Assembly (NCBI GenBank): GCA_947259075.1
Contig: CAMYKQ010000029.1
Location: 1 to 64,000 of the forward strand
Direction: 5' to 3'
DNA from: an uncultured Gammaproteobacteria bacterium
GTDB lineage: Bacteria; Pseudomonadota; Gammaproteobacteria; DRLM01
Length of the DNA: 64,000 bases
Position numbers and translations under genes: made by a program. The notes beneath the pieces were generated by a model. The model did not search any database, was not told the DNA's origin, and saw only the letters and a program-made list of their open reading frames with translations. Below are positions 1 to 64,000 of this stretch, piece after piece. Every line of letters starts with the position of its first letter. The stretch's first letter is position 1.

Positions 1-1
1 G

Positions 2-94
2 CGCTGGACGCATCCCGTGCAAAACTGGAACCTCACACTGTCGCAGCTGGCGATTCATTTCGAGGGAAGGTTGGATAAGCACATCGCGCTGTGA
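2..94 (+). CDS. IS256-family (mutator-type) transposase, C-terminal end only
   Basis: The first 30 codons, open from the window edge and ending in TGA, read RWTHPVQNWNLTLSQLAIHF followed by EGRLDKHIAL. From memory this matches the conserved C-terminus of IS256/mutator-type transposases (P-x-x-W ... QLAI-F-EGR). The DDE catalytic core lies upstream of the window, so I cannot tell whether the gene is intact. A candidate right terminal repeat follows a few bases after the stop, as expected for such an insertion sequence. The identification is by pattern recall without alignment. Confidence 0.75.
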   Translation, partial: RWTHPVQNWNLTLSQLAIHFEGRLDKHIAL

Positions 95-100
95 ACTGCG

Positions 101-126
101 TTTGACACAGAGTTTTGAACACCCTC
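101..126. mobile_element. Probable right-end terminal repeat of the IS256-type element
   Basis: Seven bases after the transposase stop the sequence TTTGACACAGAGTTTTGAAC runs into ACACCCTC. A terminal inverted repeat of the form GAGGGTGTTCAAAA... directly behind the transposase gene is typical of IS256-family ends. The left end lies outside the window, so the repeat cannot be paired here and the exact boundary is approximate. Confidence 0.5.
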
Positions 127-441
127 TGATTAGGCTTATGGATATTGTTTTCGGGTTTAGATAATTAAGTGGAGACATTCTGTGCGCTCTTTATTTTATT
201 TAAAATTATTCTTAGTCAGGATATACGATAACGCAATAAAAGCGCCAACATGGCTATATATTGATTAATCAGTACATTTGTCATATTGACCATACTCACC
301 TTGGCGTATATGTAAATAATGTCGACATCGGTTGTATCGTGACCCTAAAGTGCGCAGATGCGGTGAGGGATTAACTGCATTGATCGTGATCAGTGAGCAG
401 AAATGGCCTCTGCGTGACTACTTAATACCCTAAACCCCCCC
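127..441. other. AT-rich intergenic spacer without a recognisable gene
   Basis: This stretch is much richer in A+T than the rest of the window. It contains no open frame with a plausible ribosome binding site on either strand. It lies between the insertion-sequence end and the 3' end of the diacylglycerol kinase gene. I see no tRNA, convincing terminator or promoter pair in it. Confidence 0.5.
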
Positions 442-792
442 TTACACCACCGACCCCACCATCATCACCGCCACCCCCAGCGCGGCGAGGCTGAGGACCA
501 GCACGGCCGCCGCGGCGCAGTCTTTGACGAGTTTGATGCGCGGGTGGGTTTCGGGATGGAGGTGATCGGCCAGGTGTTCGAGGGCGGTGTTGATGAGTTC
601 GGCGGCGATGACCAGCGCCGCCATCACGCCGCACAGCGCCCACCACAGCAGGGCGGGGCGCAGGATTAATAAGGCCAGCAGCAACAGCGCCGTCATCCCA
701 ACGTGGGTGCGCAGGCTGGCTTCGCTGCGCCAGGCGCTGCGCAGGCCGGCCCAGGCGAAACCGAGGCGTAGCGTGAAGGCGCGGTTTTTCAT
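442..792 (-). CDS. dgkA: Diacylglycerol kinase (DgkA/DagK)
   Basis: This 116-residue integral inner-membrane enzyme phosphorylates diacylglycerol to phosphatidic acid and recycles the lipid left by osmoregulated glucan or lipid A modification. The family signature is clear: an amphipathic N-terminus with RSEASLRTH, then AAELINTALEHLADHL with the conserved acidic residues, then HPRIKLVKDCAAAAVL before the last membrane helix. Three hydrophobic helices are visible and the length is normal. I chose the ATG at 792 because the longer frame up to 843 adds an atypical 17-residue extension. With this start the gene begins one base after the stop of the upstream DedA-type gene on the same strand, so the two are probably co-transcribed. 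Confidence 0.9.
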   Translation of the reverse strand: MKNRAFTLRLGFAWAGLRSAWRSEASLRTHVGMTALLLLALLILRPALLWWALCGVMAALVIAAELINTALEHLADHLHPETHPRIKLVKDCAAAAVLVLSLAALGVAVMMVGSVV

Positions 793-793
793 A

Positions 794-2776
794 TCACGGT
801 TCTCCGGCGGGCGCGCGGGCGCGTAGCAATAACACCGTACCATCCCAGGCGTCGTCGCGGGTGTCGGCGCGGCGTACCGCGCGCCAGTTCAATTCGCCGA
901 GGCTGGCTTGCAGTTGTTGTAGCGGCGCGTTGTATTGACTGCCGGTGAGCGGCACGGTGAACAGCGGCAGGGGATGGGCGGCGCGCAGGCTGGTGACCGT
1001 GCCCACCCACACTTCGCCGCGCGGGTTTTGCAGCAGCCGGTCGGCGGGCCACAGGCGCAGCACGCTCCATCCGCCCTTGCCGTCGCCATGCACCAAGCGC
1101 AACACGTCGTGGCGGTCGTCATGCACTTGCGGCAGCAGCGGCAATTCGCCCAAGGCGGGTGAGGGCAGCAGCCAGTGGAGAACGGCGGCCGAGTTTAAGG
1201 CGGGCGGCGCTTGCCAGCCCGCGCCTTCAAGTTGGGCGGCGAGCGGGTCCAAGGGTCCGGCCCATTGCACGGACAAGGGTTGCTTGGCGTGGTCTTCGAG
1301 ATCGAGGCGATAGGGCGGTAGCGTTTGCCAGCCACCGTCCCACCAGGCCGTTGCGTCCAGGGTTTGCACCGCGTACCGCGGCGTGTGCCGGGCTAGGTCT
1401 TGCTGGAAATGGGTGCTGACATAGGTGGATGCGGACAGCAGCAGGGCGGCGCCGGTGACGAGGCTGAGCTGGCCCGAGGCCATGGGCGTGGCGCTGTGGC
1501 GGCGGAAGGCGGCGCCGAGCAGCGTCACCCATAATAAGGCCAGCAGCCAGGCGGCGAGGGCGCCGGAGGCCTCGGTCATGCCGAGGTAGAGCCGGGCGAA
1601 GATGAAGGCGGCCACCAGCAAACCCGCCGCGCCATAGGGCAGCCAGCGCCACTTGTCCTTGAGACCTTGCGCGATCATCACCGCCAGCAGACCGTAGAGC
1701 ACGGTGTTGCTGACGATGCCGCCGGCCGAGGGCGAGGCCATGCCCCAGGCGAGGGCGAAGCTGAGGATCACCGCGAAGAGGCTGGCCCCGCCCGCATGCA
1801 GCAGGGCCAGCCAGTGCTGCCGCCACGCCAGCCAGATCATCACCGCCGCCGCTACTGGCAGACTCACCGGCCGCAGGCTGAGGTCGGCGAGAAACACCAT
1901 CAGCTGGTCGGGCCAGGGCGCGCGCAGGCTTTGCATGAAGTTGAGTACCGTGGTGTCGAAGCTCAGCAGCGCGGGCTCGAACAGCAGGCGGCCGCCGCCG
2001 ATCAGGCCCACGGCGAGCATGATGAGTAAGCCCGCCAACACCGCCAGCCCGCGCCACTCCGGGTGTTCGGGGTCGAGCACCGAGGACACCAGCCTGCCCG
2101 CGTAGCGGTGTTCGCCGCCCCAGGCGAGCAGGCGATCCATGATGGCGCTGGCGCGCGGATACAGCAGACGGTAAATGCGGTAGGTCAGCCACAATGTGAG
2201 CCAGAGCGTCACCAGCACCGTGAGCAGCAGCACCGCCAGACGCGAGGCGACCTCGGAGGCGAGATTGAGCGAGGCGCCGAAGACCACGCCGGGCAGGGTG
2301 TAGGCCGGGGCCCAGGCCACGGCCGAGGCGACGTTGACCATTAAAAATTGCGCGGGCGGCATGCCGAGCATGCCCGCGATCACCGGGATGACCGGCCGCA
2401 CCGGCCCGACGAAGCGGCCGAACAGCACGCTCTTGCCGCCGTGGCGGGTGAAGAAGCTTTCGCCTCGCGTCATTAAGGCGGGATAACGGCTGAAGGGCCA
2501 CATACCGCGCAAGCGGTCTTTATAGTGATAGCCCAGCCAATAGCTGATGCCGTCGCCGACTATCGCCCCGGCCGCGGCCCAGGCCAGGGTGCTCCACAGG
2601 TCGAGCGCGCCCATGGCCACCAGGGTGCCGATGCCGAACATCATCGCCACGCCGGGGATGAACAGGCCGACGACGGCCAGCGATTCACTGACGGAGATGA
2701 GAAACACGGCCAGCCCGCCCCAGGTGGGGTTGGCGGCCAGCCAGTCGATCACAGGTTTGAGGGTTGCGAGGTCCAT
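794..2776 (-). CDS. DedA / PAP2-like / LssY C-terminal fusion membrane protein
   Basis: The 660-residue protein joins three parts. Residues about 1-200 are a DedA (VTT/SNARE-associated) domain with SESL...GLFIPG near 30-42 and the motif GRFVGPVRPVIPVIAG at 120-135. Residues about 250-425 are a six-helix PAP2-like region. Residues about 440-655 form a soluble LssY-type C-terminal domain. DedA proteins are linked to membrane lipid flipping and envelope homeostasis, and PAP2 enzymes remove phosphate from lipid phosphates. Here the PAP2 motifs are degraded: the expected PSGH reads PSAG at 349-352, and the expected RxxxGxHxxxD stretch after RLYLG at 395-399 reads MTEASGALA. The phosphatase half is therefore probably not catalytic. 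dgkA follows one base downstream, which suggests a shared role in lipid-phosphate turnover. Confidence 0.82.
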   Translation of the reverse strand: MDLATLKPVIDWLAANPTWGGLAVFLISVSESLAVVGLFIPGVAMMFGIGTLVAMGALDLWSTLAWAAAGAIVGDGISYWLGYHYKDRLRGMWPFSRYPALMTRGESFFTRHGGKSVLFGRFVGPVRPVIPVIAGMLGMPPAQFLMVNVASAVAWAPAYTLPGVVFGASLNLASEVASRLAVLLLTVLVTLWLTLWLTYRIYRLLYPRASAIMDRLLAWGGEHRYAGRLVSSVLDPEHPEWRGLAVLAGLLIMLAVGLIGGGRLLFEPALLSFDTTVLNFMQSLRAPWPDQLMVFLADLSLRPVSLPVAAAVMIWLAWRQHWLALLHAGGASLFAVILSFALAWGMASPSAGGIVSNTVLYGLLAVMIAQGLKDKWRWLPYGAAGLLVAAFIFARLYLGMTEASGALAAWLLALLWVTLLGAAFRRHSATPMASGQLSLVTGAALLLSASTYVSTHFQQDLARHTPRYAVQTLDATAWWDGGWQTLPPYRLDLEDHAKQPLSVQWAGPLDPLAAQLEGAGWQAPPALNSAAVLHWLLPSPALGELPLLPQVHDDRHDVLRLVHGDGKGGWSVLRLWPADRLLQNPRGEVWVGTVTSLRAAHPLPLFTVPLTGSQYNAPLQQLQASLGELNWRAVRRADTRDDAWDGTVLLLRARAPAGEP

Positions 2777-2802
2777 CTTCGCCGATTATAGCCAGCGCCG
2801 CG

Positions 2803-4344
2803 TCACGGTTTCACGGGGGGCAGGCGCGCTAGAGCAATACCGTTTTTTTCATAGAGTACTTCAGCGCCGTCGAGCTGGGGAAGGAATATGGATTTGGTGA
2901 GCACGATGTCGCCGGGCCGGGGTTCGCGTTTTTCCACCAGGCGTTCGGCGTAGACGCTGAAGCTGGGGGTGTTGAGGCGCCACATCACCACGGAATAATC
3001 CGCCGCCTTGGCCAGTGCCGCCGCTTCTTTGACGGGGCTTTGCTGGATGGCCGCCACCGTGGGCATGATAAAACCGGAGACGGCGAATACGGTGACGAGG
3101 CCGCTGGCGAGCAATTTGTTTTGCGCGCTGTGGCGGCCGTCCCACATGAAATACAGCATCAGTGCGGCGGCGATGACGAAGAACAGCCGGTAGGCCAGGC
3201 CGAAATAGGCCGCGTGATCCTGCAGCATCGCCACCGCATGCGCGTCCCTGATCGCCGGCAGCGCCGCCGTGATGAGCTCGGGTAAAAACAAGGCGAACAC
3301 GAACAGCAGCAGCGGCGGCAGAAACAGCCAGCCGCGCCCGGGCAGTTGGTCGAAGTGCAGCGCCATGAGGATGAACAGCGCCGCGTAACCGTAGACCACA
3401 TAATGCGGCAGCTTGGTGCCGGAGAGCGAAAACAGCACGAACACCAGCACGAACCAGATCAGCAGATAGCGGCTCAGCGCATCGCGCCACAGGGCGCGGC
3501 CTTGCCACAGGGTCTTGATGAGCACGGCGGTGTAGGGCAGCAGGCCGATGAGCACCACCGGCACGTAATAAAACAGCGAGCCGCCGTGGCCCTCCATCGC
3601 CCCCTCGAAGCGGCCGAGATTGTGTTTGAAAAAGAAACCGGCGATGAAGGCGTCGCCCTCTTTCAGGTATTGCAACACATACCACGGCAGGGCGATGGCC
3701 AGGAACAGCGCGATGCCCGACGGGTCGAATACCGCGCGCAGCCAGGCCTTGAGCTCGCCGCGGCTCAGATAAAACAGCAGCGTGACCGCGCCGGGAATGG
3801 CCGCCGCCACCGGCCCCTTGGTGAGAAAGCCCAGGCCCATGAGCGCGAAACAGGCGAGCAGGTACACGCGCTTCTGACTGTGATGAAATAAAAAGGCCGC
3901 GAGCATGGCGGCGGTGACGAAGAGATTGAGGACGGCGTCGGCGGTGGCGGCCTTGGCGATGATGGGGATTTCCAGCGAGGTGGCCATGGCGATGGCGGCG
4001 ATAAGGGCGATGCGTTCGCCGCGCAGCACGCGCACGCAACCGTACACCGCCAGCACCCACAGGCTGGCGGCCAGGGCCGAGGGCAGGCGCAGGGCGAATT
4101 CGTTCCAGCCGAAGACGAGCACGCTGGCCGCTTGCAGCCAGTGGATGAAGGCCGGTTTGTCGAAACGCGGCTCGCCGTTGAGATAGGGCGAGATGAAATC
4201 GCCGCGCAGGAACATCTCGCGCGTGGCCTCGCTGAAGGCCCCCTCGTCGAGGTCGAACAGCGGCAGTGCGTGGAGGTTGAGAAAAAAGCCCAGGCCGGCG
4301 GCGAGCAGCAGTAAGAGCCGGAGCGATGTGTGGTTTGAAGTCAT
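2803..4344 (-). CDS. ArnT-like glycosyltransferase, PMT/GT39-GT83 type
   Basis: The 513-residue polytopic membrane protein begins with a hydrophobic helix and then the loop LHALPLFDLDEGAFSEATRE, the conserved acidic motif (D-E) of the dolichyl-phosphate-mannose mannosyltransferase and ArnT superfamily. The next loop, GEPRFDKPAFIHWLQ, also fits this superfamily. These enzymes move a sugar from a polyprenyl-phosphate donor to lipid A, a protein or another glycolipid on the outer face of the inner membrane. About a dozen hydrophobic stretches follow, with a short C-terminal domain. The substrate cannot be read from sequence. The gene lies just upstream of the DedA fusion on the same strand with a gap of 26 bases, so they probably form one envelope operon with dgkA. 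Confidence 0.8.
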   Translation of the reverse strand: MTSNHTSLRLLLLLAAGLGFFLNLHALPLFDLDEGAFSEATREMFLRGDFISPYLNGEPRFDKPAFIHWLQAASVLVFGWNEFALRLPSALAASLWVLAVYGCVRVLRGERIALIAAIAMATSLEIPIIAKAATADAVLNLFVTAAMLAAFLFHHSQKRVYLLACFALMGLGFLTKGPVAAAIPGAVTLLFYLSRGELKAWLRAVFDPSGIALFLAIALPWYVLQYLKEGDAFIAGFFFKHNLGRFEGAMEGHGGSLFYYVPVVLIGLLPYTAVLIKTLWQGRALWRDALSRYLLIWFVLVFVLFSLSGTKLPHYVVYGYAALFILMALHFDQLPGRGWLFLPPLLLFVFALFLPELITAALPAIRDAHAVAMLQDHAAYFGLAYRLFFVIAAALMLYFMWDGRHSAQNKLLASGLVTVFAVSGFIMPTVAAIQQSPVKEAAALAKAADYSVVMWRLNTPSFSVYAERLVEKREPRPGDIVLTKSIFLPQLDGAEVLYEKNGIALARLPPVKP

Positions 4345-4632
4345 GGTGCCTTTGGTGTTGCCCGATCCCGGCCCCAGTCCGGGCGAGGCGGGTCATTATA
4401 GAATGAGAGTGCGCCCTGGCCGTAGTCCGTCCGCCGCTTTTCCCCGCGTTTATTCGCTGTGGTATGCTCCCAGCACTCCCGCCTGCCTGGGGCGGCGCGT
4501 TACGTGCGGCATGACTGGCCACGCAAGCTTAATGGATTTCGTGAGCATAGAGGAAATTCACTGGCGGTTTTTCACCGCATGAGTTTAGATGTCCAGGCGG
4601 GTGTCGCGTGAGTAGCACGAGGAGGAATGCAC

Positions 4633-4725
4633 GTGGCCTTCAAGATAACGTCAGGCGGGGAGTGGACTCCGAAGCCTGGCATTGTTACGCCCGAGTTGAA
4701 CTATGACATCGCAATCCGTGAGTGA
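4633..4725 (+). CDS. Possible 30-codon upstream ORF overlapping the GGDEF gene
   Basis: A strong Shine-Dalgarno-like AGGAGG at 4620-4625 is placed correctly for the GTG at 4633. That frame encodes about 30 residues beginning AFKITSGGEWTPKPG and ends at TGA 4723-4725, which is 20 bases inside the following diguanylate cyclase gene in another frame. That gene has no obvious ribosome binding site at its ATG (4703). A short leader ORF coupled by overlap to the cyclase is one reading. Chance is another, because the peptide matches nothing I recognise. An ATG at 4627 in the same frame is too close to the AGGAGG. Confidence 0.25.
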   Translation: MAFKITSGGEWTPKPGIVTPELNYDIAIRE

Positions 4726-5842
4726 AGACCTGCGTCAAGAAAACCGGCTATTACGCCGGCGCTTGGAAGATTACCTCGCCCAGGCCCACCGCAATGAAGC
4801 GAAGCTGCGCCGCTTTCAGTCGCACGAATTGCGGCTCATCGGTCTCAATTCGCTCTTCGAATTGGTCCAAGAAATTATTTACCCCGACCCGTCCGTGTTC
4901 AACTGGGACGTGGTCACGCTCTTGCTGTTCGATCCCGAATACGAGTTGCGCCGCATCCTCGAAGAAGAAGGCGTGGTAGTGAGTGATCACGCGGGCTTGA
5001 TGTTTGCCGCCGACAGTGACGATTTGGATGCCTTGTTTCCCAGCTCTCTGTTCCCTACCCTCGGCACCTACAAGCCGAAACAGCATGCGCCTTTGTTCGC
5101 CACCACCGGGCGTTCGCCCAATAGTATCGCCTTGCTGCCACTGGTGCGGCACGGACGAGTGATCGGCAGCTTGAATATCGGCAGTTACAATATCGAGCGT
5201 TTCGTCAAAGGTGTGCGCACCGACTTCCTCGAACACTTCGCGGCGGTGGTGGCGATCTGTATCGAGAACGCCGGTAACCTCGAACGGCTCAAGCGCCAAG
5301 GCTTGACCGATACCCTGACCGCCATCAACAACCGCCGTTTTTTCGATCAGCGCCTCAAGGAAGAATTGGAACGTTCATCGCGCGAAGCCGTGCCGCTCAC
5401 TTGCTTGTTGCTCGACGTGGATTTTTTCAAGAAGGTTAACGACAGCTATGGCCATCAGACCGGCGATCACGTCTTGCGCGAAGTGGCGGCGCTGATCCGC
5501 GCGCAGTTGCGTGGCAGCGATGTGTTGTCGCGTTATGGCGGCGAGGAGTTCGCGGCCTTGTTGTCGCGCAGCGCGAGCCAAGAGGCGGCGGACGTGGCGG
5601 AGCGCATCCGCCACAGCATCGCCGAGCATCATTTCATCAATGAGGCCGGCGAGTCGTTTCGCGTCACCATCTCGATCGGTTTGGCGACCTATCATCCCGA
5701 AAAAATCAGCGGCACGCACAAATTGCGCGGCGATGTGCTGGTGGGTCATGCCGATCGCGCCTTATACGAGGCTAAATCCAGTGGACGTGATAAAGTGGTG
5801 AGCGCCGGACTCATCGAGCCGGGCAAGGATGTGTGGTTTTAG
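4703..5842 (+). CDS. Diguanylate cyclase with DUF484/GAF-like sensor domain
   Basis: The 379-residue soluble protein has an N-terminal coiled coil (about 5-40), a DUF484/GAF-like domain (about 45-190, with IALLPLVRHGRVIGSLNIGS) and a GGDEF domain (about 200-365). The active-site loop reads GGEEF at 279-283, and metal ligands are available in LLDVDFFKKVND around 236-247. An RGSD at 270-273, five residues before GGEEF, is a complete allosteric inhibition site. The protein is therefore expected to make cyclic di-GMP with product inhibition. No transmembrane segment is visible, so the signal is cytoplasmic. The ATG at 4703 has a poor ribosome binding site; the overlapping short ORF upstream may couple translation. 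Confidence 0.9.
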   Translation: MTSQSVSEDLRQENRLLRRRLEDYLAQAHRNEAKLRRFQSHELRLIGLNSLFELVQEIIYPDPSVFNWDVVTLLLFDPEYELRRILEEEGVVVSDHAGLMFAADSDDLDALFPSSLFPTLGTYKPKQHAPLFATTGRSPNSIALLPLVRHGRVIGSLNIGSYNIERFVKGVRTDFLEHFAAVVAICIENAGNLERLKRQGLTDTLTAINNRRFFDQRLKEELERSSREAVPLTCLLLDVDFFKKVNDSYGHQTGDHVLREVAALIRAQLRGSDVLSRYGGEEFAALLSRSASQEAADVAERIRHSIAEHHFINEAGESFRVTISIGLATYHPEKISGTHKLRGDVLVGHADRALYEAKSSGRDKVVSAGLIEPGKDVWF

Positions 5843-6075
5843 CGGTGAGTTTTATCAGCTTGGCCGTGCAGCAAATGGGTAGGTCCCGCGGGTGCGTTAA
5901 TGTTTGCGGACGCAAGCCGGGGCGCGTTTCGCCGCGGGCATTTGAGTTTTAAGGCCGCGGGAGTGGGCGGCGGAATGTAAAAGAAGCAATCGTGGCATTG
6001 GTTGCGGCGCGTGTGTTTGCTTGGAGACGGTGCGTCCCTGCGCCGTGCGTCTTTTAATTTTAGTATCGTCTCGTT

Positions 6076-6447
6076 TCAGCAGAAGCCATCCAAATATTTC
6101 CGTAGCGCCATGAACATCAACATATTGTCTTCGCCGCGGCCGGGGTCGAATTCGATGCCGAGGCGGTAGACCTCGGTGGTGCCGGCTATGCTGATATCTT
6201 GCGCCGTGTGCTGGCACCAGCATACCCGGGCGCCGAGTACGATTTCAAAGTCGCGGGAGACGAAGAGGATCTTTACCGGCGTTTCTTTGTCGATGGCTTC
6301 GGTGAAGTTAATGCCCATGCCGGAAATCGAAGCATCATGCACGTCATTAATCGTATGCCATTTTTCATGGATGTGGAGCCGGAAAAACGCTTCTTTATCG
6401 GGAATGCGGATGACACGCCGTTCATGCCGGCGCCGTTCGCGTGACAT
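6076..6447 (-). CDS. PilZ-domain protein (cyclic-di-GMP receptor candidate)
   Basis: The 123-residue single-domain protein has the two PilZ binding elements: an arginine-rich RxxxR-type N-terminus (RERRRHERR at about 3-11) and DASISGMG near 38-45, matching D/N-x-S-x-x-G. Such proteins bind cyclic di-GMP and pass the signal to motility, exopolysaccharide or other machinery. A GGAGG-like site sits just upstream of the ATG. A second PilZ gene lies about 90 bases upstream on the same strand, and cyclase genes sit on both sides. The target is unknown. Confidence 0.85.
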   Translation of the reverse strand: MSRERRRHERRVIRIPDKEAFFRLHIHEKWHTINDVHDASISGMGINFTEAIDKETPVKILFVSRDFEIVLGARVCWCQHTAQDISIAGTTEVYRLGIEFDPGRGEDNMLMFMALRKYLDGFC

Positions 6448-6533
6448 AGTAACCTCCCTCGGGAAAAGTGAGCCCGAAAGGGTTAACGGCCGCGCGGCGG
6501 CCTTTTATACCGTGGCTGGCGCGGTGAGCAAAC

Positions 6534-6908
6534 TCAAGCCGCGCCGAAGGGGTCGATGTATTCTCGCAGTGCCAGAAATAGCATGGAGCTGTTCTTCATA
6601 TCGCGCTGATTGAAGCGCACGCCGAGCCGGTAAGGGCCGCTGGTCTCGCTGGGCGCTTCGCCGTTGATGTCCTCGCACCAGACCACGGTGCCTTGCACGC
6701 GGATCTGCCTCTCATCCTGGTCGAAGCCGAGTGTCACCGAGGTGGCGGGAGCCACGGGTGCGTTAAGCACGATGCCGGCGCCGGAAACGGAAACATTGTC
6801 GACCTTGTGAAAGGGATAAAACAAGGCGTGTGATTCAATGAAGAACGAGGGGCCTTCTTCCAGTGGCAGTAGCGCCTTGCGCTCGTGTTCGCGGCTTTCG
6901 TGCAGCAT
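6534..6908 (-). CDS. PilZ-domain protein, second copy
   Basis: The 124-residue protein resembles its neighbour in layout, with a basic N-terminus (REHERK), NVSVSGAG as the D/N-x-S-x-x-G element, and the C-terminal phrase LFLALREYIDPFG, which parallels MFMALRKYLDGF in the adjacent PilZ gene. The two look like diverged tandem duplicates. I chose the ATG at 6908 rather than the GTG at 6914 because the GGGAGG upstream is better spaced for the ATG. Both arginines of the RxxxR motif are not as clear here as in the neighbour, so cyclic-di-GMP affinity may differ. Confidence 0.8.
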   Translation of the reverse strand: MLHESREHERKALLPLEEGPSFFIESHALFYPFHKVDNVSVSGAGIVLNAPVAPATSVTLGFDQDERQIRVQGTVVWCEDINGEAPSETSGPYRLGVRFNQRDMKNSSMLFLALREYIDPFGAA

Positions 6909-6996
6909 AAGCACCCTCCCCGGCTGTCGGCAATGTGCATTTATTATAGACGCTGAAGCCGCAAGGGGAAGCGGAAATTCCGGGGGGTATGACGGA

Positions 6997-8913
6997 TTAA
7001 CGCCGGGCGGCGTAGGGGCCCGTCGCCGGTTTTAAACCCCAGGAGGACTGTGTCAGCCAGTGGGTGAGCTCCTCCGCGGGCAGCGGGCGGCTGAGGTAGT
7101 AACCTTGGACGTGATCGCAACCCAAGGCGTTAAGTTGGTCGAGAGTTTCTTTGTTTTCCACGCCTTCGGCCACGATGTGGCAGCCCATATTGTGGCCAAG
7201 GTCTATGGTGGAGCGCACGATGATGGTGTCGTTTTCGTCGCGGGTCATTTCCATGACGAAGGAACGGTCGATTTTAAGCTGGGTGACGGGGAGTTTTTTT
7301 AAATAGATAAGCGAGGAATAGCCGGTGCCGAAATCATCGATGGACAGTTGCACGCCCATGCCGTTGAGGCGGGTCAAGATAGTCAGCGCCCGCTCGGGAT
7401 CGAGCATGATGGCATTTTCGGTGATTTCCAAGGTGAGCTGATTTGCGGGGACGGACCACTTGGCTAATAGGCCCGCCACTTTCGCCGTTAAGCCCGGATC
7501 ATGCAGATTGCGGGGCGAGAGGTTAACCGCGATATTCAAGGAAATGCCCATCTGCCGCCAGGCGCGGCATTGTAATAGCGCCTCGTCGATCACCCAGTAG
7601 GTCAAGCGCCGGATCAAGTCGCTTTGTTCCGCGAGGGCGATAAAATCAGTGGGCGGGATGAAGCCGTGCGTGGGGTGTTTCCAGCGTAGTAATGCCTCCA
7701 CGCCCATGGTGGTGTGTTTGCGCAGGTCGGCTTTGGGCTGGTAATAGAGGATGAGCTGCTGATTATCGATGGCGTTACGCAACTCGCCCGCCAGGGTCAG
7801 CCGGCGGATATTGTAAGGGTCGATCTCTTTGGTGTAGATGATGTGATCTAGTCCGCGCCGCTTGGCGTTGTACATGGCTACCTCGGCGCGGCGAATGAGG
7901 CCGCTGGTGTCATCGCCGTGTTCGGGGTAGAGGGCGATGCCGATGCTGGCGTGAGGTGTAATCTCGATGCCATCAAGATTGATGGTTTGATTGATGGCCT
8001 CTTGAATCTGTCTGGCGATGGCGATGACGGCCTGCGCGCCGGTGTCAGTCATCAATATGAGGTATTCGTCGCCGCCGCTGCGGATGATGGTGTCGGCCTT
8101 GGGTAAGGTTTTTTGCAGGCGCAGCGCGATTTCCTTCAGCATTTCATCGCCGAGATGATGGCCGAGGGTGTCGTTTATTTCCTTGAAACGGTCAAGGTCG
8201 ATGAAGAGCAGGGCGAAGGGGCCGGGCGAGTTTTCCTTGTCCGCCGTCAGCGCGCCCAGTCTATCCAATAAACGGTTGCGATTGGCGAGTCCGGTGAGGC
8301 TGTCATGCACGGCTTGGTAAGCCAAGGCGGCATGTTGTTTATTGAGCCGTTTGGCGATGAAATTGGCGATAAGTAACGCGCCCCAGATCGCGAGGCAGAG
8401 TATCGCTATCGCGCTGATCAATAATTGGACGCCGGCGTGTTCAATGAGCGAGGCCATGGGTAGATTGGCATGGTGCACGGACAGCAAGTTGAATGGGCTG
8501 CCTGGGATGGGCGTGCTGATCCAAAAGACGGTGCCCTGTTCGTCGTGCAGATGCCCTTCGAGTGTTTGTTCGCTGAGCGGGTGTTTGAGTGAAAATGGAA
8601 TGGCGTGCCCGCCGAAAATATCCTCCAAGCGCTGTCCCGTGAGCGTGCGGCCTTGGGCGTCGATGATGGTCATCATGTTGTCGTTTGCCGGGCTTAGCCA
8701 CAAGGCGGCGCCGAGGGCTTGCTTGTCGGGGGGTGAGCTTAAGGTTTGAGCCAGTTTGTGCGCTTGGCTCTCGGCGAAATGCCGGATGATCTGGGCCTCT
8801 TTTTCCACGCCGGCATTCAAGGCGATGTAATAGCTCAAGCCGCCGAATGCGATCACGATGGTGAGTGCTATGCTGGTGAAGGCCAGCAATAAGCGCTGAC
8901 GGATATCGCTCAT
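6997..8913 (-). CDS. Membrane GGDEF-EAL protein (cyclic-di-GMP turnover)
   Basis: The 638-residue protein has an N-terminal helix (about 8-30), an extracytoplasmic sensor region, a second helix (about 165-188), then GGDEF and EAL domains. The cyclase loop is GGDEY, a tolerated variant, and no complete RxxD inhibition site precedes it. The EAL domain keeps its key residues: EALLRW, AVNLSPRNL, LEITENAIM, IDDFGTGYSS, LKIDRSF, AEGVE and the Gln in DHVQGYY. The phosphodiesterase half is therefore predicted to be active, while the cyclase half may be active or act as a GTP sensor. It lies 88 bases upstream of the second PilZ gene on the same strand, so it may share a transcript with both PilZ genes. 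Confidence 0.88.
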   Translation of the reverse strand: MSDIRQRLLLAFTSIALTIVIAFGGLSYYIALNAGVEKEAQIIRHFAESQAHKLAQTLSSPPDKQALGAALWLSPANDNMMTIIDAQGRTLTGQRLEDIFGGHAIPFSLKHPLSEQTLEGHLHDEQGTVFWISTPIPGSPFNLLSVHHANLPMASLIEHAGVQLLISAIAILCLAIWGALLIANFIAKRLNKQHAALAYQAVHDSLTGLANRNRLLDRLGALTADKENSPGPFALLFIDLDRFKEINDTLGHHLGDEMLKEIALRLQKTLPKADTIIRSGGDEYLILMTDTGAQAVIAIARQIQEAINQTINLDGIEITPHASIGIALYPEHGDDTSGLIRRAEVAMYNAKRRGLDHIIYTKEIDPYNIRRLTLAGELRNAIDNQQLILYYQPKADLRKHTTMGVEALLRWKHPTHGFIPPTDFIALAEQSDLIRRLTYWVIDEALLQCRAWRQMGISLNIAVNLSPRNLHDPGLTAKVAGLLAKWSVPANQLTLEITENAIMLDPERALTILTRLNGMGVQLSIDDFGTGYSSLIYLKKLPVTQLKIDRSFVMEMTRDENDTIIVRSTIDLGHNMGCHIVAEGVENKETLDQLNALGCDHVQGYYLSRPLPAEELTHWLTQSSWGLKPATGPYAARR

Positions 8914-9271
8914 TGCCTATCCCGGTGATGCGGCGCTGCGCGCAGCCGCGTGGTTTGTGCTTTCCTTATAAATGTACGGTGGATCATGTGCAGTCTTTCC
9001 ATGGGATTGAAGTGAGTCTAGCCACCGTCAAGGCCGCCTTGGTTCAGCCGCAAAGGCCTATACCACGAAAAACTTATCGACTACTCACCCGCTCAACTTA
9101 AGCGAAGGGGGCGAGCCACGCTCAAAACTCCCGGCCGCGTTGCCTGTCGAAGGAAGAAAGGACAGACTTGATGCGGCTTAAGGTCCCGCCCTGGTTTAGA
9201 AAAATGTGCCAGTGTCGATACACTTGATGCCGGATATGCGCGGGTGAAACGGCCTATACGAGGATACGGTA
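8914..9271. other. Divergent intergenic region, no gene seen
   Basis: The 358 bases separate the leftward GGDEF-EAL gene from the rightward fatty-acid operon, so promoters for both should lie here. No ORF with a credible start, no clear hairpin with T-run and no cyclic-di-GMP riboswitch pattern was found. I cannot place the promoters with confidence. Confidence 0.4.
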
Positions 9272-10219
9272 GTGGGATTGAAAACTTGGCTGGTCCATCA
9301 CCTGACCCGGTGGCTGGTGAAAGAGCGGCCACTGAGCGAGATGCCTTTATGCGATTTCGAACGCCTGTCTTTCGAGATCCGCCCCTGCGATGTGCTGCTC
9401 GTTGAAGGGCGCAGCCGCGTCAGCGATATCATCAAGAACATCACCCAAACCGCGTGGACCCATTCCGCGCTGTATATCGGCCGCCCGCACGATATCGAAG
9501 ACCCCACCTTGCGCGCCTTGGTGCGGAAGTTCTACGACGGCGATGAAAACGAACAGTTGATTATCGAGGGCCTGCTGGGCGAGGGCACCGTGGTCGGTCC
9601 TTTAGCGAAATACCGGGGCGAGCATCTGCGCATCTGCCGCCCGCGCGGCCTGTCGCGGCAAGACGCGCAACGCATCATCGAGTACTGCGCCCATCATTTG
9701 GGCGCGGATTACGATATCCGCCAGCTGCTCGATTTGGGCCGTTTCATGTTTCCTTATGCCATCGTGCCGCGGCGCTGGCGCTCCAGCTTGTTCGAACACA
9801 ATGCCGGCATTCCCACCCGCGCCGTGTGCTCGTCGATGATCGCCGCGGCGTTTACCGGCGTACACTACCCGATCTTGCCGGTGATCCATCGCGACGCGGA
9901 CGGCAAGTTGCATATGTATAAACGCAATACCCGTTTATTTACCCCGCGCGATTTCGATTATTCGCCTTACTTCGACATTATCAAGTACCCTATTTTAGGC
10001 GTGGACGATCTGGCGCTGTACCGCCAGCTGCCATGGAATCAAGACGGCGTCATCTGTAATGATGAAAATGATTGCTATATTCCCGATCGCGGCCCAGTGA
10101 AGGTGGGCGCGCTGCACGGCGTTGAGGGTGCCGCAATGACGGCCGGGGACGATGAGTCCGCGGTGCCGCCGCGTAAAAGCAAAATAATATTTTTCGGCAA
10201 ACGGAAAGGAACCGCATGA
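9272..10219 (+). CDS. YiiX/YebB-like permuted NlpC/P60 hydrolase
   Basis: The 315-residue protein has the circularly permuted NlpC/P60 arrangement, with the catalytic His before the Cys: WTHSALYIG (His64) follows a strand with R-x-x-D-V-L-L-V (37-44), and the candidate nucleophile lies in TRAVCSSMIAAAF (Cys186). Proteins of this fold cleave amide or ester bonds in cell-wall peptides or lipids; the substrate here is not known. There is no signal peptide. The GTG start at 9272 has AGGA about seven bases upstream. The last codon overlaps fadE by ATGA, so the protein is translationally coupled to beta-oxidation, which makes an acyl-chain substrate worth considering. Confidence 0.72.
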   Translation: MGLKTWLVHHLTRWLVKERPLSEMPLCDFERLSFEIRPCDVLLVEGRSRVSDIIKNITQTAWTHSALYIGRPHDIEDPTLRALVRKFYDGDENEQLIIEGLLGEGTVVGPLAKYRGEHLRICRPRGLSRQDAQRIIEYCAHHLGADYDIRQLLDLGRFMFPYAIVPRRWRSSLFEHNAGIPTRAVCSSMIAAAFTGVHYPILPVIHRDADGKLHMYKRNTRLFTPRDFDYSPYFDIIKYPILGVDDLALYRQLPWNQDGVICNDENDCYIPDRGPVKVGALHGVEGAAMTAGDDESAVPPRKSKIIFFGKRKGTA

Positions 10220-12654
10220 GCCCATGGATTTGGCTGCTGATTTTTACCGCCGGGTTGGCTGGCTTGGCTTATTGGCGTATTTCCCTCGCGATCGCCGCCG
10301 CCGCCGCGACGGCTTTCGTTTTCTTATCCGCCGCCTCCGGCAACGTCGGCCTCGTGCCCTTGCTGCTGGGTTGGCTGGTGGCCGCGGTCTTGGTCACCTT
10401 GGCCATCCCGCCGTTGCGGCGCCTGCTGGTGAGCGACCGGGTTTTGCCGCTGCTGCGCCGCGCCTTGCCCGCGATGTCGCAGACCGAGCGCGACGCCTTG
10501 GAGGCGGGCACGGTGTGGTGGGACGCGGAGTTATTCAGCGGCCGCCCCAATTGGGATAAATTGCTCGCCATCCCCGCGCCCAAGTTGAGTCAAGAGGAAC
10601 AGGACTTCATCAACGGCCCGGTGGATGAACTCTGCCGCATGCTCGATGACTGGAAGATCACCCAAGAAGACTTCGATCTGCCGCCCGCGGTGTGGGCCTA
10701 TATCAAGGCGCAAGGTTTCTTCGGCATGATCATCCCCAAGCAATACGGCGGCTTGGGGTTTTCGGCGCTGGCGCACTCGGCGGTGGTGATGAAGATCTCC
10801 ACCCGCAGCGCGACGGCGGCAGTGACGGTGATGGTGCCCAATTCACTCGGCCCCGCTGAGCTGTTATTGCACTACGGCACCGATGCGCAAAAGAATTATT
10901 ATCTGCCGCGTCTCGCGCGCGGCGAAGAAGTCCCGTGCTTCGCGCTCACCGGGCCCGAGGCCGGTTCCGACGCCAGTTCCATCCCCGACACCGGCGTGGT
11001 CTGCCGCGCCGAATTCGAGGGCAAGGACACGCTCGGCATCCGTCTCAATTGGGACAAGCGTTACATCACCCTCGGCCCGGTGGCCACGGTGCTGGGACTC
11101 GCGTTTAAACTGCACGATCCCGATCATCTGCTCGGCAAACAAGAGGCGCTGGGCATCACCGTTGCTTTGATCCCCACGAAGACCCCGGGCATCGACATCG
11201 GCAATCGCCACTTCCCGCTCAACATCCCCTTTCAAAACGGCCCCAATCGCGGCCACGATGTGTTCATCCCCATGGATTGGGTGATCGGCGGGCAGGCGCG
11301 CGTGGGGCAGGGCTGGCGCATGCTGATGGAAAGCCTGGCGGCGGGCCGCTCGATTTCACTGCCCGCGCTCAGCACCGGCGCCGGCAAACTGGTGTGCCGC
11401 GGCAGCGGCGCCTACGCGCGCATCCGCAAGCAATTCAAGACCCCGATCGGTAAATTCGAAGGCGTGGAAGAGGCGCTGGCGCGCATGGCGGGCTATACCT
11501 ATATGATGGACGCGGCGCGCACCATGACCGCCGGCGCGGTGGACCTGGGCGAAAAGCCCTCGGTGATCTCCGCCATCGTCAAATACCATTTGACCGAACG
11601 CATGCGCCAGGTCGTCAACGACGCCATGGACGTGCAGGGCGGCAGCGCCATCTGCATGGGGCCGCGCAATTTCATCGCCCGCACTTATCAGGCGATTCCC
11701 ATCAGCATCACCGTCGAGGGCGCCAATATCCTCACCCGCAGTCTCATCATCTTCGGCCAGGGCGCGGTACGCTGTCATCCCTACGTGTTGAAGGAGATGC
11801 AGGCGGTGGCGGAGACCGAGCCGCTCATTGCTTCGCGCAACTTCGACGCCGCCTTCTTCGGCCACATTGGCTTCACGCTTAGCAATGCTGTGCGCGCTCT
11901 GTGGCTGGGCCTCACCGGCGCGCGTTGGGTTGGCGTGCCCGCGCAAGCGCCAGTGCGCCGCTACTATCAACAGCTCACTCGCGTCAGCGCGGGCTTCGCA
12001 CTCGCGGCGGATTTGGCCATGCTCACCATCGGTGGCGCGCTCAAGCGCAAGGAAAAGCTCTCCGGCCGTTTCGCCGATGTCTTGAGTCAGTTGTACTTGG
12101 CGTCCACCGTGCTCAAGCGTTATCACGATCAAAACCGCCCCGAGCACGATCTGCCGCTGCTGCGCTGGGCCTGCGAAGACGCACTCTATCGCGCGCAAGA
12201 CGCGCTGGACGGCGTGCTGAAAAATTTCCCGCTGCGGCCGGTGGCCTGGTTGTTGCGCGCTTTGATCTTCCCGCTGGGCAGACCCTATTCGCCGCCCGGC
12301 GACCACCTCGGCCATCAAGTGGCCAGCTTATTACTCACCTCCTCCGCCGCGCGCGACCGCCTCACCGCCGGCATGTTCGTGCCCGAAGACGCGGCCGAGG
12401 CCTTGGGCCGCATCGAGATCGCGCTCAAGGAAGTGGAGCGCGCCGAGACGGTGGAAAAAAATCTGCACAAGGCCATCAAGGGCGGGCGTCTGCCCAAGCA
12501 ACCCTTGCTGGAGTTGCTCGATCTCGCGGTGGAACGCGAGGTCATCGACCGGCAAGACGCCGAGCGGGTACGCGCCGCGGAACAATGGCGGCGCGAAGTC
12601 ATCACGGTGGACGAGTTCACCCAAAGCTATTTGAGGAGGGACGGTCATGCCTGA
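10216..12654 (+). CDS. fadE: Acyl-CoA dehydrogenase FadE
   Basis: This 812-residue protein matches the large membrane-associated FadE class (about 814 residues in Escherichia coli) that performs the first, FAD-dependent step of fatty acid beta-oxidation. Two N-terminal hydrophobic helices (about 1-75) precede the acyl-CoA dehydrogenase core, which includes CFALTGPEAGSDASS and MDVQGGSAICMGPRNF. A long C-terminal extension specific to FadE follows. The start overlaps the upstream hydrolase by four bases and the stop overlaps fadI, so the genes form one translationally coupled operon with fadI, fadJ, an acyl-CoA ligase and a thioesterase. Confidence 0.93.
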   Translation: MSPWIWLLIFTAGLAGLAYWRISLAIAAAAATAFVFLSAASGNVGLVPLLLGWLVAAVLVTLAIPPLRRLLVSDRVLPLLRRALPAMSQTERDALEAGTVWWDAELFSGRPNWDKLLAIPAPKLSQEEQDFINGPVDELCRMLDDWKITQEDFDLPPAVWAYIKAQGFFGMIIPKQYGGLGFSALAHSAVVMKISTRSATAAVTVMVPNSLGPAELLLHYGTDAQKNYYLPRLARGEEVPCFALTGPEAGSDASSIPDTGVVCRAEFEGKDTLGIRLNWDKRYITLGPVATVLGLAFKLHDPDHLLGKQEALGITVALIPTKTPGIDIGNRHFPLNIPFQNGPNRGHDVFIPMDWVIGGQARVGQGWRMLMESLAAGRSISLPALSTGAGKLVCRGSGAYARIRKQFKTPIGKFEGVEEALARMAGYTYMMDAARTMTAGAVDLGEKPSVISAIVKYHLTERMRQVVNDAMDVQGGSAICMGPRNFIARTYQAIPISITVEGANILTRSLIIFGQGAVRCHPYVLKEMQAVAETEPLIASRNFDAAFFGHIGFTLSNAVRALWLGLTGARWVGVPAQAPVRRYYQQLTRVSAGFALAADLAMLTIGGALKRKEKLSGRFADVLSQLYLASTVLKRYHDQNRPEHDLPLLRWACEDALYRAQDALDGVLKNFPLRPVAWLLRALIFPLGRPYSPPGDHLGHQVASLLLTSSAARDRLTAGMFVPEDAAEALGRIEIALKEVERAETVEKNLHKAIKGGRLPKQPLLELLDLAVEREVIDRQDAERVRAAEQWRREVITVDEFTQSYLRRDGHA

Positions 12655-13954
12655 GGCAAAAGTAAACAACGGCGGCCGGCCGGTGTACATCGTCGATGGC
12701 GCCCGCACCCCGCAATTAAAAGCGAAAGGCGCGCCGGGCCCCTTTCCCGCGGCGGATCTGGCGGTGGGCGCGGGGCGGCCTTTATTGCTGCGCCAGCCTT
12801 TCGAGCCGGATGCATTCGACGAGGTGATACTCGGCTGTGTCATGCCCGGACCCGATGAGGCCAATATCGCCCGCTTGGTGGCGCTGCGTCTGGGTTGCGG
12901 CCAGCGCACCCCCGCGTGGACGGTGCAGCGCAATTGCGCCTCGGGCATGCAGGCCCTCGATTGCGCCTTTCATGATATCGCCGCGGGCCGCGCCGAGCTG
13001 GTGCTGGCGGGCGGCGTGGAATCCATGAGCCGCGCGCCGGTGTTGTTGAACGACGCGATGGTGACGTGGCTCGGACAATGGAGCGCCGCGCGCGGCTTCG
13101 GCGCACGCGCCAAGACCTTGGGCAAATTGCGGCCCGCCTATTTCGCGCCGGTGATCGGTCTGTTGCGCGGCCTCACCGATCCGCTAGTAGGTTTGAATAT
13201 GGGGCAGACCGCGGAAAACCTCGCGCATCGCTTCAACATCAGCCGCGAGACGATGGATGCCTTCGCGCTCGAAAGTCATCGCCGCCTTGCCGCCGCGCAG
13301 GATGAAAAGCGCCTCGGCGAAATTGAAATTCTCTACGACAGCGCGGGCAAGGTCTACGCCGAGGACGACGGCCTGCGCCGCGATGGCGACATGACCAAGC
13401 TCGCCAAGTTGAAGCCGGTGTTCGACAAAAAATTCGGCAAGGTCACCGCCGCTAATAGCGCGCAGATCACCGACGGCGCGGCGCTATTGATCCTCGCCAG
13501 CGCAGAGGCGGTGAAAAAATATCAACTGCCCGTGCTCGGCCGCTTGGTGGACAGCCAATGGGCTGGCGTCGATCCGGCGCAGATGGGGCTCGGGCCCGCC
13601 AACGCCATGGCGCCGCTGTTGCGGCGCGGCGGCTTTGAGGTGAACGACATCGATTACTGGGAGATCAACGAGGCCTTCGCTACCCAAGTGCTGGCGGTGC
13701 TCGCCGCGCTCAAGGATGAGATCTATAGCCGCGAAGAGCTGGGCTGGGATCACGCGGTGGGCGAGATCCCGCACGAGCGCCTCAATGTCGACGGCGGCGG
13801 CGTCAGCCTCGGGCATCCGGTGGGCGCCAGCGGCGCGCGCATCGTGCTGCATCTTTTACATGTTCTGCAACAGCGCGGCGGCCGCCGCGGCATCGCCAGT
13901 CTGTGCATCGGCGGCGGCCAGGGCGGCGCCATGTTAGTGGAAAGGGAGGCTTGA
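12647..13954 (+). CDS. fadI: Acetyl-CoA C-acyltransferase (3-ketoacyl-CoA thiolase, FadI type)
   Basis: The 435-residue thiolase cleaves 3-ketoacyl-CoA to acetyl-CoA and a shortened acyl-CoA. The nucleophile is Cys97 in RNCASGMQALDCAF. The catalytic His lies in LGHPVGASGARI, and the second Cys is in the C-terminal CIGGGQGGAM. Length and position next to a FadJ-type multifunctional protein fit FadI (436 residues in Escherichia coli) better than FadA. The start codon lies within the last codons of fadE. Confidence 0.9.
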   Translation: MPEAKVNNGGRPVYIVDGARTPQLKAKGAPGPFPAADLAVGAGRPLLLRQPFEPDAFDEVILGCVMPGPDEANIARLVALRLGCGQRTPAWTVQRNCASGMQALDCAFHDIAAGRAELVLAGGVESMSRAPVLLNDAMVTWLGQWSAARGFGARAKTLGKLRPAYFAPVIGLLRGLTDPLVGLNMGQTAENLAHRFNISRETMDAFALESHRRLAAAQDEKRLGEIEILYDSAGKVYAEDDGLRRDGDMTKLAKLKPVFDKKFGKVTAANSAQITDGAALLILASAEAVKKYQLPVLGRLVDSQWAGVDPAQMGLGPANAMAPLLRRGGFEVNDIDYWEINEAFATQVLAVLAALKDEIYSREELGWDHAVGEIPHERLNVDGGGVSLGHPVGASGARIVLHLLHVLQQRGGRRGIASLCIGGGQGGAMLVEREA

Positions 13955-13957
13955 GCC

Positions 13958-15994
13958 ATGGCCGATCAACATCAATATAGACACTGGCGCGTCGAGACCG
14001 ACGCCCAGCGCATCGTCTGGCTGGCCATCGATAAAGCGGATGCGGGCGCCAACGTGCTTTCAAAAGAGGTGCTGGAAGAATTACACGCGCTACTCGGCGT
14101 GATCGCCGCCGAGGCGCCGCGCGGGCTGGTGATTTATTCCGCCAAGGCCAATGGCTTCATCGCCGGAGCGGATGTGAAGGAATTCACCGTCCTCCAAAAT
14201 TTTGAGGAAGGGATGGATTTGATTCAGCGCGGCCAGACGGCGCTGGACCGCATCGAGGCTTTGTCTTTTCCCACGGTGGCGATGATCCACGGTTTTTGTC
14301 TCGGCGGCGGCATGGAGCTGGCGCTGGCTTGCCGTTACCGCGTCGCTGAAGACGATCCGCGCACGCGTCTCGGCCTGCCAGAAGTGAAGCTCGGCATCCA
14401 TCCCGGCTTCGGCGGCACGGTGCGCCTGCCGCCGCTGATCGGCGCGCCCGCGGCGATGGATTTAATGTTGAGCGGCCGCACCGTGGAAGCGCGCGCGGCG
14501 CAACGCCTGGGCATGGTGGATTACGCCGTGCCCGCGCGGCAGCTGCGCGTCGCCGCCGCGGCGATGGTGCTGGAGCAGCCCGAGCGCCATCGGCCCAAAT
14601 TTCTCCAGCGCGTCACCAATCACGGTTTAGTGCGCCCGCTGCTGGCGCATATGCTGCGCAAGAAGGTGGCGGAGAAGGCGCCCGCGGAACACTATCCCGC
14701 GCCCTATGCGCTGATCGATCTGTGGTCGGAATACATGGGCGATCCCCGGCGGATGATGCAGGAAGAAGGGCGCTCGGTGGCGCGCCTGGTGACGGACGAC
14801 ACCGCGCGCAATCTGGTGCGGGTGTTCTTTCTGCAAGAGCGCATGAAATCCTTGGGCCGCGGCGCGGACTTCAATCCCAAGCGCGTGCATGTGATCGGCG
14901 CGGGCGTGATGGGCGGCGACATCGCCGCCTGGTGCGCGCTGCGCGGCTTGCAGGTCACGGTGCAGGACCGCAATCCCGAGGCCTTGGGCCGGGTGATGAA
15001 GCGCGCGTTTGGCTTGTACAAAAAGAAACTGAAGCAGCCGCGCTTGGTGCAGGCGGCGATGGACAGATTGCTGCCGGATCAAAGCGGCGCCGGTTTGAAA
15101 CGCGCCGATGTCATCATCGAGGCCATTTTTGAAGACGTGCAGGCCAAGCAGAATCTCTATCGCGAAATCGAGCCCGTGATCCGCCCCGATGCCTTGCTGG
15201 CCACCAACACCTCCAGCATTCCACTGGAGACCTTGAGCGAGGCACTGGCGCGGCCCGAGCGTTTGGTCGGCATCCACTTTTTCAATCCGGTGGCGCAGAT
15301 GCAATTGGTGGAAATCGTGGCCAGCAAAGTGAGTACGCCCGAGGTGTGCAAACAGGCCGCCGCCTTCGTGCGTCACATCGATCGTCTGCCGCTGCCGGTG
15401 AAGAGTTCGCCGGGCTTTTTGGTCAACCGGGTGTTGATGCCTTATTTGATCGAGGCGGTGACGCTCGAATCAGAAGGCGTGCCGGCAACGGTGATCGACG
15501 CCGCCGCCACCGACTTCGGCATGCCCATGGGCCCCATCCTGCTCGCCGATACCGTGGGTCTGGATATTTGTCTCTCGGTCGCGGAGATTCTGTCGCGGCA
15601 ATTGGGGCGGGGCACCGTGCCGCAGCGCCTGCGTGATTTGGTCGCCGCGGGTCATCTCGGCAAAAAAAGCGGCCGCGGTTTTTATGAGTACCAGGGCGAC
15701 AAGACTGTGTTCGTCAAGCCGCCCAAGGATTATCAGCCCCCCGCGGATATCACCGACCGTTTGATGTTCCGCTATTTCAACGAGGCCATGGCCTGTCTGC
15801 GCGAGGGGGTGGTGGAGGACGCCGATCTGCTCGACGCCGGCATGATCTTCGGCACCGGTTTCGCGCCCTTCCGCGGCGGGCCGCTGCACTTCGCCGGGCA
15901 CACGGGCGCGGCGGCGGTGCGGCGGCGTTTGGATGAGTTGAGCCAGCAGCACGGCGCGGGTTTCGCGCCGGATGAAGGATGGCAGTCCGCCTAG
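13958..15994 (+). CDS. fadJ: Multifunctional enoyl-CoA hydratase / 3-hydroxyacyl-CoA dehydrogenase (FadJ/FadB type)
   Basis: The 678-residue protein carries an N-terminal crotonase domain (about 1-190). Its oxyanion-hole segment is GFIAGADVKEF, and the two catalytic acids lie in GGGMELALACRY and LGLPEVKLGIHPG. An NAD-binding domain starts near 305 with HVIGAGVMGGDIAAW, followed by the hydroxyacyl-CoA dehydrogenase signature HFFNPVAQMQLVEI and two C-terminal helical domains. It catalyses the hydration and oxidation steps of beta-oxidation and is expected to form a complex with the thiolase encoded just upstream. It is slightly shorter than the usual 700-730 residues but looks complete. Confidence 0.9.
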   Translation: MADQHQYRHWRVETDAQRIVWLAIDKADAGANVLSKEVLEELHALLGVIAAEAPRGLVIYSAKANGFIAGADVKEFTVLQNFEEGMDLIQRGQTALDRIEALSFPTVAMIHGFCLGGGMELALACRYRVAEDDPRTRLGLPEVKLGIHPGFGGTVRLPPLIGAPAAMDLMLSGRTVEARAAQRLGMVDYAVPARQLRVAAAAMVLEQPERHRPKFLQRVTNHGLVRPLLAHMLRKKVAEKAPAEHYPAPYALIDLWSEYMGDPRRMMQEEGRSVARLVTDDTARNLVRVFFLQERMKSLGRGADFNPKRVHVIGAGVMGGDIAAWCALRGLQVTVQDRNPEALGRVMKRAFGLYKKKLKQPRLVQAAMDRLLPDQSGAGLKRADVIIEAIFEDVQAKQNLYREIEPVIRPDALLATNTSSIPLETLSEALARPERLVGIHFFNPVAQMQLVEIVASKVSTPEVCKQAAAFVRHIDRLPLPVKSSPGFLVNRVLMPYLIEAVTLESEGVPATVIDAAATDFGMPMGPILLADTVGLDICLSVAEILSRQLGRGTVPQRLRDLVAAGHLGKKSGRGFYEYQGDKTVFVKPPKDYQPPADITDRLMFRYFNEAMACLREGVVEDADLLDAGMIFGTGFAPFRGGPLHFAGHTGAAAVRRRLDELSQQHGAGFAPDEGWQSA

Positions 15995-16010
15995 TTTGTA
16001 CGAGGTCACG

Positions 16011-17810
16011 ATGTCAGATGAGGCGCTGGACATGATTACCCCGGACGAGGCGATCAGTCTCGCGGGCCTGTTCCGCGAACGCGTGCGCCGCAGTCCCGAC
16101 GCGCCCGCCTATCGCTACTTCGACGAGGCCACGATGCAGTGGCAGACCGCGCGCTGGGCCGATATGGCGCGTCAGGTGGCGCGCTGGCAAGCCGCGTTGG
16201 AGGGCGAAGGTCTGCAACGCGGCGAGCGCGTGGCGCTGATGTTGCCGAACGGCCGCGAATGGGTGTGTTTCGAACAAGCGGCGCTGGGTCTGGGTTTGGT
16301 GGTGGTGCCGCTGTACGTCAACGATAGCGGCGAAAACGCCGTGTACATTTTGCGCGACGCCGGGGTCAAGCTGCTGGTGATCGGCGGCGCGGATCACTGG
16401 CAAGGTCTGTGCGCGTGCCGCGATAAATTAAGCGCGCTCACGCGCATCGTCGTGGTCAAGCCCTACACGGAGATGGATCCCGCGCTCACCGCGCTGAGCG
16501 ACTGGTTGCCCGCCGATGGCGGTGACTTACGCACGGCGGTGGCGCAGCCCGATGAGCTGGCGACCATCGTCTACACCTCCGGCACCACCGGCAATCCCAA
16601 GGGCGTCATGCTCAGTCATCGCAATATTTTGTGGAACGCGCATGCCTGCGGGCGCGTGGTGCCGGTGTTTTCCGACGATGTGTTTCTGTCTTTCCTGCCA
16701 CTGTCGCATACCTTGGAGCGCACCGTGGGCCATTACCTGCCGATGCTGGCGGGGGCCAGCGTGGCCTATGCCCGCTCCATTCCGCAATTGAGTGAAGACA
16801 TGCTCAGCGTGCGGCCGACCATTCTTATTTCCGTGCCGCGCATCTATGAACGTATCTACGCCAAGGTGTGCGCGCAGCTGGAGGAAAAACCGCCGCGCGC
16901 GCGCCGCATTTTTGATTTGGCCGTGAGTGTGGGCTGGCAATGTTTCGAACACGCGCAGGGCCGTGCGCCGTGGCGTTTGCGCCAAGTCATGTGGCCGCTG
17001 CTGGATAAACTGGTCGCGCGCAAATTGATGGACAAACTGGGCGGCCGTTTGCGGGTGGCGATTTGCGGCGGCGCGGCGCTGCAGCCCGCGGTGGCGCGGG
17101 TGTTCGTCGGCTTGGGCCTGCCGCTGATTCAAGGTTACGGCCTCACCGAGACCAGTCCGGTGCTGAGTTCGAATATTGTGAAAGACAATCTGCCCGCCAG
17201 CGTGGGCCTGCCCTTCCCCGATGTGGAGGTGCGGCTGGGCGCCGAGGGTGAATTACAGGTACGCAGCCCCGGCGTGTGTCTCGGCTATTGGCGCAATCCC
17301 GAGGCCAGCGCCGCGCTGATCGACAGTGAAGGCTGGCTGCATACCGGTGATGTGGCGCGCATCGAGGACAAGCATATTTTCATCACCGGCCGCTTGAAGG
17401 AGATCATCGTGCTCGCCAACGGCGAGAAGCTGCCGCCGGGGGATATGGAGGCGGCGATCGCCCGCGATCCGGTGTTCGAGCAGGTGCTGGTGATAGGCGA
17501 GGGGCGGCCTTATTTGAGCGTGCTCGCGGTGCTCAACCCCGAGCGCTGGAAAGCGGCGGCGCGCGGTTTGGGCGTCGATCCCGCCGCGCCGGATGACCTG
17601 CGCGCGAAAGCGGTGGAGAAATGGGCCTTGGAACACATCGGCGCGCAGCTGCGCGGCTTCCCCGGTTATGCCCAAGTGCGGCGTGTAAGCTTGAGTCTGT
17701 TACCCTGGACCATCGAAAACGGTTTGCTCACCCCCACCCTCAAGACGCGCCGCGCCCGCATCCTCGCTCAATATGAAGCAGACGTGGCCCGGCTCTACGA
17801 GGGCCATTGA
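16011..17810 (+). CDS. Long-chain acyl-CoA synthetase (AMP-binding, FadD15-like)
   Basis: The 599-residue enzyme activates fatty acids to acyl-CoA with ATP through an acyl-adenylate. The adenylation signature TIVYTSGTTGNPKGVMLSH is complete, followed by GYGLTETSPV and the hinge region WLHTGDVARIEDKHIFITGR-LKEII. I chose the ATG at 16011 (MSDEALDM) because ACGAGG lies at a good distance upstream; the frame is open from an ATG at 15972, which would overlap fadJ by 23 bases. Its overall form is closer to the eukaryote-like FadD15 type than to Escherichia coli FadD. It completes the operon by supplying the substrate of FadE. Confidence 0.88.
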   Translation: MSDEALDMITPDEAISLAGLFRERVRRSPDAPAYRYFDEATMQWQTARWADMARQVARWQAALEGEGLQRGERVALMLPNGREWVCFEQAALGLGLVVVPLYVNDSGENAVYILRDAGVKLLVIGGADHWQGLCACRDKLSALTRIVVVKPYTEMDPALTALSDWLPADGGDLRTAVAQPDELATIVYTSGTTGNPKGVMLSHRNILWNAHACGRVVPVFSDDVFLSFLPLSHTLERTVGHYLPMLAGASVAYARSIPQLSEDMLSVRPTILISVPRIYERIYAKVCAQLEEKPPRARRIFDLAVSVGWQCFEHAQGRAPWRLRQVMWPLLDKLVARKLMDKLGGRLRVAICGGAALQPAVARVFVGLGLPLIQGYGLTETSPVLSSNIVKDNLPASVGLPFPDVEVRLGAEGELQVRSPGVCLGYWRNPEASAALIDSEGWLHTGDVARIEDKHIFITGRLKEIIVLANGEKLPPGDMEAAIARDPVFEQVLVIGEGRPYLSVLAVLNPERWKAAARGLGVDPAAPDDLRAKAVEKWALEHIGAQLRGFPGYAQVRRVSLSLLPWTIENGLLTPTLKTRRARILAQYEADVARLYEGH

Positions 17811-17827
17811 CGAAAAGGATTTGCCTG

Positions 17828-18223
17828 ATGAGTTCTTCTTGTTTACCCCCGGGCCGCGAGCCGACTTTGCGGCTGGTGGCCATGCCCACCGACACCAATG
17901 CCGCCGGTGATATCTTCGGCGGCTGGATCATGGCGCAAGTCGATATCGCCGCCAGCGTCGTGGCCCATCGCCGCGCCAAGGGGCGGGTGGTGACGGTGGC
18001 GGTCAACTCCTTCGAGTTTCATCACCCGGTGTTCGTCGGCGATCTCATCAGTTGCTACGCGGAAGTGGTGCGCGTGGGCCGCACCTCGCTCACCGTGGCG
18101 GTGGAGGTCTACGCCGAGCGCAACCGCCAGCCGGACGCTTGCATCAAGGTCACCCAAGCCACGCTGACCTTCGTCGCGGTGGACGCACAGCGCAAGCCCA
18201 TGCCGGTGCCGCCCGCGACTTGA
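17828..18223 (+). CDS. yciA: Acyl-CoA thioesterase, YciA-like hotdog fold
   Basis: The 131-residue protein hydrolyses acyl-CoA to free acid and CoA. The hotdog signature is visible: LRLVAMPTDTNAAGDIFGG with the catalytic Asp, then GGWIMAQVDIAASVVA and VNSFEFHHPVFVGDLIS. I chose the ATG at 17828 because AAGGA at 17815-17819 is well placed. It is the last gene of the beta-oxidation operon and may release acyl groups when CoA becomes limiting. The symbol rests on family resemblance. Confidence 0.82.
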   Translation: MSSSCLPPGREPTLRLVAMPTDTNAAGDIFGGWIMAQVDIAASVVAHRRAKGRVVTVAVNSFEFHHPVFVGDLISCYAEVVRVGRTSLTVAVEVYAERNRQPDACIKVTQATLTFVAVDAQRKPMPVPPAT

Positions 18224-18224
18224 T

Positions 18225-18243
18225 CCGCGGCTATTCGCCGCGG
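18225..18243. terminator. GC hairpin between convergent genes
   Basis: The inverted repeat CCGCGGC-tattc-GCCGCGG forms a perfect seven-pair stem between the end of the thioesterase gene and the end of comM. There is no T-run on either side, so it is a weak candidate for a bidirectional terminator. Confidence 0.35.
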
Positions 18244-18266
18244 CGTTGCGCGCCGCCGGAAAATTC

Positions 18267-19799
18267 TTACAAAGGCGCGGCCGCGGCGCTGCGCGCCACG
18301 CGATCCAATCTTCGATACGAAATCGCCTCGCCGATGTGCGCGGCTTCGATCGCCGGGGAGTCCGCCAAGTCGGCGATGCTGCGCGACACGCGCAACACCC
18401 GGTGATAAGCCCGCGCCGACAAGCCCAGCCGCGCCACGGCCTGTTCCAATAAACCCTCCGCGCCTTGGTCCAGCGCGCAGGCGCGTTCCGTCTCCGTGGT
18501 ATTCAACAGATGATTGAGCTTGCCCGCCCGCGCCAGTTGCCGCGCCTGTGCCGCCGCCACCCGTTCGCGCGCCTCGGCGCTGGACGTGGGCTGGTCCGTC
18601 TGCGCGCCGCGCAGCAGCGCGTGCGGCAGGGCCGGGACTTCCACGTGCAAGTCGATGCGGTCGAGCAGGGGGCCGGAGAGGCGGGCGCGGTAGCGTTGCA
18701 CTTGTTCCGCGGTACAGCGGCAACGGCCGCCGGCGTCGCCGAGGTAGCCGCAGGGGCAGGGATTCATTGCCGCGATCAATTGGAAACGCGCGGGGAATTC
18801 CGCTTGGCGCGCGGCGCGGGAAATGGTGATGCGGCCCGATTCCAAGGGGCCGCGCAGCACTTCGAGCACGCGGCGGTCGAACTCGGGCAGCTCGTCGAGA
18901 AAGAGCACGCCGTGATGGGCCAAGGAGATTTCCCCCGGCCGCGGTTGCGAGCCGCCGCCCACCAGCGCCACCGCCGAGGCGGTGTGGTGCGGCGCGCGGA
19001 AGGGGCGGCGGCCCCAGAGTTCAGCGCTGAAACCTTGGTCGCTGATCGAGGCGATGGCCGCGGCTTCCAGCGCCGCCTCTTCGCTCAGCGGCGGCAGGAT
19101 GGAGGCGAGGCGGCTGGCGAGCATGGTCTTGCCGGTGCCCGGCGGGCCGATGAATAACAAATTGTGGCCGCCCGCAGCGGCGATTTCCAAGGCGCGTTTG
19201 GCGTGATGCTGGCCGCGCACCTCGCTTAAATCCAAGGCCTGCGCGGCGGTGTTATCTCTGTCCGTGCGCGTTTGCGGTGTTAGCCGCGCCGTGCCGCGCA
19301 GGTGTTCGCACACTTCGAGCAGATGATTGGCGCCCAGCACCGTGGCGCCGCGCGCGAGTACCGCCTCTTCCGCGTTGACGCTTGGCAGGATCAGCGTGCG
19401 GCCCGCGTCGCGGTTGTGCAGGGCGAAGGGGAGGGCGCCGCGGATGCTGCGCAGCTCGCCGGTGAGCGCGAGCTCGCCGACGAACTCGTAGGCGGCTAAT
19501 TCCTCGGCAGGGATTTGTCCCGAGGCGGCGAGGATGCCGAGGGCGATGGGCAGATCGAAACGGCTGCCGTCTTTGGGGATGTCCGCGGGCGCGAGATTGA
19601 TGGTGATGCGCCGCGCGGGAAAGTCGAATTGGGCGTTGAGCAACGCGGCGCGCACGCGATCTTTGCTTTCTTTGACCGTGGCCTCGGGCAGGCCGACGAT
19701 GGACAGGCTGGGCAGACCGTTGGCGAGATGCACCTCGACGGTGACGGACGGCGCGCTGATGCCGGTTTGCGCGCGGGTGTGGATGACAGCGAGGGACAC
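18267..19799 (-). CDS. comM: YifB/ComM family Mg-chelatase-like AAA+ ATPase
   Basis: The 510-residue protein has an N-terminal Lon-protease-like domain (about 1-165, with GLPEATVKESKDRVRAAL), an AAA+ module with Walker A GPPGTGKTMLA and Walker B LFLDELPEF, and a Mg_chelatase C-terminal domain containing a four-cysteine cluster (NPCPCGYLGDAGGRCRC). ComM is a hexameric helicase that promotes branch migration during natural transformation and recombination. The family is widespread also in bacteria not known to be competent. The upstream gene on the same strand is ubiK, a common gammaproteobacterial neighbour. Confidence 0.92.
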   Translation of the reverse strand: MSLAVIHTRAQTGISAPSVTVEVHLANGLPSLSIVGLPEATVKESKDRVRAALLNAQFDFPARRITINLAPADIPKDGSRFDLPIALGILAASGQIPAEELAAYEFVGELALTGELRSIRGALPFALHNRDAGRTLILPSVNAEEAVLARGATVLGANHLLEVCEHLRGTARLTPQTRTDRDNTAAQALDLSEVRGQHHAKRALEIAAAGGHNLLFIGPPGTGKTMLASRLASILPPLSEEAALEAAAIASISDQGFSAELWGRRPFRAPHHTASAVALVGGGSQPRPGEISLAHHGVLFLDELPEFDRRVLEVLRGPLESGRITISRAARQAEFPARFQLIAAMNPCPCGYLGDAGGRCRCTAEQVQRYRARLSGPLLDRIDLHVEVPALPHALLRGAQTDQPTSSAEARERVAAAQARQLARAGKLNHLLNTTETERACALDQGAEGLLEQAVARLGLSARAYHRVLRVSRSIADLADSPAIEAAHIGEAISYRRLDRVARSAAAAPL

Positions 19800-19906
19800 G
19801 GTGCGCCTTTCTCGGTCGGGCGGTGCGCGCTCAGTGTGCCGCCGCCCATCACGGGCGGCGTGGCGCCGCTGCCATTATTCCCGAGATGAGTGACGTCCGC
19901 CAGGGA

Positions 19907-20191
19907 TTAAACGCCGCGCGGTCCCTTGGCTGCCGGGGCGTCGTGAGGCTTGCTGCGCGTTTCCAGTTCGGCGATGTGCCGTTCGAGGGTTTCCAGCTGC
20001 AAGCGCGTGCGGGCCAGCAGCGCGGTTTGCACGTCGAATTCCTCGCGGGTGACCAGATTCAATTTGGCGAAGGTGCTTTGCAGAATGGCGCGAAAATTCT
20101 TTTCGGCGTCCTGTTGTATTTCGCGCACGCCGGGCGGCAGCGCCTTGGCCAGGCGTTCGGCGAGTTGGTCGAGGGTATGGGGGTCCATCAC
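19907..20191 (-). CDS. ubiK: UbiK family accessory factor (BMFP/YqiC)
   Basis: The 94-residue protein has an amphipathic N-terminal helix (LDQLAERLAKALPPGVREI) and a C-terminal coiled coil ending in LETLERHIAELETR, the layout of the YqiC/UbiK family. UbiK assists aerobic ubiquinone biosynthesis by joining the Ubi complex and binding membranes. The start may be the GTG at 20191 or the next codon, ATG at 20188; GAGGA upstream serves either. The divergent neighbour is glnK, as in many gammaproteobacteria. Confidence 0.88.
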   Translation of the reverse strand: MMDPHTLDQLAERLAKALPPGVREIQQDAEKNFRAILQSTFAKLNLVTREEFDVQTALLARTRLQLETLERHIAELETRSKPHDAPAAKGPRGV

Positions 20192-20283
20192 GGTGCGGCG
20201 TCCTCTTTTTTTGGGGTTGAGAGAGGCTAGTGTAGCGCGCCTGACGGGCGGCGCGAACGCCTTGCCATAGTGTCATGCGTGAC

Positions 20284-20300
20284 CGCACTGGCTTGGTGCG
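20284..20300. promoter_or_regulatory. NtrC-type binding site upstream of glnK
   Basis: The 17-base palindrome CGCACTGGCTTGGTGCG contains GCAC-N7-GTGC, the core spacing of NtrC enhancer sites. It lies about 95-110 bases upstream of the putative sigma-54 promoter, a normal enhancer distance. Assignment is from pattern and gene context. Confidence 0.6.
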
Positions 20301-20312
20301 GGCGATTTATAT

Positions 20313-20330
20313 TGCATCCATGTTGGTGCA
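20313..20330. promoter_or_regulatory. Second, weaker NtrC-type site upstream of glnK
   Basis: TGCATCCATGTTGGTGCA resembles an NtrC half-site pair with one base extra between the halves and one mismatch (GCAT-N8-GTGC). It sits about three helical turns (29-30 bases, centre to centre) from the better site, a spacing that would favour cooperative binding. Confidence 0.4.
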
Positions 20331-20393
20331 TCCGCTGTGCGTTGACGGGGTTCTCTTTACGCCATCTCGCTGAAAATGTTTTTATTTTTCTAG

Positions 20394-20409
20394 TGGCATG
20401 GATCGTGCT
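20394..20409 (+). promoter_or_regulatory. Sigma-54 (RpoN) promoter of glnK-amtB
   Basis: TGGCATGGATCGTGCT has the invariant GG at -24 and GC at -12 separated by exactly ten bases, with two mismatches to TGGCACG-N4-TTGCW. Transcription would start near 20420, giving a leader of about 135 bases before glnK. Together with the upstream NtrC-type palindromes, it indicates induction under nitrogen limitation. Confidence 0.65.
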
Positions 20410-20519
20410 GAAGCCTAGGCCGTAGGCCGTTTAGCGAGTTGCCGCAAGGCTGGGGTCCGCTCAATTAAAAAATAAAGGCGCTGCGATAGGCCAAGGCGGG
20501 CCGGGGACAGACGATGTAA

Positions 20520-20894
<375 letters not shown>

Positions 20895-20909
20895 GCGGGG
20901 GAGTTACTC

Positions 20910-22304
20910 ATGAAGCTAGCTAAAAATATAATCGGTGTTTTCTTATCAGCCTTGCTTCTGCTGGCCCTGGCGCCCATGGCCATGGCCGATGAAGTGGCGC
21001 CCGCGCTTGATGCCGCAAGCCCAGCCGTTGAGATGGTGGCCGACGCCGCCGTGGAAGAGGCAGCACCCACATTGGATTCCGGTGATACGGCCTGGATGCT
21101 CACCTCCACCGCCTTGGTGTTGTTCATGACCATTCCCGGCCTGGCCCTGTTTTACGCGGGCATGGTGCGCTCCAAGAATGTGCTGTCGGTGCTGATGCAG
21201 TGTTTTGCCATCACCTCGCTCATCACCATCGTGTGGATGGTGCTGGGTTACAGTCTCGCCTTCGACACCACCGGCATGCAGGCGGGGGTGACTAATTTCA
21301 GTTCCTTCGTCGGCGGTCTGGATAAGGCCTTCCTTTCCGGTCTGACCCTGGACAGCCTTACCGCCGCCATTCCCGAGTCGGTGTTCATGACCTTCCAGAT
21401 GACCTTCGCGATCATCACTCCGGCCTTGATGGTGGGCGCCTTCGCCGAGCGCATGAAATTCTCCGCCATGTTGTGGTTCATGACGATTTGGTCGCTGGTG
21501 GTCTACGCCCCCATCGCGCATATGGTGTGGAGCGGTGACGGCGGCTTCTTCTGGGACATGGGCGTGCTCGACTTCGCCGGCGGCACCGTGGTGCATATCA
21601 ACGCCGGTATCGCCGGTCTGGTTGCGGCTTTAGTGTTGGGCAAACGTAAAGGCTGGCCCACCACCGCCATGCCGCCGCACAGTGTGGTGCTGACCCTGGT
21701 CGGCGCATCGATGCTGTGGGTGGGCTGGTTTGGCTTCAACGCCGGTTCCGCCGTCGCCGCCAACGGCGCCGCGGGCATGGCCATGGCGGTCACGCAGATC
21801 GCCACCGCCGCCGCCGCGCTGACCTGGATGTTCAGCGAATGGTTGAGTCACGGTAAACCCAGCGTGCTCGGCATCGCCTCCGGCGCGGTCGCGGGCCTGG
21901 TCGCCATTACCCCGGCCTCGGGTTTCGTCGGCCCGGTGGGCGCGCTGGTGATCGGCATCGCCGCGGGCGTCCTGGCCTTCCTGGCCTCCACCAAGCTCAA
22001 GCGCATGCTCAAGTATGACGATTCGCTCGACGTCTTCGGCGTGCATGCGGTGGCCGGCATCGTCGGCGCGGTGCTCACCGGCGTCTTCGCCTCGACCACC
22101 ATGGGCGGTTTCTCCGATATCGAAATCGGCAGCCAGCTGCTGACGCAGATCAAGGGCGTGGTCATTACCATCGTCTATTGCGGCATCGCGACCTATGTCA
22201 TCTTGAAGGTGTTGGATGTGGTAATGGGTCTGCGCGTCACCGAGGAGCAGGAGACCGAAGGCTTGGATCTCGCGCTGCACGACGAGCGCGGTTACAACCT
22301 CTAA
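20910..22304 (+). CDS. amtB: Ammonium transporter AmtB
   Basis: The 464-residue protein has a cleavable signal peptide (MKLAKNIIGVFLSALLLLAL ending AMA near residue 26), an acidic linker, and the eleven-helix Amt channel. Family hallmarks are visible: ALFYAGMVRSKNVLSVLMQC, FAGGTVVHINAG with one pore His, and the second pore His in DVFGVHAVAGIVG. It conducts ammonium across the inner membrane and is gated by GlnK, encoded just upstream under the same nitrogen-controlled promoter. Confidence 0.94.
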   Translation: MKLAKNIIGVFLSALLLLALAPMAMADEVAPALDAASPAVEMVADAAVEEAAPTLDSGDTAWMLTSTALVLFMTIPGLALFYAGMVRSKNVLSVLMQCFAITSLITIVWMVLGYSLAFDTTGMQAGVTNFSSFVGGLDKAFLSGLTLDSLTAAIPESVFMTFQMTFAIITPALMVGAFAERMKFSAMLWFMTIWSLVVYAPIAHMVWSGDGGFFWDMGVLDFAGGTVVHINAGIAGLVAALVLGKRKGWPTTAMPPHSVVLTLVGASMLWVGWFGFNAGSAVAANGAAGMAMAVTQIATAAAALTWMFSEWLSHGKPSVLGIASGAVAGLVAITPASGFVGPVGALVIGIAAGVLAFLASTKLKRMLKYDDSLDVFGVHAVAGIVGAVLTGVFASTTMGGFSDIEIGSQLLTQIKGVVITIVYCGIATYVILKVLDVVMGLRVTEEQETEGLDLALHDERGYNL

Positions 22305-22329
22305 GTAGACCTTTCTTGTCCATGACACT

Positions 22330-22355
22330 GGGCGCCTTCGGGCGCCCTTTTTTTT
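22330..22355 (+). terminator. Rho-independent terminator of glnK-amtB
   Basis: GGGCGCC-ttcg-GGCGCCC forms a seven-pair GC stem with a tight loop, followed at once by eight T residues. It lies 25 bases after the amtB stop. It isolates the nitrogen operon from the peptide cassette downstream. Confidence 0.9.
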
Positions 22356-22799
22356 GCCTTGTATTTGCCGGGTGCGGCTGCTGTTCGCCGGCAGCCTGAG
22401 TGTTCTCCGCGGGCCTTGCCCGCGCCGCGTGGATTCCGCCGTTAGGCGCGCTGTCCTTGACCCATGTGTTCCCGCGCTTGACTGAAGGTGGCGATGCGCC
22501 AGCGTTGGGCTGCGATAGGCCGGTACGTGACGGCCGCTTCGCGCGTGCATGGCGACGCATCGTGAATTTTTCACACGTGCATTGTGAACTCCTTGACTGA
22601 GTCTGCATCTTCGCGGCGGTAATTTGATGTCGCGGGTTGGAGTTTTGTTCAGGAGACTTTCTTCCTGAGCCTCGCGAGAACGACGTAGCGGTCTAGGTGA
22701 GTATTAGGTGACTCGTTTCCTTTTACGCCAACCGCCGCGTCAACCGGGTTATGCAATGTGCTGTCCGGGATTTAACGACATCAATATGGAGATTACATC
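22356..22799. other. Leader region of the peptide cassette, no gene seen
   Basis: About 440 bases separate the amtB terminator from the precursor gene. The region must hold the cassette promoter, but I could not fit a well-spaced -35/-10 pair. No ORF with a credible start is present. A GGAG at 22788-22791 is the ribosome binding site of the precursor gene. Confidence 0.45.
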
Positions 22800-23003
22800 A
22801 TGAGCTTCTTTAAACGCGACCAAGTCAAAAAGTCCTCGCTGGACGCTTTCAAAACCACGGCCTCGGCCATCGACGATGCCGCTGCCCTGGAAAAGATCAC
22901 CGGCGGTTTATTGTCCGGCTGTCATACCGGCGGCAAGCTGGCCACGGCCAGTAGTCTGTCCCGGGTGAGCATCGCCTCCTTCAGTGTGGCGGCGATGGTT
23001 TAA
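22800..23003 (+). CDS. RiPP/bacteriocin-like precursor peptide with double-glycine leader
   Basis: The 67-residue peptide starts at an ATG with GGAG eight bases upstream. Residues 1-36 form an amphipathic leader ending ALEKITGG, the double-glycine form cut by C39 peptidases. The predicted core (37-67) begins LLSGCHTGGKLATASSLSRV and is rich in Ser and Thr (nine residues), with one Cys (41), one His (42) and a hydrophobic end SFSVAAMV. A second GG at 44-45 is a less likely cut site because the residues before it do not match a leader. An HExxH-like enzyme, a C39 ABC exporter and an HlyD protein follow on the same strand, which supports the role. With a single Cys, lanthionine rings or disulfides within one peptide are unlikely. 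Confidence 0.8.
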   Translation: MSFFKRDQVKKSSLDAFKTTASAIDDAAALEKITGGLLSGCHTGGKLATASSLSRVSIASFSVAAMV

Positions 23004-23010
23004 TCCCCCT

Positions 23011-23056
23011 GAGGCGGCGGGACGGAAAGGATACCGTTTCGCCGTCTCAATTTTTT
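23011..23056 (+). terminator. Hairpin with T-run after the precursor gene (probable attenuator)
   Basis: GAGGCGGCG at 23011-23019 pairs with CGCCGTCTC at 23040-23048, with one G-U pair. An inner stem, ACGG with CCGT, closes the loop, and TTTTTT follows at 23051-23056. Placed seven bases after the precursor stop and before the enzyme gene, it would let most transcripts end after the precursor while some read through. This is a common design in peptide operons. Confidence 0.7.
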
Positions 23057-23079
23057 AGAAAGGCGAGCGGGGGTGCGAT

Positions 23080-24267
23080 ATGTTTAGTCACGAGCTGGTG
23101 CAGTATCTTGCGGAGAATATTCGCGTGGGCCAGGCTGAACTGGCGCGGACAGTGCGTGGTTTGCTGTCGCGGCGCGCGCCTGGCTTAGCCGCGTCCTTGG
23201 CTGCAAATAATGACGCCGCATTTTTGGAGCCCGCCGTATTTGCATGGCTGACGGCGCGGCGCGAGGATATCGATCCGCAACAAATCTTCTATGCCTATTT
23301 GCCGGAATCGGCGCGGCCATCGTGTCTGCTTCTGGCGGCGGATGCGCGAGGTTTCGCCCATATTCCGCGGCTGGGATATTTCGCCGGTTTGGCACCGTTG
23401 CAACAAACCGAGCTTATGCGGCAAGGCGGGTTAATGGATTGGGTGTCCCTGACCGCGGCGGACGTCCACCCGCTGGAATTTATCCCGGCGCGTTTTGCCG
23501 CCGCCGGATTATTAGAATTCACTTACACCATGGACCCCGTATTGTGGCCTTTATTCGCGGAGACCGGGCATGTGCATGCCGCGGCGCTGGCCTTGGATGA
23601 AATCACGGAAATCCAAACCCAATTCAATTCCGCGCTGACGCTGATGCGCCAGGCGCGGCCTGATATTTATCGTTTGTTATGCATGGCGAATAGGCGGGTG
23701 CATGTGTATCGGGCCGAGGCGCCGAATTCCTTCGCCAGCCTCTCCATGCACGGCGCCGCGTTTCTCAATCGCGTCGAGCGCCCGGGCACGGTATTTTTTC
23801 TAGATGACTTCGCCCATCAGGGCGGACATGTCGCCTTCAACGCGGCCACGTTAAATCATGGCCGCTTTTTGAAGGCCGATCCTCAGCGTCCGCTACGCGA
23901 CGTGGTGGCGGACAGCGATGACCGCCGCAGTCTCTATTCCGCCTTCCACGGCTTGTTCACCTACAGTCTTATCGTCAGTGTCTTGCTGGCGAGTGTGCGC
24001 CGCGGTCTCCTCAATAGCGCGCAGGCCCATGAGGCGCGCGCCCGTTTGGGTTTTTATCTGCTCAAGTTTCAGCGTGATTTGCGCAGTCTGGCCCAGCCCA
24101 AGTTCTACACCGCCGAGGGCACGCTGTTATATCGCGGTTTTCACGAATGTTATGAGGCGGCCATCGCCGCCTGCGCCGCCGAGTTGCGCGGATTCGATTA
24201 CTCCAATCAACCATATGTGTTTCATTACGGACGATTCAATCAATTGAATCCCGGTCATGCGGCTTGA
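23080..24267 (+). CDS. HExxH-like putative peptide-modification enzyme with HQGGH motif
   Basis: I recognise no close named homologue for this 395-residue soluble protein. Its C-terminal half resembles the HExxH-motif putative peptide-modification family found in RiPP clusters. FFLDDFAHQGGHVAFNA places HQGGH at 246-250, a TVFF strand precedes it, and SDDRRSLYSAFHGLFTYSLI at 279-298 matches the family's later aromatic-rich segment, where His290 could be a third metal ligand. The usual catalytic Glu is Gln247, so proteolysis is unlikely and a metal-dependent oxygenase-type role is more plausible (inference). No signal peptide or membrane segment is seen. It follows the precursor by 76 bases and precedes the exporter by 27, so it is the only candidate maturation enzyme in the cassette. 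Confidence 0.6.
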   Translation: MFSHELVQYLAENIRVGQAELARTVRGLLSRRAPGLAASLAANNDAAFLEPAVFAWLTARREDIDPQQIFYAYLPESARPSCLLLAADARGFAHIPRLGYFAGLAPLQQTELMRQGGLMDWVSLTAADVHPLEFIPARFAAAGLLEFTYTMDPVLWPLFAETGHVHAAALALDEITEIQTQFNSALTLMRQARPDIYRLLCMANRRVHVYRAEAPNSFASLSMHGAAFLNRVERPGTVFFLDDFAHQGGHVAFNAATLNHGRFLKADPQRPLRDVVADSDDRRSLYSAFHGLFTYSLIVSVLLASVRRGLLNSAQAHEARARLGFYLLKFQRDLRSLAQPKFYTAEGTLLYRGFHECYEAAIAACAAELRGFDYSNQPYVFHYGRFNQLNPGHAA

Positions 24268-24294
24268 GGCCGCAAGCCGCAAAGAGGGTAGATC

Positions 24295-26496
24295 ATGAAG
24301 CGCTTCACGTTCTTCCGGCAAATGGATCAGATGGATTGCGGCCCCACTTGTCTACGCATGGTGGCGCATCATTACGGCCGCGTGGTCGATCAGGAGCAAT
24401 TACGCGAAGAGTGCGGCATCACCCGCGAAGGCGTGTCCTTGGGCGGCATCGCCGCGGCCGCCGAGGCGATAGGGCTAAAATCACTGGCGGTGCGGGTGCC
24501 GGTCACGACGCTGGCTGAGGTGCCATTGCCCTGCGTTGCATACTGGCGGCAGCGTCACTTTATCGTGATACATCGCGTGAAGGGCGATTATATTTACGCC
24601 GCCGATCCGGGTCATGGCCTGATAAAGTACAGCAAGCGCGAATTCATGGAAGGTTGGCTGGGCCAGCGTGATGCCGATGAAACGACGCCGGGTTTACTGT
24701 TGTTGTTGGAACCCACCCCGGAATTTTACGAACGTGACGCGCCCGAGCGCGAACCGCGGCGCGGCATCCGTTTTCTTACGCCCTATTTCCGCCCCTATCG
24801 CCATTTGATCGCTCAGTTGTTATTGGGCCTCTTGGTAGGCAGTTTACTGTTGATGAGCTTTCCGTTTCTGACTCAGGCCATCGTCGATAATGGCATCCAG
24901 TTTCAAAATTTAAATTTCGTATATTTGATCCTGGCGGCGCAGTTGATGTTGTTCCTGTCACAGACCAGTGTCGACATCGTTCGTAATTGGATCTTGTTGC
25001 ATGTGGGTTCGCGTATGCAGATATCCCTGCTCTCGGATTTTCTGCGCAAGCTCATGCGTCTGCCCATGGCCTTCTTCGACGCGAAGATGATAGGCGACCT
25101 GTTGCAGCGGGTGCAGGATCACGACCGCGTTGAATCCTTTCTTTCCGCATCGACGTTGACGATGTTGTTCTCGGTGTTCAGCGTGGTGCTGTTCGGCATC
25201 GTTTTGGCGATTTACAGTACGCAAATCTTCCTTATATTTCTCGCGGGCACGGTGTTGTATCTGCTGTGGGTGCTGGCCTTCATGAAGCGCCGCGCGGAGC
25301 TGGACTACCGCCGCTTCGATCAGGCGTCCGGCAATCAAAGCAGCATGGTGCAGCTCATCAACGGCGTGCAAGAGATCAAGCTCAATAATTCCGAGAAGCG
25401 CCGCCGCTGGGAATGGGAGGCGATACAAGTGCGTTTGTTTCGCGTCTCGGTGAAGGGTCTGGCCTTATTGCAATATCAAACCACCGGTGGCAATTTCATC
25501 AACGAGGTGAAAAACATTCTCATCACCGTGCTCGCCGCCAAGGCGGTGATCGCCGGACAAATGACCCTGGGGCAGATGCTGGCGGTGCAATACATCATCG
25601 GCCAGTTGAACGTGCCGGTGCGCAACTTCGTCTCCTTCATTCAAGCCTGGCAAGACGCCCGCATCAGTCTCGACCGTCTGGCGGAGATCCATCATCGTGA
25701 CGAAGAGGATGCCGGCGAAACGGCCAAGGTGCGGGTGCTGCCGGCGCAGCGCGATATCGTCATCACCAACAATCTCACCTTTAGATACGGCAGTCCGCGC
25801 TCCGAAGCGGTGCTCAAGGACATTAATCTGGTTATCCCGCAAGGCAAGATCACCGCCATCGTCGGCGCCAGCGGCAGCGGCAAGACCACTTTGCTCAAGT
25901 TGCTGCTGAAATTCTATGAGCCGGAGCGCGGGCGCATACAGGTGGGCCCCTTGCCCTTGGGTGATATCGATACTCATCTATGGCGGCAACGTTGCGGCGT
26001 GGTGATGCAAGACGGCTATATCTTCGCCGATACCATCGCGCGCAACATCACCGAGTCGGATTCGGAAGGCGCCATCGATCGCGAGCGTTTGCTGCGCGCG
26101 GTGCACATCGCTAATCTCGAAGAATTAATCGAGCGTCTGCCGCAGGGTTATAACACCCGCATCGGCGCCAGCGGCATCACCCTCAGCGGCGGCCAGCGCC
26201 AGCGCATCCTCATCGCCCGCGCGATTTACAAGGAACCGGATTTTTTATTTTTCGACGAGGCCACCAGCGCGCTCGATGCGCACAACGAACGGGTGATCGT
26301 CGAGAATCTGGAGGCGTTTTATCAGGGCCGCACCGTGGTGGTGATCGCCCATCGCCTCAGCACCGTGAAGAACGCGCATCAAATCGTGGTGCTCGATCGC
26401 GGCGAGGTGGTGGAGCTGGGGGATCATCCCAGTCTCACCACGCGCAAGGGCGCGTATTTCAGTCTGGTGAAAAATCAGTTGGAGCTGGGTCAGTGA
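24295..26496 (+). CDS. Peptidase-containing ABC exporter (C39 domain, PCAT)
   Basis: The 733-residue protein cuts double-glycine leaders and exports the core peptide. The N-terminal C39 domain (about 1-135) has its full active site: Gln12 and Cys15 in QMDQMDCGPTCL, His88 in RQRHFIVIH and Asp104 in AADPGHG. A six-helix transmembrane domain (about 165-440) follows, then a nucleotide-binding domain with Walker A GASGSGKTT, signature LSGGQRQRI, Walker B FLFFDEATSALD and H-loop AHRLS. GAGGG precedes the ATG. The intact protease site next to a peptide with ITGG is strong evidence that precursor and exporter belong together. Confidence 0.93.
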   Translation: MKRFTFFRQMDQMDCGPTCLRMVAHHYGRVVDQEQLREECGITREGVSLGGIAAAAEAIGLKSLAVRVPVTTLAEVPLPCVAYWRQRHFIVIHRVKGDYIYAADPGHGLIKYSKREFMEGWLGQRDADETTPGLLLLLEPTPEFYERDAPEREPRRGIRFLTPYFRPYRHLIAQLLLGLLVGSLLLMSFPFLTQAIVDNGIQFQNLNFVYLILAAQLMLFLSQTSVDIVRNWILLHVGSRMQISLLSDFLRKLMRLPMAFFDAKMIGDLLQRVQDHDRVESFLSASTLTMLFSVFSVVLFGIVLAIYSTQIFLIFLAGTVLYLLWVLAFMKRRAELDYRRFDQASGNQSSMVQLINGVQEIKLNNSEKRRRWEWEAIQVRLFRVSVKGLALLQYQTTGGNFINEVKNILITVLAAKAVIAGQMTLGQMLAVQYIIGQLNVPVRNFVSFIQAWQDARISLDRLAEIHHRDEEDAGETAKVRVLPAQRDIVITNNLTFRYGSPRSEAVLKDINLVIPQGKITAIVGASGSGKTTLLKLLLKFYEPERGRIQVGPLPLGDIDTHLWRQRCGVVMQDGYIFADTIARNITESDSEGAIDRERLLRAVHIANLEELIERLPQGYNTRIGASGITLSGGQRQRILIARAIYKEPDFLFFDEATSALDAHNERVIVENLEAFYQGRTVVVIAHRLSTVKNAHQIVVLDRGEVVELGDHPSLTTRKGAYFSLVKNQLELGQ

Positions 26497-26521
26497 GGGC
26501 CGCCTCCAAGGAGGGTGAGTC

Positions 26522-27895
26522 ATGCCGCGGCTAGAGATCAATAACGAGCTGGGTGAATACAGTCACTATGCCCGTGAGGTCTTGGGCGCGATCTCGCCGT
26601 GGATTTTGCGCTGGGGCACCACGGTGATCTGCGCCGCCATCGCGCTGCTGGTGGGCGTGGCCTGGTGGATTAAATATCCCGAGGTCGTGCCCGCGCGCAT
26701 CGTCGTCACCACCCCCATGCCGCCGGCGCGTTTGGTGGCGCCCAGCGCGGGCAAGTTGCAGCGGGTGACGGTGCGCGACCAGCAGCAGGTGGCGGCGGGG
26801 GATATGCTGGCGGTGATCGAAAATACCGCCGATACCGAGGCCGCGCAGGCGCTCGCCGCTCAGCTCAATGACAGCGCCGCGGCGCGCGCTTGCCGCATCA
26901 ATGCGGCGCGCGCGGCCCAGCCGCTCCCGCGCCTCGGCGTCCTGCAAGAGGCCTACGCCGCCTATCAAGCCCGTTGTGGTGAATATCTGGAATCCTTGCG
27001 CCACGACCGCGCGGCGCAACAGCTGCAAGCGCTGGAGGCGCGGCGGCGCGAGACCCTCGCCCTACTGGAGGTCTTGACGCATCAGGCGCGGACCCTCAAG
27101 GAAAAACGCGCGTTGCTGGAAAAGGATTTGGCGCGTTACGCCAGTTTGCGGCAAGCCGGAACGGTCTCGGAGAAGATGCTCGACGACAAGCGCGCCGAAC
27201 GCCTCGACCTGCGCCGTGCCGAGGAGCAATTGGAATCGGAGCGCGCGGCGGCGCGCATCGATTTGAGCCGCGCCGAGGAGGAGCGTTTGCAATTGCGCGT
27301 GCTTGACGAGCGGCGGGTGGAAGAGATGCGCGCCCAGATCGATGAGGCCTATCAAACCTTGCTGGGCCGCATCGCCGAATGGGAGCGTGCCTATGTGTTG
27401 CGCGCGCCCATTGCCGGTCGCGTGGCCTTGTTTGATTACTGGAGCGACAATCAATACGTCGCCGCCGGTGATGAGGTGATGAGCATCGTCCCCGCGGATG
27501 CCGGTGAAATCCTCGGCAAGATGCGCGTGCCCTTGAGCAATTCGGGCAAGCTGCGGGTGGGGCAGCAGGTTCACATCCGCCTCGAAGGTTTTCCTTATCA
27601 GGAATACGGTCTGGTGCAGGGCCGGATCAGTAATATCTCGCAAGTGCCGCGGCAGCAGACGTATGCGGTGGAGGTGGCCTTGCCCGCGCCCCTGGTCACC
27701 AGTTTCGGCAAGCGCCTGGCCTTCATGCAGGAGATGGAAGGTCAGGCCGACATCGTCACCCAGGAGGCGCGTTTGTTAACGCGCATCTTCCGTGAATTGG
27801 TGGCGCCCTTCAGCCGCTCCTTGCCGGGGGATGATCCTCCGCCCGCGGCTGTTGCGCCCGTGGAGCTTGTGCTTAAGGAATCTCTGATTTATTAG
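26522..27895 (+). CDS. HlyD-family membrane fusion protein of the peptide exporter
   Basis: The 457-residue periplasmic adaptor has one N-terminal membrane helix (about 29-50, ending WWIKYPEVVPARIVVTT), a split lipoyl/biotinyl-like domain, a long coiled-coil hairpin (about 120-275, rich in Arg, Glu and Ala) and a C-terminal beta domain. It links the inner-membrane ABC exporter to an outer-membrane channel of the TolC type. No TolC gene is present here, so a channel encoded elsewhere must serve. AAGGAGG lies just before the ATG, and the 25-base gap from the exporter gene shows co-transcription. Confidence 0.88.
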   Translation: MPRLEINNELGEYSHYAREVLGAISPWILRWGTTVICAAIALLVGVAWWIKYPEVVPARIVVTTPMPPARLVAPSAGKLQRVTVRDQQQVAAGDMLAVIENTADTEAAQALAAQLNDSAAARACRINAARAAQPLPRLGVLQEAYAAYQARCGEYLESLRHDRAAQQLQALEARRRETLALLEVLTHQARTLKEKRALLEKDLARYASLRQAGTVSEKMLDDKRAERLDLRRAEEQLESERAAARIDLSRAEEERLQLRVLDERRVEEMRAQIDEAYQTLLGRIAEWERAYVLRAPIAGRVALFDYWSDNQYVAAGDEVMSIVPADAGEILGKMRVPLSNSGKLRVGQQVHIRLEGFPYQEYGLVQGRISNISQVPRQQTYAVEVALPAPLVTSFGKRLAFMQEMEGQADIVTQEARLLTRIFRELVAPFSRSLPGDDPPPAAVAPVELVLKESLIY

Positions 27896-27904
27896 AGATT
27901 CCGT

Positions 27905-27987
27905 GCGGCGCAAGGACGCGCCGCCATTTTCCATGGCTGAAAGTCATGGAAAATGAAGGAAAGTGAAAATCACATTTTTCGCTTTCC
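27905..27987 (+). terminator. Cluster of hairpins after the peptide cassette
   Basis: Three stems follow the HlyD stop: GCGGCG with CGCCGC near 27905-27924, TTTTCCATG with CATGGAAAA at 27927-27953, and GGAAAGTGAAAA with TTTTCGCTTTCC at 27958-27987 (one G-U pair). The first is followed by CATTTT. Together they probably end the cassette transcript and separate it from the next genes. Confidence 0.6.
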
Positions 27988-28062
27988 TTGCGCTGAAAAT
28001 GCCAGGATGGCATTATTCAGAGCTTCCTTAAATAACACCCGTGCCGCAGCAGCGAGGGTGTC

Positions 28063-28587
28063 ATGGCCCCGGTGAAACTCTTCATCGCCACCAGTGCCGA
28101 TGGTTATATTGCCCGCAAGGATGGCGGTATCGATTGGCTGTTCTCCGATCAAGATTACGGCTACACGCCTTTCTTCGCCTCAGTGGACGCGTTAATCATG
28201 GGCAGTAAAACCTATGAGCAGTCCTTGAGTTTCGGGGCGTGGCCCTATCCCGGGGTCAGCAGTTATGTGTTCACCCGCCGCGGCTTGCGGCCGCCGCCGG
28301 GACAGCCGGTGCAATTCGTCTCCGGCGCCGCGGGGCTGATTTTAGATCAAGTGCGCGCCGTGGCGAAAAAGGCCATTTGGCTGGTGGGTGGCGGCGCCGT
28401 GGTGTCGCAGTTCCGTCAAGCGGGTTTGATCGATGAATATGAGATTTTCGTCCACCCCGTCTTGCTCGGTGACGGCATCCCGCTGTTCGCCGCGGGCTTG
28501 CCTCAGGAAGATTTGAGATTAGCGCAGACGCGGTCTTACGCCAGCGGTTTGGTGCAGTTGCACTATGTGAAGGCGCGCGATGAGTGA
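28063..28587 (+). CDS. Dihydrofolate reductase-like protein (RibD C-terminal family)
   Basis: The 174-residue protein has the RibD/DHFR-like fold: VKLFIATSADGYIARKDGGIDWL at the N-terminus, ALIMGSKTYEQSL as the pyridine-nucleotide segment, and AIWLVGGGAVVSQF as the second dinucleotide-binding motif. Members reduce small heterocyclic substrates with NADPH, but most are uncharacterised, and I cannot name this one's substrate. The stop overlaps the start of the following acetyltransferase gene, so the pair is co-expressed. It lies behind the hairpin cluster that ends the peptide cassette, so a role in that cassette is possible but not supported. Confidence 0.8.
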   Translation: MAPVKLFIATSADGYIARKDGGIDWLFSDQDYGYTPFFASVDALIMGSKTYEQSLSFGAWPYPGVSSYVFTRRGLRPPPGQPVQFVSGAAGLILDQVRAVAKKAIWLVGGGAVVSQFRQAGLIDEYEIFVHPVLLGDGIPLFAAGLPQEDLRLAQTRSYASGLVQLHYVKARDE

Positions 28588-29185
28588 GCGCGCGCCGCCC
28601 GGGGATGCAAGCGGCGTGCTGCAATTGCGCCCCGCGCGCAAAAGCGAGTGCCGCACCATCGCGCGTTTATACGCCATCTCCTCCGACGGGGTGTCCGAGT
28701 ACGTTTGGACTCGCGAGGCTCAAGCCGGTGAAGATATTTTAGACGTGGGCCAGCGCCGTTATGAACGTGAGGACTCGGTGTTCAGTTATAAAAACTGTAC
28801 CCTCGCCGTCCTCGGTGACGCCATCGCCGGCATGATGGTGGCCTTTCCCGTCAACGCCGGGGACGCGCCATCGGCGCCGGACCCCGATCCCGTGCTCGCC
28901 CCGTACGCGCAACTTGAAGTCCGCCCCAGCTTCTATGTGTGCGGGGTGGCGCTGTTTCCCGAATACCGCGGCCGCGGCATAGGCGGACGGATGATGGCCT
29001 GCGCCGAAGAGCGGGCGCGCGCGCTGAAATTTCGGCAACTCAGTCTCGTGGTGTTTGAGCGGAACACGGCCGCGGCGCGGCTCTATGCGCGTTTGGGTTA
29101 CCGTGAGCGCGCACGCGCGGCCATCGTGCCCCATCCCTTGATTCGTTGCCGCGGCGACGCCGTGCTGCTGGTGAAGGCGATTTAA
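28580..29185 (+). CDS. GNAT-family N-acetyltransferase
   Basis: The 201-residue protein has the GNAT acetyl-CoA-binding motif A in VALFPEYRGRGIGGRMMACAEE (R/Q-x-x-G-x-G/A) and motif B in LVVFERNTAAARLYARLGYRER. The acceptor substrate cannot be told from sequence; proteins, amino acids and antibiotics are all possible. It overlaps the upstream reductase-like gene by eight bases. If the peptide cassette needs self-protection, an acetyltransferase would be a conceivable mechanism, but nothing here shows it. Confidence 0.82.
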   Translation: MSERAPPGDASGVLQLRPARKSECRTIARLYAISSDGVSEYVWTREAQAGEDILDVGQRRYEREDSVFSYKNCTLAVLGDAIAGMMVAFPVNAGDAPSAPDPDPVLAPYAQLEVRPSFYVCGVALFPEYRGRGIGGRMMACAEERARALKFRQLSLVVFERNTAAARLYARLGYRERARAAIVPHPLIRCRGDAVLLVKAI

Positions 29186-29270
29186 ACCGGCGTTGAGCGT
29201 TGTGCCGCGAGCTTCGGCTCAGAACGCCGGTTTCACCGCCGGGCGTTGCGCGAAAAAATAAAAACGCCGC

Positions 29271-29507
29271 TTACAAGCTGTTGTGCGTCCCGTCGCAAAA
29301 GGGTTTGTCATGGCTGTGTTTACAGCCGCAGAGGGCGAGCGGGGCCTTGGAGGTGACGGTGAATTTCACGGGGGTGAACCCCGTGCCTTGGTGTGAACCG
29401 TCGCAGAAGGGTTGATTGGCGGATCTGCCGCAGGCGCACCAGTGGTAATCGCCGGGCTCCAGTTGCAGTATGTAAGGGGATTTTTTCGCGATGGTCGGTT
29501 CGGCCAT
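29271..29507 (-). CDS. CDGSH iron-sulfur domain protein (two motifs)
   Basis: The 78-residue protein carries two C-x-C-x-n-F-C-D-G-S/T-H motifs, [16 protein letters not shown] and [16 protein letters not shown]. Each should bind a [2Fe-2S] cluster with three Cys and one His. Bacterial two-motif CDGSH proteins are small redox or iron-sulfur transfer proteins of unclear partners. I chose the ATG at 29507 (MAEPTIAKK) because AAGGAG lies six bases upstream; the frame extends to 29591 without support. It is divergent from the FetAB-type transporter genes, which fits a link to iron handling. Confidence 0.88.
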
Positions 29508-29606
29508 GAGGGACTCCTTGTTCACCGTGGGTGTTGAATGACGCGCGAGCGCCTTGCTGGCGATTACAGGCTTGCCGCCGCGCGGTGTCAAGCGCGCATG
29601 TCAATC

Positions 29607-30296
29607 ATGTCAGAACCAGATTGGCGCGTGCTACAGTCAGCGCGGCGCTATTTTTATAATCGAGAGGGTTCACCACTGAAACGTTTGGAGGCGCGGGCGC
29701 TGCGGGTGCGGCACGTTGGTCCGCTGGATTTTGCCGTGGCGGACGGTGAATGCGTGGCGCTGGCGGGGCCGTCGGGCGCGGGCAAGAGTTTATTGTTGCG
29801 CGCGCTGGCGGATATGGAGCCGCACGAGGGCGAGGTGTTGCTCGACGGCGTGAGCTGTAGCGCCATCGACCCGCCCGCGTGGCGCCGGCAAGTGGGCTTG
29901 CTCAGCGCCGAGAGCGCGTGGTGGCACGACCGTGCCGGCGCGCATTTCGCGCGGGTGGACGCGGCGCTGCTGCGCGAACTGGGTTTTGAACCCAAGGTGA
30001 TGGACGCCGAGGTCCACCAGCTCTCCACCGGCGAACGCCAGCGGCTGGCCTTGCTGCGTTTGCTGGTGCAGGCGCCGCGGGTGTTGTTGCTCGACGAACC
30101 CACCGCGAGTCTCGATCCGAAAAATACCGCCCGCATCGAAACCCTGCTGGCGCGTTATCGCGAAGAGCACGGGGTGAGCGTGTTGTGGGTCAGTCACGAC
30201 CCCGAACAATCGCAGCGCGTCGCGCGCCGTCACTGGCGTTTGGATGCGGACGGCTTGCACGAAGCAGGAGCGCGCGATGACGCTGGTCACGCTTGA
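29607..30296 (+). CDS. fetA: ABC transporter ATP-binding protein, FetA/YbbL-like
   Basis: The nucleotide-binding domain has Walker A AGPSGAGKSLLLR, signature STGERQRLALLR and Walker B RVLLLDEPTASLD, followed by the H-loop VSHDPEQ. It pairs with the permease encoded next, whose start lies inside this gene. FetAB-type systems export iron and protect against oxidative stress. The start is uncertain: the frame is open from ATG 29538, in-frame ATGs occur at 29598 and 29607, and homology by eye begins near TTG 29685. No convincing ribosome binding site decides between them. Confidence 0.75.
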   Translation: MSEPDWRVLQSARRYFYNREGSPLKRLEARALRVRHVGPLDFAVADGECVALAGPSGAGKSLLLRALADMEPHEGEVLLDGVSCSAIDPPAWRRQVGLLSAESAWWHDRAGAHFARVDAALLRELGFEPKVMDAEVHQLSTGERQRLALLRLLVQAPRVLLLDEPTASLDPKNTARIETLLARYREEHGVSVLWVSHDPEQSQRVARRHWRLDADGLHEAGARDDAGHA

Positions 30297-31077
30297 TACC
30301 TGGGATTTAATCATGGCCGCCGTCTTGGTGCTGGCCTTGGCGGGTTTGAGCTTCCGTTTGCAATTGGGCGTGAGCCAGCAATTGCTGGTGGCGGCGCTGC
30401 GCACCACGGTGCAATTATTGTTGATCGGCTTGGTGCTGAAGGCGCTGTTCGCCAATGTGCATCTCGGCTGGGTGATGGCCATGGCGGCGGTGATGCTGCT
30501 GGTGGCGGGACGCGAGGTGATGGCGCGGCAGCAGCGGCGCTTCGCCGGATTGTGGGGTTACGGCCTGGGCACGCTGTCGATGTTCGTCTCTTCCTTTTCG
30601 GTGACGGTGCTGGCGCTGTTGACGATGGTGGGCGCCGAGCCGTGGTACGCGCCGCAATACGCCATTCCCATGCTGGGCATGTTGCTGGGCAACACCATGA
30701 ACGGCATTGCCTTGAGCATGGACCGGCTCACCCACGGCGCCTGGCAGCAGCGCCGCGCCATCGAGGGGCAATTGCTCTTGGGTTTGAATTGGAGCGAGGC
30801 CATCGCCGCCACGCGTTTGGAGGCGATGCGCGCGGGCATGATCCCCATCATCAATTCCATGGCCGCGGCCGGCGTGGTGAGTCTGCCGGGGATGATGACC
30901 GGCCAGATCCTCGCCGGGGCGCCGCCGGTGGAGGCGGTGAAATATCAAATCCTCATCATGTTTCTCATCGCCGCGGGCACGGGCTTCGGCACGGTGATGG
31001 CGGTGTGGATCGGCGCGCGGCGGCTGTTCGACGAGCGCCAGCGTTTGCGGCTGGACCGGTTGCGGGCGGGAAGTTAG
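30277..31077 (+). CDS. fetB: ABC transporter permease, FetB/YbbM-like
   Basis: The 266-residue protein has about seven membrane helices and the UPF0014/FetB signatures AALRTTVQLLLIGLVL, YAIPMLGMLLGNTMNGIAL and NSMAAAGVVSLPGMMTGQIL. With the ATP-binding protein it forms an exporter associated with iron homeostasis in Escherichia coli. AGGAG lies before the ATG at 30277, which overlaps the end of the ATPase gene by 20 bases, so translation is coupled. The neighbouring CDGSH protein strengthens the iron theme. Confidence 0.85.
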   Translation: MTLVTLDTWDLIMAAVLVLALAGLSFRLQLGVSQQLLVAALRTTVQLLLIGLVLKALFANVHLGWVMAMAAVMLLVAGREVMARQQRRFAGLWGYGLGTLSMFVSSFSVTVLALLTMVGAEPWYAPQYAIPMLGMLLGNTMNGIALSMDRLTHGAWQQRRAIEGQLLLGLNWSEAIAATRLEAMRAGMIPIINSMAAAGVVSLPGMMTGQILAGAPPVEAVKYQILIMFLIAAGTGFGTVMAVWIGARRLFDERQRLRLDRLRAGS

Positions 31078-31109
31078 GCCGGGCGGTGTTGCCGGTTTAG
31101 GGCGAAGAT

Positions 31110-33512
31110 CTATTCCACCCCGGCATTGACCCGCCAGGCGCGTGAGAGATCGATCTCGGCGGCGGGCGCGGCGCTGGCCAGCAGCCGGCCTTGCACCCGG
31201 TAACATTGATGCTCGCGCAAGAAAGTCAGCTGGGCGGTGTTCTCCACCCCTTCGGCCATCACCTCCAGACTCAAGTTGCGCGCCAGGGCGATGATGGCGC
31301 TGGTGATGGCGGCGTCGCTGCTCGTGAACGCGGCGCCGCCGAGGAAGCCGTGGCCGATTTTCAGGCCGCTGATAGGCAGCTGGGTGAGCTGGCGCAGGGA
31401 GGCATGGCCGCCGCCGAAGTTGTCGATGATGAGATTCACGCCCAGCTCGGACAAGGTATGGCAGTGGGCCGCGGCGCTGGCTTCATCTTGGCCCAGCGCC
31501 GCCTCGCTGAGTTCGAGGGTGAGGGTGTTCGCGGGCAGGCCGGTTTCGTGCAAGAGGGTTTCGAGCGCGGCGGCGAAGCCGGGGTGGCGCAGTTGCCGCG
31601 TGGCGATGTTGACGGCCAGACGCAAATCGCGCCGGCCGGCATCTTGCCAGTGTTTGGCCTGGCGGCAGGCGCCGCGCAAGACCCATTCACCCAGGGGGAC
31701 GATCAGGCCCGATTCCTCGGCGCTGGACATGAAAGCCTCGGCTGACAGCAGGCCTTGTCGCGGGTGCCGCCAGCGTAAGAGGGCCTCGACGCCGACCGGG
31801 TTTTGCTGGCGCAAATCGAATTGGGGCTGGTAGTGCAGAATTAATTCATCGCGTTCCAGCGCGGCGCGTAAGCCGCTTTCCAGGGCGTAGTGTTGTTGCG
31901 TGCTGGCGCTCATCCTCTGCTCGTAGATTTGATAATGGCCGCGTCCCGCGCCTTTGGCCTCGTACATGGCGGTGTCGGCGTATTTGAGCAAGGTATCGCT
32001 GTCATCGCCGTCGCGGGGGAAGAGGCTGATGCCGATGCTGGCGCCGACGAAGATGTCGTGTTCTTGCAGCCGGAATGGGTGCGATAAGACGTTGAGCAGG
32101 CGCTCGGCGATTTGATCGGCGTCATCGGCGCGGGTGATGGGGTAGATGGCGACGACGAATTCATCACCGCCCAAGCGCGCCACCAGAGTTTCGTTGCCGC
32201 GGCTGGCGCCGTCGTGGCTGGTGTCGCGCACGCTCTGGCGGATGCGGCCGGCGGCGGCGTGCAGTAATTGATCGCCGACGGCGTGGCCGAGGCTGTCATT
32301 GATGCGCTTGAAATGGTCGAGGTCGATGAAGAGCAAGGCGGCTTGCTGGCCGTTGTTGCGGGCGGCGGCCAGGATTTTTTCCAGCCCCTGGTGGAAGTGT
32401 TCGCGGTTGGGGAGCTGGGTGAGGCCGTCGAAATAAGCGAGCTGGTGAATTTGTTCCGCGGCGCGTTTGTGTTCGGTGATGTCGCGCAGCACGCAGACGA
32501 AGGCGGCCGGCGTCCCGTCGCGTTCGCGCATTATGGAGGCGGAGATGCCGAGATGCAGTTCTGCGCCGCCGGGCTGGGTGTAAGCGGTTTCATAGTGGCT
32601 GAGGGCTTCCCCGTTCATTAGGGTTGTCAGGGTGTCCCCGGCCAGGCCGAGGGGCTGGCGCAGGTTTTCGCCCAGGAGGGGTTTGTTGTCATAGCCCAGA
32701 AGGCCGTGTGCGGTTTGATTGGCGAGGCGCACGATGCCGTCCGTGTCCATCACCACCAGGCCGTCATTGATGGTCTCGATGATTTTTTGGGCGGCGAAGG
32801 CCGGGGTGATGTCGATGAGGCGGTAGCGCCAGGTGACGTAGGCGAGCAGCGCGGCGAGGAAGGAAACGCCGAGGTAGCCCCGGGGTATTACGGCAATGCC
32901 GAGGGCTGGGGCGAAATCGGCCGCGCCGAGGACGCTGGCCGCGAAAATCAGGCCGAGGTATTTGGCGCGCTTTTGCGCATGGCTGCCGGGAGTCGCCTCG
33001 CGGTAGGCCTGCCAGTAGAGGCGCGTGCAGCGGAACCAAACTACGATGAGCAGGGCGATGTAGCCGAGGCCGAGCGGGGCGTAGCGCGGATGATAGCTCC
33101 AAGGGTAACGCTGGGGCTGACTGAGAAACCAGTCCGTGCCCAGGCTGAGGGCGATGAGCGCGCAGCTCATGACCCAAGTCGTCCAGACCCAGGTTTTAAG
33201 TTCATGATAGCGGTCCACGACCACGACCGAAAAATGGTAGGCGGCGGCGGGGATCGCGATGATGCCGATATGGGCGAAGTGACTCCACCACATGGCGGTG
33301 GCCGGCTCGATGGAGGAATACATCCAGCCATAAGCGAAGACCCAGAGCAGCAGGGTGGTGATGAGCGCGCTGAGCGGGAGTGCGGCGCGGGAATTTTTTT
33401 CGCGCAAGAGGGTGAATGCGCCGAGCAAGAGAATGGCGAAGGCCGTGATGAACAGCGGGGCCGCGTGGGGATTCAGGGCGTAGTTTTTTATATTTATCAC
33501 CGGCTCGAGCAT
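31110..33512 (-). CDS. 7TM-PAS-GGDEF-EAL protein with degenerate EAL domain
   Basis: The 800-residue protein has an N-terminal seven-helix sensor of the histidine-kinase 7TM type (about 15-230), a PAS domain (about 235-350), a GGDEF domain and an EAL domain. The cyclase loop GGDEF is intact, but there is no RxxD inhibition site. In the EAL domain the DDFGTG metal motif reads DNFGGG (697-702), and the usual LKID reads LKIG (717-720). EALLRW, the Asn in AVNIATRQ, LELSEAAL, AEGVE and the Gln in RVQG remain. The phosphodiesterase half is therefore probably weak or inactive and may act as a cyclic-di-GMP or GTP sensor. The net effect would be cyclic-di-GMP synthesis. Confidence 0.85.
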   Translation of the reverse strand: MLEPVINIKNYALNPHAAPLFITAFAILLLGAFTLLREKNSRAALPLSALITTLLLWVFAYGWMYSSIEPATAMWWSHFAHIGIIAIPAAAYHFSVVVVDRYHELKTWVWTTWVMSCALIALSLGTDWFLSQPQRYPWSYHPRYAPLGLGYIALLIVVWFRCTRLYWQAYREATPGSHAQKRAKYLGLIFAASVLGAADFAPALGIAVIPRGYLGVSFLAALLAYVTWRYRLIDITPAFAAQKIIETINDGLVVMDTDGIVRLANQTAHGLLGYDNKPLLGENLRQPLGLAGDTLTTLMNGEALSHYETAYTQPGGAELHLGISASIMRERDGTPAAFVCVLRDITEHKRAAEQIHQLAYFDGLTQLPNREHFHQGLEKILAAARNNGQQAALLFIDLDHFKRINDSLGHAVGDQLLHAAAGRIRQSVRDTSHDGASRGNETLVARLGGDEFVVAIYPITRADDADQIAERLLNVLSHPFRLQEHDIFVGASIGISLFPRDGDDSDTLLKYADTAMYEAKGAGRGHYQIYEQRMSASTQQHYALESGLRAALERDELILHYQPQFDLRQQNPVGVEALLRWRHPRQGLLSAEAFMSSAEESGLIVPLGEWVLRGACRQAKHWQDAGRRDLRLAVNIATRQLRHPGFAAALETLLHETGLPANTLTLELSEAALGQDEASAAAHCHTLSELGVNLIIDNFGGGHASLRQLTQLPISGLKIGHGFLGGAAFTSSDAAITSAIIALARNLSLEVMAEGVENTAQLTFLREHQCYRVQGRLLASAAPAAEIDLSRAWRVNAGVE

Positions 33513-33830
33513 TAAAGTCCCCTAAAGCTGCATGGTCTTGTGCTCAGTGCTGTGATTTTAATTTCTGTTTGAGGGTAACCGTGATTGCTCAGGTTTGTCA
33601 CCGCAGGGTATTTACCCGGGGGTGGAGAATCGCTCACTTTGAACGATGTGAGCGAGTGTCTCCGTATCGTCGCCCGGGGCAGCAGATGGTTTTGAAGAAA
33701 AAAATTACGGGCTCAATAAGGTCTGCCGGTGGATGTTTAAGCGCGGGCTGCGCTGAAGCGCATTAATGGCCTGCATCGGTGGCGGGTCTGTTTAGCGGGA
33801 TGATGCTTCTCGTTATAATGCATCTGCGTG
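33513..33830. other. Intergenic region with a nested hairpin
   Basis: This gap lies upstream of the 7TM-GGDEF-EAL gene and downstream of the PEP-CTERM gene, both on the minus strand. A nested stem is visible: CGCTCAC at 33631-33637 pairs with GTGAGCG at 33648-33654, flanked by GGAGA (33624-33628) and TCTCC (33658-33662). I could not match it to a known riboswitch. It may be a terminator of the PEP-CTERM gene or part of the promoter of the next gene. No ORF is credible. Confidence 0.4.
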
Positions 33831-34724
33831 CTAAGTCAGGCGCGTCCCCGCGCCCGTCTCATTTTTATGGGCTGATGCCGCGCGAGGCCGTGTTGTTTTG
33901 CTTTGCCGCCACATCGCCGCGAGGCCGAGCATGGCCAGCATCAAGCCGCCCGGTTCCGGCAGCGCCTTAGGCGCGAGTGAAAAAAGTTGCAGGCGGTAGT
34001 CGCCGCCATTGTCGGCGTAGAGGATGTCGGCCACGCCGAAAGCGAGCAGGGACGGCGCCGCCAATGGCAGGTTCACCACGAAGTGATAGCGATGGCCGAG
34101 GCCGTCATAGGCGGGCAAGGCCGGAGGCGTTACCGGCCCGATGCCGTCGATGAAGCGGATGAATTGGTCGATGTTGTTCGCCTCTTCGCCATCGAAGGGC
34201 AGGCCGGTGAAACCGATGTTGAGTTGATAAAATTGCGGGTCCATTACCGTGCCGGGCGCGGCGCAGCGCGGATCCACGGCCGCGGTGCAGTAGAAGGCAT
34301 CGTTGCGGTTGAGGCCGTTGCTGTAGCCGCTGCCCGTCACGATGACTTCCACCCACGCGCCGTAGCCTTGGGTGCTGGAGACGCCGCTTGCGCTAGTGAA
34401 AGGCGCGTCGATGATTTCGCCCGGGGAGAGCCGCGTGAAATGATCCGGGATGACGGGCAGGGCGTGGACTAAACCGGGGAACAAACCCAGGGTTAATGCC
34501 CAGACGCGGAGCGCGCGCCTAGGAGCCTGCCGGACTTGGGGCTGATCTGCTGCGCCGGTGCGAGAACGGTCCATTTTCCCGATCCTTCTCGTCCCCTTGT
34601 ATATAAAAAGGGGGCGACGGCTATTCTCCACAAACGATCGAAAAACTGGTCTCGCCCTCCCACCTTGCCCGCTACGATCGCCCAAGTCCGGCAGGCTCCT
34701 AGGGTTCCTTATCAACGTTTTCAT
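33831..34724 (-). CDS. PEP-CTERM sorting-domain protein, interrupted in frame near its start
   Basis: The protein ends with a PEP-CTERM tail: PEPGGLMLAMLGLAAMW followed by basic residues. In this protein class the tail is recognised by an exosortase for surface attachment or exopolysaccharide-linked export. The body is of unknown function. The ATG at 34724 has AAGGA seven bases upstream and encodes MKTLIRN. A 180-base insertion (element plus CTAG duplication) then adds 60 open codons before RRALRVWALTLGLFPGLVHA, which is clearly the rest of a signal peptide. Removing it restores a normal signal sequence in frame. An in-element ATG at 34574, with AAGGA upstream, offers an alternative start. 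Whether the interrupted gene still gives exported protein is unknown. Confidence 0.7.
   Translation of the reverse strand: MKTLIRNPRSLPDLGDRSGQGGRARPVFRSFVENSRRPLFIYKGTRRIGKMDRSRTGAADQPQVRQAPRRALRVWALTLGLFPGLVHALPVIPDHFTRLSPGEIIDAPFTSASGVSSTQGYGAWVEVIVTGSGYSNGLNRNDAFYCTAAVDPRCAAPGTVMDPQFYQLNIGFTGLPFDGEEANNIDQFIRFIDGIGPVTPPALPAYDGLGHRYHFVVNLPLAAPSLLAFGVADILYADNGGDYRLQLFSLAPKALPEPGGLMLAMLGLAAMWRQSKTTRPRAASAHKNETGAGTRLT
34519..34702. mobile_element. MITE-like element with perfect terminal inverted repeats, CTAG target duplication
   Basis: Perfect inverted repeats of 23 bases occupy 34518-34540 and 34681-34703. The left one starts CCTAGGAGCCTGCCGGACTT. CTAG at each border (34519-34522 and 34699-34702) looks like a four-base target duplication, as made by some IS5-group elements (YTAR targets). 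The inside, about 140 bases, encodes no transposase, so it would need one in trans. It sits within the signal-peptide region of the PEP-CTERM gene. Confidence 0.75.
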
Positions 34725-34911
34725 GCCGCCTTCCTTGTGCGCGCTTAGGCCGGGTTGGTCTTGCGTCGAGCTTACACAGTCAGCCGCGTGAGAAACAAGA
34801 GGCGGTCCGTTTGGGGTTTGAGTTCGGTTCGCGGCGCCGGTGTGGCGATGATGTGCCGCGGCGATGTGATCCCAGTTCACGCAGCCTTGCCGCGAAGGGA
34901 GGGCGGTTTTG

Positions 34912-35322
34912 TTACTCGGCTATCTCCAGCGCCACCTCGGTGACCGTGCCGTTGCGCAAACGGTAGCCGCGCATTTCCAGCACCCCTTTGGTTTGCAGGG
35001 AGACGATGAGATAAAGCGCTTCGGGGTAGGCGGCCTCCGCCAGATCCGTAGCTGAAGGCACGGGCGGCGAGTTGGGGTGTGAATGGTAAATGGCGTAGAG
35101 GTCTTCACCGTATTCGCGCATCGAGCGCATGGCCGCGATCTGTTGCGCGGGGTCCATGGCGAACAGATGCTGCGGTTCGCCCGCGGTGTTGGCGATGGGA
35201 TAAACACGCGCCGGCGCCGCGTGCGCGGCGCTGATCAAACCGCAGACTTCGTGTTGCGGATGGGCCTGGGCGTGTTGCAGTAATTGATTGACCAGGCCGC
35301 GGGGCAGTTGTTGCGTGTCCAT
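34912..35322 (-). CDS. Mov34/MPN/PAD-1 (JAMM) family metallopeptidase
   Basis: The 136-residue protein has the full JAMM zinc motif: Glu in HEVCGLIS and H-x-H-x7-S-x-x-D in YHSHPNSPPVPSATD. Bacterial members cleave isopeptide or peptide bonds, for example releasing ubiquitin-like sulfur carriers from Cys or acting on C-terminal tags. The partner here is not apparent, as no sulfur-carrier gene lies nearby. The start ATG is three bases after the prmC stop, so the gene belongs to the hemA-prfA-prmC transcript. In some gammaproteobacteria this position is taken by a ThiF/MoeB-type gene, which would fit a sulfur-carrier role (inference). Confidence 0.85.
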   Translation of the reverse strand: MDTQQLPRGLVNQLLQHAQAHPQHEVCGLISAAHAAPARVYPIANTAGEPQHLFAMDPAQQIAAMRSMREYGEDLYAIYHSHPNSPPVPSATDLAEAAYPEALYLIVSLQTKGVLEMRGYRLRNGTVTEVALEIAE

Positions 35323-35325
35323 GTT

Positions 35326-36192
35326 TCAGTCTCGTTGTCCCAGGGTGACCCGCGCTTGATCCGCGTAGTCGCGACATGTTTGCACCTTGCGATAGTGTAA
35401 GCCGATCAGCAATTGAGCTACCGCCGGACCTTGATTGTAACCGTGTTCGAGTACAAGCCAGCCGCCCGCGCGCAAACGCGGCGGCGCGGCGCGCGCCAGC
35501 GCGGCGATGATTTCCAAACCGTTCGCGCCCGCGACCAGGGCCGTGCGCGGCTCCGCGGTTAAATCGCCTTTGAGCAAATGCGGGTCGTGTTCCGCGATAT
35601 AGGGCGGGTTGGAGCAAATCATGTCGAAGCGTTCCCCGGGCAGGGCGGCGATGCCGTCGCCGAGGTGGAATTGGATATTCCGCAAGCCTAATTTTTCCGC
35701 GTTATGGCGCGCGGTGGCGAGGGCGCGCGGGCAGATATCCGTGGCGACGATTTCGCTGCGCGGCCGCTCGCTGGCGAGGGCGATGGCGATGGCGCCGGAG
35801 CCGGTGCCGATGTCGGCGATGCGCCAGGCGTGATCCGCGGGGATGCGTTCCAAGGCCAGTTCCACCAGACGTTCGGTGTCGGCGCGGGGAATGAGCGTGC
35901 TGGGGTTGACGCTGAGCGTCAGCGACCAGAATTCGCGTTCGCCCGTGAGGTAGGCCACGGGCGTGCCGCTGGCGCGGCGCGCGATGAGCGCGAAATAATG
36001 TTCTTGTTGCGCCGGAGTCAGTATCTGTTCGGGCCAGGCGCGGAGATGGCTGCGCGGTTTACTCAGCAAGTGGGCGAGCAATATCTCCGCGTCGAGACGG
36101 CTGTTGCCGCCGCGCGCCGCATCCAGTTGGGTGATGGCGGTTTCGAGCGCGGCCGCGAGCGTGAGATGGCTTGCCAGGCTGGGGGTGTTCAC
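35326..36192 (-). CDS. prmC: Release-factor glutamine methyltransferase PrmC (HemK)
   Basis: The 288-residue enzyme methylates the Gln of the GGQ motif in release factors RF1 and RF2 with S-adenosylmethionine. It has the N-terminal helical domain (LDAEILLAHLLSKPRSHL), the cofactor loop ADIGTGSGAIAIALA and the catalytic SNPPYIAEHDPHL. It is encoded directly after prfA, its substrate, in the order hemA-prfA-prmC that is standard in this group. Confidence 0.95.
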   Translation of the reverse strand: MNTPSLASHLTLAAALETAITQLDAARGGNSRLDAEILLAHLLSKPRSHLRAWPEQILTPAQQEHYFALIARRASGTPVAYLTGEREFWSLTLSVNPSTLIPRADTERLVELALERIPADHAWRIADIGTGSGAIAIALASERPRSEIVATDICPRALATARHNAEKLGLRNIQFHLGDGIAALPGERFDMICSNPPYIAEHDPHLLKGDLTAEPRTALVAGANGLEIIAALARAAPPRLRAGGWLVLEHGYNQGPAVAQLLIGLHYRKVQTCRDYADQARVTLGQRD

Positions 36193-36209
36193 CGCGCGTG
36201 CGTCTGCAT

Positions 36210-37292
36210 TTAATTGCTCAGCGCCGCCAGTTGCTCGGTCTGGTGTTCGTTAATCAGCGCGTCGATGAGTTCGTCGAGGTTGCCCTCGATGATGCTGTCC
36301 AATTTATACAGCGTGAGATTGATGCGGTGATCCGTCATCCGGCCCTGCGGAAAATTATAGGTGCGGATGCGTTCCGAGCGGTCGCCGCTGCCGACTTGCA
36401 GGCGCCGCGATGCGCTTTGCTGCGCGGTCTGTTTTTCGCGTTCCGCCGAGAGCAGTTTGGCTTGCAGCAGCGACATCGCCCGCGCGCGGTTTTTGTGTTG
36501 CGAGCGTTCGTCTTGGCATTCCACGACCGTGCCGCTGGGGATGTGGGTAATGCGGATCGCCGAGTCGGTTTTATTGACGTGCTGGCCGCCGGCGCCGGAG
36601 GCGCGGAAGGTGTCGGTTTTGAGGTCGGCGGGGTTGATGGCGATGTGATTGACCTCTTCGACTTCCGGCAGCACCGCGACGGTGGCGGCGGAGGTGTGGA
36701 TGCGGCCTTGCGCCTCGGTCTCCGGCACGCGCTGCACCCGATGGGTGCCCGATTCGAATTTGAGCCGCGAGTACACGCCTAGTCCGATCAGGCGCACGAT
36801 GACTTCTTTGTAGCCGCCGTGTTCGCCCAGGCTTTCGCTGATGATTTCGCTTTGCCAGCCTTGTTGTTCGGCGTAGCGCGTGTACATGCGATATAAATCG
36901 CCGGCGAAAATCGCCGCCTCGTCGCCGCCGGTGCCGGCGCGGATTTCGAGGAAGATATTGCTGTTGTCGAGCGGGTCGGTCGGCAGCAGCAGTTTGCTCA
37001 ATTCCAATTCCAGCGCCGCTTCGCGCGCGCTGGCTTGAAGCAGTTCGTCTTCGGCCATCTGCCGCACTTCGAGATCGGCGTCTTGCATCATCTCGCGCGC
37101 GGCGGCGATGTCGGCGAGCGCGTCTTGGTAACGCGCGAAGCAGGCCACCACCGGACTGAGTTGCGCGTACTCTTTCGAGAGGGCGCGATAACGTTCTTGC
37201 GAATTAATGACACCCGGATCGGCGAGGAGCGCGCTGAGCTCCTGCAGCCGTTCGGAGAGGGTCTCCAATTTGGCGCGTATCGAGGGCTTCAC
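36210..37292 (-). CDS. prfA: Peptide chain release factor 1
   Basis: The 360-residue factor ends translation at UAA and UAG. The peptidyl-tRNA hydrolysis loop [15 protein letters not shown] is intact, with the Gln that PrmC methylates. The codon-recognition tripeptide lies in [23 protein letters not shown], where it reads PET instead of the more common PAT or PVT, a conservative variant. Length is normal. It lies ten bases after hemA on the same strand. Confidence 0.96.
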
Positions 37293-37301
37293 GTTGGAAA
37301 G

Positions 37302-38564
37302 CTACGAGTGAGGGTCTTTGAGATCGAAGAGTTCGCGGGCGATGTCGAGCACCTCGGAACGGCCCTCGAAACCGGCTTGACGCATGTGGGCGCTGGGCGC
37401 GTGGGTGAGTTTGTTGGTGAGGGCGCGCGCCATTTGAAACAGGACCTCGTCCACGGGCATGCCCCGGGCCAGTAAACGCTTGGCCCTGTTGAGCTCCTGG
37501 TCACGTAGCGCGTCGGCGTTGTCGCGAAACACGCGGATGGTGGCGACCGCGTCCAGCGAACGCATCCAGCCCATGAAGCGCGCGACTTGGTTTTCGATGA
37601 TCTCTTCCGCTTGCTTGGCAGCTTCTTGCCGCGAGCGTAAGCCTTCTTGAATGATTTCTTGCAGATCGTCCACCGCGTACAAGTACACATCGTCGAGTTC
37701 GCCGGCCTCGGGTTCGATGTCGCGCGGTACGGCGATGTCGATCATCAGCATCGGGCGGTGCTTGCGTTGCTTGATCGCCCGCTCGATGGCGCCTTTGCCG
37801 AGTATGGGTAATTGGCTGGCGGTGGAGGAGATCACCAGGTCGGCTTCCGCCAAGTGATCGGGGATGTCGCCCAGGGAAATAGCGAAGCCGCCGAATTCCG
37901 TGGCGAGGGTGTGGGCCTTTTCCACGGTGCGGTTGGCGATGATCATGCGGCCGATGCCGTTTTCACGCAGATGGCGCGCCGTGAGTTCGATAGTTTCACC
38001 GGCGCCGATGAGCAGGGCCGTGTGTTTGGAGAAGTCGCTGAAGATCTGTTTGGTCAGGCTCACCGCGGCGAAGGCCACCGAGACCGGGCTGGAGCCGATG
38101 GCGGTGTCGGTGCGCACCTGCTTGGCCACGGCGAAGGTGTGCTGGAACAAGCGGCCCAGCAGGGTGCCTACCGTGCCATTTTTAAGGGCGGTGAGGTAGG
38201 CTTCCTTCATCTGGCCCAGAATCTGCGGCTCGCCTAGTATCATGGAATCCAGTCCGGAGGCGACGCGGAGCAAATGGCGCACGGCGAATTGGTCGGGGTG
38301 GAGATAAAGATAGGGGCCGATCTCCCCGCCTTGGAGATTGTGATAATGTTGGAACCAATCCACGACTTCCTGCGAGCGGTCTTCTTCCAGGCAACAGACG
38401 ATTTCCGTGCGGTTACAAGTGGATAGGATGGCCGCTTCTTGCACTGCGGGCAGGGTGGTGAGCTGGTGCAGGGCGTCGGAAAGCTGCGGCGGGGCGAAGG
38501 CCACCCGCTCCCGGATCGCGACCGGCGCGGTTTTGTGATTTATCCCAAACGCTAAAAGAGGCAT
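37302..38564 (-). CDS. hemA: Glutamyl-tRNA reductase
   Basis: The 420-residue enzyme reduces glutamyl-tRNA to glutamate-1-semialdehyde with NADPH, the first step of tetrapyrrole synthesis. [17 protein letters not shown] opens the catalytic domain, and the nucleophile is the Cys in [10 protein letters not shown] near position 50. An NADPH domain ([16 protein letters not shown]) and a C-terminal dimerisation helix follow. It heads the hemA-prfA-prmC-JAMM transcript and is divergent from the lipoprotein gene at 38726. Confidence 0.96.
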
Positions 38565-38725
38565 GGCATCAGGCCGACATAGACTTCAGTCATTCTGCGG
38601 TAATTCTTGGGTGGGTGGCAAGTTTAGCGAATAATGACCCTTGCTTTGAAGTAATTGCGGGATAAATCTTGTCTCTTGTGAAATGGATTTGTACCTTGTG
38701 GCTTGCAGTTGTGTGGAGAATGCGT

Positions 38726-40477
38726 ATGGACGGCTCACAGTTTATTAAAGCGCTCGTAGTGATGGTGCCGGCCCTGTTGACCGGTTGCGCCACCCATATG
38801 GGCGCGCGTGATGCCTTGGCACCGGAGCCGGTGGTCGTGCCCGCGCCTGTCGCAGCTCCTCCCCTCAAGCCGGTGGTTATCACCTCCGTCAAGCCGGAGG
38901 TGATGTACCAAGTGCTGGTGGCGGAAGTGGCGATGCAGCGCGGCCAATATGATCTGGCCATCAAGAATTACCTTGAGCTGGGGCGGGACAGCGGTGATGT
39001 GCGCATGGCGGAACGGGCGGCGCGGCTGGCGGTATATGCCCACGAAAACGAGAGCGCCCTGGAAGCCGCTAAACTTTGGGTGAGTTTAGACCAGGGCAAT
39101 ATGGAGGCCAGGCAGGTAGTTACGGCACTGTACATCCGTAACGGCCAGCTCGATGAGGCTCAGCGCCAGCTCGAAGAGGTCTTGGCCCTGTCGCCCGCCG
39201 ATGCGGAAAACGGTTTTATGTTGATTGCCGGGTTGCTGGGGCGGCAACAAGACAAGCAGGCCGCCTTGCAGGTGATGCAACGGCTCATTGCCGGGCGGCC
39301 CAATGATCCGGCGGCGTTATTGGCGTTGAGTCACTTGGCGGTGCGTAGCGGCGAGCTGGATTTGGCCGAGAATGCCATCAAGCGGGTGGTTGAGTTGCAG
39401 CCCGGGAAGGTGGAGCCCTTGGTGCAGCAGGCGCGGATCCTGACCATGCGCGGCAAGGCCGCCGAGGCGCTCGCTCTGTTGGAGGGCGCGGTTAAACAGC
39501 ACCCTAAAGACGCCGCGCTACGCACGGCCTACGCCCGTTTGCTGGTGGACGCCAAGCAGTTCGACAAGGCCTTGGCGCAATTCAAACTGGTAAACAAGCA
39601 GGTTCCCGGCCAACCGGAGATTTTATTCGCCTTGGGCATGGTGGCGGTGCAATTGGAGCGGGTGGACGAGGGTGAGCGCTACTTGATCCAGCTCAACAGC
39701 GCCAATAAGGGTTATGGGGTGGAGAGCGCCTATTATTTGGGCCGCTTGGCGGAGGAATTCCACAAAGACCCCGACGCGGCCATCAAGTGGTATTCGAAGG
39801 TGGATCGCGGTGAAAATGCCTTGGAGGCCCAAGTGCGTATCGCGGCTTTAATGGCGCAAAAGGGTGAGGTCAATATGGCGCGCGCGCATTTGCGCACCAT
39901 CACCCCGCGCGGGCCGGCCCAGGCCTTGCGGCTTTATTTGGTCGAAGGGCAGATTCTGCGCGATGCCGGGCGCAACGAGGAGGCGTTGGAAGTGTTCAGT
40001 GCCGGCTTGGAGGAGTTGCCGGACAATGGTGACTTGCTATATTCGCGCGCCATGGTGGCGGAGAAGCTCGATCAGCTCGATCTCATGGAAGACGACCTCA
40101 AGCGCATTCTGGCTCGTGAGCCGGACAACGCCGATGCCCTCAACGCGCTGGGTTACACCTTGGCGGACCGCACCCGCCGTTACGACGATGCCTTAGGTTA
40201 TATTCAGCGGGCCTTGGAATTGCGGCCCGACAGCCACTTCGTGCTCGATAGCATGGGCTGGCTGCAATACCGTCTCGGCAAATATGACGACGCCGTGCGT
40301 TATTTGCGCCGTGCCCTCGAGGCCAGTCCTGACTCTGAAATCGCCGCGCATCTCACCGAGGTCTTGTGGGTGATGGGCGATAAGCAGGGCGCGCGCAGCG
40401 TGTGGAAACAGGCATTGGATGCGTCGCCGGGTAATAAATTCTTGATCGAAGTAATGGATAAGCTCGATCACAAATAA
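38726..40477 (+). CDS. Tetratricopeptide-repeat lipoprotein
   Basis: The 583-residue protein begins with a lipoprotein signal whose lipobox is LLTGC (Cys near residue 21), followed by a Pro/Val-rich linker. The rest is a superhelix of many tetratricopeptide repeats, for example GQYDLAIKNYLELG, DAEVALLALSH-like units and the last clear repeat YDDALGYIQRALELRPDS. Such proteins are scaffolds in the periplasm or at the outer membrane; gammaproteobacteria often encode one before lolB. I chose the ATG at 38726, with GGAG upstream, over the longer frame from 38669, which would place an odd segment before the signal sequence. Another ATG at 38720 is possible. Confidence 0.82.
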   Translation: MDGSQFIKALVVMVPALLTGCATHMGARDALAPEPVVVPAPVAAPPLKPVVITSVKPEVMYQVLVAEVAMQRGQYDLAIKNYLELGRDSGDVRMAERAARLAVYAHENESALEAAKLWVSLDQGNMEARQVVTALYIRNGQLDEAQRQLEEVLALSPADAENGFMLIAGLLGRQQDKQAALQVMQRLIAGRPNDPAALLALSHLAVRSGELDLAENAIKRVVELQPGKVEPLVQQARILTMRGKAAEALALLEGAVKQHPKDAALRTAYARLLVDAKQFDKALAQFKLVNKQVPGQPEILFALGMVAVQLERVDEGERYLIQLNSANKGYGVESAYYLGRLAEEFHKDPDAAIKWYSKVDRGENALEAQVRIAALMAQKGEVNMARAHLRTITPRGPAQALRLYLVEGQILRDAGRNEEALEVFSAGLEELPDNGDLLYSRAMVAEKLDQLDLMEDDLKRILAREPDNADALNALGYTLADRTRRYDDALGYIQRALELRPDSHFVLDSMGWLQYRLGKYDDAVRYLRRALEASPDSEIAAHLTEVLWVMGDKQGARSVWKQALDASPGNKFLIEVMDKLDHK

Positions 40478-40500
40478 GCCGGCGCGGCGGGGGCGGGTTC

Positions 40501-41118
40501 ATGAATTTTCAAACCGGCGAGGGCCGGAGTCTGTGGCTGTTTGCCGCATTGGCATGGCTGCTTGGCGGCTGCGCCAGCGTGCCGGCGCCACTCGGCGTCT
40601 CCGAAGAAACCCAGCTATGGCAGCAGCGCCAAGCGGACTTGGCCCGGCTGGACCACTGGCTGATTACCGGCCGCATCGGTATTCAGAGCGCCGAGACCGG
40701 CTGGCATGCCACGCTGCACTGGCGGCAGGCGGGGAGGGATTTCAATATCGTGCTCAACGCCCCCTTGGGCCAGGGTTCGGCGCAATTGCAGGGCAATTCC
40801 GCGGGTGTCGAGCTCAGTTTATCCGACGGCCAGCGTCTCCATGCCGCCGACCCCGACAGCCTGCTCGACCGCGCTTTAGGCACGCCCGTGCCGGTTTCGG
40901 CTTTGTACTATTGGGTGCGCGGCTTGCCGCTGCCGGCGCGGCCCGCCGGTTTTGAGCTTGATGGCCAGGGACGGCTGCTGTGGCTGGAGCAAGCCGGGTG
41001 GCGGGTGGATTTTCGCCGTTACGAGTCGGTGCAAGGCCGGGATTTGCCCACCAAGATATTTTTAGATAATGAAGAATATAAAGTGCGTTTAGTGCTCGAT
41101 AGCTGGACGCCCTCGTGA
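40501..41118 (+). CDS. lolB: Outer-membrane lipoprotein receptor LolB
   Basis: The 205-residue protein accepts lipoproteins from periplasmic LolA and inserts them into the outer membrane. The signal ends in LLGGC (Cys near residue 24), and the mature part has [27 protein letters not shown], typical of LolB's hydrophobic barrel. Position just before ispE matches the standard gammaproteobacterial order lolB-ispE-tRNA-prs. It is 24 bases after the TPR lipoprotein gene, which is likely co-transcribed. Confidence 0.9.
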
Positions 41119-41122
41119 GCCA

Positions 41123-41989
41123 TTGACGATGACCGCCACCCGCTGGCCGGCCCCGGCCAAACTCAATTTATTTTTGCACATCGTCGGGCGCCGCGCCGAC
41201 GGTTATCACCTGTTGCAAACCGTGTTTCAGTTCCTCGACGTGGGCGATGTGATCAGTCTCACCGTGCGGGACGACGGCTTGATCCGCCGCGTCACGCCCA
41301 TCGCCGGCGTGGCGGAAGACCTGGATTTGACGGTGCGCGCCGCCCGTTGCCTGCAAGCCGCGGCGGGGATGTTCTTGGGCGCCGACATCGCCGTGGAAAA
41401 ACGTTTGCCCATGGGCGCGGGTTTGGGCGGCGGCAGTTCCGACGCGGCCACCGTGCTGGTTGTGCTCAATCAGTTATGGGGCGTGGGCTTCAGTGAAGAC
41501 CGGCTCGCCGAGCTAGGTTTGAGTCTGGGGGCCGATGTGCCGGTGTTCGTGCGTGGCCGGGCGGCCTGGGCCGAAGGCGTGGGTGAGCAGTTGACCCCCG
41601 TGAGTTTGCCCGAGCCATGGTATGTGGTGCTGGTGCCGCCCTGCCACGTTGCGACCGCGGAAATATTTGGGGCGCCCGAATTGACACGAAACGCCCCTCC
41701 CCTCACAATAGCCGCCTTTCTTTCCGGGGCTGGTTCCAATCTGTGCGAAGCGGCGGTGCGGCGCCGTTATTCGGCGGTCGGAGAGGCGCTGGACTGGCTG
41801 GGCGCGTACGCGCCGGCGAGGATGAGCGGGACGGGCGCGGCGGTATTCGCGCCCTGCGCGGATGAGGCGACGGCGCGGCGGATCGCCGCGTTGGCGCCCG
41901 CCGCGTGGCGGGCCTTCGCGGCGAAAGGCCGCAACCGGTCCCCGCTCCACGATGAATTGCGGCGCGAAGGGATGCGCGCGGAAGAATAA
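41123..41989 (+). CDS. ispE: 4-diphosphocytidyl-2-C-methyl-D-erythritol kinase
   Basis: The 288-residue GHMP kinase phosphorylates CDP-methylerythritol in the non-mevalonate isoprenoid pathway. The N-terminal [22 protein letters not shown] and the ATP-binding glycine-rich loop [15 protein letters not shown] are unmistakable. The C-terminal SGTGAAVFA motif is present. The start lies five bases after lolB. Confidence 0.95.
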
Positions 41990-42041
41990 GAGTGGCCGTC
42001 ACGAGACGGCCGCGCGGCGCCTTGAGCGTCAATGTGTTTGT

Positions 42042-42116
42042 TGGGGTGTCGCCAAGCGGTAAGGCACTGGATTTTGATTCCAGCATTCCCAGGTTCGAAT
42101 CCTGGCACCCCAGCCA
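42042..42116 (+). tRNA. tRNA-Gln (anticodon TTG)
   Basis: The 75-base sequence folds as a cloverleaf: acceptor TGGGGTG with CACCCCA, anticodon stem CTGGA/TCCAG around TTTTGAT with anticodon TTG, and T-arm CCAGGTTCGAATCCTGG. The terminal CCA is encoded. A tRNA-Gln between ispE and prs is the usual arrangement in gammaproteobacteria. Confidence 0.97.
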
Positions 42117-42181
42117 TTTGCTGTTTTAACAGGTTCAATCGAGTCGGCGATTGCCGCGCGCGTAGCTAAAGAGGGGTCGAC

Positions 42182-43135
42182 GTGTCGTACAACTCGATGC
42201 TGGTCTTCAGTGGAAATGCCAACCGCCAGCTGGCCGAAGACATGGTCAATTATTTGAACCTGCCGCTGGGTAAGGCCATCGTCGGCCGTTTCAGCGATGG
42301 CGAGATCATGGTGGAGATCATGGAAAACGTCCGCGGCAAGGACGTCTTCATCGTGCAGCCCACCTGCCATCCCACCAACGATCATTTGATGGAATTGCTG
42401 GTGATGGTGGACGCGGTGCGCCGTTCCTCCGCCGCGCGGGTGACCGCCGTCATCCCTTATTTCGGCTATTCCCGCCAGGACCGGCGGCCGCGTTCGGCGC
42501 GGGTGGCCATCTCCGCCAAGGTGGTGGCCAATATGATCAGCAGCGTGGGTGCCGACCGGATGCTAACGGTGGACCTGCACTCGGATCAGATCCAAGGCTT
42601 TTTTGATATGCCGGTGGACAATGTTTACGCCTCGCCGATTTTGCTGGGCGATATCTGGCGGCAGAAATACCCGGATCAGATCGTGGTGTCGCCGGATGTG
42701 GGTGGTGTGGTGCGGGCCCGTGCCATGGCCAAACGCCTGGGTGACGCGGATTTAGCCATCATCGACAAGCGCCGCCCGCGGCCCAATGAGGCCAAAGTGA
42801 TGCACATCATCGGCGAGGTGGAAGACCGCACCTGCGTGCTGGTGGATGATTTGGTGGATACGGCGGGCACCTTGTGTGAAGCCGCCCGCGCCTTGAAAGA
42901 GCGCGGCGCCGCCAAGGTGGTGGCCTATTGCACGCACCCGGTATTATCGGGCGCGGCGGTGAAGAATATTGAAAGCTCGGTGCTGGATGAGCTGGTGGTG
43001 ACCGACACCATCCCCTTGCGCGCGGAGGCCAAGGCCTGTTCGCGCATCCGCCAGCTGGGCGTGGCGGGTATGCTGGCCGAGACCATGCGCCGCATCAGCA
43101 TGGAAGAGTCGGTGAGCACCTTGTTCATGGATTGA
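42182..43135 (+). CDS. prs: Ribose-phosphate pyrophosphokinase
   Basis: The 317-residue enzyme makes 5-phosphoribosyl-1-pyrophosphate from ribose 5-phosphate and ATP for nucleotide, histidine and NAD synthesis. The flexible loop [19 protein letters not shown], the metal-binding [11 protein letters not shown] and the PRPP loop [14 protein letters not shown] are all present. The start is GTG at 42182 with GAGGGG upstream. Length is normal. Confidence 0.97.
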
Positions 43136-43247
43136 TCGAATTCGGCGGGTGGCGAGGTCGCGCGCCGCCCCTGAAACCCGTTGCCGTGATTATGCGGCGG
43201 CGGTTTGCGCTGCCCCCGGGGCGGCTTTTATTTTTTGGAGAATCATC

Positions 43248-43910
43248 ATGAGTGACAATTTTGAATTAAGCGCGGAACTGCGCACGGATATGGGGAAAGG
43301 TGCGAGCCGCCGCCTACGCCGTGAGCAAAAAGTGCCGGGCATCATGTACGGCGGCGCCGCGGGCCCCACCTCGCTCACCTTTGTCCACAAAGACGTGGCG
43401 AAGAGCTTGGAGAATGAAGCCTTTTATTCCCACATTCTGACCGTCAATGTGAATGGCAAGCCCGAAAAGGCGGTGCTCAAAGATTTGCAGCGCCACCCCT
43501 ACAAGCCCTTCATCATGCACCTGGACCTGCAGCGGGTGAACGAGATCGACAAGATCCACATGCACGTGCCCTTGCACTTCAAGGGTGAGGACATCGCGCC
43601 GGGCGTCAAGCTGCGCGGCGGTATCGTCAATCACTTGATGAACAGCATCGACATTCATTGTTTGGCCAAGGACCTGCCCGAGTACATCGAGGTGGACGTG
43701 TCCGCTCTGAACGTGGGCGAGTCTTTGCATCTGTCCGACTTGGCGCTGCCTGCCGGCGTGGAAATCCCGGGCTTGGAAGCCGGTTCGGAGCACGACTTGC
43801 CGGTGGTGGCCGTCGCCCTGCCGCGTGCGGCGGTGGAGGCTGAAGAAACGGCGCCCGCGGCGGAAGCCGCAGCGGCGCCTGAATCTGGCGCGGGTAAGGC
43901 CGGCGAATAA
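43248..43910 (+). CDS. rplY: 50S ribosomal protein L25/general stress protein Ctc
   Basis: The 220-residue protein is the long (TL5/Ctc) form of L25, which binds 5S rRNA through its N-terminal domain (about 1-95, with KGASRRLRREQKVPGIMYG). A C-terminal beta domain follows, and the acidic Ala/Glu tail is low-complexity. I chose the ATG at 43248 because TTGGAG lies ten bases upstream; the frame extends back to 43149 without support. The position between prs and pth is standard. Confidence 0.95.
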   Translation: MSDNFELSAELRTDMGKGASRRLRREQKVPGIMYGGAAGPTSLTFVHKDVAKSLENEAFYSHILTVNVNGKPEKAVLKDLQRHPYKPFIMHLDLQRVNEIDKIHMHVPLHFKGEDIAPGVKLRGGIVNHLMNSIDIHCLAKDLPEYIEVDVSALNVGESLHLSDLALPAGVEIPGLEAGSEHDLPVVAVALPRAAVEAEETAPAAEAAAAPESGAGKAGE

Positions 43911-43952
43911 GCCGGTCACCCGTTCAGCTGACGCGAACAAGGAGCCCCGGTT

Positions 43953-44522
43953 GTGGCGGAGGGTGTGTTGCTGATAGCGGGTCTGGGTAATCCCGGCGCC
44001 CGCTATCAAGCCACCCGCCACAACGCGGGGTTCTGGTTCGTGGAGGCGCTGGCGGCGCGGCGCGGCGCGGTGTTCAAGGCCGCGTCCCGTTATCACGGCG
44101 AGGTGGCGGAGCTGGATGGCGGCTGGTTGATTAAGCCCGGCACCTTCATGAATCGCAGTGGCCAGTCGGTGGCGGCGCTGGCGGGTTTCTACAAAATTCC
44201 CCTGGCGCGGATTTTAGTGGTTCACGATGAATTGGATCTGCCCCCCGGCACCGCGCGCCTCAAACAGGGCGGCGGTCACGGCGGGCACAATGGTCTACGC
44301 AGCCTGATGGCCGATTTGGGTAGTGGTGATTTTTGGCGTTTGCGTCTCGGTATCGGCCATCCCGGGCACAAGGACATGGTGAGCGATTACGTGTTGAGTA
44401 AACCCTCGCAGGAAGATCGCGAGTTGATCGAGGCCGCGATCGCGCGGGCCTTGGGGGTGATGCCGGAGTTGGCGGCGGGAGAGCCGCAAGCGGCCATGCA
44501 TAAACTTCACAGCGACAAGTAG
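43953..44522 (+). CDS. pth: Peptidyl-tRNA hydrolase
   Basis: The 189-residue enzyme releases tRNA from peptidyl-tRNAs that drop off the ribosome. GLGNPGARYQATRHNAGFW contains the catalytic His, and KPGTFMNRSGQSV and HDELDLPPGTARLKQGGGHGGHNGL complete the active-site cleft. The start is GTG at 43953 with AAGGAG upstream. It follows rplY by 42 bases. Confidence 0.96.
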   Translation: MAEGVLLIAGLGNPGARYQATRHNAGFWFVEALAARRGAVFKAASRYHGEVAELDGGWLIKPGTFMNRSGQSVAALAGFYKIPLARILVVHDELDLPPGTARLKQGGGHGGHNGLRSLMADLGSGDFWRLRLGIGHPGHKDMVSDYVLSKPSQEDRELIEAAIARALGVMPELAAGEPQAAMHKLHSDK

Positions 44523-44611
44523 GGGCTTAGAGTGGCGGGCGTGACCTAATTTTGCTCACTGCTTGCCGCTCAATACTCGTCACATTTTCCCGATAAAGTG
44601 GAACTGAATAT

Positions 44612-45703
<1,092 letters not shown>

Positions 45704-45705
45704 AA

Positions 45706-45742
45706 GTAATTCGGCGGCCAGTTGCGATAACCGCCGAATTAC
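45706..45742. terminator. Terminator-like hairpin after ychF
   Basis: GTAATTCGGCGG at 45706-45717 and CCGCCGAATTAC at 45731-45742 are a perfect 12-base inverted repeat directly behind the ychF stop. A weak T-rich tail (ATTTTGAC) follows. It probably separates ychF from the downstream tRNA-Met. Confidence 0.65.
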
Positions 45743-45795
45743 CTGGATTTTGACTTGTAACTTGCCCTCTGTATCTTGTATCTTTATGCGCCTTC

Positions 45796-45872
45796 GGCTA
45801 CGTAGCTCAGCTGGTTAGAGCGCGGCACTCATAATGCTGAGGTCGGTGGTTCGAGTCCACCCGTAGCCACCA
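45796..45872 (+). tRNA. tRNA-Met (anticodon CAT)
   Basis: The 77-base cloverleaf has acceptor GGCTACG with CGTAGCC, D-arm GCTCAGCTGGTTAGAGC, anticodon loop CTCATAA with CAT, T-arm GGTGGTTCGAGTCCACC and an encoded CCA end. The paired first base of the acceptor stem and the sequence indicate an elongator tRNA-Met rather than an initiator, though a lysidine-type Ile tRNA is not excluded. Confidence 0.93.
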
Positions 45873-45928
45873 TCTCTATTTTTCCATTTCACATTTTGGC
45901 CGGGCCGCCCTCTGGGCTGGTTTGCCCG

Positions 45929-46270
45929 TTACCCGGCGCAGACCTTGTAAAATTCCTCTTCATCCATGGCGCTGGGTGCTTGTTGGCCGGCCTCCACCGC
46001 CTCGATTTCGTTGCCGAACATCAAGCCGATGCCATTGCGGCCGACGCGGACCACCATGGCTTTCGTACGTAGAGGTTGTTTGCGCACGCCCTTCACCAGC
46101 GGAAAAGCGACTTCAATCAAGGCATGCAGTGGCAGACTGAGCCGCCCGGTGTTGACGAGCATGCCATGGCGGCTGAGATTGATGGCCTTTGCTTGGAGCA
46201 GGCCCAGGCTGTTGTAGTAAATGGCGACGTGGGTATCGAGCACGGTGCGCTCGCTCAAACGGTGTTCCAT
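45929..46270 (-). CDS. PilZ-domain protein, third copy
   Basis: The 113-residue protein has an N-terminal EHRLSER (a RxxxR-like element, HRLSER) and NLSRHGMLV in place of D/N-x-S-x-x-G, with His for one position. The beta-barrel pattern and length fit a stand-alone PilZ receptor. The ATG at 46270 has GGAGG five bases upstream, whereas the longer frame to 46300 lacks such a site. It is not closely similar to the two PilZ proteins at 6076-6908, so it is not a recent duplicate. Confidence 0.75.
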   Translation of the reverse strand: MEHRLSERTVLDTHVAIYYNSLGLLQAKAINLSRHGMLVNTGRLSLPLHALIEVAFPLVKGVRKQPLRTKAMVVRVGRNGIGLMFGNEIEAVEAGQQAPSAMDEEEFYKVCAG

Positions 46271-46548
46271 AATGACCTCCATTTCCCATCTGGCCAGCAT
46301 TCGCTTGTTGGAGTTCTGTTATGGCTGGAATTAAAGGCTAAAAGTTCAGCGTGGGTGTCGTATAAATTGGAAGCAAACATCCCCCGCACGGTGGTGACTT
46401 GATTGCATATCCAGCACCACGGCCCGGACAACACGCCCTCTTCCTGCACTATCACTCTCAAGGTTAAATGGAGTGACAATTTTTATAATAGAAGCTCAAT
46501 CTAACGCGAAGATAAAGGAGGGGCATGCCCTGGTTGCGTTAGGTGATT

Positions 46549-47169
46549 TTACCTAGTTTCTCCACAAGCTACTGTGACACGGACCAATTCCGCTACGGAT
46601 TTTACGTGGAGTTTTTGCATGATTTTGGCGCGGTGGGCCTCAACGGTTTTTGTGCTGAGGCCCAGTGCCGCGGCGATGCGTTTGCTGGATTCGCCGGCGA
46701 TGACCCGCTCCAAGACTTCATGTTCGCGTTTGGTGAGATGCCCCAGTCCTGCCATGGCTTCGCCGAGAGCGGCCTGCTTATTCCGGGTTTCCGCGTCTTG
46801 TTGCAGCGCGTGTTGGATGCGGTCCAGCAGGGTTTGATCGTTGAAGGGTTTTTCAATGAAATCCACCGCGCCGTTTTTCAAGGCGCGCACCGCCATGGGG
46901 ACGTCGCCGTGGCCGGTGATGATGATGATGGGGGTTTGAATTTGATGCGTTATCAAATATTCCTGCAACTCCAAGCCGCTGATTTCCGGCATGCGGACAT
47001 CGAGCACGATGCAGCCGGGCTGCTTACTATCGAACTTGCTGAGAAATTCGCGTGCGGAGCTGAAGGTTTCCACGCGCAGGCCCACTGATTCAATGAGCCA
47101 GCGCAAGGATTCGCGCACCGCGTTGTCGTCATCAATGACGTAAGTAATTGCTTGGGGTAGCTCGGTCAT
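46549..47169 (-). CDS. FixJ/TtrR-type response regulator
   Basis: The 206-residue protein has a receiver domain with the acidic cluster VIDDDNAV and phospho-acceptor Asp57 in CIVLDVRMPEISG, the signalling Thr in IIITGHGDVPMAV and Lys in FIEKPF. A LuxR/FixJ helix-turn-helix follows at about 140-200 (LTKREHEVLERVIAGESSKRIAAAL). It binds DNA when phosphorylated. The start overlaps the stop of the sensor kinase gene by four bases, so the two form a two-component pair. No target genes such as a reductase lie nearby. Confidence 0.92.
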   Translation of the reverse strand: MTELPQAITYVIDDDNAVRESLRWLIESVGLRVETFSSAREFLSKFDSKQPGCIVLDVRMPEISGLELQEYLITHQIQTPIIIITGHGDVPMAVRALKNGAVDFIEKPFNDQTLLDRIQHALQQDAETRNKQAALGEAMAGLGHLTKREHEVLERVIAGESSKRIAAALGLSTKTVEAHRAKIMQKLHVKSVAELVRVTVACGETR

Positions 47170-49433
47170 GAATTTTCCCTCGCCAAAGGCAAAGTGAAGG
47201 TGAGCACCAGGCCGCGGGGCTCACCCGGTTCCGCCCACAGGCGGCCTTCGTGACTTTCTATTATTGTACGACTAATTGAGAGGCCCATGCCCATGCCGCT
47301 GCTTTTGGTGGTGTAGAAGGCATCGAAAATACTGTCAAGCAGCTCAGGGGGCGTGCCGGGGCCGGTATCGCGTATAGCAATGCGTGCCATGTTATCGTCC
47401 AGTGATGTTTCGATGAATAACACGCGGTTACCCCGCTCCATGGCGGCCATGGCTTCCAGCGCGTTACGGGCGAGGTTGATGATGACCTGTTGTATCTGGG
47501 TGGGATTGAGTTCTACCGGTAAGGGGTGTTCATAAAGGTGCAGCCGGATCGGGATGTCGGCGCCGCGCGCCTCCGGCATCACCAGCTGCACTGCGTCGCG
47601 GATCAGTTCGTTGATATCACGAACGGCGCGCAAAGGTGTTTCCTTGCTGACGAAGGCCCGGACATGACGGATTACCGCGGCCGCCCGCTCGGTTTGGCCT
47701 ATCACCTCTTCGAGTGTGTGCAGCAATTGCTGTGAATCGAGCTGGCCCGCGCGCAGACGCAACACGCAACCTTGCGCGTAATTATGCACGGCGGAGAGGG
47801 GTTGATTGATGTCGTGGGCCAGGGCCGTGGCCATTTCGCCCATGGTGGTCAGGCGCAGGCAGTGGGCGAGTTCATTTTCATGACTGCGGACCAATTCTTG
47901 TGCGGTAATTTTATCAGTTATATCCACCCAGTAGCCGACGACCTCCACCGGTGTTTTGTGCTCATCGAACACCACGCGCACATCGTCGTGCAGCCAGCGG
48001 TAATCTCCCGCTTTGTTTCGAAAACGGTACTCGCGCTGATGCTCGCCCGTGCGCAGCAGCGTATCCATGCTTTTTTGCACCTGTAGTTTGTCGTCGGGGT
48101 GGATGTGATCGAACCAGAATTGCCGGTCGTTCAAAAAGTCGTGGGGTTCGTAGCCGAGTTGGGCGCGGACGTTATCGCTGATGAAGGTGGTGGGGCAGGT
48201 CCGTTCGGGCGTGCAGCTGTAGATCATGGCCGGAGTGGCGGTAAGTAAATGCTGGAGACGGGTGTTGAGGCTGAGCAGGCGTTGTTTGATAAGTTTATGT
48301 TCTTGTATTTCTTCTTCGAGGCAACGCGATGCTTGTTGCAGCCGCCTATTCAAATGATGGGCGTAGAGCAGTAAGAGATTGCCAATGATAAAGCCGATGC
48401 CGATGGTCAGCAGCCATGGCCAATATTGTTTAATCAACTCGGGCAAGGTAATTTGGCCAAAGTTTTCGTAAGGCGCGGCGCGCACCTCACGCAGCAAGGC
48501 ATGCACCGGCGTGTAATCGAGGGGGATGGTCCAGCCGGGGTAGTGTCCTGATTTCGCCGCCTCGTCGCTGGGTTTCATGGATAACAGGGTGATGGCGACG
48601 CGTTCCGCGAGTTCTCCCGGGGTGTTGGCCAGTTTGACGAAGGGCCATTCCGGGTAGAGTTGTGTGCTGAGCAGAAAGGGGTAGTCGCCGGGCATGGGGT
48701 TGAGCACTTTAATGTCTTGGATATTAATTTGTTCCCACGTCGCCATCGATTCCAATACGCCGGTGCGCACGGTGCCGGCATCAGCGCTATTGTTCAGGAC
48801 GGCGCGCACCACGTTATCTTGCGGAAAGCCCATGGGAATAAGGTGGACATCGCTCAAGGCGGTGAGGCCATGGCGGCTGATTTCCCGCCACGCCATTTGG
48901 AATCCGCCAAAGGCGTTGAGCCCGACGGCGGCGATGCGCCGGCCGCGTAAATCTTTCAGGGTTTGGATATCGTCACGTCCGGCGCGGGTGAAAATGACCG
49001 CGCCATATTGGCTGAGCGGCACTCCGCTTTGAAAATTTTTAAGCGTCGCGATGCGGGTGGCGCCGTAGCGGGATTCAAGCTCGACATAATGGCCGGGGTT
49101 GGTCAAGACAAAGTGCACGCTGTTGGCGGCGACGGCTTGATTCATTCTGGCTAGATCAAAGGTTTGTAAATCAAAGTGGTATGATCGCAGAGTACGGTTA
49201 AGCTCATCCACGGTCGCGGACCAGCGTTGTAATGCGTATTCATCACCACGATAGGCAAGTACCCCAATATGGATAGGGGTGCGCGCCTCTTGTGCCATGG
49301 CGTATTGTGGCGCGTCGCTTAAGAAAACGAAGGCGGCGGTTATCCCCGCGCATATTAGATAGCTTCCCCTATTTCGAGGTAATAAGGCGAAGTTTAGCCG
49401 GTGACGGCGGTGTCCGGAGAATGGATGGGGCAT
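47166..49433 (-). CDS. PhnD-type periplasmic-domain sensor histidine kinase (TtrS-like)
   Basis: The 755-residue kinase has an N-terminal signal/anchor helix (about 25-45), a periplasmic phosphonate-binding-protein-like domain (about 52-310), a membrane helix (about 338-360), a short coiled coil, a PAS domain (about 395-505) and a kinase core. The core has the phosphorylated His540 in LAHDINQPLSAVHNY and ATP-lid motifs RDTGPGTPPELL and GMGMGLSISRTII. TtrS and related kinases with PhnD-like sensors respond to tetrathionate or other oxyanions. The ligand here cannot be read, and no tetrathionate reductase gene is in the window. It is translationally coupled to the FixJ-type regulator. Confidence 0.88.
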   Translation of the reverse strand: MPHPFSGHRRHRLNFALLPRNRGSYLICAGITAAFVFLSDAPQYAMAQEARTPIHIGVLAYRGDEYALQRWSATVDELNRTLRSYHFDLQTFDLARMNQAVAANSVHFVLTNPGHYVELESRYGATRIATLKNFQSGVPLSQYGAVIFTRAGRDDIQTLKDLRGRRIAAVGLNAFGGFQMAWREISRHGLTALSDVHLIPMGFPQDNVVRAVLNNSADAGTVRTGVLESMATWEQINIQDIKVLNPMPGDYPFLLSTQLYPEWPFVKLANTPGELAERVAITLLSMKPSDEAAKSGHYPGWTIPLDYTPVHALLREVRAAPYENFGQITLPELIKQYWPWLLTIGIGFIIGNLLLLYAHHLNRRLQQASRCLEEEIQEHKLIKQRLLSLNTRLQHLLTATPAMIYSCTPERTCPTTFISDNVRAQLGYEPHDFLNDRQFWFDHIHPDDKLQVQKSMDTLLRTGEHQREYRFRNKAGDYRWLHDDVRVVFDEHKTPVEVVGYWVDITDKITAQELVRSHENELAHCLRLTTMGEMATALAHDINQPLSAVHNYAQGCVLRLRAGQLDSQQLLHTLEEVIGQTERAAAVIRHVRAFVSKETPLRAVRDINELIRDAVQLVMPEARGADIPIRLHLYEHPLPVELNPTQIQQVIINLARNALEAMAAMERGNRVLFIETSLDDNMARIAIRDTGPGTPPELLDSIFDAFYTTKSSGMGMGLSISRTIIESHEGRLWAEPGEPRGLVLTFTLPLARENS

Positions 49434-49593
49434 CCGTATATTTATACTGCCTGATTTCCGGGCGTGTTAAGAGAATTTCCTTATTATTGGGGCCGATTGT
49501 GGGTGAGTCGGCAGGCCGAAGCAACCCGGGTTTCTCCGAATAGGTATTTATTTTTCGGCCGCGATCGTTGGGCCGTGGCCATGGCTGGCGGGA

Positions 49594-51408
49594 TTAAGGT
49601 GCTGGGCGTTCACCCGGATCTGGTTTCAATACCGGAGGCGTGGGGGGTTCCGCCGGTGCGATGGCGGGAGCCAGGGTCTGCATTTGCTTAATTCCCGGCA
49701 GCTTTTCCATGGTATCAATCAGCCGGTTGAGTTTGGCGTCCATGTCGCGTTGTTGTTTGATCCACTCTGGCGCATCGTTCACGGCGGCGCGCACGTCTTC
49801 GTTGTTCAAATAGGCGGCTATTAAACCCGTGGTCAGCAATAACAAGGCAAGGGCGAACAGGCCGCCGCGTTTAAGGGGGGGCCGTGGCTGGACTTGCGAA
49901 TGATGCACGCTAGCGGCTGCGGCTGCCGCGGTCTTGCGGGCGGACGAGGAAAAAGTGAAATCGGAATTTCCCGAATTGGCCGGTTCCGCCGCTTTGTCTC
50001 CCGTGCCGAAGGCAATGGGTTCGGGAGCCTGGTTATCGTCGTTGCTGGCTAGGCTCAGCTTGGCGCCTTTGAGATTGTTCACCGTGGTGAACAGGCGCAC
50101 CTCTTCGAAACCTTGGATGGAATTATCCTGCGCTTGGTTTTTATACATATCACTGGGCGCGAATAGCGCGTCGATTTTGTCATCGTCGCGCAGACCAATG
50201 GTGTTGCGCCACATGGCGTCGTCGGACAGCCAATCGAAACTGACGGACTGGTTTTCTTCATTTTTCTCAGGTTTGCGTGAGCCTGGCTTGAGTTGCTCCG
50301 TCTCGGGAAAGGAGACCACGGCGTGTTCCCTTTTGTTTGCGCGGTCGCCGTCGCGGTTCGGCGCATGTTTCATGCGATGGCGCGGCACGCCGCTGAGGCC
50401 GCCTTTAAGCACGTAGGCGTCCAAGCCTTGTTGTAATAGCAGGAAGGCCGCGGCGGTGCTGAGGTGACCGGTATTGGAGTAGACGACATAGGATTGGCGG
50501 GCATCGAAACGATTGGCTTTGAGGCGCAGCACCGGCATGGGCATATTGAGGCTGCCCATCAGGCCGTCGGTTTCAAACTCCTCCGGCGAACGCACATCCA
50601 CCAGCACGGTATCGGGACGGGCCATGGCCTCTTCAAATGGGAGGTGGCGCAATAATGGATTGGCCAAGAGTTCTATGAAGTCTTCTTTGGACAGGCGCAG
50701 CAGGATGCCATCTTCGATCATGGTGATGGAGGCATTGCGCGTGGCATCGGTGATGAGCGCTTCTTCACCGAAACCTTGGCCTACATTCAGTTCGGCGAGT
50801 TTGACATCGCGCGCCCGCGGCGCGGGACGGCGGGAGACGGTACACCGGCCTTGTTTGATGACGTAGTAGCAATCGGCGGTTTCATCTTGATGAATGATGA
50901 CCTGTCCGGCCCGCGTGTCGATCTCTTCCATGCGGCGCAGCAGCATTTCGATGGTGGCGCGCGGCATATGGCGGAACAACGGTGATTGCAGCCATTTGGT
51001 TTTCCACAGGCCGTCATCTTCATCGGGATTGATCCGCGTTTCATCGTTTGATTTCGTCTGTTGCAAGATCTCGGTGATGTCGGCGTTGATGATTAGCAAA
51101 CGGACGGTGTTCAGGGCGCGGGCGCTCGCGTGGCGCGGCAGGTGATGCGCCACGGGATAACACGCCGCCTCGGAGCCAGCGCGGATCCGTTCTTCCGCCG
51201 CGAGGGGTGATTTCAGTGTGATTTCGCCTTCCAGTAAATAAATCGTGGTGCGCGCCGTGTCACCGCGCTCAAACACGCGGTGCCCGGCGGGGAGCGTGAT
51301 CTCTTCGGCGTCGTGCAGCAACCGGCTCAGCCGGCCTAAGCTGAGATTATTGAGTGGAACCAATTTTTGCAGCGTGGCGTGATCGATTTGTTTGAGTAGG
51401 GAGCTCAT
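49594..51408 (-). CDS. Double cNMP-binding / inactive rhodanese / single-pass membrane protein
   Basis: This 604-residue protein has no name I recognise. Its N-terminal half holds two Crp-type cyclic-nucleotide-binding-like domains (about 20-115 and 140-250, the second with VGQGFGEEALITDATRNAS). A rhodanese-like domain follows (about 262-340, LVDVRSPEEFETDG), but its active-site Cys is replaced by Ser311 in VVYSNTGHLS, so sulfur transfer is unlikely. A low-complexity linker, one membrane helix (about 525-545, LFALALLLLTTGLIAAYL) and a Pro-rich C-terminus complete it. The C-terminus probably lies in the periplasm. I chose the ATG at 51408, with AAGGTGG upstream. A membrane-tethered sensor without an evident output enzyme is a cautious description. 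Confidence 0.7.
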   Translation of the reverse strand: MSSLLKQIDHATLQKLVPLNNLSLGRLSRLLHDAEEITLPAGHRVFERGDTARTTIYLLEGEITLKSPLAAEERIRAGSEAACYPVAHHLPRHASARALNTVRLLIINADITEILQQTKSNDETRINPDEDDGLWKTKWLQSPLFRHMPRATIEMLLRRMEEIDTRAGQVIIHQDETADCYYVIKQGRCTVSRRPAPRARDVKLAELNVGQGFGEEALITDATRNASITMIEDGILLRLSKEDFIELLANPLLRHLPFEEAMARPDTVLVDVRSPEEFETDGLMGSLNMPMPVLRLKANRFDARQSYVVYSNTGHLSTAAAFLLLQQGLDAYVLKGGLSGVPRHRMKHAPNRDGDRANKREHAVVSFPETEQLKPGSRKPEKNEENQSVSFDWLSDDAMWRNTIGLRDDDKIDALFAPSDMYKNQAQDNSIQGFEEVRLFTTVNNLKGAKLSLASNDDNQAPEPIAFGTGDKAAEPANSGNSDFTFSSSARKTAAAAAASVHHSQVQPRPPLKRGGLFALALLLLTTGLIAAYLNNEDVRAAVNDAPEWIKQQRDMDAKLNRLIDTMEKLPGIKQMQTLAPAIAPAEPPTPPVLKPDPGERPAP

Positions 51409-51760
51409 ATTATTTACCACCTTAATATAGGGCTGCCATGCCGTGAGGGGGTGGGGTCCGCATGGGGGCGCTGGCCCGCTGTCTTGTTTATGTTTTCGGG
51501 TTCTCCGCTTCACTGCGTGAGCCGCGAGTGTGACCGGAGTCACAGCCGGGGTGATACCTGGTCCGCGAAGTAGAAAAATTTTCCCTTGGGGGCCGTCTTG
51601 CGCGGCTCGCTGGCTGTATCAAGTCCGTCGCCGCTTGGCCGATCTACGATCTAGCCCTCGCGTTGTGCGGCGTCCTCATCCGTGGCCGCGATTTATCCGG
51701 GTTTGGAGTGGGAAAAGGCGTGCGCAACCCTTATGATGGGTTCCCGTTGCAGATGCCTGC
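51409..51760. other. Intergenic region upstream of the cNMP/rhodanese gene
   Basis: This region should hold the promoter of the leftward cNMP/rhodanese gene. The possible ORF frames within it have no ribosome binding site and no recognisable protein. It ends at the CTAG border of the inverted-repeat element. I see no other structure I can name. Confidence 0.4.
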
Positions 51761-52031
51761 CTAGGGCCTGTTAACACTCATTACAAAGCAGCGCTGGAGC
51801 CCCAAAACAGGCCAGGCAAGGCGCGAGGAGAGAAGTTTGGTTATTCCAAATGAACGACGAGCAACGCCGCATGGCCTGTTTTGGGGCCCAGCCCGGAGGG
51901 ACGGGGCCATTTTCTCTCGGAACTGTGTTGCATTTCGCTTATGTACGTTAAGTACACTGCGCTCAATGCGCCTTGTTCCAAGAAAAAATGGCCGCCGTCG
52001 CTGCTTTGTAATGAGTGTTAACAGGCCCTAG
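51761..52031. mobile_element. MITE-like element with 33-base perfect inverted repeats and internal palindromes
   Basis: The 33-base ends (51761-51793 and 51999-52031) are perfect inverted repeats beginning CTAGGGCCTGTTAACACTCA. CTAG at both borders could be a four-base target duplication, as in the element at 34519. Two further palindromes lie inside: GCCCCAAAACAGGCCA at 51799-51814 with its complement at 51872-51887, and an imperfect GGCCATTTTCTCT.../...AGAAAAAATGGCC pair nearer the right end. The element has no transposase and would fold into a branched structure. It lies 18 bases before the phosphodiesterase gene at 52050 and could affect its expression. Confidence 0.75.
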
Positions 52032-52049
52032 GTACTTGACTGAAGAACG

Positions 52050-52601
52050 ATGAGCGATTCCGAGACCATTATCCGAGTGGCCCTGCTTTCCGATACCCAC
52101 GGTGAGTTGGACGCGCGCGTGGCCGATGTGGTCGCCGCATGTGATTACGCGGTACACGCGGGCGATGTGGGCTCGGCGGCGGTATTGCGCGCGCTCAAAC
52201 CCCGGCAGCGGCTGGTGATCGCGGTACGGGGCAATAATGACACTCAGGAAACCTGGCCGGCCGCTGATCGCCTGATACTTAAAACCCTGCCCTATGAGGG
52301 CACGCTGGATTTGCCGGGCGGGCATGTGTCGGTGATCCACGGCCATCAGGCGGGCGAACCGGCTGAGCGTCATGCTGTGCTGCGCGAGCGTTTTCCGCAG
52401 GCGCGTTTGGTGGTGTACGGCCACAGTCACCGCCGCGTGATCGATCAAAGCGAGACACCGTGGGTAATCAATCCCGGCGCGGCGGGTAAGGTCCGCACCT
52501 ACGGCGGGCCGTCTGTGGTGATTTTGGAGGCCAGCATTAATGGCTGGCGGGTGGAAGAGCGGCAGTTTGACGCCCCGGGGGCCGCGCCCGCTGATGGTTA
52601 A
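52050..52601 (+). CDS. YfcE/MJ0936-type metallophosphoesterase
   Basis: The 183-residue protein has the calcineurin-like metal motifs: D-x-H in LLSDTHGEL, GD in HAGDVGS, GNND in VRGNNDTQ, H in VIHGHQAG and G-H-S-H in VVYGHSHRRVI. YfcE-type enzymes hydrolyse phosphodiesters in vitro, with unknown natural substrates. The ATG at 52050 has only a weak GAAGA upstream. The gene is preceded by the inverted-repeat element, so its promoter may have been changed. Confidence 0.88.
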   Translation: MSDSETIIRVALLSDTHGELDARVADVVAACDYAVHAGDVGSAAVLRALKPRQRLVIAVRGNNDTQETWPAADRLILKTLPYEGTLDLPGGHVSVIHGHQAGEPAERHAVLRERFPQARLVVYGHSHRRVIDQSETPWVINPGAAGKVRTYGGPSVVILEASINGWRVEERQFDAPGAAPADG

Positions 52602-52614
52602 GGCATGCTGAAAG

Positions 52615-53667
52615 TCACCGCGCCTTTTTCTCTTCCGCGCCGTGCGGCGCGGGCGCGGGGTCTCGGTGGCTGGGTTTCGCCAGCGTCACGCGATTGCGGC
52701 CAGACTGCTTCGCTTGATAGAGCGCCTCGTCGGCTTGTAGAACGATGTCGCGCCAGCCTGCGGCCGCGCTGAACTCCCCTCGCAACTCGCCGACACCGCC
52801 GCTCATGGTGATACAGCGGTGCGGGTTCGCATCGTGGGGGATGTGTAAATCCGCCAGGCCCGCGACCAAGCGTTCAGCCATAATCAACGCGCCCTCGCCG
52901 GGTGTTTCCGGTAACAGCAGCAGCAACTCTTCGCCACCGTAACGGTAGAGACGGTCCGCGCCGCGGATGCGGCTTTGGATGAAGCCGCTGGCTTGGATGA
53001 GGGCCTGGTCACCCGCCAAATGGCCGTAGTGATCGTTATATCTTTTGAAGAAATCGATGTCGAATAAGGCGACTGAATAAGGCCGTTTATAGCGTTGCGC
53101 GGTGGCGTGGGTATGTTCCAGATCCACCTCCATGGCGCGGCGGTTGCCGATGCCGAGCAGACCGTCTTCCAGGGAGAGGGCGCGCAGTTTTTCGTTGGCG
53201 TTTTCCAGCTCTTGGGTGCGCTCATTGACCAGTTTTTCGATTTCTTCGCGCTGTTGTTCGATTAAGATCAAGTGCGCCCGCATCATATCGGACTGGGTGA
53301 TGAGGCCGCATAGCTCGTCGCGGTCATTGACCACGGGCAGGTGGCGGATGCCGCGTGCCCGCGCGATCACCAAGGCCTCGAACAGGCTGGCCGATTCTTT
53401 CACGACGATAGGCGGGGTGGACATGCACTGCCCGGCGCTCATCTCACCGGACGCGTCTTTGCGCGCCAGCACCTCGGAGAGGATGCGCACCATATCCCGT
53501 TCGGTGATGATGCCGACGGGGATGTTGTCGCGGGCCACCACCATGCAGGAGTAGCGTTTATCACGCATGGTGTCGATGACCGCCGTGATCGGGGTCTCCG
53601 GTTCGACGCAAACCACCGCTTTGTTCATCACGGCGGTTATTAGGCTGGGTTCGTTAGAATCGCTCAT
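52615..53667 (-). CDS. CBS-pair diguanylate cyclase
   Basis: The 350-residue protein has two CBS domains (about 10-132; MVVARDNIPVGIITERDMVRI and LPVVNDRDELCGLITQSDMM), which often bind adenine nucleotides. A coiled coil (about 135-165) and a GGDEF domain follow. The active-site loop reads GGEEL (244-248) instead of GGEEF, a mild change, and RGAD at 235-238 is a complete inhibition site. The protein may link energy charge to cyclic-di-GMP synthesis (inference). No membrane segment is visible. Confidence 0.87.
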   Translation of the reverse strand: MSDSNEPSLITAVMNKAVVCVEPETPITAVIDTMRDKRYSCMVVARDNIPVGIITERDMVRILSEVLARKDASGEMSAGQCMSTPPIVVKESASLFEALVIARARGIRHLPVVNDRDELCGLITQSDMMRAHLILIEQQREEIEKLVNERTQELENANEKLRALSLEDGLLGIGNRRAMEVDLEHTHATAQRYKRPYSVALFDIDFFKRYNDHYGHLAGDQALIQASGFIQSRIRGADRLYRYGGEELLLLLPETPGEGALIMAERLVAGLADLHIPHDANPHRCITMSGGVGELRGEFSAAAGWRDIVLQADEALYQAKQSGRNRVTLAKPSHRDPAPAPHGAEEKKAR

Positions 53668-53849
53668 GTTTCAAAGGGTGCGTGTAGTGTTGAGAGATTA
53701 TCGGCACGGATTCGCGAGGATTGAGTCCGCGGCGGTTTTCCCGTCGTGCGTGGAGTTTGCGCTGACCCGGCCGCTAAGCTGAGCAGTCTTTTCTCGTCTG
53801 GCGGTGATTGAATCAGGCGGTGATTTGGCGGCGGTCTTGCGGAGAAACC

Positions 53850-54455
53850 ATGTACACGAATAACAATAAATCCCGTTACGCTATCAGCGCATGGCCGACG
53901 ATCGTTTTGCTCGCTCTCGGCGTCTGCGTGGTGGTTTTTCTGGGTATGTACGACAGTACGCCGCGGCGCATGGTGGCCTATGTCTATCATCCGCAGAGCG
54001 ACGGTTTGTATGCGCTGGTAGAGACGGTGGGCATGGTCGAGCCGGGGCGCTGGTCCTATTTGCTGCCCTATAAATCGCCGCTGTTCGGCGATTTTGAATC
54101 GGTGCGCTATTTAGGCCGTCTCGGCGAACTGACCCCGGGCGCGGGGCGGGTCGAGGTGCCGGTGGCCGCCATCGCCGCCAACCCGCGGCTGTACGACGCC
54201 GGGGTGGTGGATGCGTATGTGATTTCCGACCCTCGCTACCGTGCACGGGCCGACCTCGACCCGCGTGACTTGCTGCCGCGGCAGTGGGCGGCGCTCGCGG
54301 CGCACCTCACGGATGGAGCGCAGCCGCTGCTCGCCGCCGACGTGGCGCTCATGACCCGCCGCGGCGATAAGCTGAGTCAATTCGAAATGCTGCACGGCGT
54401 GTTGTTCGTGCGCGGGCCGGCGGCGCAACAGCTGTGGCGGCTCGGTTACCGTTAG
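53850..54455 (+). CDS. Single-pass membrane protein of unknown function
   Basis: I do not recognise this 201-residue protein. Residues about 14-37 form one membrane helix (WPTIVLLALGVCVVVFLGMY). The following part, probably periplasmic, has no Cys pairs or catalytic motif that I can identify. The ATG at 53850 has GGAG upstream; an earlier in-frame start at 53808 would add 14 residues. The gene is convergent with the spermidine-synthase-like gene, with seven bases between their stops. Confidence 0.7.
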   Translation: MYTNNNKSRYAISAWPTIVLLALGVCVVVFLGMYDSTPRRMVAYVYHPQSDGLYALVETVGMVEPGRWSYLLPYKSPLFGDFESVRYLGRLGELTPGAGRVEVPVAAIAANPRLYDAGVVDAYVISDPRYRARADLDPRDLLPRQWAALAAHLTDGAQPLLAADVALMTRRGDKLSQFEMLHGVLFVRGPAAQQLWRLGYR

Positions 54456-54462
54456 GTTTTAC

Positions 54463-55254
54463 TCAGGCGAACAGCCGTTCCCACCACGTGCCATTGTGTT
54501 GCTGCAGACGTCGGGCGAATTTGCCGAGTTCGAGCCCGCAGCGGGCTTCCAATGTTTTCATCGCGGCGGGCAGGGGTTTGATGCCCAGCTTGGGCAGGGC
54601 GTGACCGGCGCTAAAGGTGATGATATTGGTGGTGCCTTCGGCGGGCAGTTGCAGTGGGCGCGCACCGAAACACGCGTGCAAATTGGAGAGGGTGAGTTTG
54701 AAGCGCGCCCGTTCGCGGCCCCACAGATTGGCGGCCAGTATGCCCTGGGGGCTGAGCGCGGCGCGGCAGGCGTGGAGGAAGTCCCGCTCTTCCATGCCCG
54801 GCGCCATGCCGTGTTCATCATAGGCGTCGAGGAGGATGAGGTCGTAGGGCGGGCGCCTCGTGTCTTGGATGAACTGCCCGGCATCCTGGATATGTACCTG
54901 CAGGCGCGGCGTGTCCGGCAATTGAAAATAGGCAAAGGCCAGCTTGGCGACGGCCGCGCGTCGCTCCACGGCATGCACTTCGCAATCGGGAAAATGATGG
55001 AGCAAAAATTTAGCGAGGGAGCCGCCGCCCAGGCCGATGAGCAGGGCGTGGCGGGGCGCGGGCTGAAACAGCAGGCAGCTCATCATGACGCGGGTGTAGA
55101 CCAGCAGCAGTTGCCCGGGTTGATGCAGAATGGCGGCGCTTTGGCGGGTGCCGTTACCGAAATGCAGGCTGCGGGTGTGGCCGTCGTCGATGATTTCGAT
55201 GGGGCCGTAGCCGTCCCGCGAACGGTGGATCAAATTGCCGTGGTATTTGCGCAT
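54463..55254 (-). CDS. Spermidine synthase-like methyltransferase-fold protein
   Basis: The 263-residue protein has the spermidine/spermine synthase fold: ALLIGLGGGSLAKFLLHHFP as the cofactor loop, VHAVERRAAVAKLA, and YDLILLDAYDE with the catalytic-type Asp. Many gammaproteobacteria carry such SpeE-like proteins that lack a partner SpeD and have unproven substrates. The N-terminal domain is short. The DUF3579 gene lies 30 bases upstream on the same strand, so the two are likely co-transcribed. Confidence 0.8.
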   Translation of the reverse strand: MRKYHGNLIHRSRDGYGPIEIIDDGHTRSLHFGNGTRQSAAILHQPGQLLLVYTRVMMSCLLFQPAPRHALLIGLGGGSLAKFLLHHFPDCEVHAVERRAAVAKLAFAYFQLPDTPRLQVHIQDAGQFIQDTRRPPYDLILLDAYDEHGMAPGMEERDFLHACRAALSPQGILAANLWGRERARFKLTLSNLHACFGARPLQLPAEGTTNIITFSAGHALPKLGIKPLPAAMKTLEARCGLELGKFARRLQQHNGTWWERLFA

Positions 55255-55284
55255 CGCGGGGCGCGGCGGCGTGGCGCGGGACGC

Positions 55285-55581
55285 CTACTCATCGCCCTCG
55301 TCGGAGACGGTGGTCTCGTTCATCCGCAGCTGATTGGCCTTGGCGAAGGCCAGCACATATTCATAGGCGGCGGGGTTTTCCTGGCGCAGCATCGCGTCCA
55401 CCACCAGGCACTTCTGGCCATTGATGACCTTGGGCTGGACGCCGCGGGCATAACGCAAGCGATGGTCGGGGCCGAAGGTGGCCAAGGTGGCGGAGATGCG
55501 CTCGATCCAGTCGCTGGGGCGGAAGCGGCTGCCGTCCTCGCGAACACCTTCGATAATGAGTTTTTGAGTGGGTTGATTCAT
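55285..55581 (-). CDS. DUF3579-like small conserved protein
   Basis: The 98-residue protein reads KLIIEGVREDGSRFRPSDW near its start and then CLVVDAMLRQENPAAYEYVL, which matches my memory of the DUF3579 family found in beta- and gammaproteobacteria. Function is unknown. I chose the ATG at 55581 because the longer frame to 55626 is not supported. No signal peptide or membrane helix is visible. Confidence 0.65.
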   Translation of the reverse strand: MNQPTQKLIIEGVREDGSRFRPSDWIERISATLATFGPDHRLRYARGVQPKVINGQKCLVVDAMLRQENPAAYEYVLAFAKANQLRMNETTVSDEGDE

Positions 55582-55993
55582 GAAGCGGCTACTAATTCCA
55601 GACTTTTTGCTGTTCTGTGGCGGCAACGATTAAGGCACGCGGTCCGCTGCCGGGGCAGTGATATTACTCTAACTGGGTGTCTATTTTTGCACAAAATCAC
55701 CTTCACTTGGACGCACCCGCCGAAAAAGAGTTGCTCGCGGGGGTGCCGAAGCGGGTTTTCTTGTTAACAAAACACGGGTTTGCAGCCTGCTTGATAATTA
55801 AGGTGGACGTTGACCTCACAGGCGCTTAGGAGTATTCCTGTGTGTAAGGCCCGGGATGGGGACGGCTGACGCAGGTGACGGGACGCGGACTTGGCGGCGG
55901 AGGTGGAGGATGCGGCACGGCGGTCTAAAGTTGTCCGCGCTTCGGGCGACAAATAGGACAGGGAATCAATAACCAAGGCGGCTTGGACGAAGC
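55582..55993. other. Divergent promoter region of sucA
   Basis: About 410 bases lie between the DUF3579 gene (leftward) and sucA (rightward). A palindrome TTGTTAACAA occurs near 55761-55770 and an inverted pair CACAGG...CCTGTG near 55816-55842. These may be regulator sites, but I cannot assign a factor. No ORF is credible. Confidence 0.4.
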
Positions 55994-58828
55994 ATGGCTG
56001 AGCAAAAAGAGAGTCCTCTCTACGGCGGCAACGCCCCTTTTCTCGAAGAACTGTACCAGCGTTTTCTGCAACAGCCGGAGTCGGTGAGCGAAGACTGGCG
56101 GCGTTATTTCGCCGAGTGGCAGTCCGGCGCGGGCGAGGCGGATCACGCGGCGATCCGCGCGGCCTTGATCGCCGAGGCCCAGCATCCTCGCGCGCACCAG
56201 GCCGCGGCGTCAGCGCCGGATGCCGACGCCGCGGCCAAGCAAATTGCGGTATTACAGCTCATTAATGCCTATCGCTTCCGCGGGCATCAGCAGGCACGGC
56301 TCGACCCCTTGGGGTTGCAGGAACAGTCGCCCATCGCCGAGCTCGACGCCGCGTTTCACTGCCTCACCGAGGCCGATATGGACACGGTGTTCAGCACCGG
56401 TTCCTTGGCGGGGCCGCCTCAAGCGAGCCTGCGTGACATCATCGCCGCGCTGCGTGAGGCGTATTGCGGGCGGGTGGGCGCGGAGTATATGCACATCACC
56501 GACACAGGACAGAAGCGCTGGATCCAGCGCTATCTCGAAGACGCGCGCACCACGCCGCCGTTTTCCGCGGAGTTCCGCCGCCAGATATTGGAGCGGGTGA
56601 TCGCCGCCGAGGGGCTGGAGCAATACCTGCACACCAAATACGTCGGGCAAAAACGTTTTTCGCTGGAAGGGGGCGAGAGCCTCATTCCGCTGCTGGATGA
56701 ATTGATTCATCGCGCCGGCGGCCGCAAGGTGCAGGAGGTCGTGCTGGGCATGGCCCATCGCGGCCGCCTCAATGTGCTGGTCAATGTGCTGGGCAAGGCG
56801 CCGAAGAATCTGTTCAAGGAATTCGAGGGCAAGGCGGAGTTGAGCGGCGCCGGTGGCGGCGACGTGAAATATCACCAAGGTTTTTCCTCCGATATTCTCA
56901 CGCCGGGCGGGCCGGTGCATCTGGCCCTGGGTTTCAATCCCTCGCATCTGGAAATCATCAATCCGGTGGTGGAAGGCTCGGTGCGCGCGCGCCAAGACCG
57001 CCGCGGTGATGCCGAAGGCAGGCAGGTATTGCCGGTGTTGATCCACGGCGACGCGGCCTTCGCCGGCCAAGGCGTGGTGATGGAGACCTTCAATATGTCC
57101 CAGGCCCGCGGCTTCAAGACCCACGGCACGGTGCACATCGTCATCAATAATCAAATCGGTTTCACCACCAGCAACCCGCTCGACGCGCGCTCGACTTTTT
57201 ATTGCACCGAGGTGGCGCGCATGGTGCAAGCGCCGATTTTTCACGTCAACGGAGACGACCCCGAGGCCGTAGTGTGGGTCACGCAGTTGGCCTTGGATTA
57301 TCGCATGGAGTTCCGCAGCGACGTGGTGATCGATCTGGTGTGTTACCGCCGCCACGGCCATAGCGAGGCGGATGAGCCCGCGGTGACGCAGCCGCAAATG
57401 TATCAAGCCATCCGCAATCATCCGCGTGCCACCCGCATCTACAGCGAGCGTCTGATCGCCGCGGGCGTGATTACGGCGGATGAGGCCGAAGGGATGACCA
57501 AACGCTATCACGCCGCCTTGGACGAAGGCGCGATGGTGGCGCGTAATATCGTCATGGACGGCGACGGCAAATACGCGCGCGGCTGGGCGCCTTACGTCAA
57601 CGGCGTGTGGCAGGAGCGCGTTGACACCGCCGTGCCGCTGGAGTTGTTACGCGAATTCACCGCGGAAATCACTACCGTGCCCGGCGATTTCGAATTGCAT
57701 CCGCAAGTCGTGAAGATTTTCGAGGCGCGCCGCGCCATGGCCGCTGGCGATGCGCCGCTGGATTGGGGCTACGCCGAGACCATGGCCTATGCCAGTCTGC
57801 TGCGCGAAGGTTATCCCGTGCGCCTCTCGGGGCAGGACAGCGGCCGCGGCACCTTCTTTCACCGTCATGCCGTGCTGCACAATCAAAAAGAGGTGGGCAA
57901 CTACATTCCGCTGCAACATCTTTTTGAAGGGCAGCCGCGTTTCAATGTCATCGATTCGCTGCTGTCCGAGGAGGCGGTGCTGGGTTTTGAATACGGTTAC
58001 GCCACCGCCGCGCCCGAAGGTTTGGTGATGTGGGAGGCGCAGTTCGGCGATTTCGCCAACAACGCTCAAGTAGTGATCGATCAGTTCATCAGCTCCGGCG
58101 AGGCCAAATGGAATCGCTTGGCGGGTTTGGTGTGTTTGCTGCCGCACGGTTATGACGGCCAGGGCCCTGAACATTCCTCGGCGCGGCTGGAACGCTATCT
58201 GCAATTATGCGCTGGCGACAATATGCAAGTGTGCGTGCCCACCACGCCCGCGCAAATGTTCCACATGCTGCGCCGCCAGGCCGTGCGCAAATACCGCAAG
58301 CCGCTGATCGTGATGACGCCGAAGAGTTTGTTGCGCCACCGCCTGTCGGTATCGGCGCTGACTGATTTGACCAAGGGTCATTTTCATGCCGTGATCGGCG
58401 AGGTCGATCCGCTGAAAGACGCCGAGGTGCGGCGCATCGTGCTCTGCGCTGGCAAGGTGTATTTCGATTTGCTGGAGCAGCGCCGTGCCGGGCAACGCAA
58501 GGACGTGGCCATCATTCGCGTCGAACAGCTCAACCCCTTCCCGCGCGAAACCCTGCTGCAGGAGTTGTCGCGTTACAAAAAGGCGAAAGAGTTGGTGTGG
58601 TGCCAAGAGGAGCCGGAAAACCAAGGGGCGTGGCGCTTCATTCAAGCTTTGCTGCAAGGCTGTTTAAGCGATGCGCAAAGTCTGAGTTATTCCGGACGGC
58701 CCGCTTACGCGGCGCCCGCCGAGGGTTCTTTAATCAAACATCAAGCCGCGCAGGCGGCCTTGGTGGCGGAGGCCCTGGGGCCGGAAGTTCAGGCGCGTAA
58801 AAGCGGCGTGCGGATCGCCAAAGGATAA
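55994..58828 (+). CDS. sucA: 2-oxoglutarate dehydrogenase E1 component
   Basis: The 944-residue thiamine-diphosphate enzyme decarboxylates 2-oxoglutarate in the citric acid cycle. The N-terminal targeting helix region (NAPFLEELYQRFLQQPESVSEDWRRYF), VVLGMAHRGRLNVLVNVLGK, the cofactor motif beginning GDAAFAGQG, and the C-terminal FPRETLLQELSRYKKAKELVWCQEEPENQGAW are all typical. The length matches the usual 930-950 residues. It is followed by sucB after 27 bases and then lpdA, which gives the full complex. Confidence 0.97.
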   Translation: MAEQKESPLYGGNAPFLEELYQRFLQQPESVSEDWRRYFAEWQSGAGEADHAAIRAALIAEAQHPRAHQAAASAPDADAAAKQIAVLQLINAYRFRGHQQARLDPLGLQEQSPIAELDAAFHCLTEADMDTVFSTGSLAGPPQASLRDIIAALREAYCGRVGAEYMHITDTGQKRWIQRYLEDARTTPPFSAEFRRQILERVIAAEGLEQYLHTKYVGQKRFSLEGGESLIPLLDELIHRAGGRKVQEVVLGMAHRGRLNVLVNVLGKAPKNLFKEFEGKAELSGAGGGDVKYHQGFSSDILTPGGPVHLALGFNPSHLEIINPVVEGSVRARQDRRGDAEGRQVLPVLIHGDAAFAGQGVVMETFNMSQARGFKTHGTVHIVINNQIGFTTSNPLDARSTFYCTEVARMVQAPIFHVNGDDPEAVVWVTQLALDYRMEFRSDVVIDLVCYRRHGHSEADEPAVTQPQMYQAIRNHPRATRIYSERLIAAGVITADEAEGMTKRYHAALDEGAMVARNIVMDGDGKYARGWAPYVNGVWQERVDTAVPLELLREFTAEITTVPGDFELHPQVVKIFEARRAMAAGDAPLDWGYAETMAYASLLREGYPVRLSGQDSGRGTFFHRHAVLHNQKEVGNYIPLQHLFEGQPRFNVIDSLLSEEAVLGFEYGYATAAPEGLVMWEAQFGDFANNAQVVIDQFISSGEAKWNRLAGLVCLLPHGYDGQGPEHSSARLERYLQLCAGDNMQVCVPTTPAQMFHMLRRQAVRKYRKPLIVMTPKSLLRHRLSVSALTDLTKGHFHAVIGEVDPLKDAEVRRIVLCAGKVYFDLLEQRRAGQRKDVAIIRVEQLNPFPRETLLQELSRYKKAKELVWCQEEPENQGAWRFIQALLQGCLSDAQSLSYSGRPAYAAPAEGSLIKHQAAQAALVAEALGPEVQARKSGVRIAKG

Positions 58829-58855
58829 ATCGCCAAAGGATAAAAGGAAGCGTGT

Positions 58856-60058
58856 ATGCGGATTGAAGTGAAAGTGCCGGCCTTGCCCGAATCGGTGGCG
58901 GACGCCACGCTCGCCAAATGGCACAAGCAGGCCGGGCAAACGGTGCGGCGCGATGAAAACTTGGTGGACCTCGAAACCGACAAGGTGATGCTGGAGGTCG
59001 TCGCGCCGCAAGACGGCGTGCTCGCCGAAGTTAAACAAAGCGACGGCGCGGTGGTAAAAAGCGGCGAAGTGATCGCGGTGATCGATACCGAAGCCGTGGC
59101 TGCGGCGGCGCCCGCCGCGGCGAAGGCCGAGACGCCGCCCGCGGCCGCTAAGCAGGCGCCGGAAGAAAAGGCTGGCGCGGCGCCGTTGTCGCCCGCGGTG
59201 CGCAAACTCGTTGTCGAAGAGGCGGTCGATCCCGCAGAGATTTCCGGCAGCGGCAAAGGCGGGCGCATCACCAAGGGTGATGTCATCCGCCATCTTGAGC
59301 ATGCCGCCGCGTCATCGCCCTCACCAGCGGCGGCTGGCGGCGCGGTGCCGCCAGCCGGCCGCAGCGAACAGCGCGTGCCCATGACCCGCTTGCGCGCGCG
59401 CATCGCCGAGCGTTTAGTCGCGGCGCAACATACCGCGGCGATGCTCACGACGTTTAATGAAGTGAATATGCAGCCGGTGATGGAGTTGCGTAAACGCTAT
59501 CAAGACGATTTCCAGAAAAAGCACGGTATCAAGCTGGGTTTCATGTCCTTCTTCATCAAGGCGGCGACCGAAGCGCTCAAGCAATATCCCGCGGTCAATG
59601 CCTCCATCGATGGCGGTGATGTGCTGTACCACAATTATTTCGATGTCGGCGTGGCCGTGAGTACCGAGCGTGGTCTCGTCGTACCCATCGTGCGTGATGC
59701 CGATGCGCTGTCCTTCGCCGCGCTGGAGCAGACCGTGTCCGATTACGGCAAGCGCGGCCGTGAGGGCAAGCTCAGCATGGAAGAACTCACGGGCGGCACC
59801 TTCACTATCACCAATGGCGGCGTGTTCGGTTCACTCCTGTCCACGCCGATTCTCAACCCGCCGCAGAGCGCGATTCTCGGCATGCATAAAATCGCCGAAC
59901 GCGCGATGGTGGAGGACGGCCAGATCGTCGCGCGGCCGATGATGTACCTGGCGCTGTCTTACGACCACCGTTTGGTCGACGGTCACGACGCCGTGCGGTT
60001 TCTGGTGACCATCAAGGATATGCTGGAAGACCCGGCGCGCTTGCTGTTGCAGGTGTGA
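58856..60058 (+). CDS. sucB: Dihydrolipoyllysine succinyltransferase (E2 of 2-oxoglutarate dehydrogenase)
   Basis: The 400-residue core subunit has one lipoyl domain (about 1-75) with the lipoyl-lysine in [13 protein letters not shown]. An Ala/Pro linker, a small E1/E3-binding domain ([32 protein letters not shown]) and the acyltransferase domain ending in the catalytic [12 protein letters not shown] follow. It transfers the succinyl group to CoA. It is co-transcribed with sucA. Confidence 0.97.
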
Positions 60059-60068
60059 AAGGCATTAA

Positions 60069-60204
60069 TCACGGAGGGCAGGCGGCACACGGAGAAGAGA
60101 TTTTCTGCGAGGCGTGCCAGCCAAGGTGCTTTCCTGATCCATCTGCCTGCAATTAAAATTTTGTGTTAATGGATTATCTCCGTGCGCTCCGCGCCCTCCG
60201 TGGT
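60069..60204. repeat. Interspersed inverted repeat between sucB and lpdA
   Basis: The arm at 60069-60094 (with CACGGAGGGC and CACACGGAG) is complementary in most positions to the arm at 60178-60204 (CTCCGTG and GCCCTCCGTGG), with an AT-rich centre. ACGGAG-type palindromes of this form occur as dispersed repeats in many bacterial genomes. It fills the sucB-lpdA gap and may affect readthrough or mRNA stability in this operon. Confidence 0.6.
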
Positions 60205-60221
60205 TCAAGAGAAGGAAAGAT

Positions 60222-61637
60222 ATGGATAAGTTCGACATAGTGGTGATAGGTGGCGGGCCGGGCGGTTATGTCGCCGCGATTCGTTGCGCGCAATTGGGCT
60301 TGAAAACCGCTTGCATCGATAGCTGGCGCACCGAGGACGGCAAGCCCGCCTTGGGTGGTGTCTGTCTCAATGTCGGTTGCATTCCCTCCAAGGCCCTGCT
60401 CGACTCATCGCATCATTACGAACATGCGCAACATGCGTTGCCCGCGCATGGCATCACTACGAAGGGCGTGCAGCTCGATATCGGCGTGATGCAGGCGCGT
60501 AAACAAAAAGTGGTGCGCACGCTCACGGGCGGTATCGAGGCCCTGTTTCTCAAGCATAAGATTACCTGGCTGCGCGGCCACGGCCGCTTGATCGGCGAGC
60601 GTCAGGTAGAAGTGCGCGGCCATGATGGCGCGACCCAAACCGTGCAAGGCAAGCATCTCATCATCGCCACCGGTTCCACGCCCGCGCCCTTGGAGCAAGC
60701 GCCTTTCGATGGTGAGCGCATCGTCGATTCCACCGGCGCCTTGGCCTTCACCGAGGTGCCAAAAAAAATGGTGGTGATCGGCGGCGGCGTCATCGGTTTG
60801 GAGCTGGGCAGCGTATGGCGGCGCTTGGGTGCCGAAGTCGTCGTGCTCAATCGCGGCAAGGTGTTCTTGTCGAAGGTCGATGAGGATCTGGGTAAAGAAG
60901 CCTACCGCCAGCTTGGCGCGCAAGGTTTGGATATCCGCCTCGGCGCGCAGGTGACGAAACTCAGCGTCAATAAAAAACAGGTGAGCCTGCAGATTAAAGA
61001 TGGCAAGGGTGAGGCGACTTTGAAAGTGGACAAGGTGCTGGTGGCCACCGGCCGCGTGCCTAACACTGAAGGTTTGAATGTCGAGGGCGTGGGTTTGGCC
61101 GTGGATGCACACGGCTTTATCGCGGTGGATGAACACTGCCGCACCAATCTGCCCGGTGTGTACGCCATCGGTGACGTGGTGCGCGGACCGATGCTGGCGC
61201 ACAAGGCCTCGGAAGAAGGTGTCGCCGTGGCCGAACACCTCGCCGGCCAGCATTCTCATATGAATTACGAGACCATTCCTTGGGTGATTTACACTTGGCC
61301 GGAGATCGCTTGGGTGGGCAAGACCACGCAACAGTTGCGTGATGCCAATCGTGACTTCCGCGCGGGTATATTTCCATTCATGGGCAATGGCCGCGCGCAC
61401 GCCATGGGCGACACCGCGGGCCTGGTGAAGATTTTGAGCGATGCGAAGACGGATCGCGTGCTGGGCGTACACATCATCGGCCCCTATGCCTCGGAGATGA
61501 TTAGCGAGGCGGTGACGGTGATGGAATTCGGCGGCGCGGCGGAAGACATCGCCCGCACCGTGCATGCGCATCCCACCTTGTCCGAGGCCATGCACGAGGC
61601 GGCCTTGGCGGTGGCGGACCGCGCCTTGCATCGCTAG
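60222..61637 (+). CDS. lpdA: Dihydrolipoyl dehydrogenase (E3)
   Basis: The 471-residue flavoprotein reoxidises the lipoyl group with NAD. The FAD loop VVIGGGPGGYVAAIRCAQLG, the redox disulfide GGVCLNVGCIPSKALL, the NAD loop KMVVIGGGVIGLELGSVW and the C-terminal HAHPTLSEAMHEA with the catalytic His are complete. GAAGGAAAG precedes the ATG. It lies after sucAB, separated by a palindromic repeat, and may also serve other dehydrogenase complexes. Confidence 0.97.
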   Translation: MDKFDIVVIGGGPGGYVAAIRCAQLGLKTACIDSWRTEDGKPALGGVCLNVGCIPSKALLDSSHHYEHAQHALPAHGITTKGVQLDIGVMQARKQKVVRTLTGGIEALFLKHKITWLRGHGRLIGERQVEVRGHDGATQTVQGKHLIIATGSTPAPLEQAPFDGERIVDSTGALAFTEVPKKMVVIGGGVIGLELGSVWRRLGAEVVVLNRGKVFLSKVDEDLGKEAYRQLGAQGLDIRLGAQVTKLSVNKKQVSLQIKDGKGEATLKVDKVLVATGRVPNTEGLNVEGVGLAVDAHGFIAVDEHCRTNLPGVYAIGDVVRGPMLAHKASEEGVAVAEHLAGQHSHMNYETIPWVIYTWPEIAWVGKTTQQLRDANRDFRAGIFPFMGNGRAHAMGDTAGLVKILSDAKTDRVLGVHIIGPYASEMISEAVTVMEFGGAAEDIARTVHAHPTLSEAMHEAALAVADRALHR

Positions 61638-61706
61638 CGCGGCGGTTGAAGTAAATCACGGCATGGCCGATACACAAGGGTAGACTGCGAAGCGGCGGCA
61701 ATATCA

Positions 61707-62549
61707 GTGAAGATAGAAAAGCAATTTCTTTCCGCGTTCCTTGAGGACTTGAACCGCAACCGTGTGGTATTGCCCACCCTGCCCGAGGTGGCGGTGCAAG
61801 TGCGTAAATTGGTGAACAGCCCCAAGGCCACCGCGCGTCAGGTATCACGTTTGATCGGCACAGATCCGGCGCTGTCCGCGCGCCTGCTCAAGGTGGTGAA
61901 CAGCCCGGTGTTTCGCGGGCGCGAGAAGATCGAGAATATCCAAATCGCGGTGGCGCGGCTCGGCGCGGTGCAGTTGCGCAATCTCATTACCACCTTGGTG
62001 ATGCAGCAACTCTATCAAGCCAAGGGCACGCAACACACGCGGAAACGGCTCAAGGAATTATGGGCGCACAGCGCCAAGGTGGCGGCGCTGAGTTTCGTCA
62101 TCGCCAAAAAATTTACCCGCTTGCAGCCGGACCAAGCCATGCTGGGCGGCTTGATTCACGACATCGGCGTGCTGCCCATCCTGCGCCGCGCCGAGGCCTA
62201 TCCTCAATTGGCCGGCAACCCCGAGGCCTTGGAAGAGGTCATCAAACATCTGCACACCATCATCGGTCCATTCATACTCGATGAATGGGGCTTCTCGCCG
62301 GAACTGGTGGCGGTAACCTCGCAACACGAAGATCTGTGGCGCAACGAAGGCTCGGAGATCACCTATGTGGACGTGGTGATCGTCGCCAACCTTCACGCTC
62401 ATCTTGGCAGCGATCATCGCTTGACTCAAATGGATTGGAACGACATCCCCGCCTTCACCAAGCTGGGCCTCACGCCGGAAGAGAGCGTGGCCACACTCGA
62501 GGCGGCGCGTGAAGACTTACAGGAAGTGCGCACACTGTTCGCGCGTTGA
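61707..62549 (+). CDS. HDOD-domain protein
   Basis: The 280-residue protein is a single HDOD domain, with LPTLPEVAVQVRKLVNSPKATARQVSRLIGTDPALSARLLKVVNSPVF at the N-terminus and GGLIHDIGVLPIL, where the HD pair is kept. HDOD proteins are non-enzymatic or poorly characterised relatives of HD phosphohydrolases that often act in regulatory networks, including cyclic-di-GMP output. The start GTG at 61707 has no strong ribosome binding site, so it is uncertain. There is no membrane segment. Confidence 0.85.
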   Translation: MKIEKQFLSAFLEDLNRNRVVLPTLPEVAVQVRKLVNSPKATARQVSRLIGTDPALSARLLKVVNSPVFRGREKIENIQIAVARLGAVQLRNLITTLVMQQLYQAKGTQHTRKRLKELWAHSAKVAALSFVIAKKFTRLQPDQAMLGGLIHDIGVLPILRRAEAYPQLAGNPEALEEVIKHLHTIIGPFILDEWGFSPELVAVTSQHEDLWRNEGSEITYVDVVIVANLHAHLGSDHRLTQMDWNDIPAFTKLGLTPEESVATLEAAREDLQEVRTLFAR

Positions 62550-62675
62550 TCGTGGTTTTATTTTTTATCCGCTTGCTGAAGAATTTTTTTATATCATCCC
62601 CTCGGTCGCTCGGTCGCTGATGAGAAGCGACTTGTAGTGCGCGGCACGCGCGGCGCTGAGAAGAACCATATTTTT

Positions 62676-63025
62676 CCCCTCCTCATCGAGGAGGGGTGCC
62701 TCGCAGGGGCGGGGTGGTGCGGGTCGCGGCGCCGAGGCGGGTTTAAGAAAATATACAACCCACCCTGTCTAGATTCCCTCTCTGCGGAGGCGGAACCACC
62801 CCGTCCGCTACGCGTCCACCCCTCCTTGGCAAGGAGGGGAGAAAGAAAATATAACTCCCCTCCTCATCGAGGAGGGGTGCCCCGCAGGGGCGGGGTGGTG
62901 CGGGTCGCGGCGCCGAGGCGGGTTTAAGAAAATATAAAACCCACCCTGTCTAGATTCCCGCCCTGCGGAGGCGGAACCACCCCGTCCGCTACGCGTCCAC
63001 CCCTCCTTGGCAAGGAGGGGAGAAA
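62676..63025. repeat. Two tandem copies of a 181-base palindromic repeat unit
   Basis: A unit starting CCCCTCCTCATCGAGGAGGG at 62676 recurs at 62857, a period of 181 bases; the copies differ at a few positions. Each unit begins with one hairpin (CCCCTCCT-catcg-AGGAGGGG) and ends with another (CCCCTCCTTGGCAAGGAGGGG), and the two halves are broadly complementary around an AT-rich centre (AAGAAAATATA). This is the form of dispersed non-coding repeats with mobile-element ancestry. No credible protein is encoded. Confidence 0.85.
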
Positions 63026-63128
63026 AGAAATTCGATTTATCCTTTATCCAGGGCGTGCATGATCATCCTCTTCAGCCCTCGCTTCATTTTTGGTGGTTCG
63101 CCGGTGGAATAATTTTATGTATATCGTC

Positions 63129-63226
63129 CCTTCTCCCTCCGGGAGAAGGCTAGGATGAGGGGATCGAATTAGAATTTGAACGTTTGATTTTATCTCTCAC
63201 CCCGCCCTCTCCCTGGGGGAGAAGGG
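63129..63226. repeat. REP/BIME-like pair of inverted hairpins
   Basis: CCTTCTCCC-tcc-GGGAGAAGG at 63129-63149 and CCTCTCCC-tgg-GGGAGAAGG near 63206-63226 are two hairpins. They are flanked by GATGAGGGG and CTCACCCC, which makes the pair roughly mirror-symmetric. This resembles bacterial interspersed repeats built from two opposed REP-like units. Together with the 181-base repeats, it fills the gap between the HDOD gene and the hemD-like gene. Confidence 0.65.
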
Positions 63227-63291
63227 GCTTTGTCTGTCGTTAATCACCGCGCCTATTCGTATCGCGCTCAGCTTATTGAGCCGTGCTCAGC

Positions 63292-64000
63292 TCAATCCGC
63301 GCTCAGCGCCGCGACGATTTCATTCACCAGCGGTTTCATGAAAAAACTCTCGGCGGGCATCATCGCCACCGCCACGCCGCGTTCGCGCAGACTATCCGCC
63401 ACGATCGGCCCCACCGCCGCCACCCGCGTTTTGCGCAGCCCTTCATCCAATGCCTCGGCCAGTTCGGCCGTGGCCGCCACGTCCCACAGCCGTTTGACTT
63501 GCGCGGCGCTGGTAAAGGCGAGGACGTCGACGCCGCCCGCGGCCAAGGCGCGAATGAAGTCGATCACCCGTGCGTCATCGCTCTTGTCGGCGTACACGTA
63601 GGGCGCGACCGGCAGCGGCGTGGCGCCGGCCTGTTTAATAAAGTCGATGAGTTTGAGATTGGGCTCGCTGCCGTAGAGCTGCACGCCGATGCGGCGGCCG
63701 TGCAAATCCAATTTACTCAACGCGGCGATGACGCCGTCGCTGGTCGGCGTCTCGGCGGACAAGGAATTGCGCAGGCCGATGTCGCGCAGCGCCTTTGCCG
63801 GTTTGGGTCCGCGGGTGAGCGTGCGCACCGCGCCGAGTTGCGCGATGAAGGCGTCTTTCATCGCCGCGCGTTCGGCGAAACCGAGCAGACGCCGCAGGCC
63901 TTCGCCCGTCAGCAAAATCAAATCATCGCAGCCGCCCGCATTGAACTGCCGCAGCCACGCCTCCACCGGCGCCGCATCGGGCGCATCGAGTATCGACACC
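63292..64000 (-). CDS. hemD: Uroporphyrinogen-III synthase-like protein, 5' end beyond the window
   Basis: The frame is open to the window edge and encodes at least 235 residues. LILLTGEGLRRLLGFAE and TLTRGPKPAKALRDIGL fit the first lobe of uroporphyrinogen-III synthase, and VDVLAFTSAAQVKRLWDVA with VAAVGPIVADSLRERGVAVAMMP fits the second. The enzyme closes hydroxymethylbilane to uroporphyrinogen III in haem synthesis. About the first 40-50 residues of the usual protein would lie outside the window. Members with this form also occur as stand-alone proteins linked to nitrogen or sulfur metabolism, so the assignment to haem synthesis is probable but not certain. Confidence 0.75.
   Translation of the reverse strand, partial: VSILDAPDAAPVEAWLRQFNAGGCDDLILLTGEGLRRLLGFAERAAMKDAFIAQLGAVRTLTRGPKPAKALRDIGLRNSLSAETPTSDGVIAALSKLDLHGRRIGVQLYGSEPNLKLIDFIKQAGATPLPVAPYVYADKSDDARVIDFIRALAAGGVDVLAFTSAAQVKRLWDVAATAELAEALDEGLRKTRVAAVGPIVADSLRERGVAVAMMPAESFFMKPLVNEIVAALSAD

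What the first reader, a model, noticed from the sequence alone, without database searches (positions are those of the whole stretch)
22800..27895. Compact RiPP-like cassette: precursor, HQGGH enzyme, C39 exporter and HlyD adaptor
Seen directly: a 67-residue peptide with a LEKITGG leader, a 395-residue enzyme with HQGGH, an ABC exporter with an intact C39 site (Gln12, Cys15, His88, Asp104) and an HlyD protein, all on one strand with short gaps. The cassette is isolated by a strong terminator upstream and hairpins downstream. Known: C39 exporters cut double-glycine leaders, and HExxH-motif proteins occur as RiPP tailoring enzymes. Inference: the enzyme modifies the Ser/Thr-rich core before export. 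No lanthionine synthetase, radical SAM, YcaO or MNIO gene is present, so the chemistry would depend on this one protein.
Basis: partly seen in the sequence, partly recalled or inferred. Interest (0 to 1): 0.85.

Follow-up and report, generated by a model that had tools for sequence, protein, structure and literature searches.

The report
One-enzyme peptide-modification and export cassette
Four neighbouring genes make, probably chemically alter, trim and export a small bacterial peptide, and the altering enzyme belongs to a rare, so far undescribed offshoot of iron-dependent peptide hydroxylases that always sits next to a small peptide gene carrying a Cys-His pair.

Summary
In detail: a 67-aa precursor with a double-glycine leader, a 395-aa HQGGH enzyme, a C39 ABC exporter with intact catalytic residues and a HlyD adaptor (22800-27895, + strand). 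The same four genes in the same order occur in two other Proteobacteria MAGs and evolve under purifying selection. The enzyme is a distant relative of the aKG-HExxH peptide beta-hydroxylases (TIGR04267, below cut-off; profile comparison 96%, E 1.7e-9, shuffled controls at most 0.4%). It forms a separate HQxGH clade: in all six homologues found, the Glu of HExxH is Gln, while both His, a downstream acidic residue and a third His are kept. All six have a small peptide gene directly upstream. Branches that are only 16-29% identical share a Cys-His dipeptide preceded by Gly/Ala. The likely target is therefore the Cys-His site just after the GG cut, rather than Ser/Thr residues. Three homologues show no exporter, so the constant unit is enzyme plus precursor. 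The 'downstream hairpins' are a 159-bp repeat with 31 copies in this genome. The cassette is absent from the same site in a congener. Chemistry, cofactor and fold are unproven (AlphaFold models poor, no Foldseek hit). Verdict: new variant of a known kind, moderately interesting.

The parts
22330..22347 (+). intrinsic terminator of the upstream amtB gene
   Evidence: 7-bp GC stem plus T8
22800..23003 (+). precursor peptide, 67 aa; leader residues 1-36 ending LEKITGG, core residues 37-67
   Evidence: conserved in L009 and L010
22902..22907 (+). codons Gly35-Gly36; C39 cleavage expected after 22907
   Evidence: sequence; GG invariant in the three exporter-linked precursors
22917..22925 (+). codons Gly40-Cys41-His42, proposed modification site
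   Evidence: Cys-His in 6 of 6 precursors, preceded by Gly or Ala in all (and sequences)
23010..23049 (+). hairpin between precursor and enzyme genes followed by ATTTTTTA; likely partial terminator or RNA stabiliser
   Evidence: 16-pair stem, z -3.8; strong hairpins at the same place in L009 (z -2.4) and L010 (z -4.0) with dissimilar sequence
23080..24267 (+). HQxGH enzyme, 395 aa, proposed Fe-dependent oxidative peptide-modifying enzyme
   Evidence: TIGR04267 E 5.4e-5, 23.2 bits below cut-off 40; hhalign 96.3%, E 1.7e-9, controls
23815..23829 (+). HQGGH motif (His246, His250 proposed metal ligands)
   Evidence: HQxGH invariant in 6 of 6
23920..23949 (+). Asp281 ... His290, aligned with the DPRPxxGIYH motif of aKG-HExxH proteins
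   Evidence: D/E281 and His290 in 6 of 6; alignment
24295..26496 (+). C39 peptidase-containing ABC exporter, 733 aa
   Evidence: 93% and 75% identical in L009 and L010
26522..27895 (+). HlyD-family adaptor, 457 aa
   Evidence: HlyD_3 E 3.9e-18, TIGR01843 E 6.5e-40 below cut-off
27873..28031 (.). 159-bp dispersed element with 15-bp terminal inverted repeats, overlapping the last codons of hlyD; not part of the cassette's function
   Evidence: 31, 43 and 21 copies in three genomes of the genus; TIR 14/15

Best explanation
A self-contained RiPP cassette. The precursor is made with a SLDxF...LEKITGG leader. The HQxGH enzyme, a distant relative of the Fe/alpha-ketoglutarate HExxH peptide hydroxylases, binds the leader and oxidises the peptide at the conserved [Gly/Ala]-Cys-His site a few residues after the double glycine, most simply by hydroxylating His42 (beta-carbon) or a neighbouring residue. 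The C39 domain of the ABC exporter then cuts after Gly36 and, with HlyD and a TolC-type outer-membrane channel encoded elsewhere, secretes a peptide of about 31 residues. Shown: gene anatomy, conservation, enzyme ancestry, constant pairing with Cys-His peptides, intact C39 site. Inferred: metal, cofactor, reaction, site, secretion and biological role.
For: Same four genes in the same order in three unlinked genomic settings. Purifying selection on all four genes. Enzyme matches TIGR04267 weakly and its six-member profile matches a canonical aKG-HExxH profile at 96.3%, E 1.7e-9, against at most 0.4% in 40 column shuffles and 0.1% reversed. The canonical profile in turn matches ChlH, PDB 8s5f, E 6e-16. 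HQxGH, D/E281, His290 are kept in 6 of 6. Each enzyme has a small peptide gene directly upstream, 6 of 6 with Cys-His. Published relatives hydroxylate Asp and His (PMC12636437 citing Morishita 2024), Gln, Phe and Pro (PMC12636437, PMC13060819). C39 site intact.
Against: The enzyme scores below the curated family cut-off and lacks the Glu of HExxH in every homologue. AlphaFold models are poor (pLDDT 50 and 61) and no fold match was found, so the zincin-like fold is untested. Half the homologues show no C39 exporter. No experiment shows any mass change. Cys-His could be needed for recognition or metal binding instead of being modified.
Confidence: 0.58

Rival explanations
1. The enzyme performs oxidative backbone chemistry like PflC/PosC: alpha-hydroxylation of the invariant small residue Gly/Ala40 before Cys-His, leading to N-C(alpha) cleavage and an amide. 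In the exporterless homologues this could itself release the Cys-His peptide.
For: PflC/PosC cut the backbone at a small residue (Ala, partly Gly) (PMC12636437). A small residue precedes Cys-His in all six precursors, and two exporterless loci lack a visible C39 peptidase.
Against: In the exporter-linked cassettes C39 already cuts four residues upstream, so a second cut would only trim off a few residues. The ARMD motif of PflA is absent.
Confidence: 0.12
2. The enzyme uses the same site but another cofactor, for example a pterin or only Fe/O2, or makes a Cys-His crosslink or Cys oxidation instead of a hydroxylation.
For: PolE is a HExxH-type iron enzyme that uses tetrahydropterin (PMC12614342). 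The invariant Cys next to His suggests sulfur chemistry.
Against: Profile similarity is to the alpha-ketoglutarate family; no direct test of cofactor was possible.
Confidence: 0.15
3. The HQxGH protein is a catalytically dead or non-enzymatic member (leader chaperone, immunity or metal-storage protein) and the exported peptide is unmodified, as in class II microcins.
For: The catalytic Glu of zincin peptidases is missing in all homologues. The remaining genes alone would make a microcin V-type export system.
Against: Both His, D/E281, His290, Arg322, Lys329 and Asp333 are retained among sequences about 20% identical, which is unexpected for a dead protein. Invariant Cys-His pairing with the enzyme.
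Confidence: 0.15

Closest known systems
aKG-HExxH peptide beta-hydroxylases (TIGR04267 / IPR026337; ChlH, BpmH/BipH, PflC/PosC, PesO)
   Same: Homologous C-terminal domain by profile comparison; two His four residues apart, downstream D/E and His in register with DxRPxxGxYH; small precursor gene adjacent as in PflC-type clusters.
   Different: Gln replaces Glu in the motif; score below the curated cut-off; the Pro of DxRP is not kept; no radical SAM or MNIO partner; C39 exporter in three loci. Six loci of canonical gammaproteobacterial members (6-16 kb each) hold no C39 exporter.
Peptidase-containing ABC transporters (PCAT) exporting RiPPs in Bacteroidota
   Same: Closest exporters outside the clade are 53-56% identical and some sit beside radical SAM, LanC-like or lantibiotic dehydratase genes.
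   Different: None of the eight Bacteroidota loci examined carries the HQxGH enzyme or this precursor.
Class II microcin export (colicin V: CvaB plus CvaA)
   Same: Double-glycine precursor, C39 ABC exporter, HlyD adaptor.
   Different: An added enzyme gene; no immunity gene recognised.
pfl/pos clusters of Pseudomonas (PMC12636437)
   Same: Precursor plus HExxH-family enzyme as tailoring core.
   Different: NHLP leader without GG site, MNIO-nitroreductase partner and GNAT in pfl/pos; none of these inside this cassette.

Membership tests
aKG-HExxH peptide beta-hydroxylase (TIGR04267) | score above the curated cut-off (40 bits) | tested here: not met
   23.2 bits for the window enzyme, 16.0 for L009, no hit for L034 and L032 of the other branch
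aKG-HExxH peptide beta-hydroxylase (TIGR04267) | HExxH motif | tested here: not met
   HQxGH in 6 of 6
aKG-HExxH peptide beta-hydroxylase (TIGR04267) | common ancestry with canonical members | tested here: met
   hhalign 96.3%, E 1.7e-9 over 183 columns; controls at most 0.4%
aKG-HExxH peptide beta-hydroxylase (TIGR04267) | downstream acidic residue and His aligned with DxRPxxGxYH | tested here: met
   D/E281 and His290 in 6 of 6, in register
aKG-HExxH peptide beta-hydroxylase (TIGR04267) | zincin-like fold of ChlH | tested here: inconclusive
   models pLDDT 50 and 61, no Foldseek match
aKG-HExxH peptide beta-hydroxylase (TIGR04267) | Fe(II)/alpha-ketoglutarate-dependent hydroxylation of a peptide | not testable with these tools
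   needs enzyme assay
PCAT / C39 ABC exporter | C39 peptidase domain with Gln, Cys, His, Asp plus ABC core | tested here: met
   Pfam C39 111 bits, ABC_membrane, ABC_tran; Q12 C15 H88 D104
PCAT / C39 ABC exporter | adjacent double-glycine substrate | tested here: met
   GG at 35-36 in all three exporter-linked precursors
RiPP system | precursor plus dedicated modifying enzyme conserved together | tested here: met
   6 of 6 loci
RiPP system | demonstrated post-translational modification | not testable with these tools
   needs mass spectrometry
class II microcin | TolC partner and immunity gene | not tested
   TolC not searched; no immunity candidate inside the cassette

The most novel reading that the evidence does not exclude
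HQxGH proteins are a separate enzyme class: a zincin-derived iron oxygenase that has lost the hydrolytic Glu and acts on a Gly/Ala-Cys-His site to make a new Cys-His-based modification (oxidised or crosslinked Cys-His, or cleavage beside it). It would be shared by exported double-glycine peptides and by exporterless peptides found next to prophage genes.
Probability: 0.25. Interest if true: 0.75.

Novelty: new variant of a known kind. Interest (0 to 1): 0.56.

Why it matters
The aKG-HExxH proteins were recognised as oxygenases only recently (cited work from 2024) and PflC still shows residual peptidase activity. A natural clade that has replaced the presumed hydrolytic Glu with Gln, yet keeps the other metal-site residues, separates the protease and oxygenase roles of this scaffold and can be tested with one enzyme and one peptide. 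The four-gene cassette is small enough to express whole in a laboratory host, and the constant Cys-His pair predicts the modified site in advance.

Tried and rejected
Structure route: two AlphaFold jobs (full length and residues 159-395, three-sequence alignments) gave pLDDT 50 and 61 and no Foldseek PDB match. Direct sequence search of PDB with the enzyme or its five-member profile: nothing. Pfam, PHROGs, PADLOC: no family for enzyme or precursor. Plasmids: one distant enzyme hit only, no precursor hit. Other copies of the precursor in the four genomes: none credible. The second C39-ABC just past the window end (contig 64.9 kb) is a separate system next to a 2079-aa repeat protein and unrelated. 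Considered and rejected: a plain zinc protease (catalytic Glu missing in all homologues); lanthipeptide, radical SAM, YcaO or MNIO chemistry (no such gene in the cassette); RibD-like and GNAT genes at 28063-29185 as cassette members (they follow the dispersed repeat, and I saw no counterpart downstream of hlyD in L009 or L010).
Full report
WHAT IS THERE. The exporter has Pfam C39, ABC_membrane and ABC_tran domains over cut-off and the residues Gln12, Cys15, His88 and Asp104. HlyD_3 is over cut-off in the fourth protein. Precursor and enzyme match no Pfam family.

CONSERVATION OF THE CASSETTE. A scan of one genome per species from GTDB r220 with the enzyme alignment found two relatives: L009 (MAG ND3_Bin_17, 64%) and L010 (MAG WH4.bin33, 48%). 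Both carry precursor, enzyme, C39 exporter and HlyD in the same order in different neighbourhoods. In L010 an IS66-type element sits inside the 5' part of the enzyme gene, so that copy is probably broken. Between window and L009 synonymous sites are near saturation while proteins are 69% (precursor), 65% (enzyme), 93% (exporter) and 80% (HlyD) identical; dN/dS is well below 1 wherever dS is not saturated. In 258 genomes of the class, no other exporter passes 1e-150.

THE ENZYME. Its only family match is TIGR04267, the aKG-HExxH-type peptide beta-hydroxylase domain (E 5.4e-5, 23.2 bits, cut-off 40). Further homologues came from a genome of another class in the phylum (G449/L034, E 1.6e-39), from a Pseudorhodobacter turbinis plasmid (L032) and from a viral-collection contig (L062). 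In all six the motif is HQxGH, not HExxH, and D/E281, His290, Arg322, Lys329 and Asp333 are also kept. Profile-profile comparison with seven canonical TIGR04267 proteins taken from the genome search gives 96.3% and E 1.7e-9 over 183 columns. HQGGH aligns with HExxH, and D281xR...H290 with DPRPxxGIYH. Forty column shuffles of the query reached at most 0.4% and the reversed profile 0.1%. The canonical profile matches the solved protein ChlH (8s5f) at 6e-16. So the clade is homologous to aKG-HExxH proteins but lies outside the family as curated. From general knowledge, the Glu of HExxH is the general base of zincin peptidases; its constant replacement argues against a protease. Which residue is the third metal ligand is not established here.

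THE PRECURSOR. The three exporter-linked precursors share SxxxFK...AIDDxAALEKI[TS]GG and the core start [LV]L[SA]GCHTG. The three other loci also have a small peptide gene (79-88 aa) directly upstream of the enzyme. These peptides are related to each other (E 3e-25 and 6e-9) and have the element [GA]CHV followed by TG[IV]WIxEL. Across all six, only Met1, Cys41, His42 and Phe61 are invariant. A Gly or Ala precedes Cys-His in every one. The simplest reading is that the Cys-His site is what the enzyme recognises or modifies. Enzyme and precursor are the constant pair. The exporter is a lineage-specific addition: absent near L032 (phmmer), no ORF of that size in the 8.4 kb of L062, and not visible in L034 because its contig ends just after the enzyme.

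REGULATION AND CONTEXT. A 16-pair hairpin followed by a T-run lies between precursor and enzyme (23010-23049). Strong hairpins stand at the same place in L009 and L010 with dissimilar sequence (z -3.8, -2.4, -4.0). A partial terminator that yields more precursor than enzyme is the usual reading, here an inference. The downstream hairpins belong to a 159-bp element with 15-bp inverted ends, present 31 times in this genome and 43 and 21 times in two congeners. It overlaps the last codons of hlyD. In congener G001 the amtB gene is followed after about 0.1 kb by the CDGSH gene, with none of the 7 kb (window 22305-29267) that holds the cassette, so the cassette was gained in this lineage or lost in the other. 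The nearest exporters outside the clade (53-56% identity) are on Bacteroidota plasmids, several beside radical SAM, LanC-like or lantibiotic dehydratase genes, consistent with an exporter of RiPP type. None of the eight loci examined has the HQxGH enzyme.

MECHANISM. Best-supported order: the enzyme acts on the leader-bearing precursor at Gly-Cys-His; C39 cuts after Gly36; ABC, HlyD and an outer-membrane channel export the product. Published relatives beta-hydroxylate Asp, His, Phe, Gln and Pro, and PflC/PosC also cleave the backbone oxidatively at a small residue (PMC12636437, PMC13060819). Beta-hydroxylation near Cys-His is therefore the leading guess; oxidative cleavage at the preceding Gly/Ala, another cofactor as in PolE (PMC12614342), and a non-catalytic protein are the rivals.

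LIMITS. TolC was not searched. That the Cys-His pair is modified rather than merely recognised is inference. The literature library holds only open-licence papers; the paper that first described this family (Morishita et al., Nat. Chem. 2024, doi 10.1038/s41557-024-01596-9) was seen only as a citation.

Noticed in passing
window 27873-28031: 159-bp dispersed element with 15-bp imperfect terminal inverted repeats (TTAAGGAATCTCTGA / TTAAGGAAGCTCTGA), 31 copies in this genome and 43 and 21 in two genomes of the genus; MITE-like.
   Followed up: partly
L010 2505-4990: IS66-type element (three ORFs) inserted in the 5' part of the HQxGH enzyme gene of MAG WH4.bin33 while precursor, exporter and adaptor stay intact.
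   Followed up: partly
L032 4402-8642: Peptide plus HQxGH enzyme pair directly downstream of phage portal, head protease and head decoration genes on a Pseudorhodobacter turbinis plasmid.
   Followed up: partly
L062 1955-8434: Peptide plus HQxGH enzyme pair next to the putative repressor and transposase genes of a Mu-like prophage.
   Followed up: partly
L055 5995-12514 and L056 6001-13295: Two Emticicia plasmids carry a C39 exporter, HlyD and TolC operon followed directly by the defence pair kwaA-kwaB.
   Followed up: no
window 29538-31077: An ABC ATPase and UPF0014 permease pair (FetAB-like) appears absent from the same place in congener G001.
   Followed up: no
contig C29 64792-77954 (L022), just past the window end: Second C39-like ABC exporter and HlyD near a 2079-aa repeat protein, probably a type I secreted adhesin.
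   Followed up: no
L013, L014, L015, L017, L021: Several canonical aKG-HExxH genes in Gammaproteobacteria have a neighbouring gene for a protein with a shared N-terminal motif (ITTxSH...SYDxL...LPPxTWIFTDLDRL); no C39 exporter near those examined.
   Followed up: no
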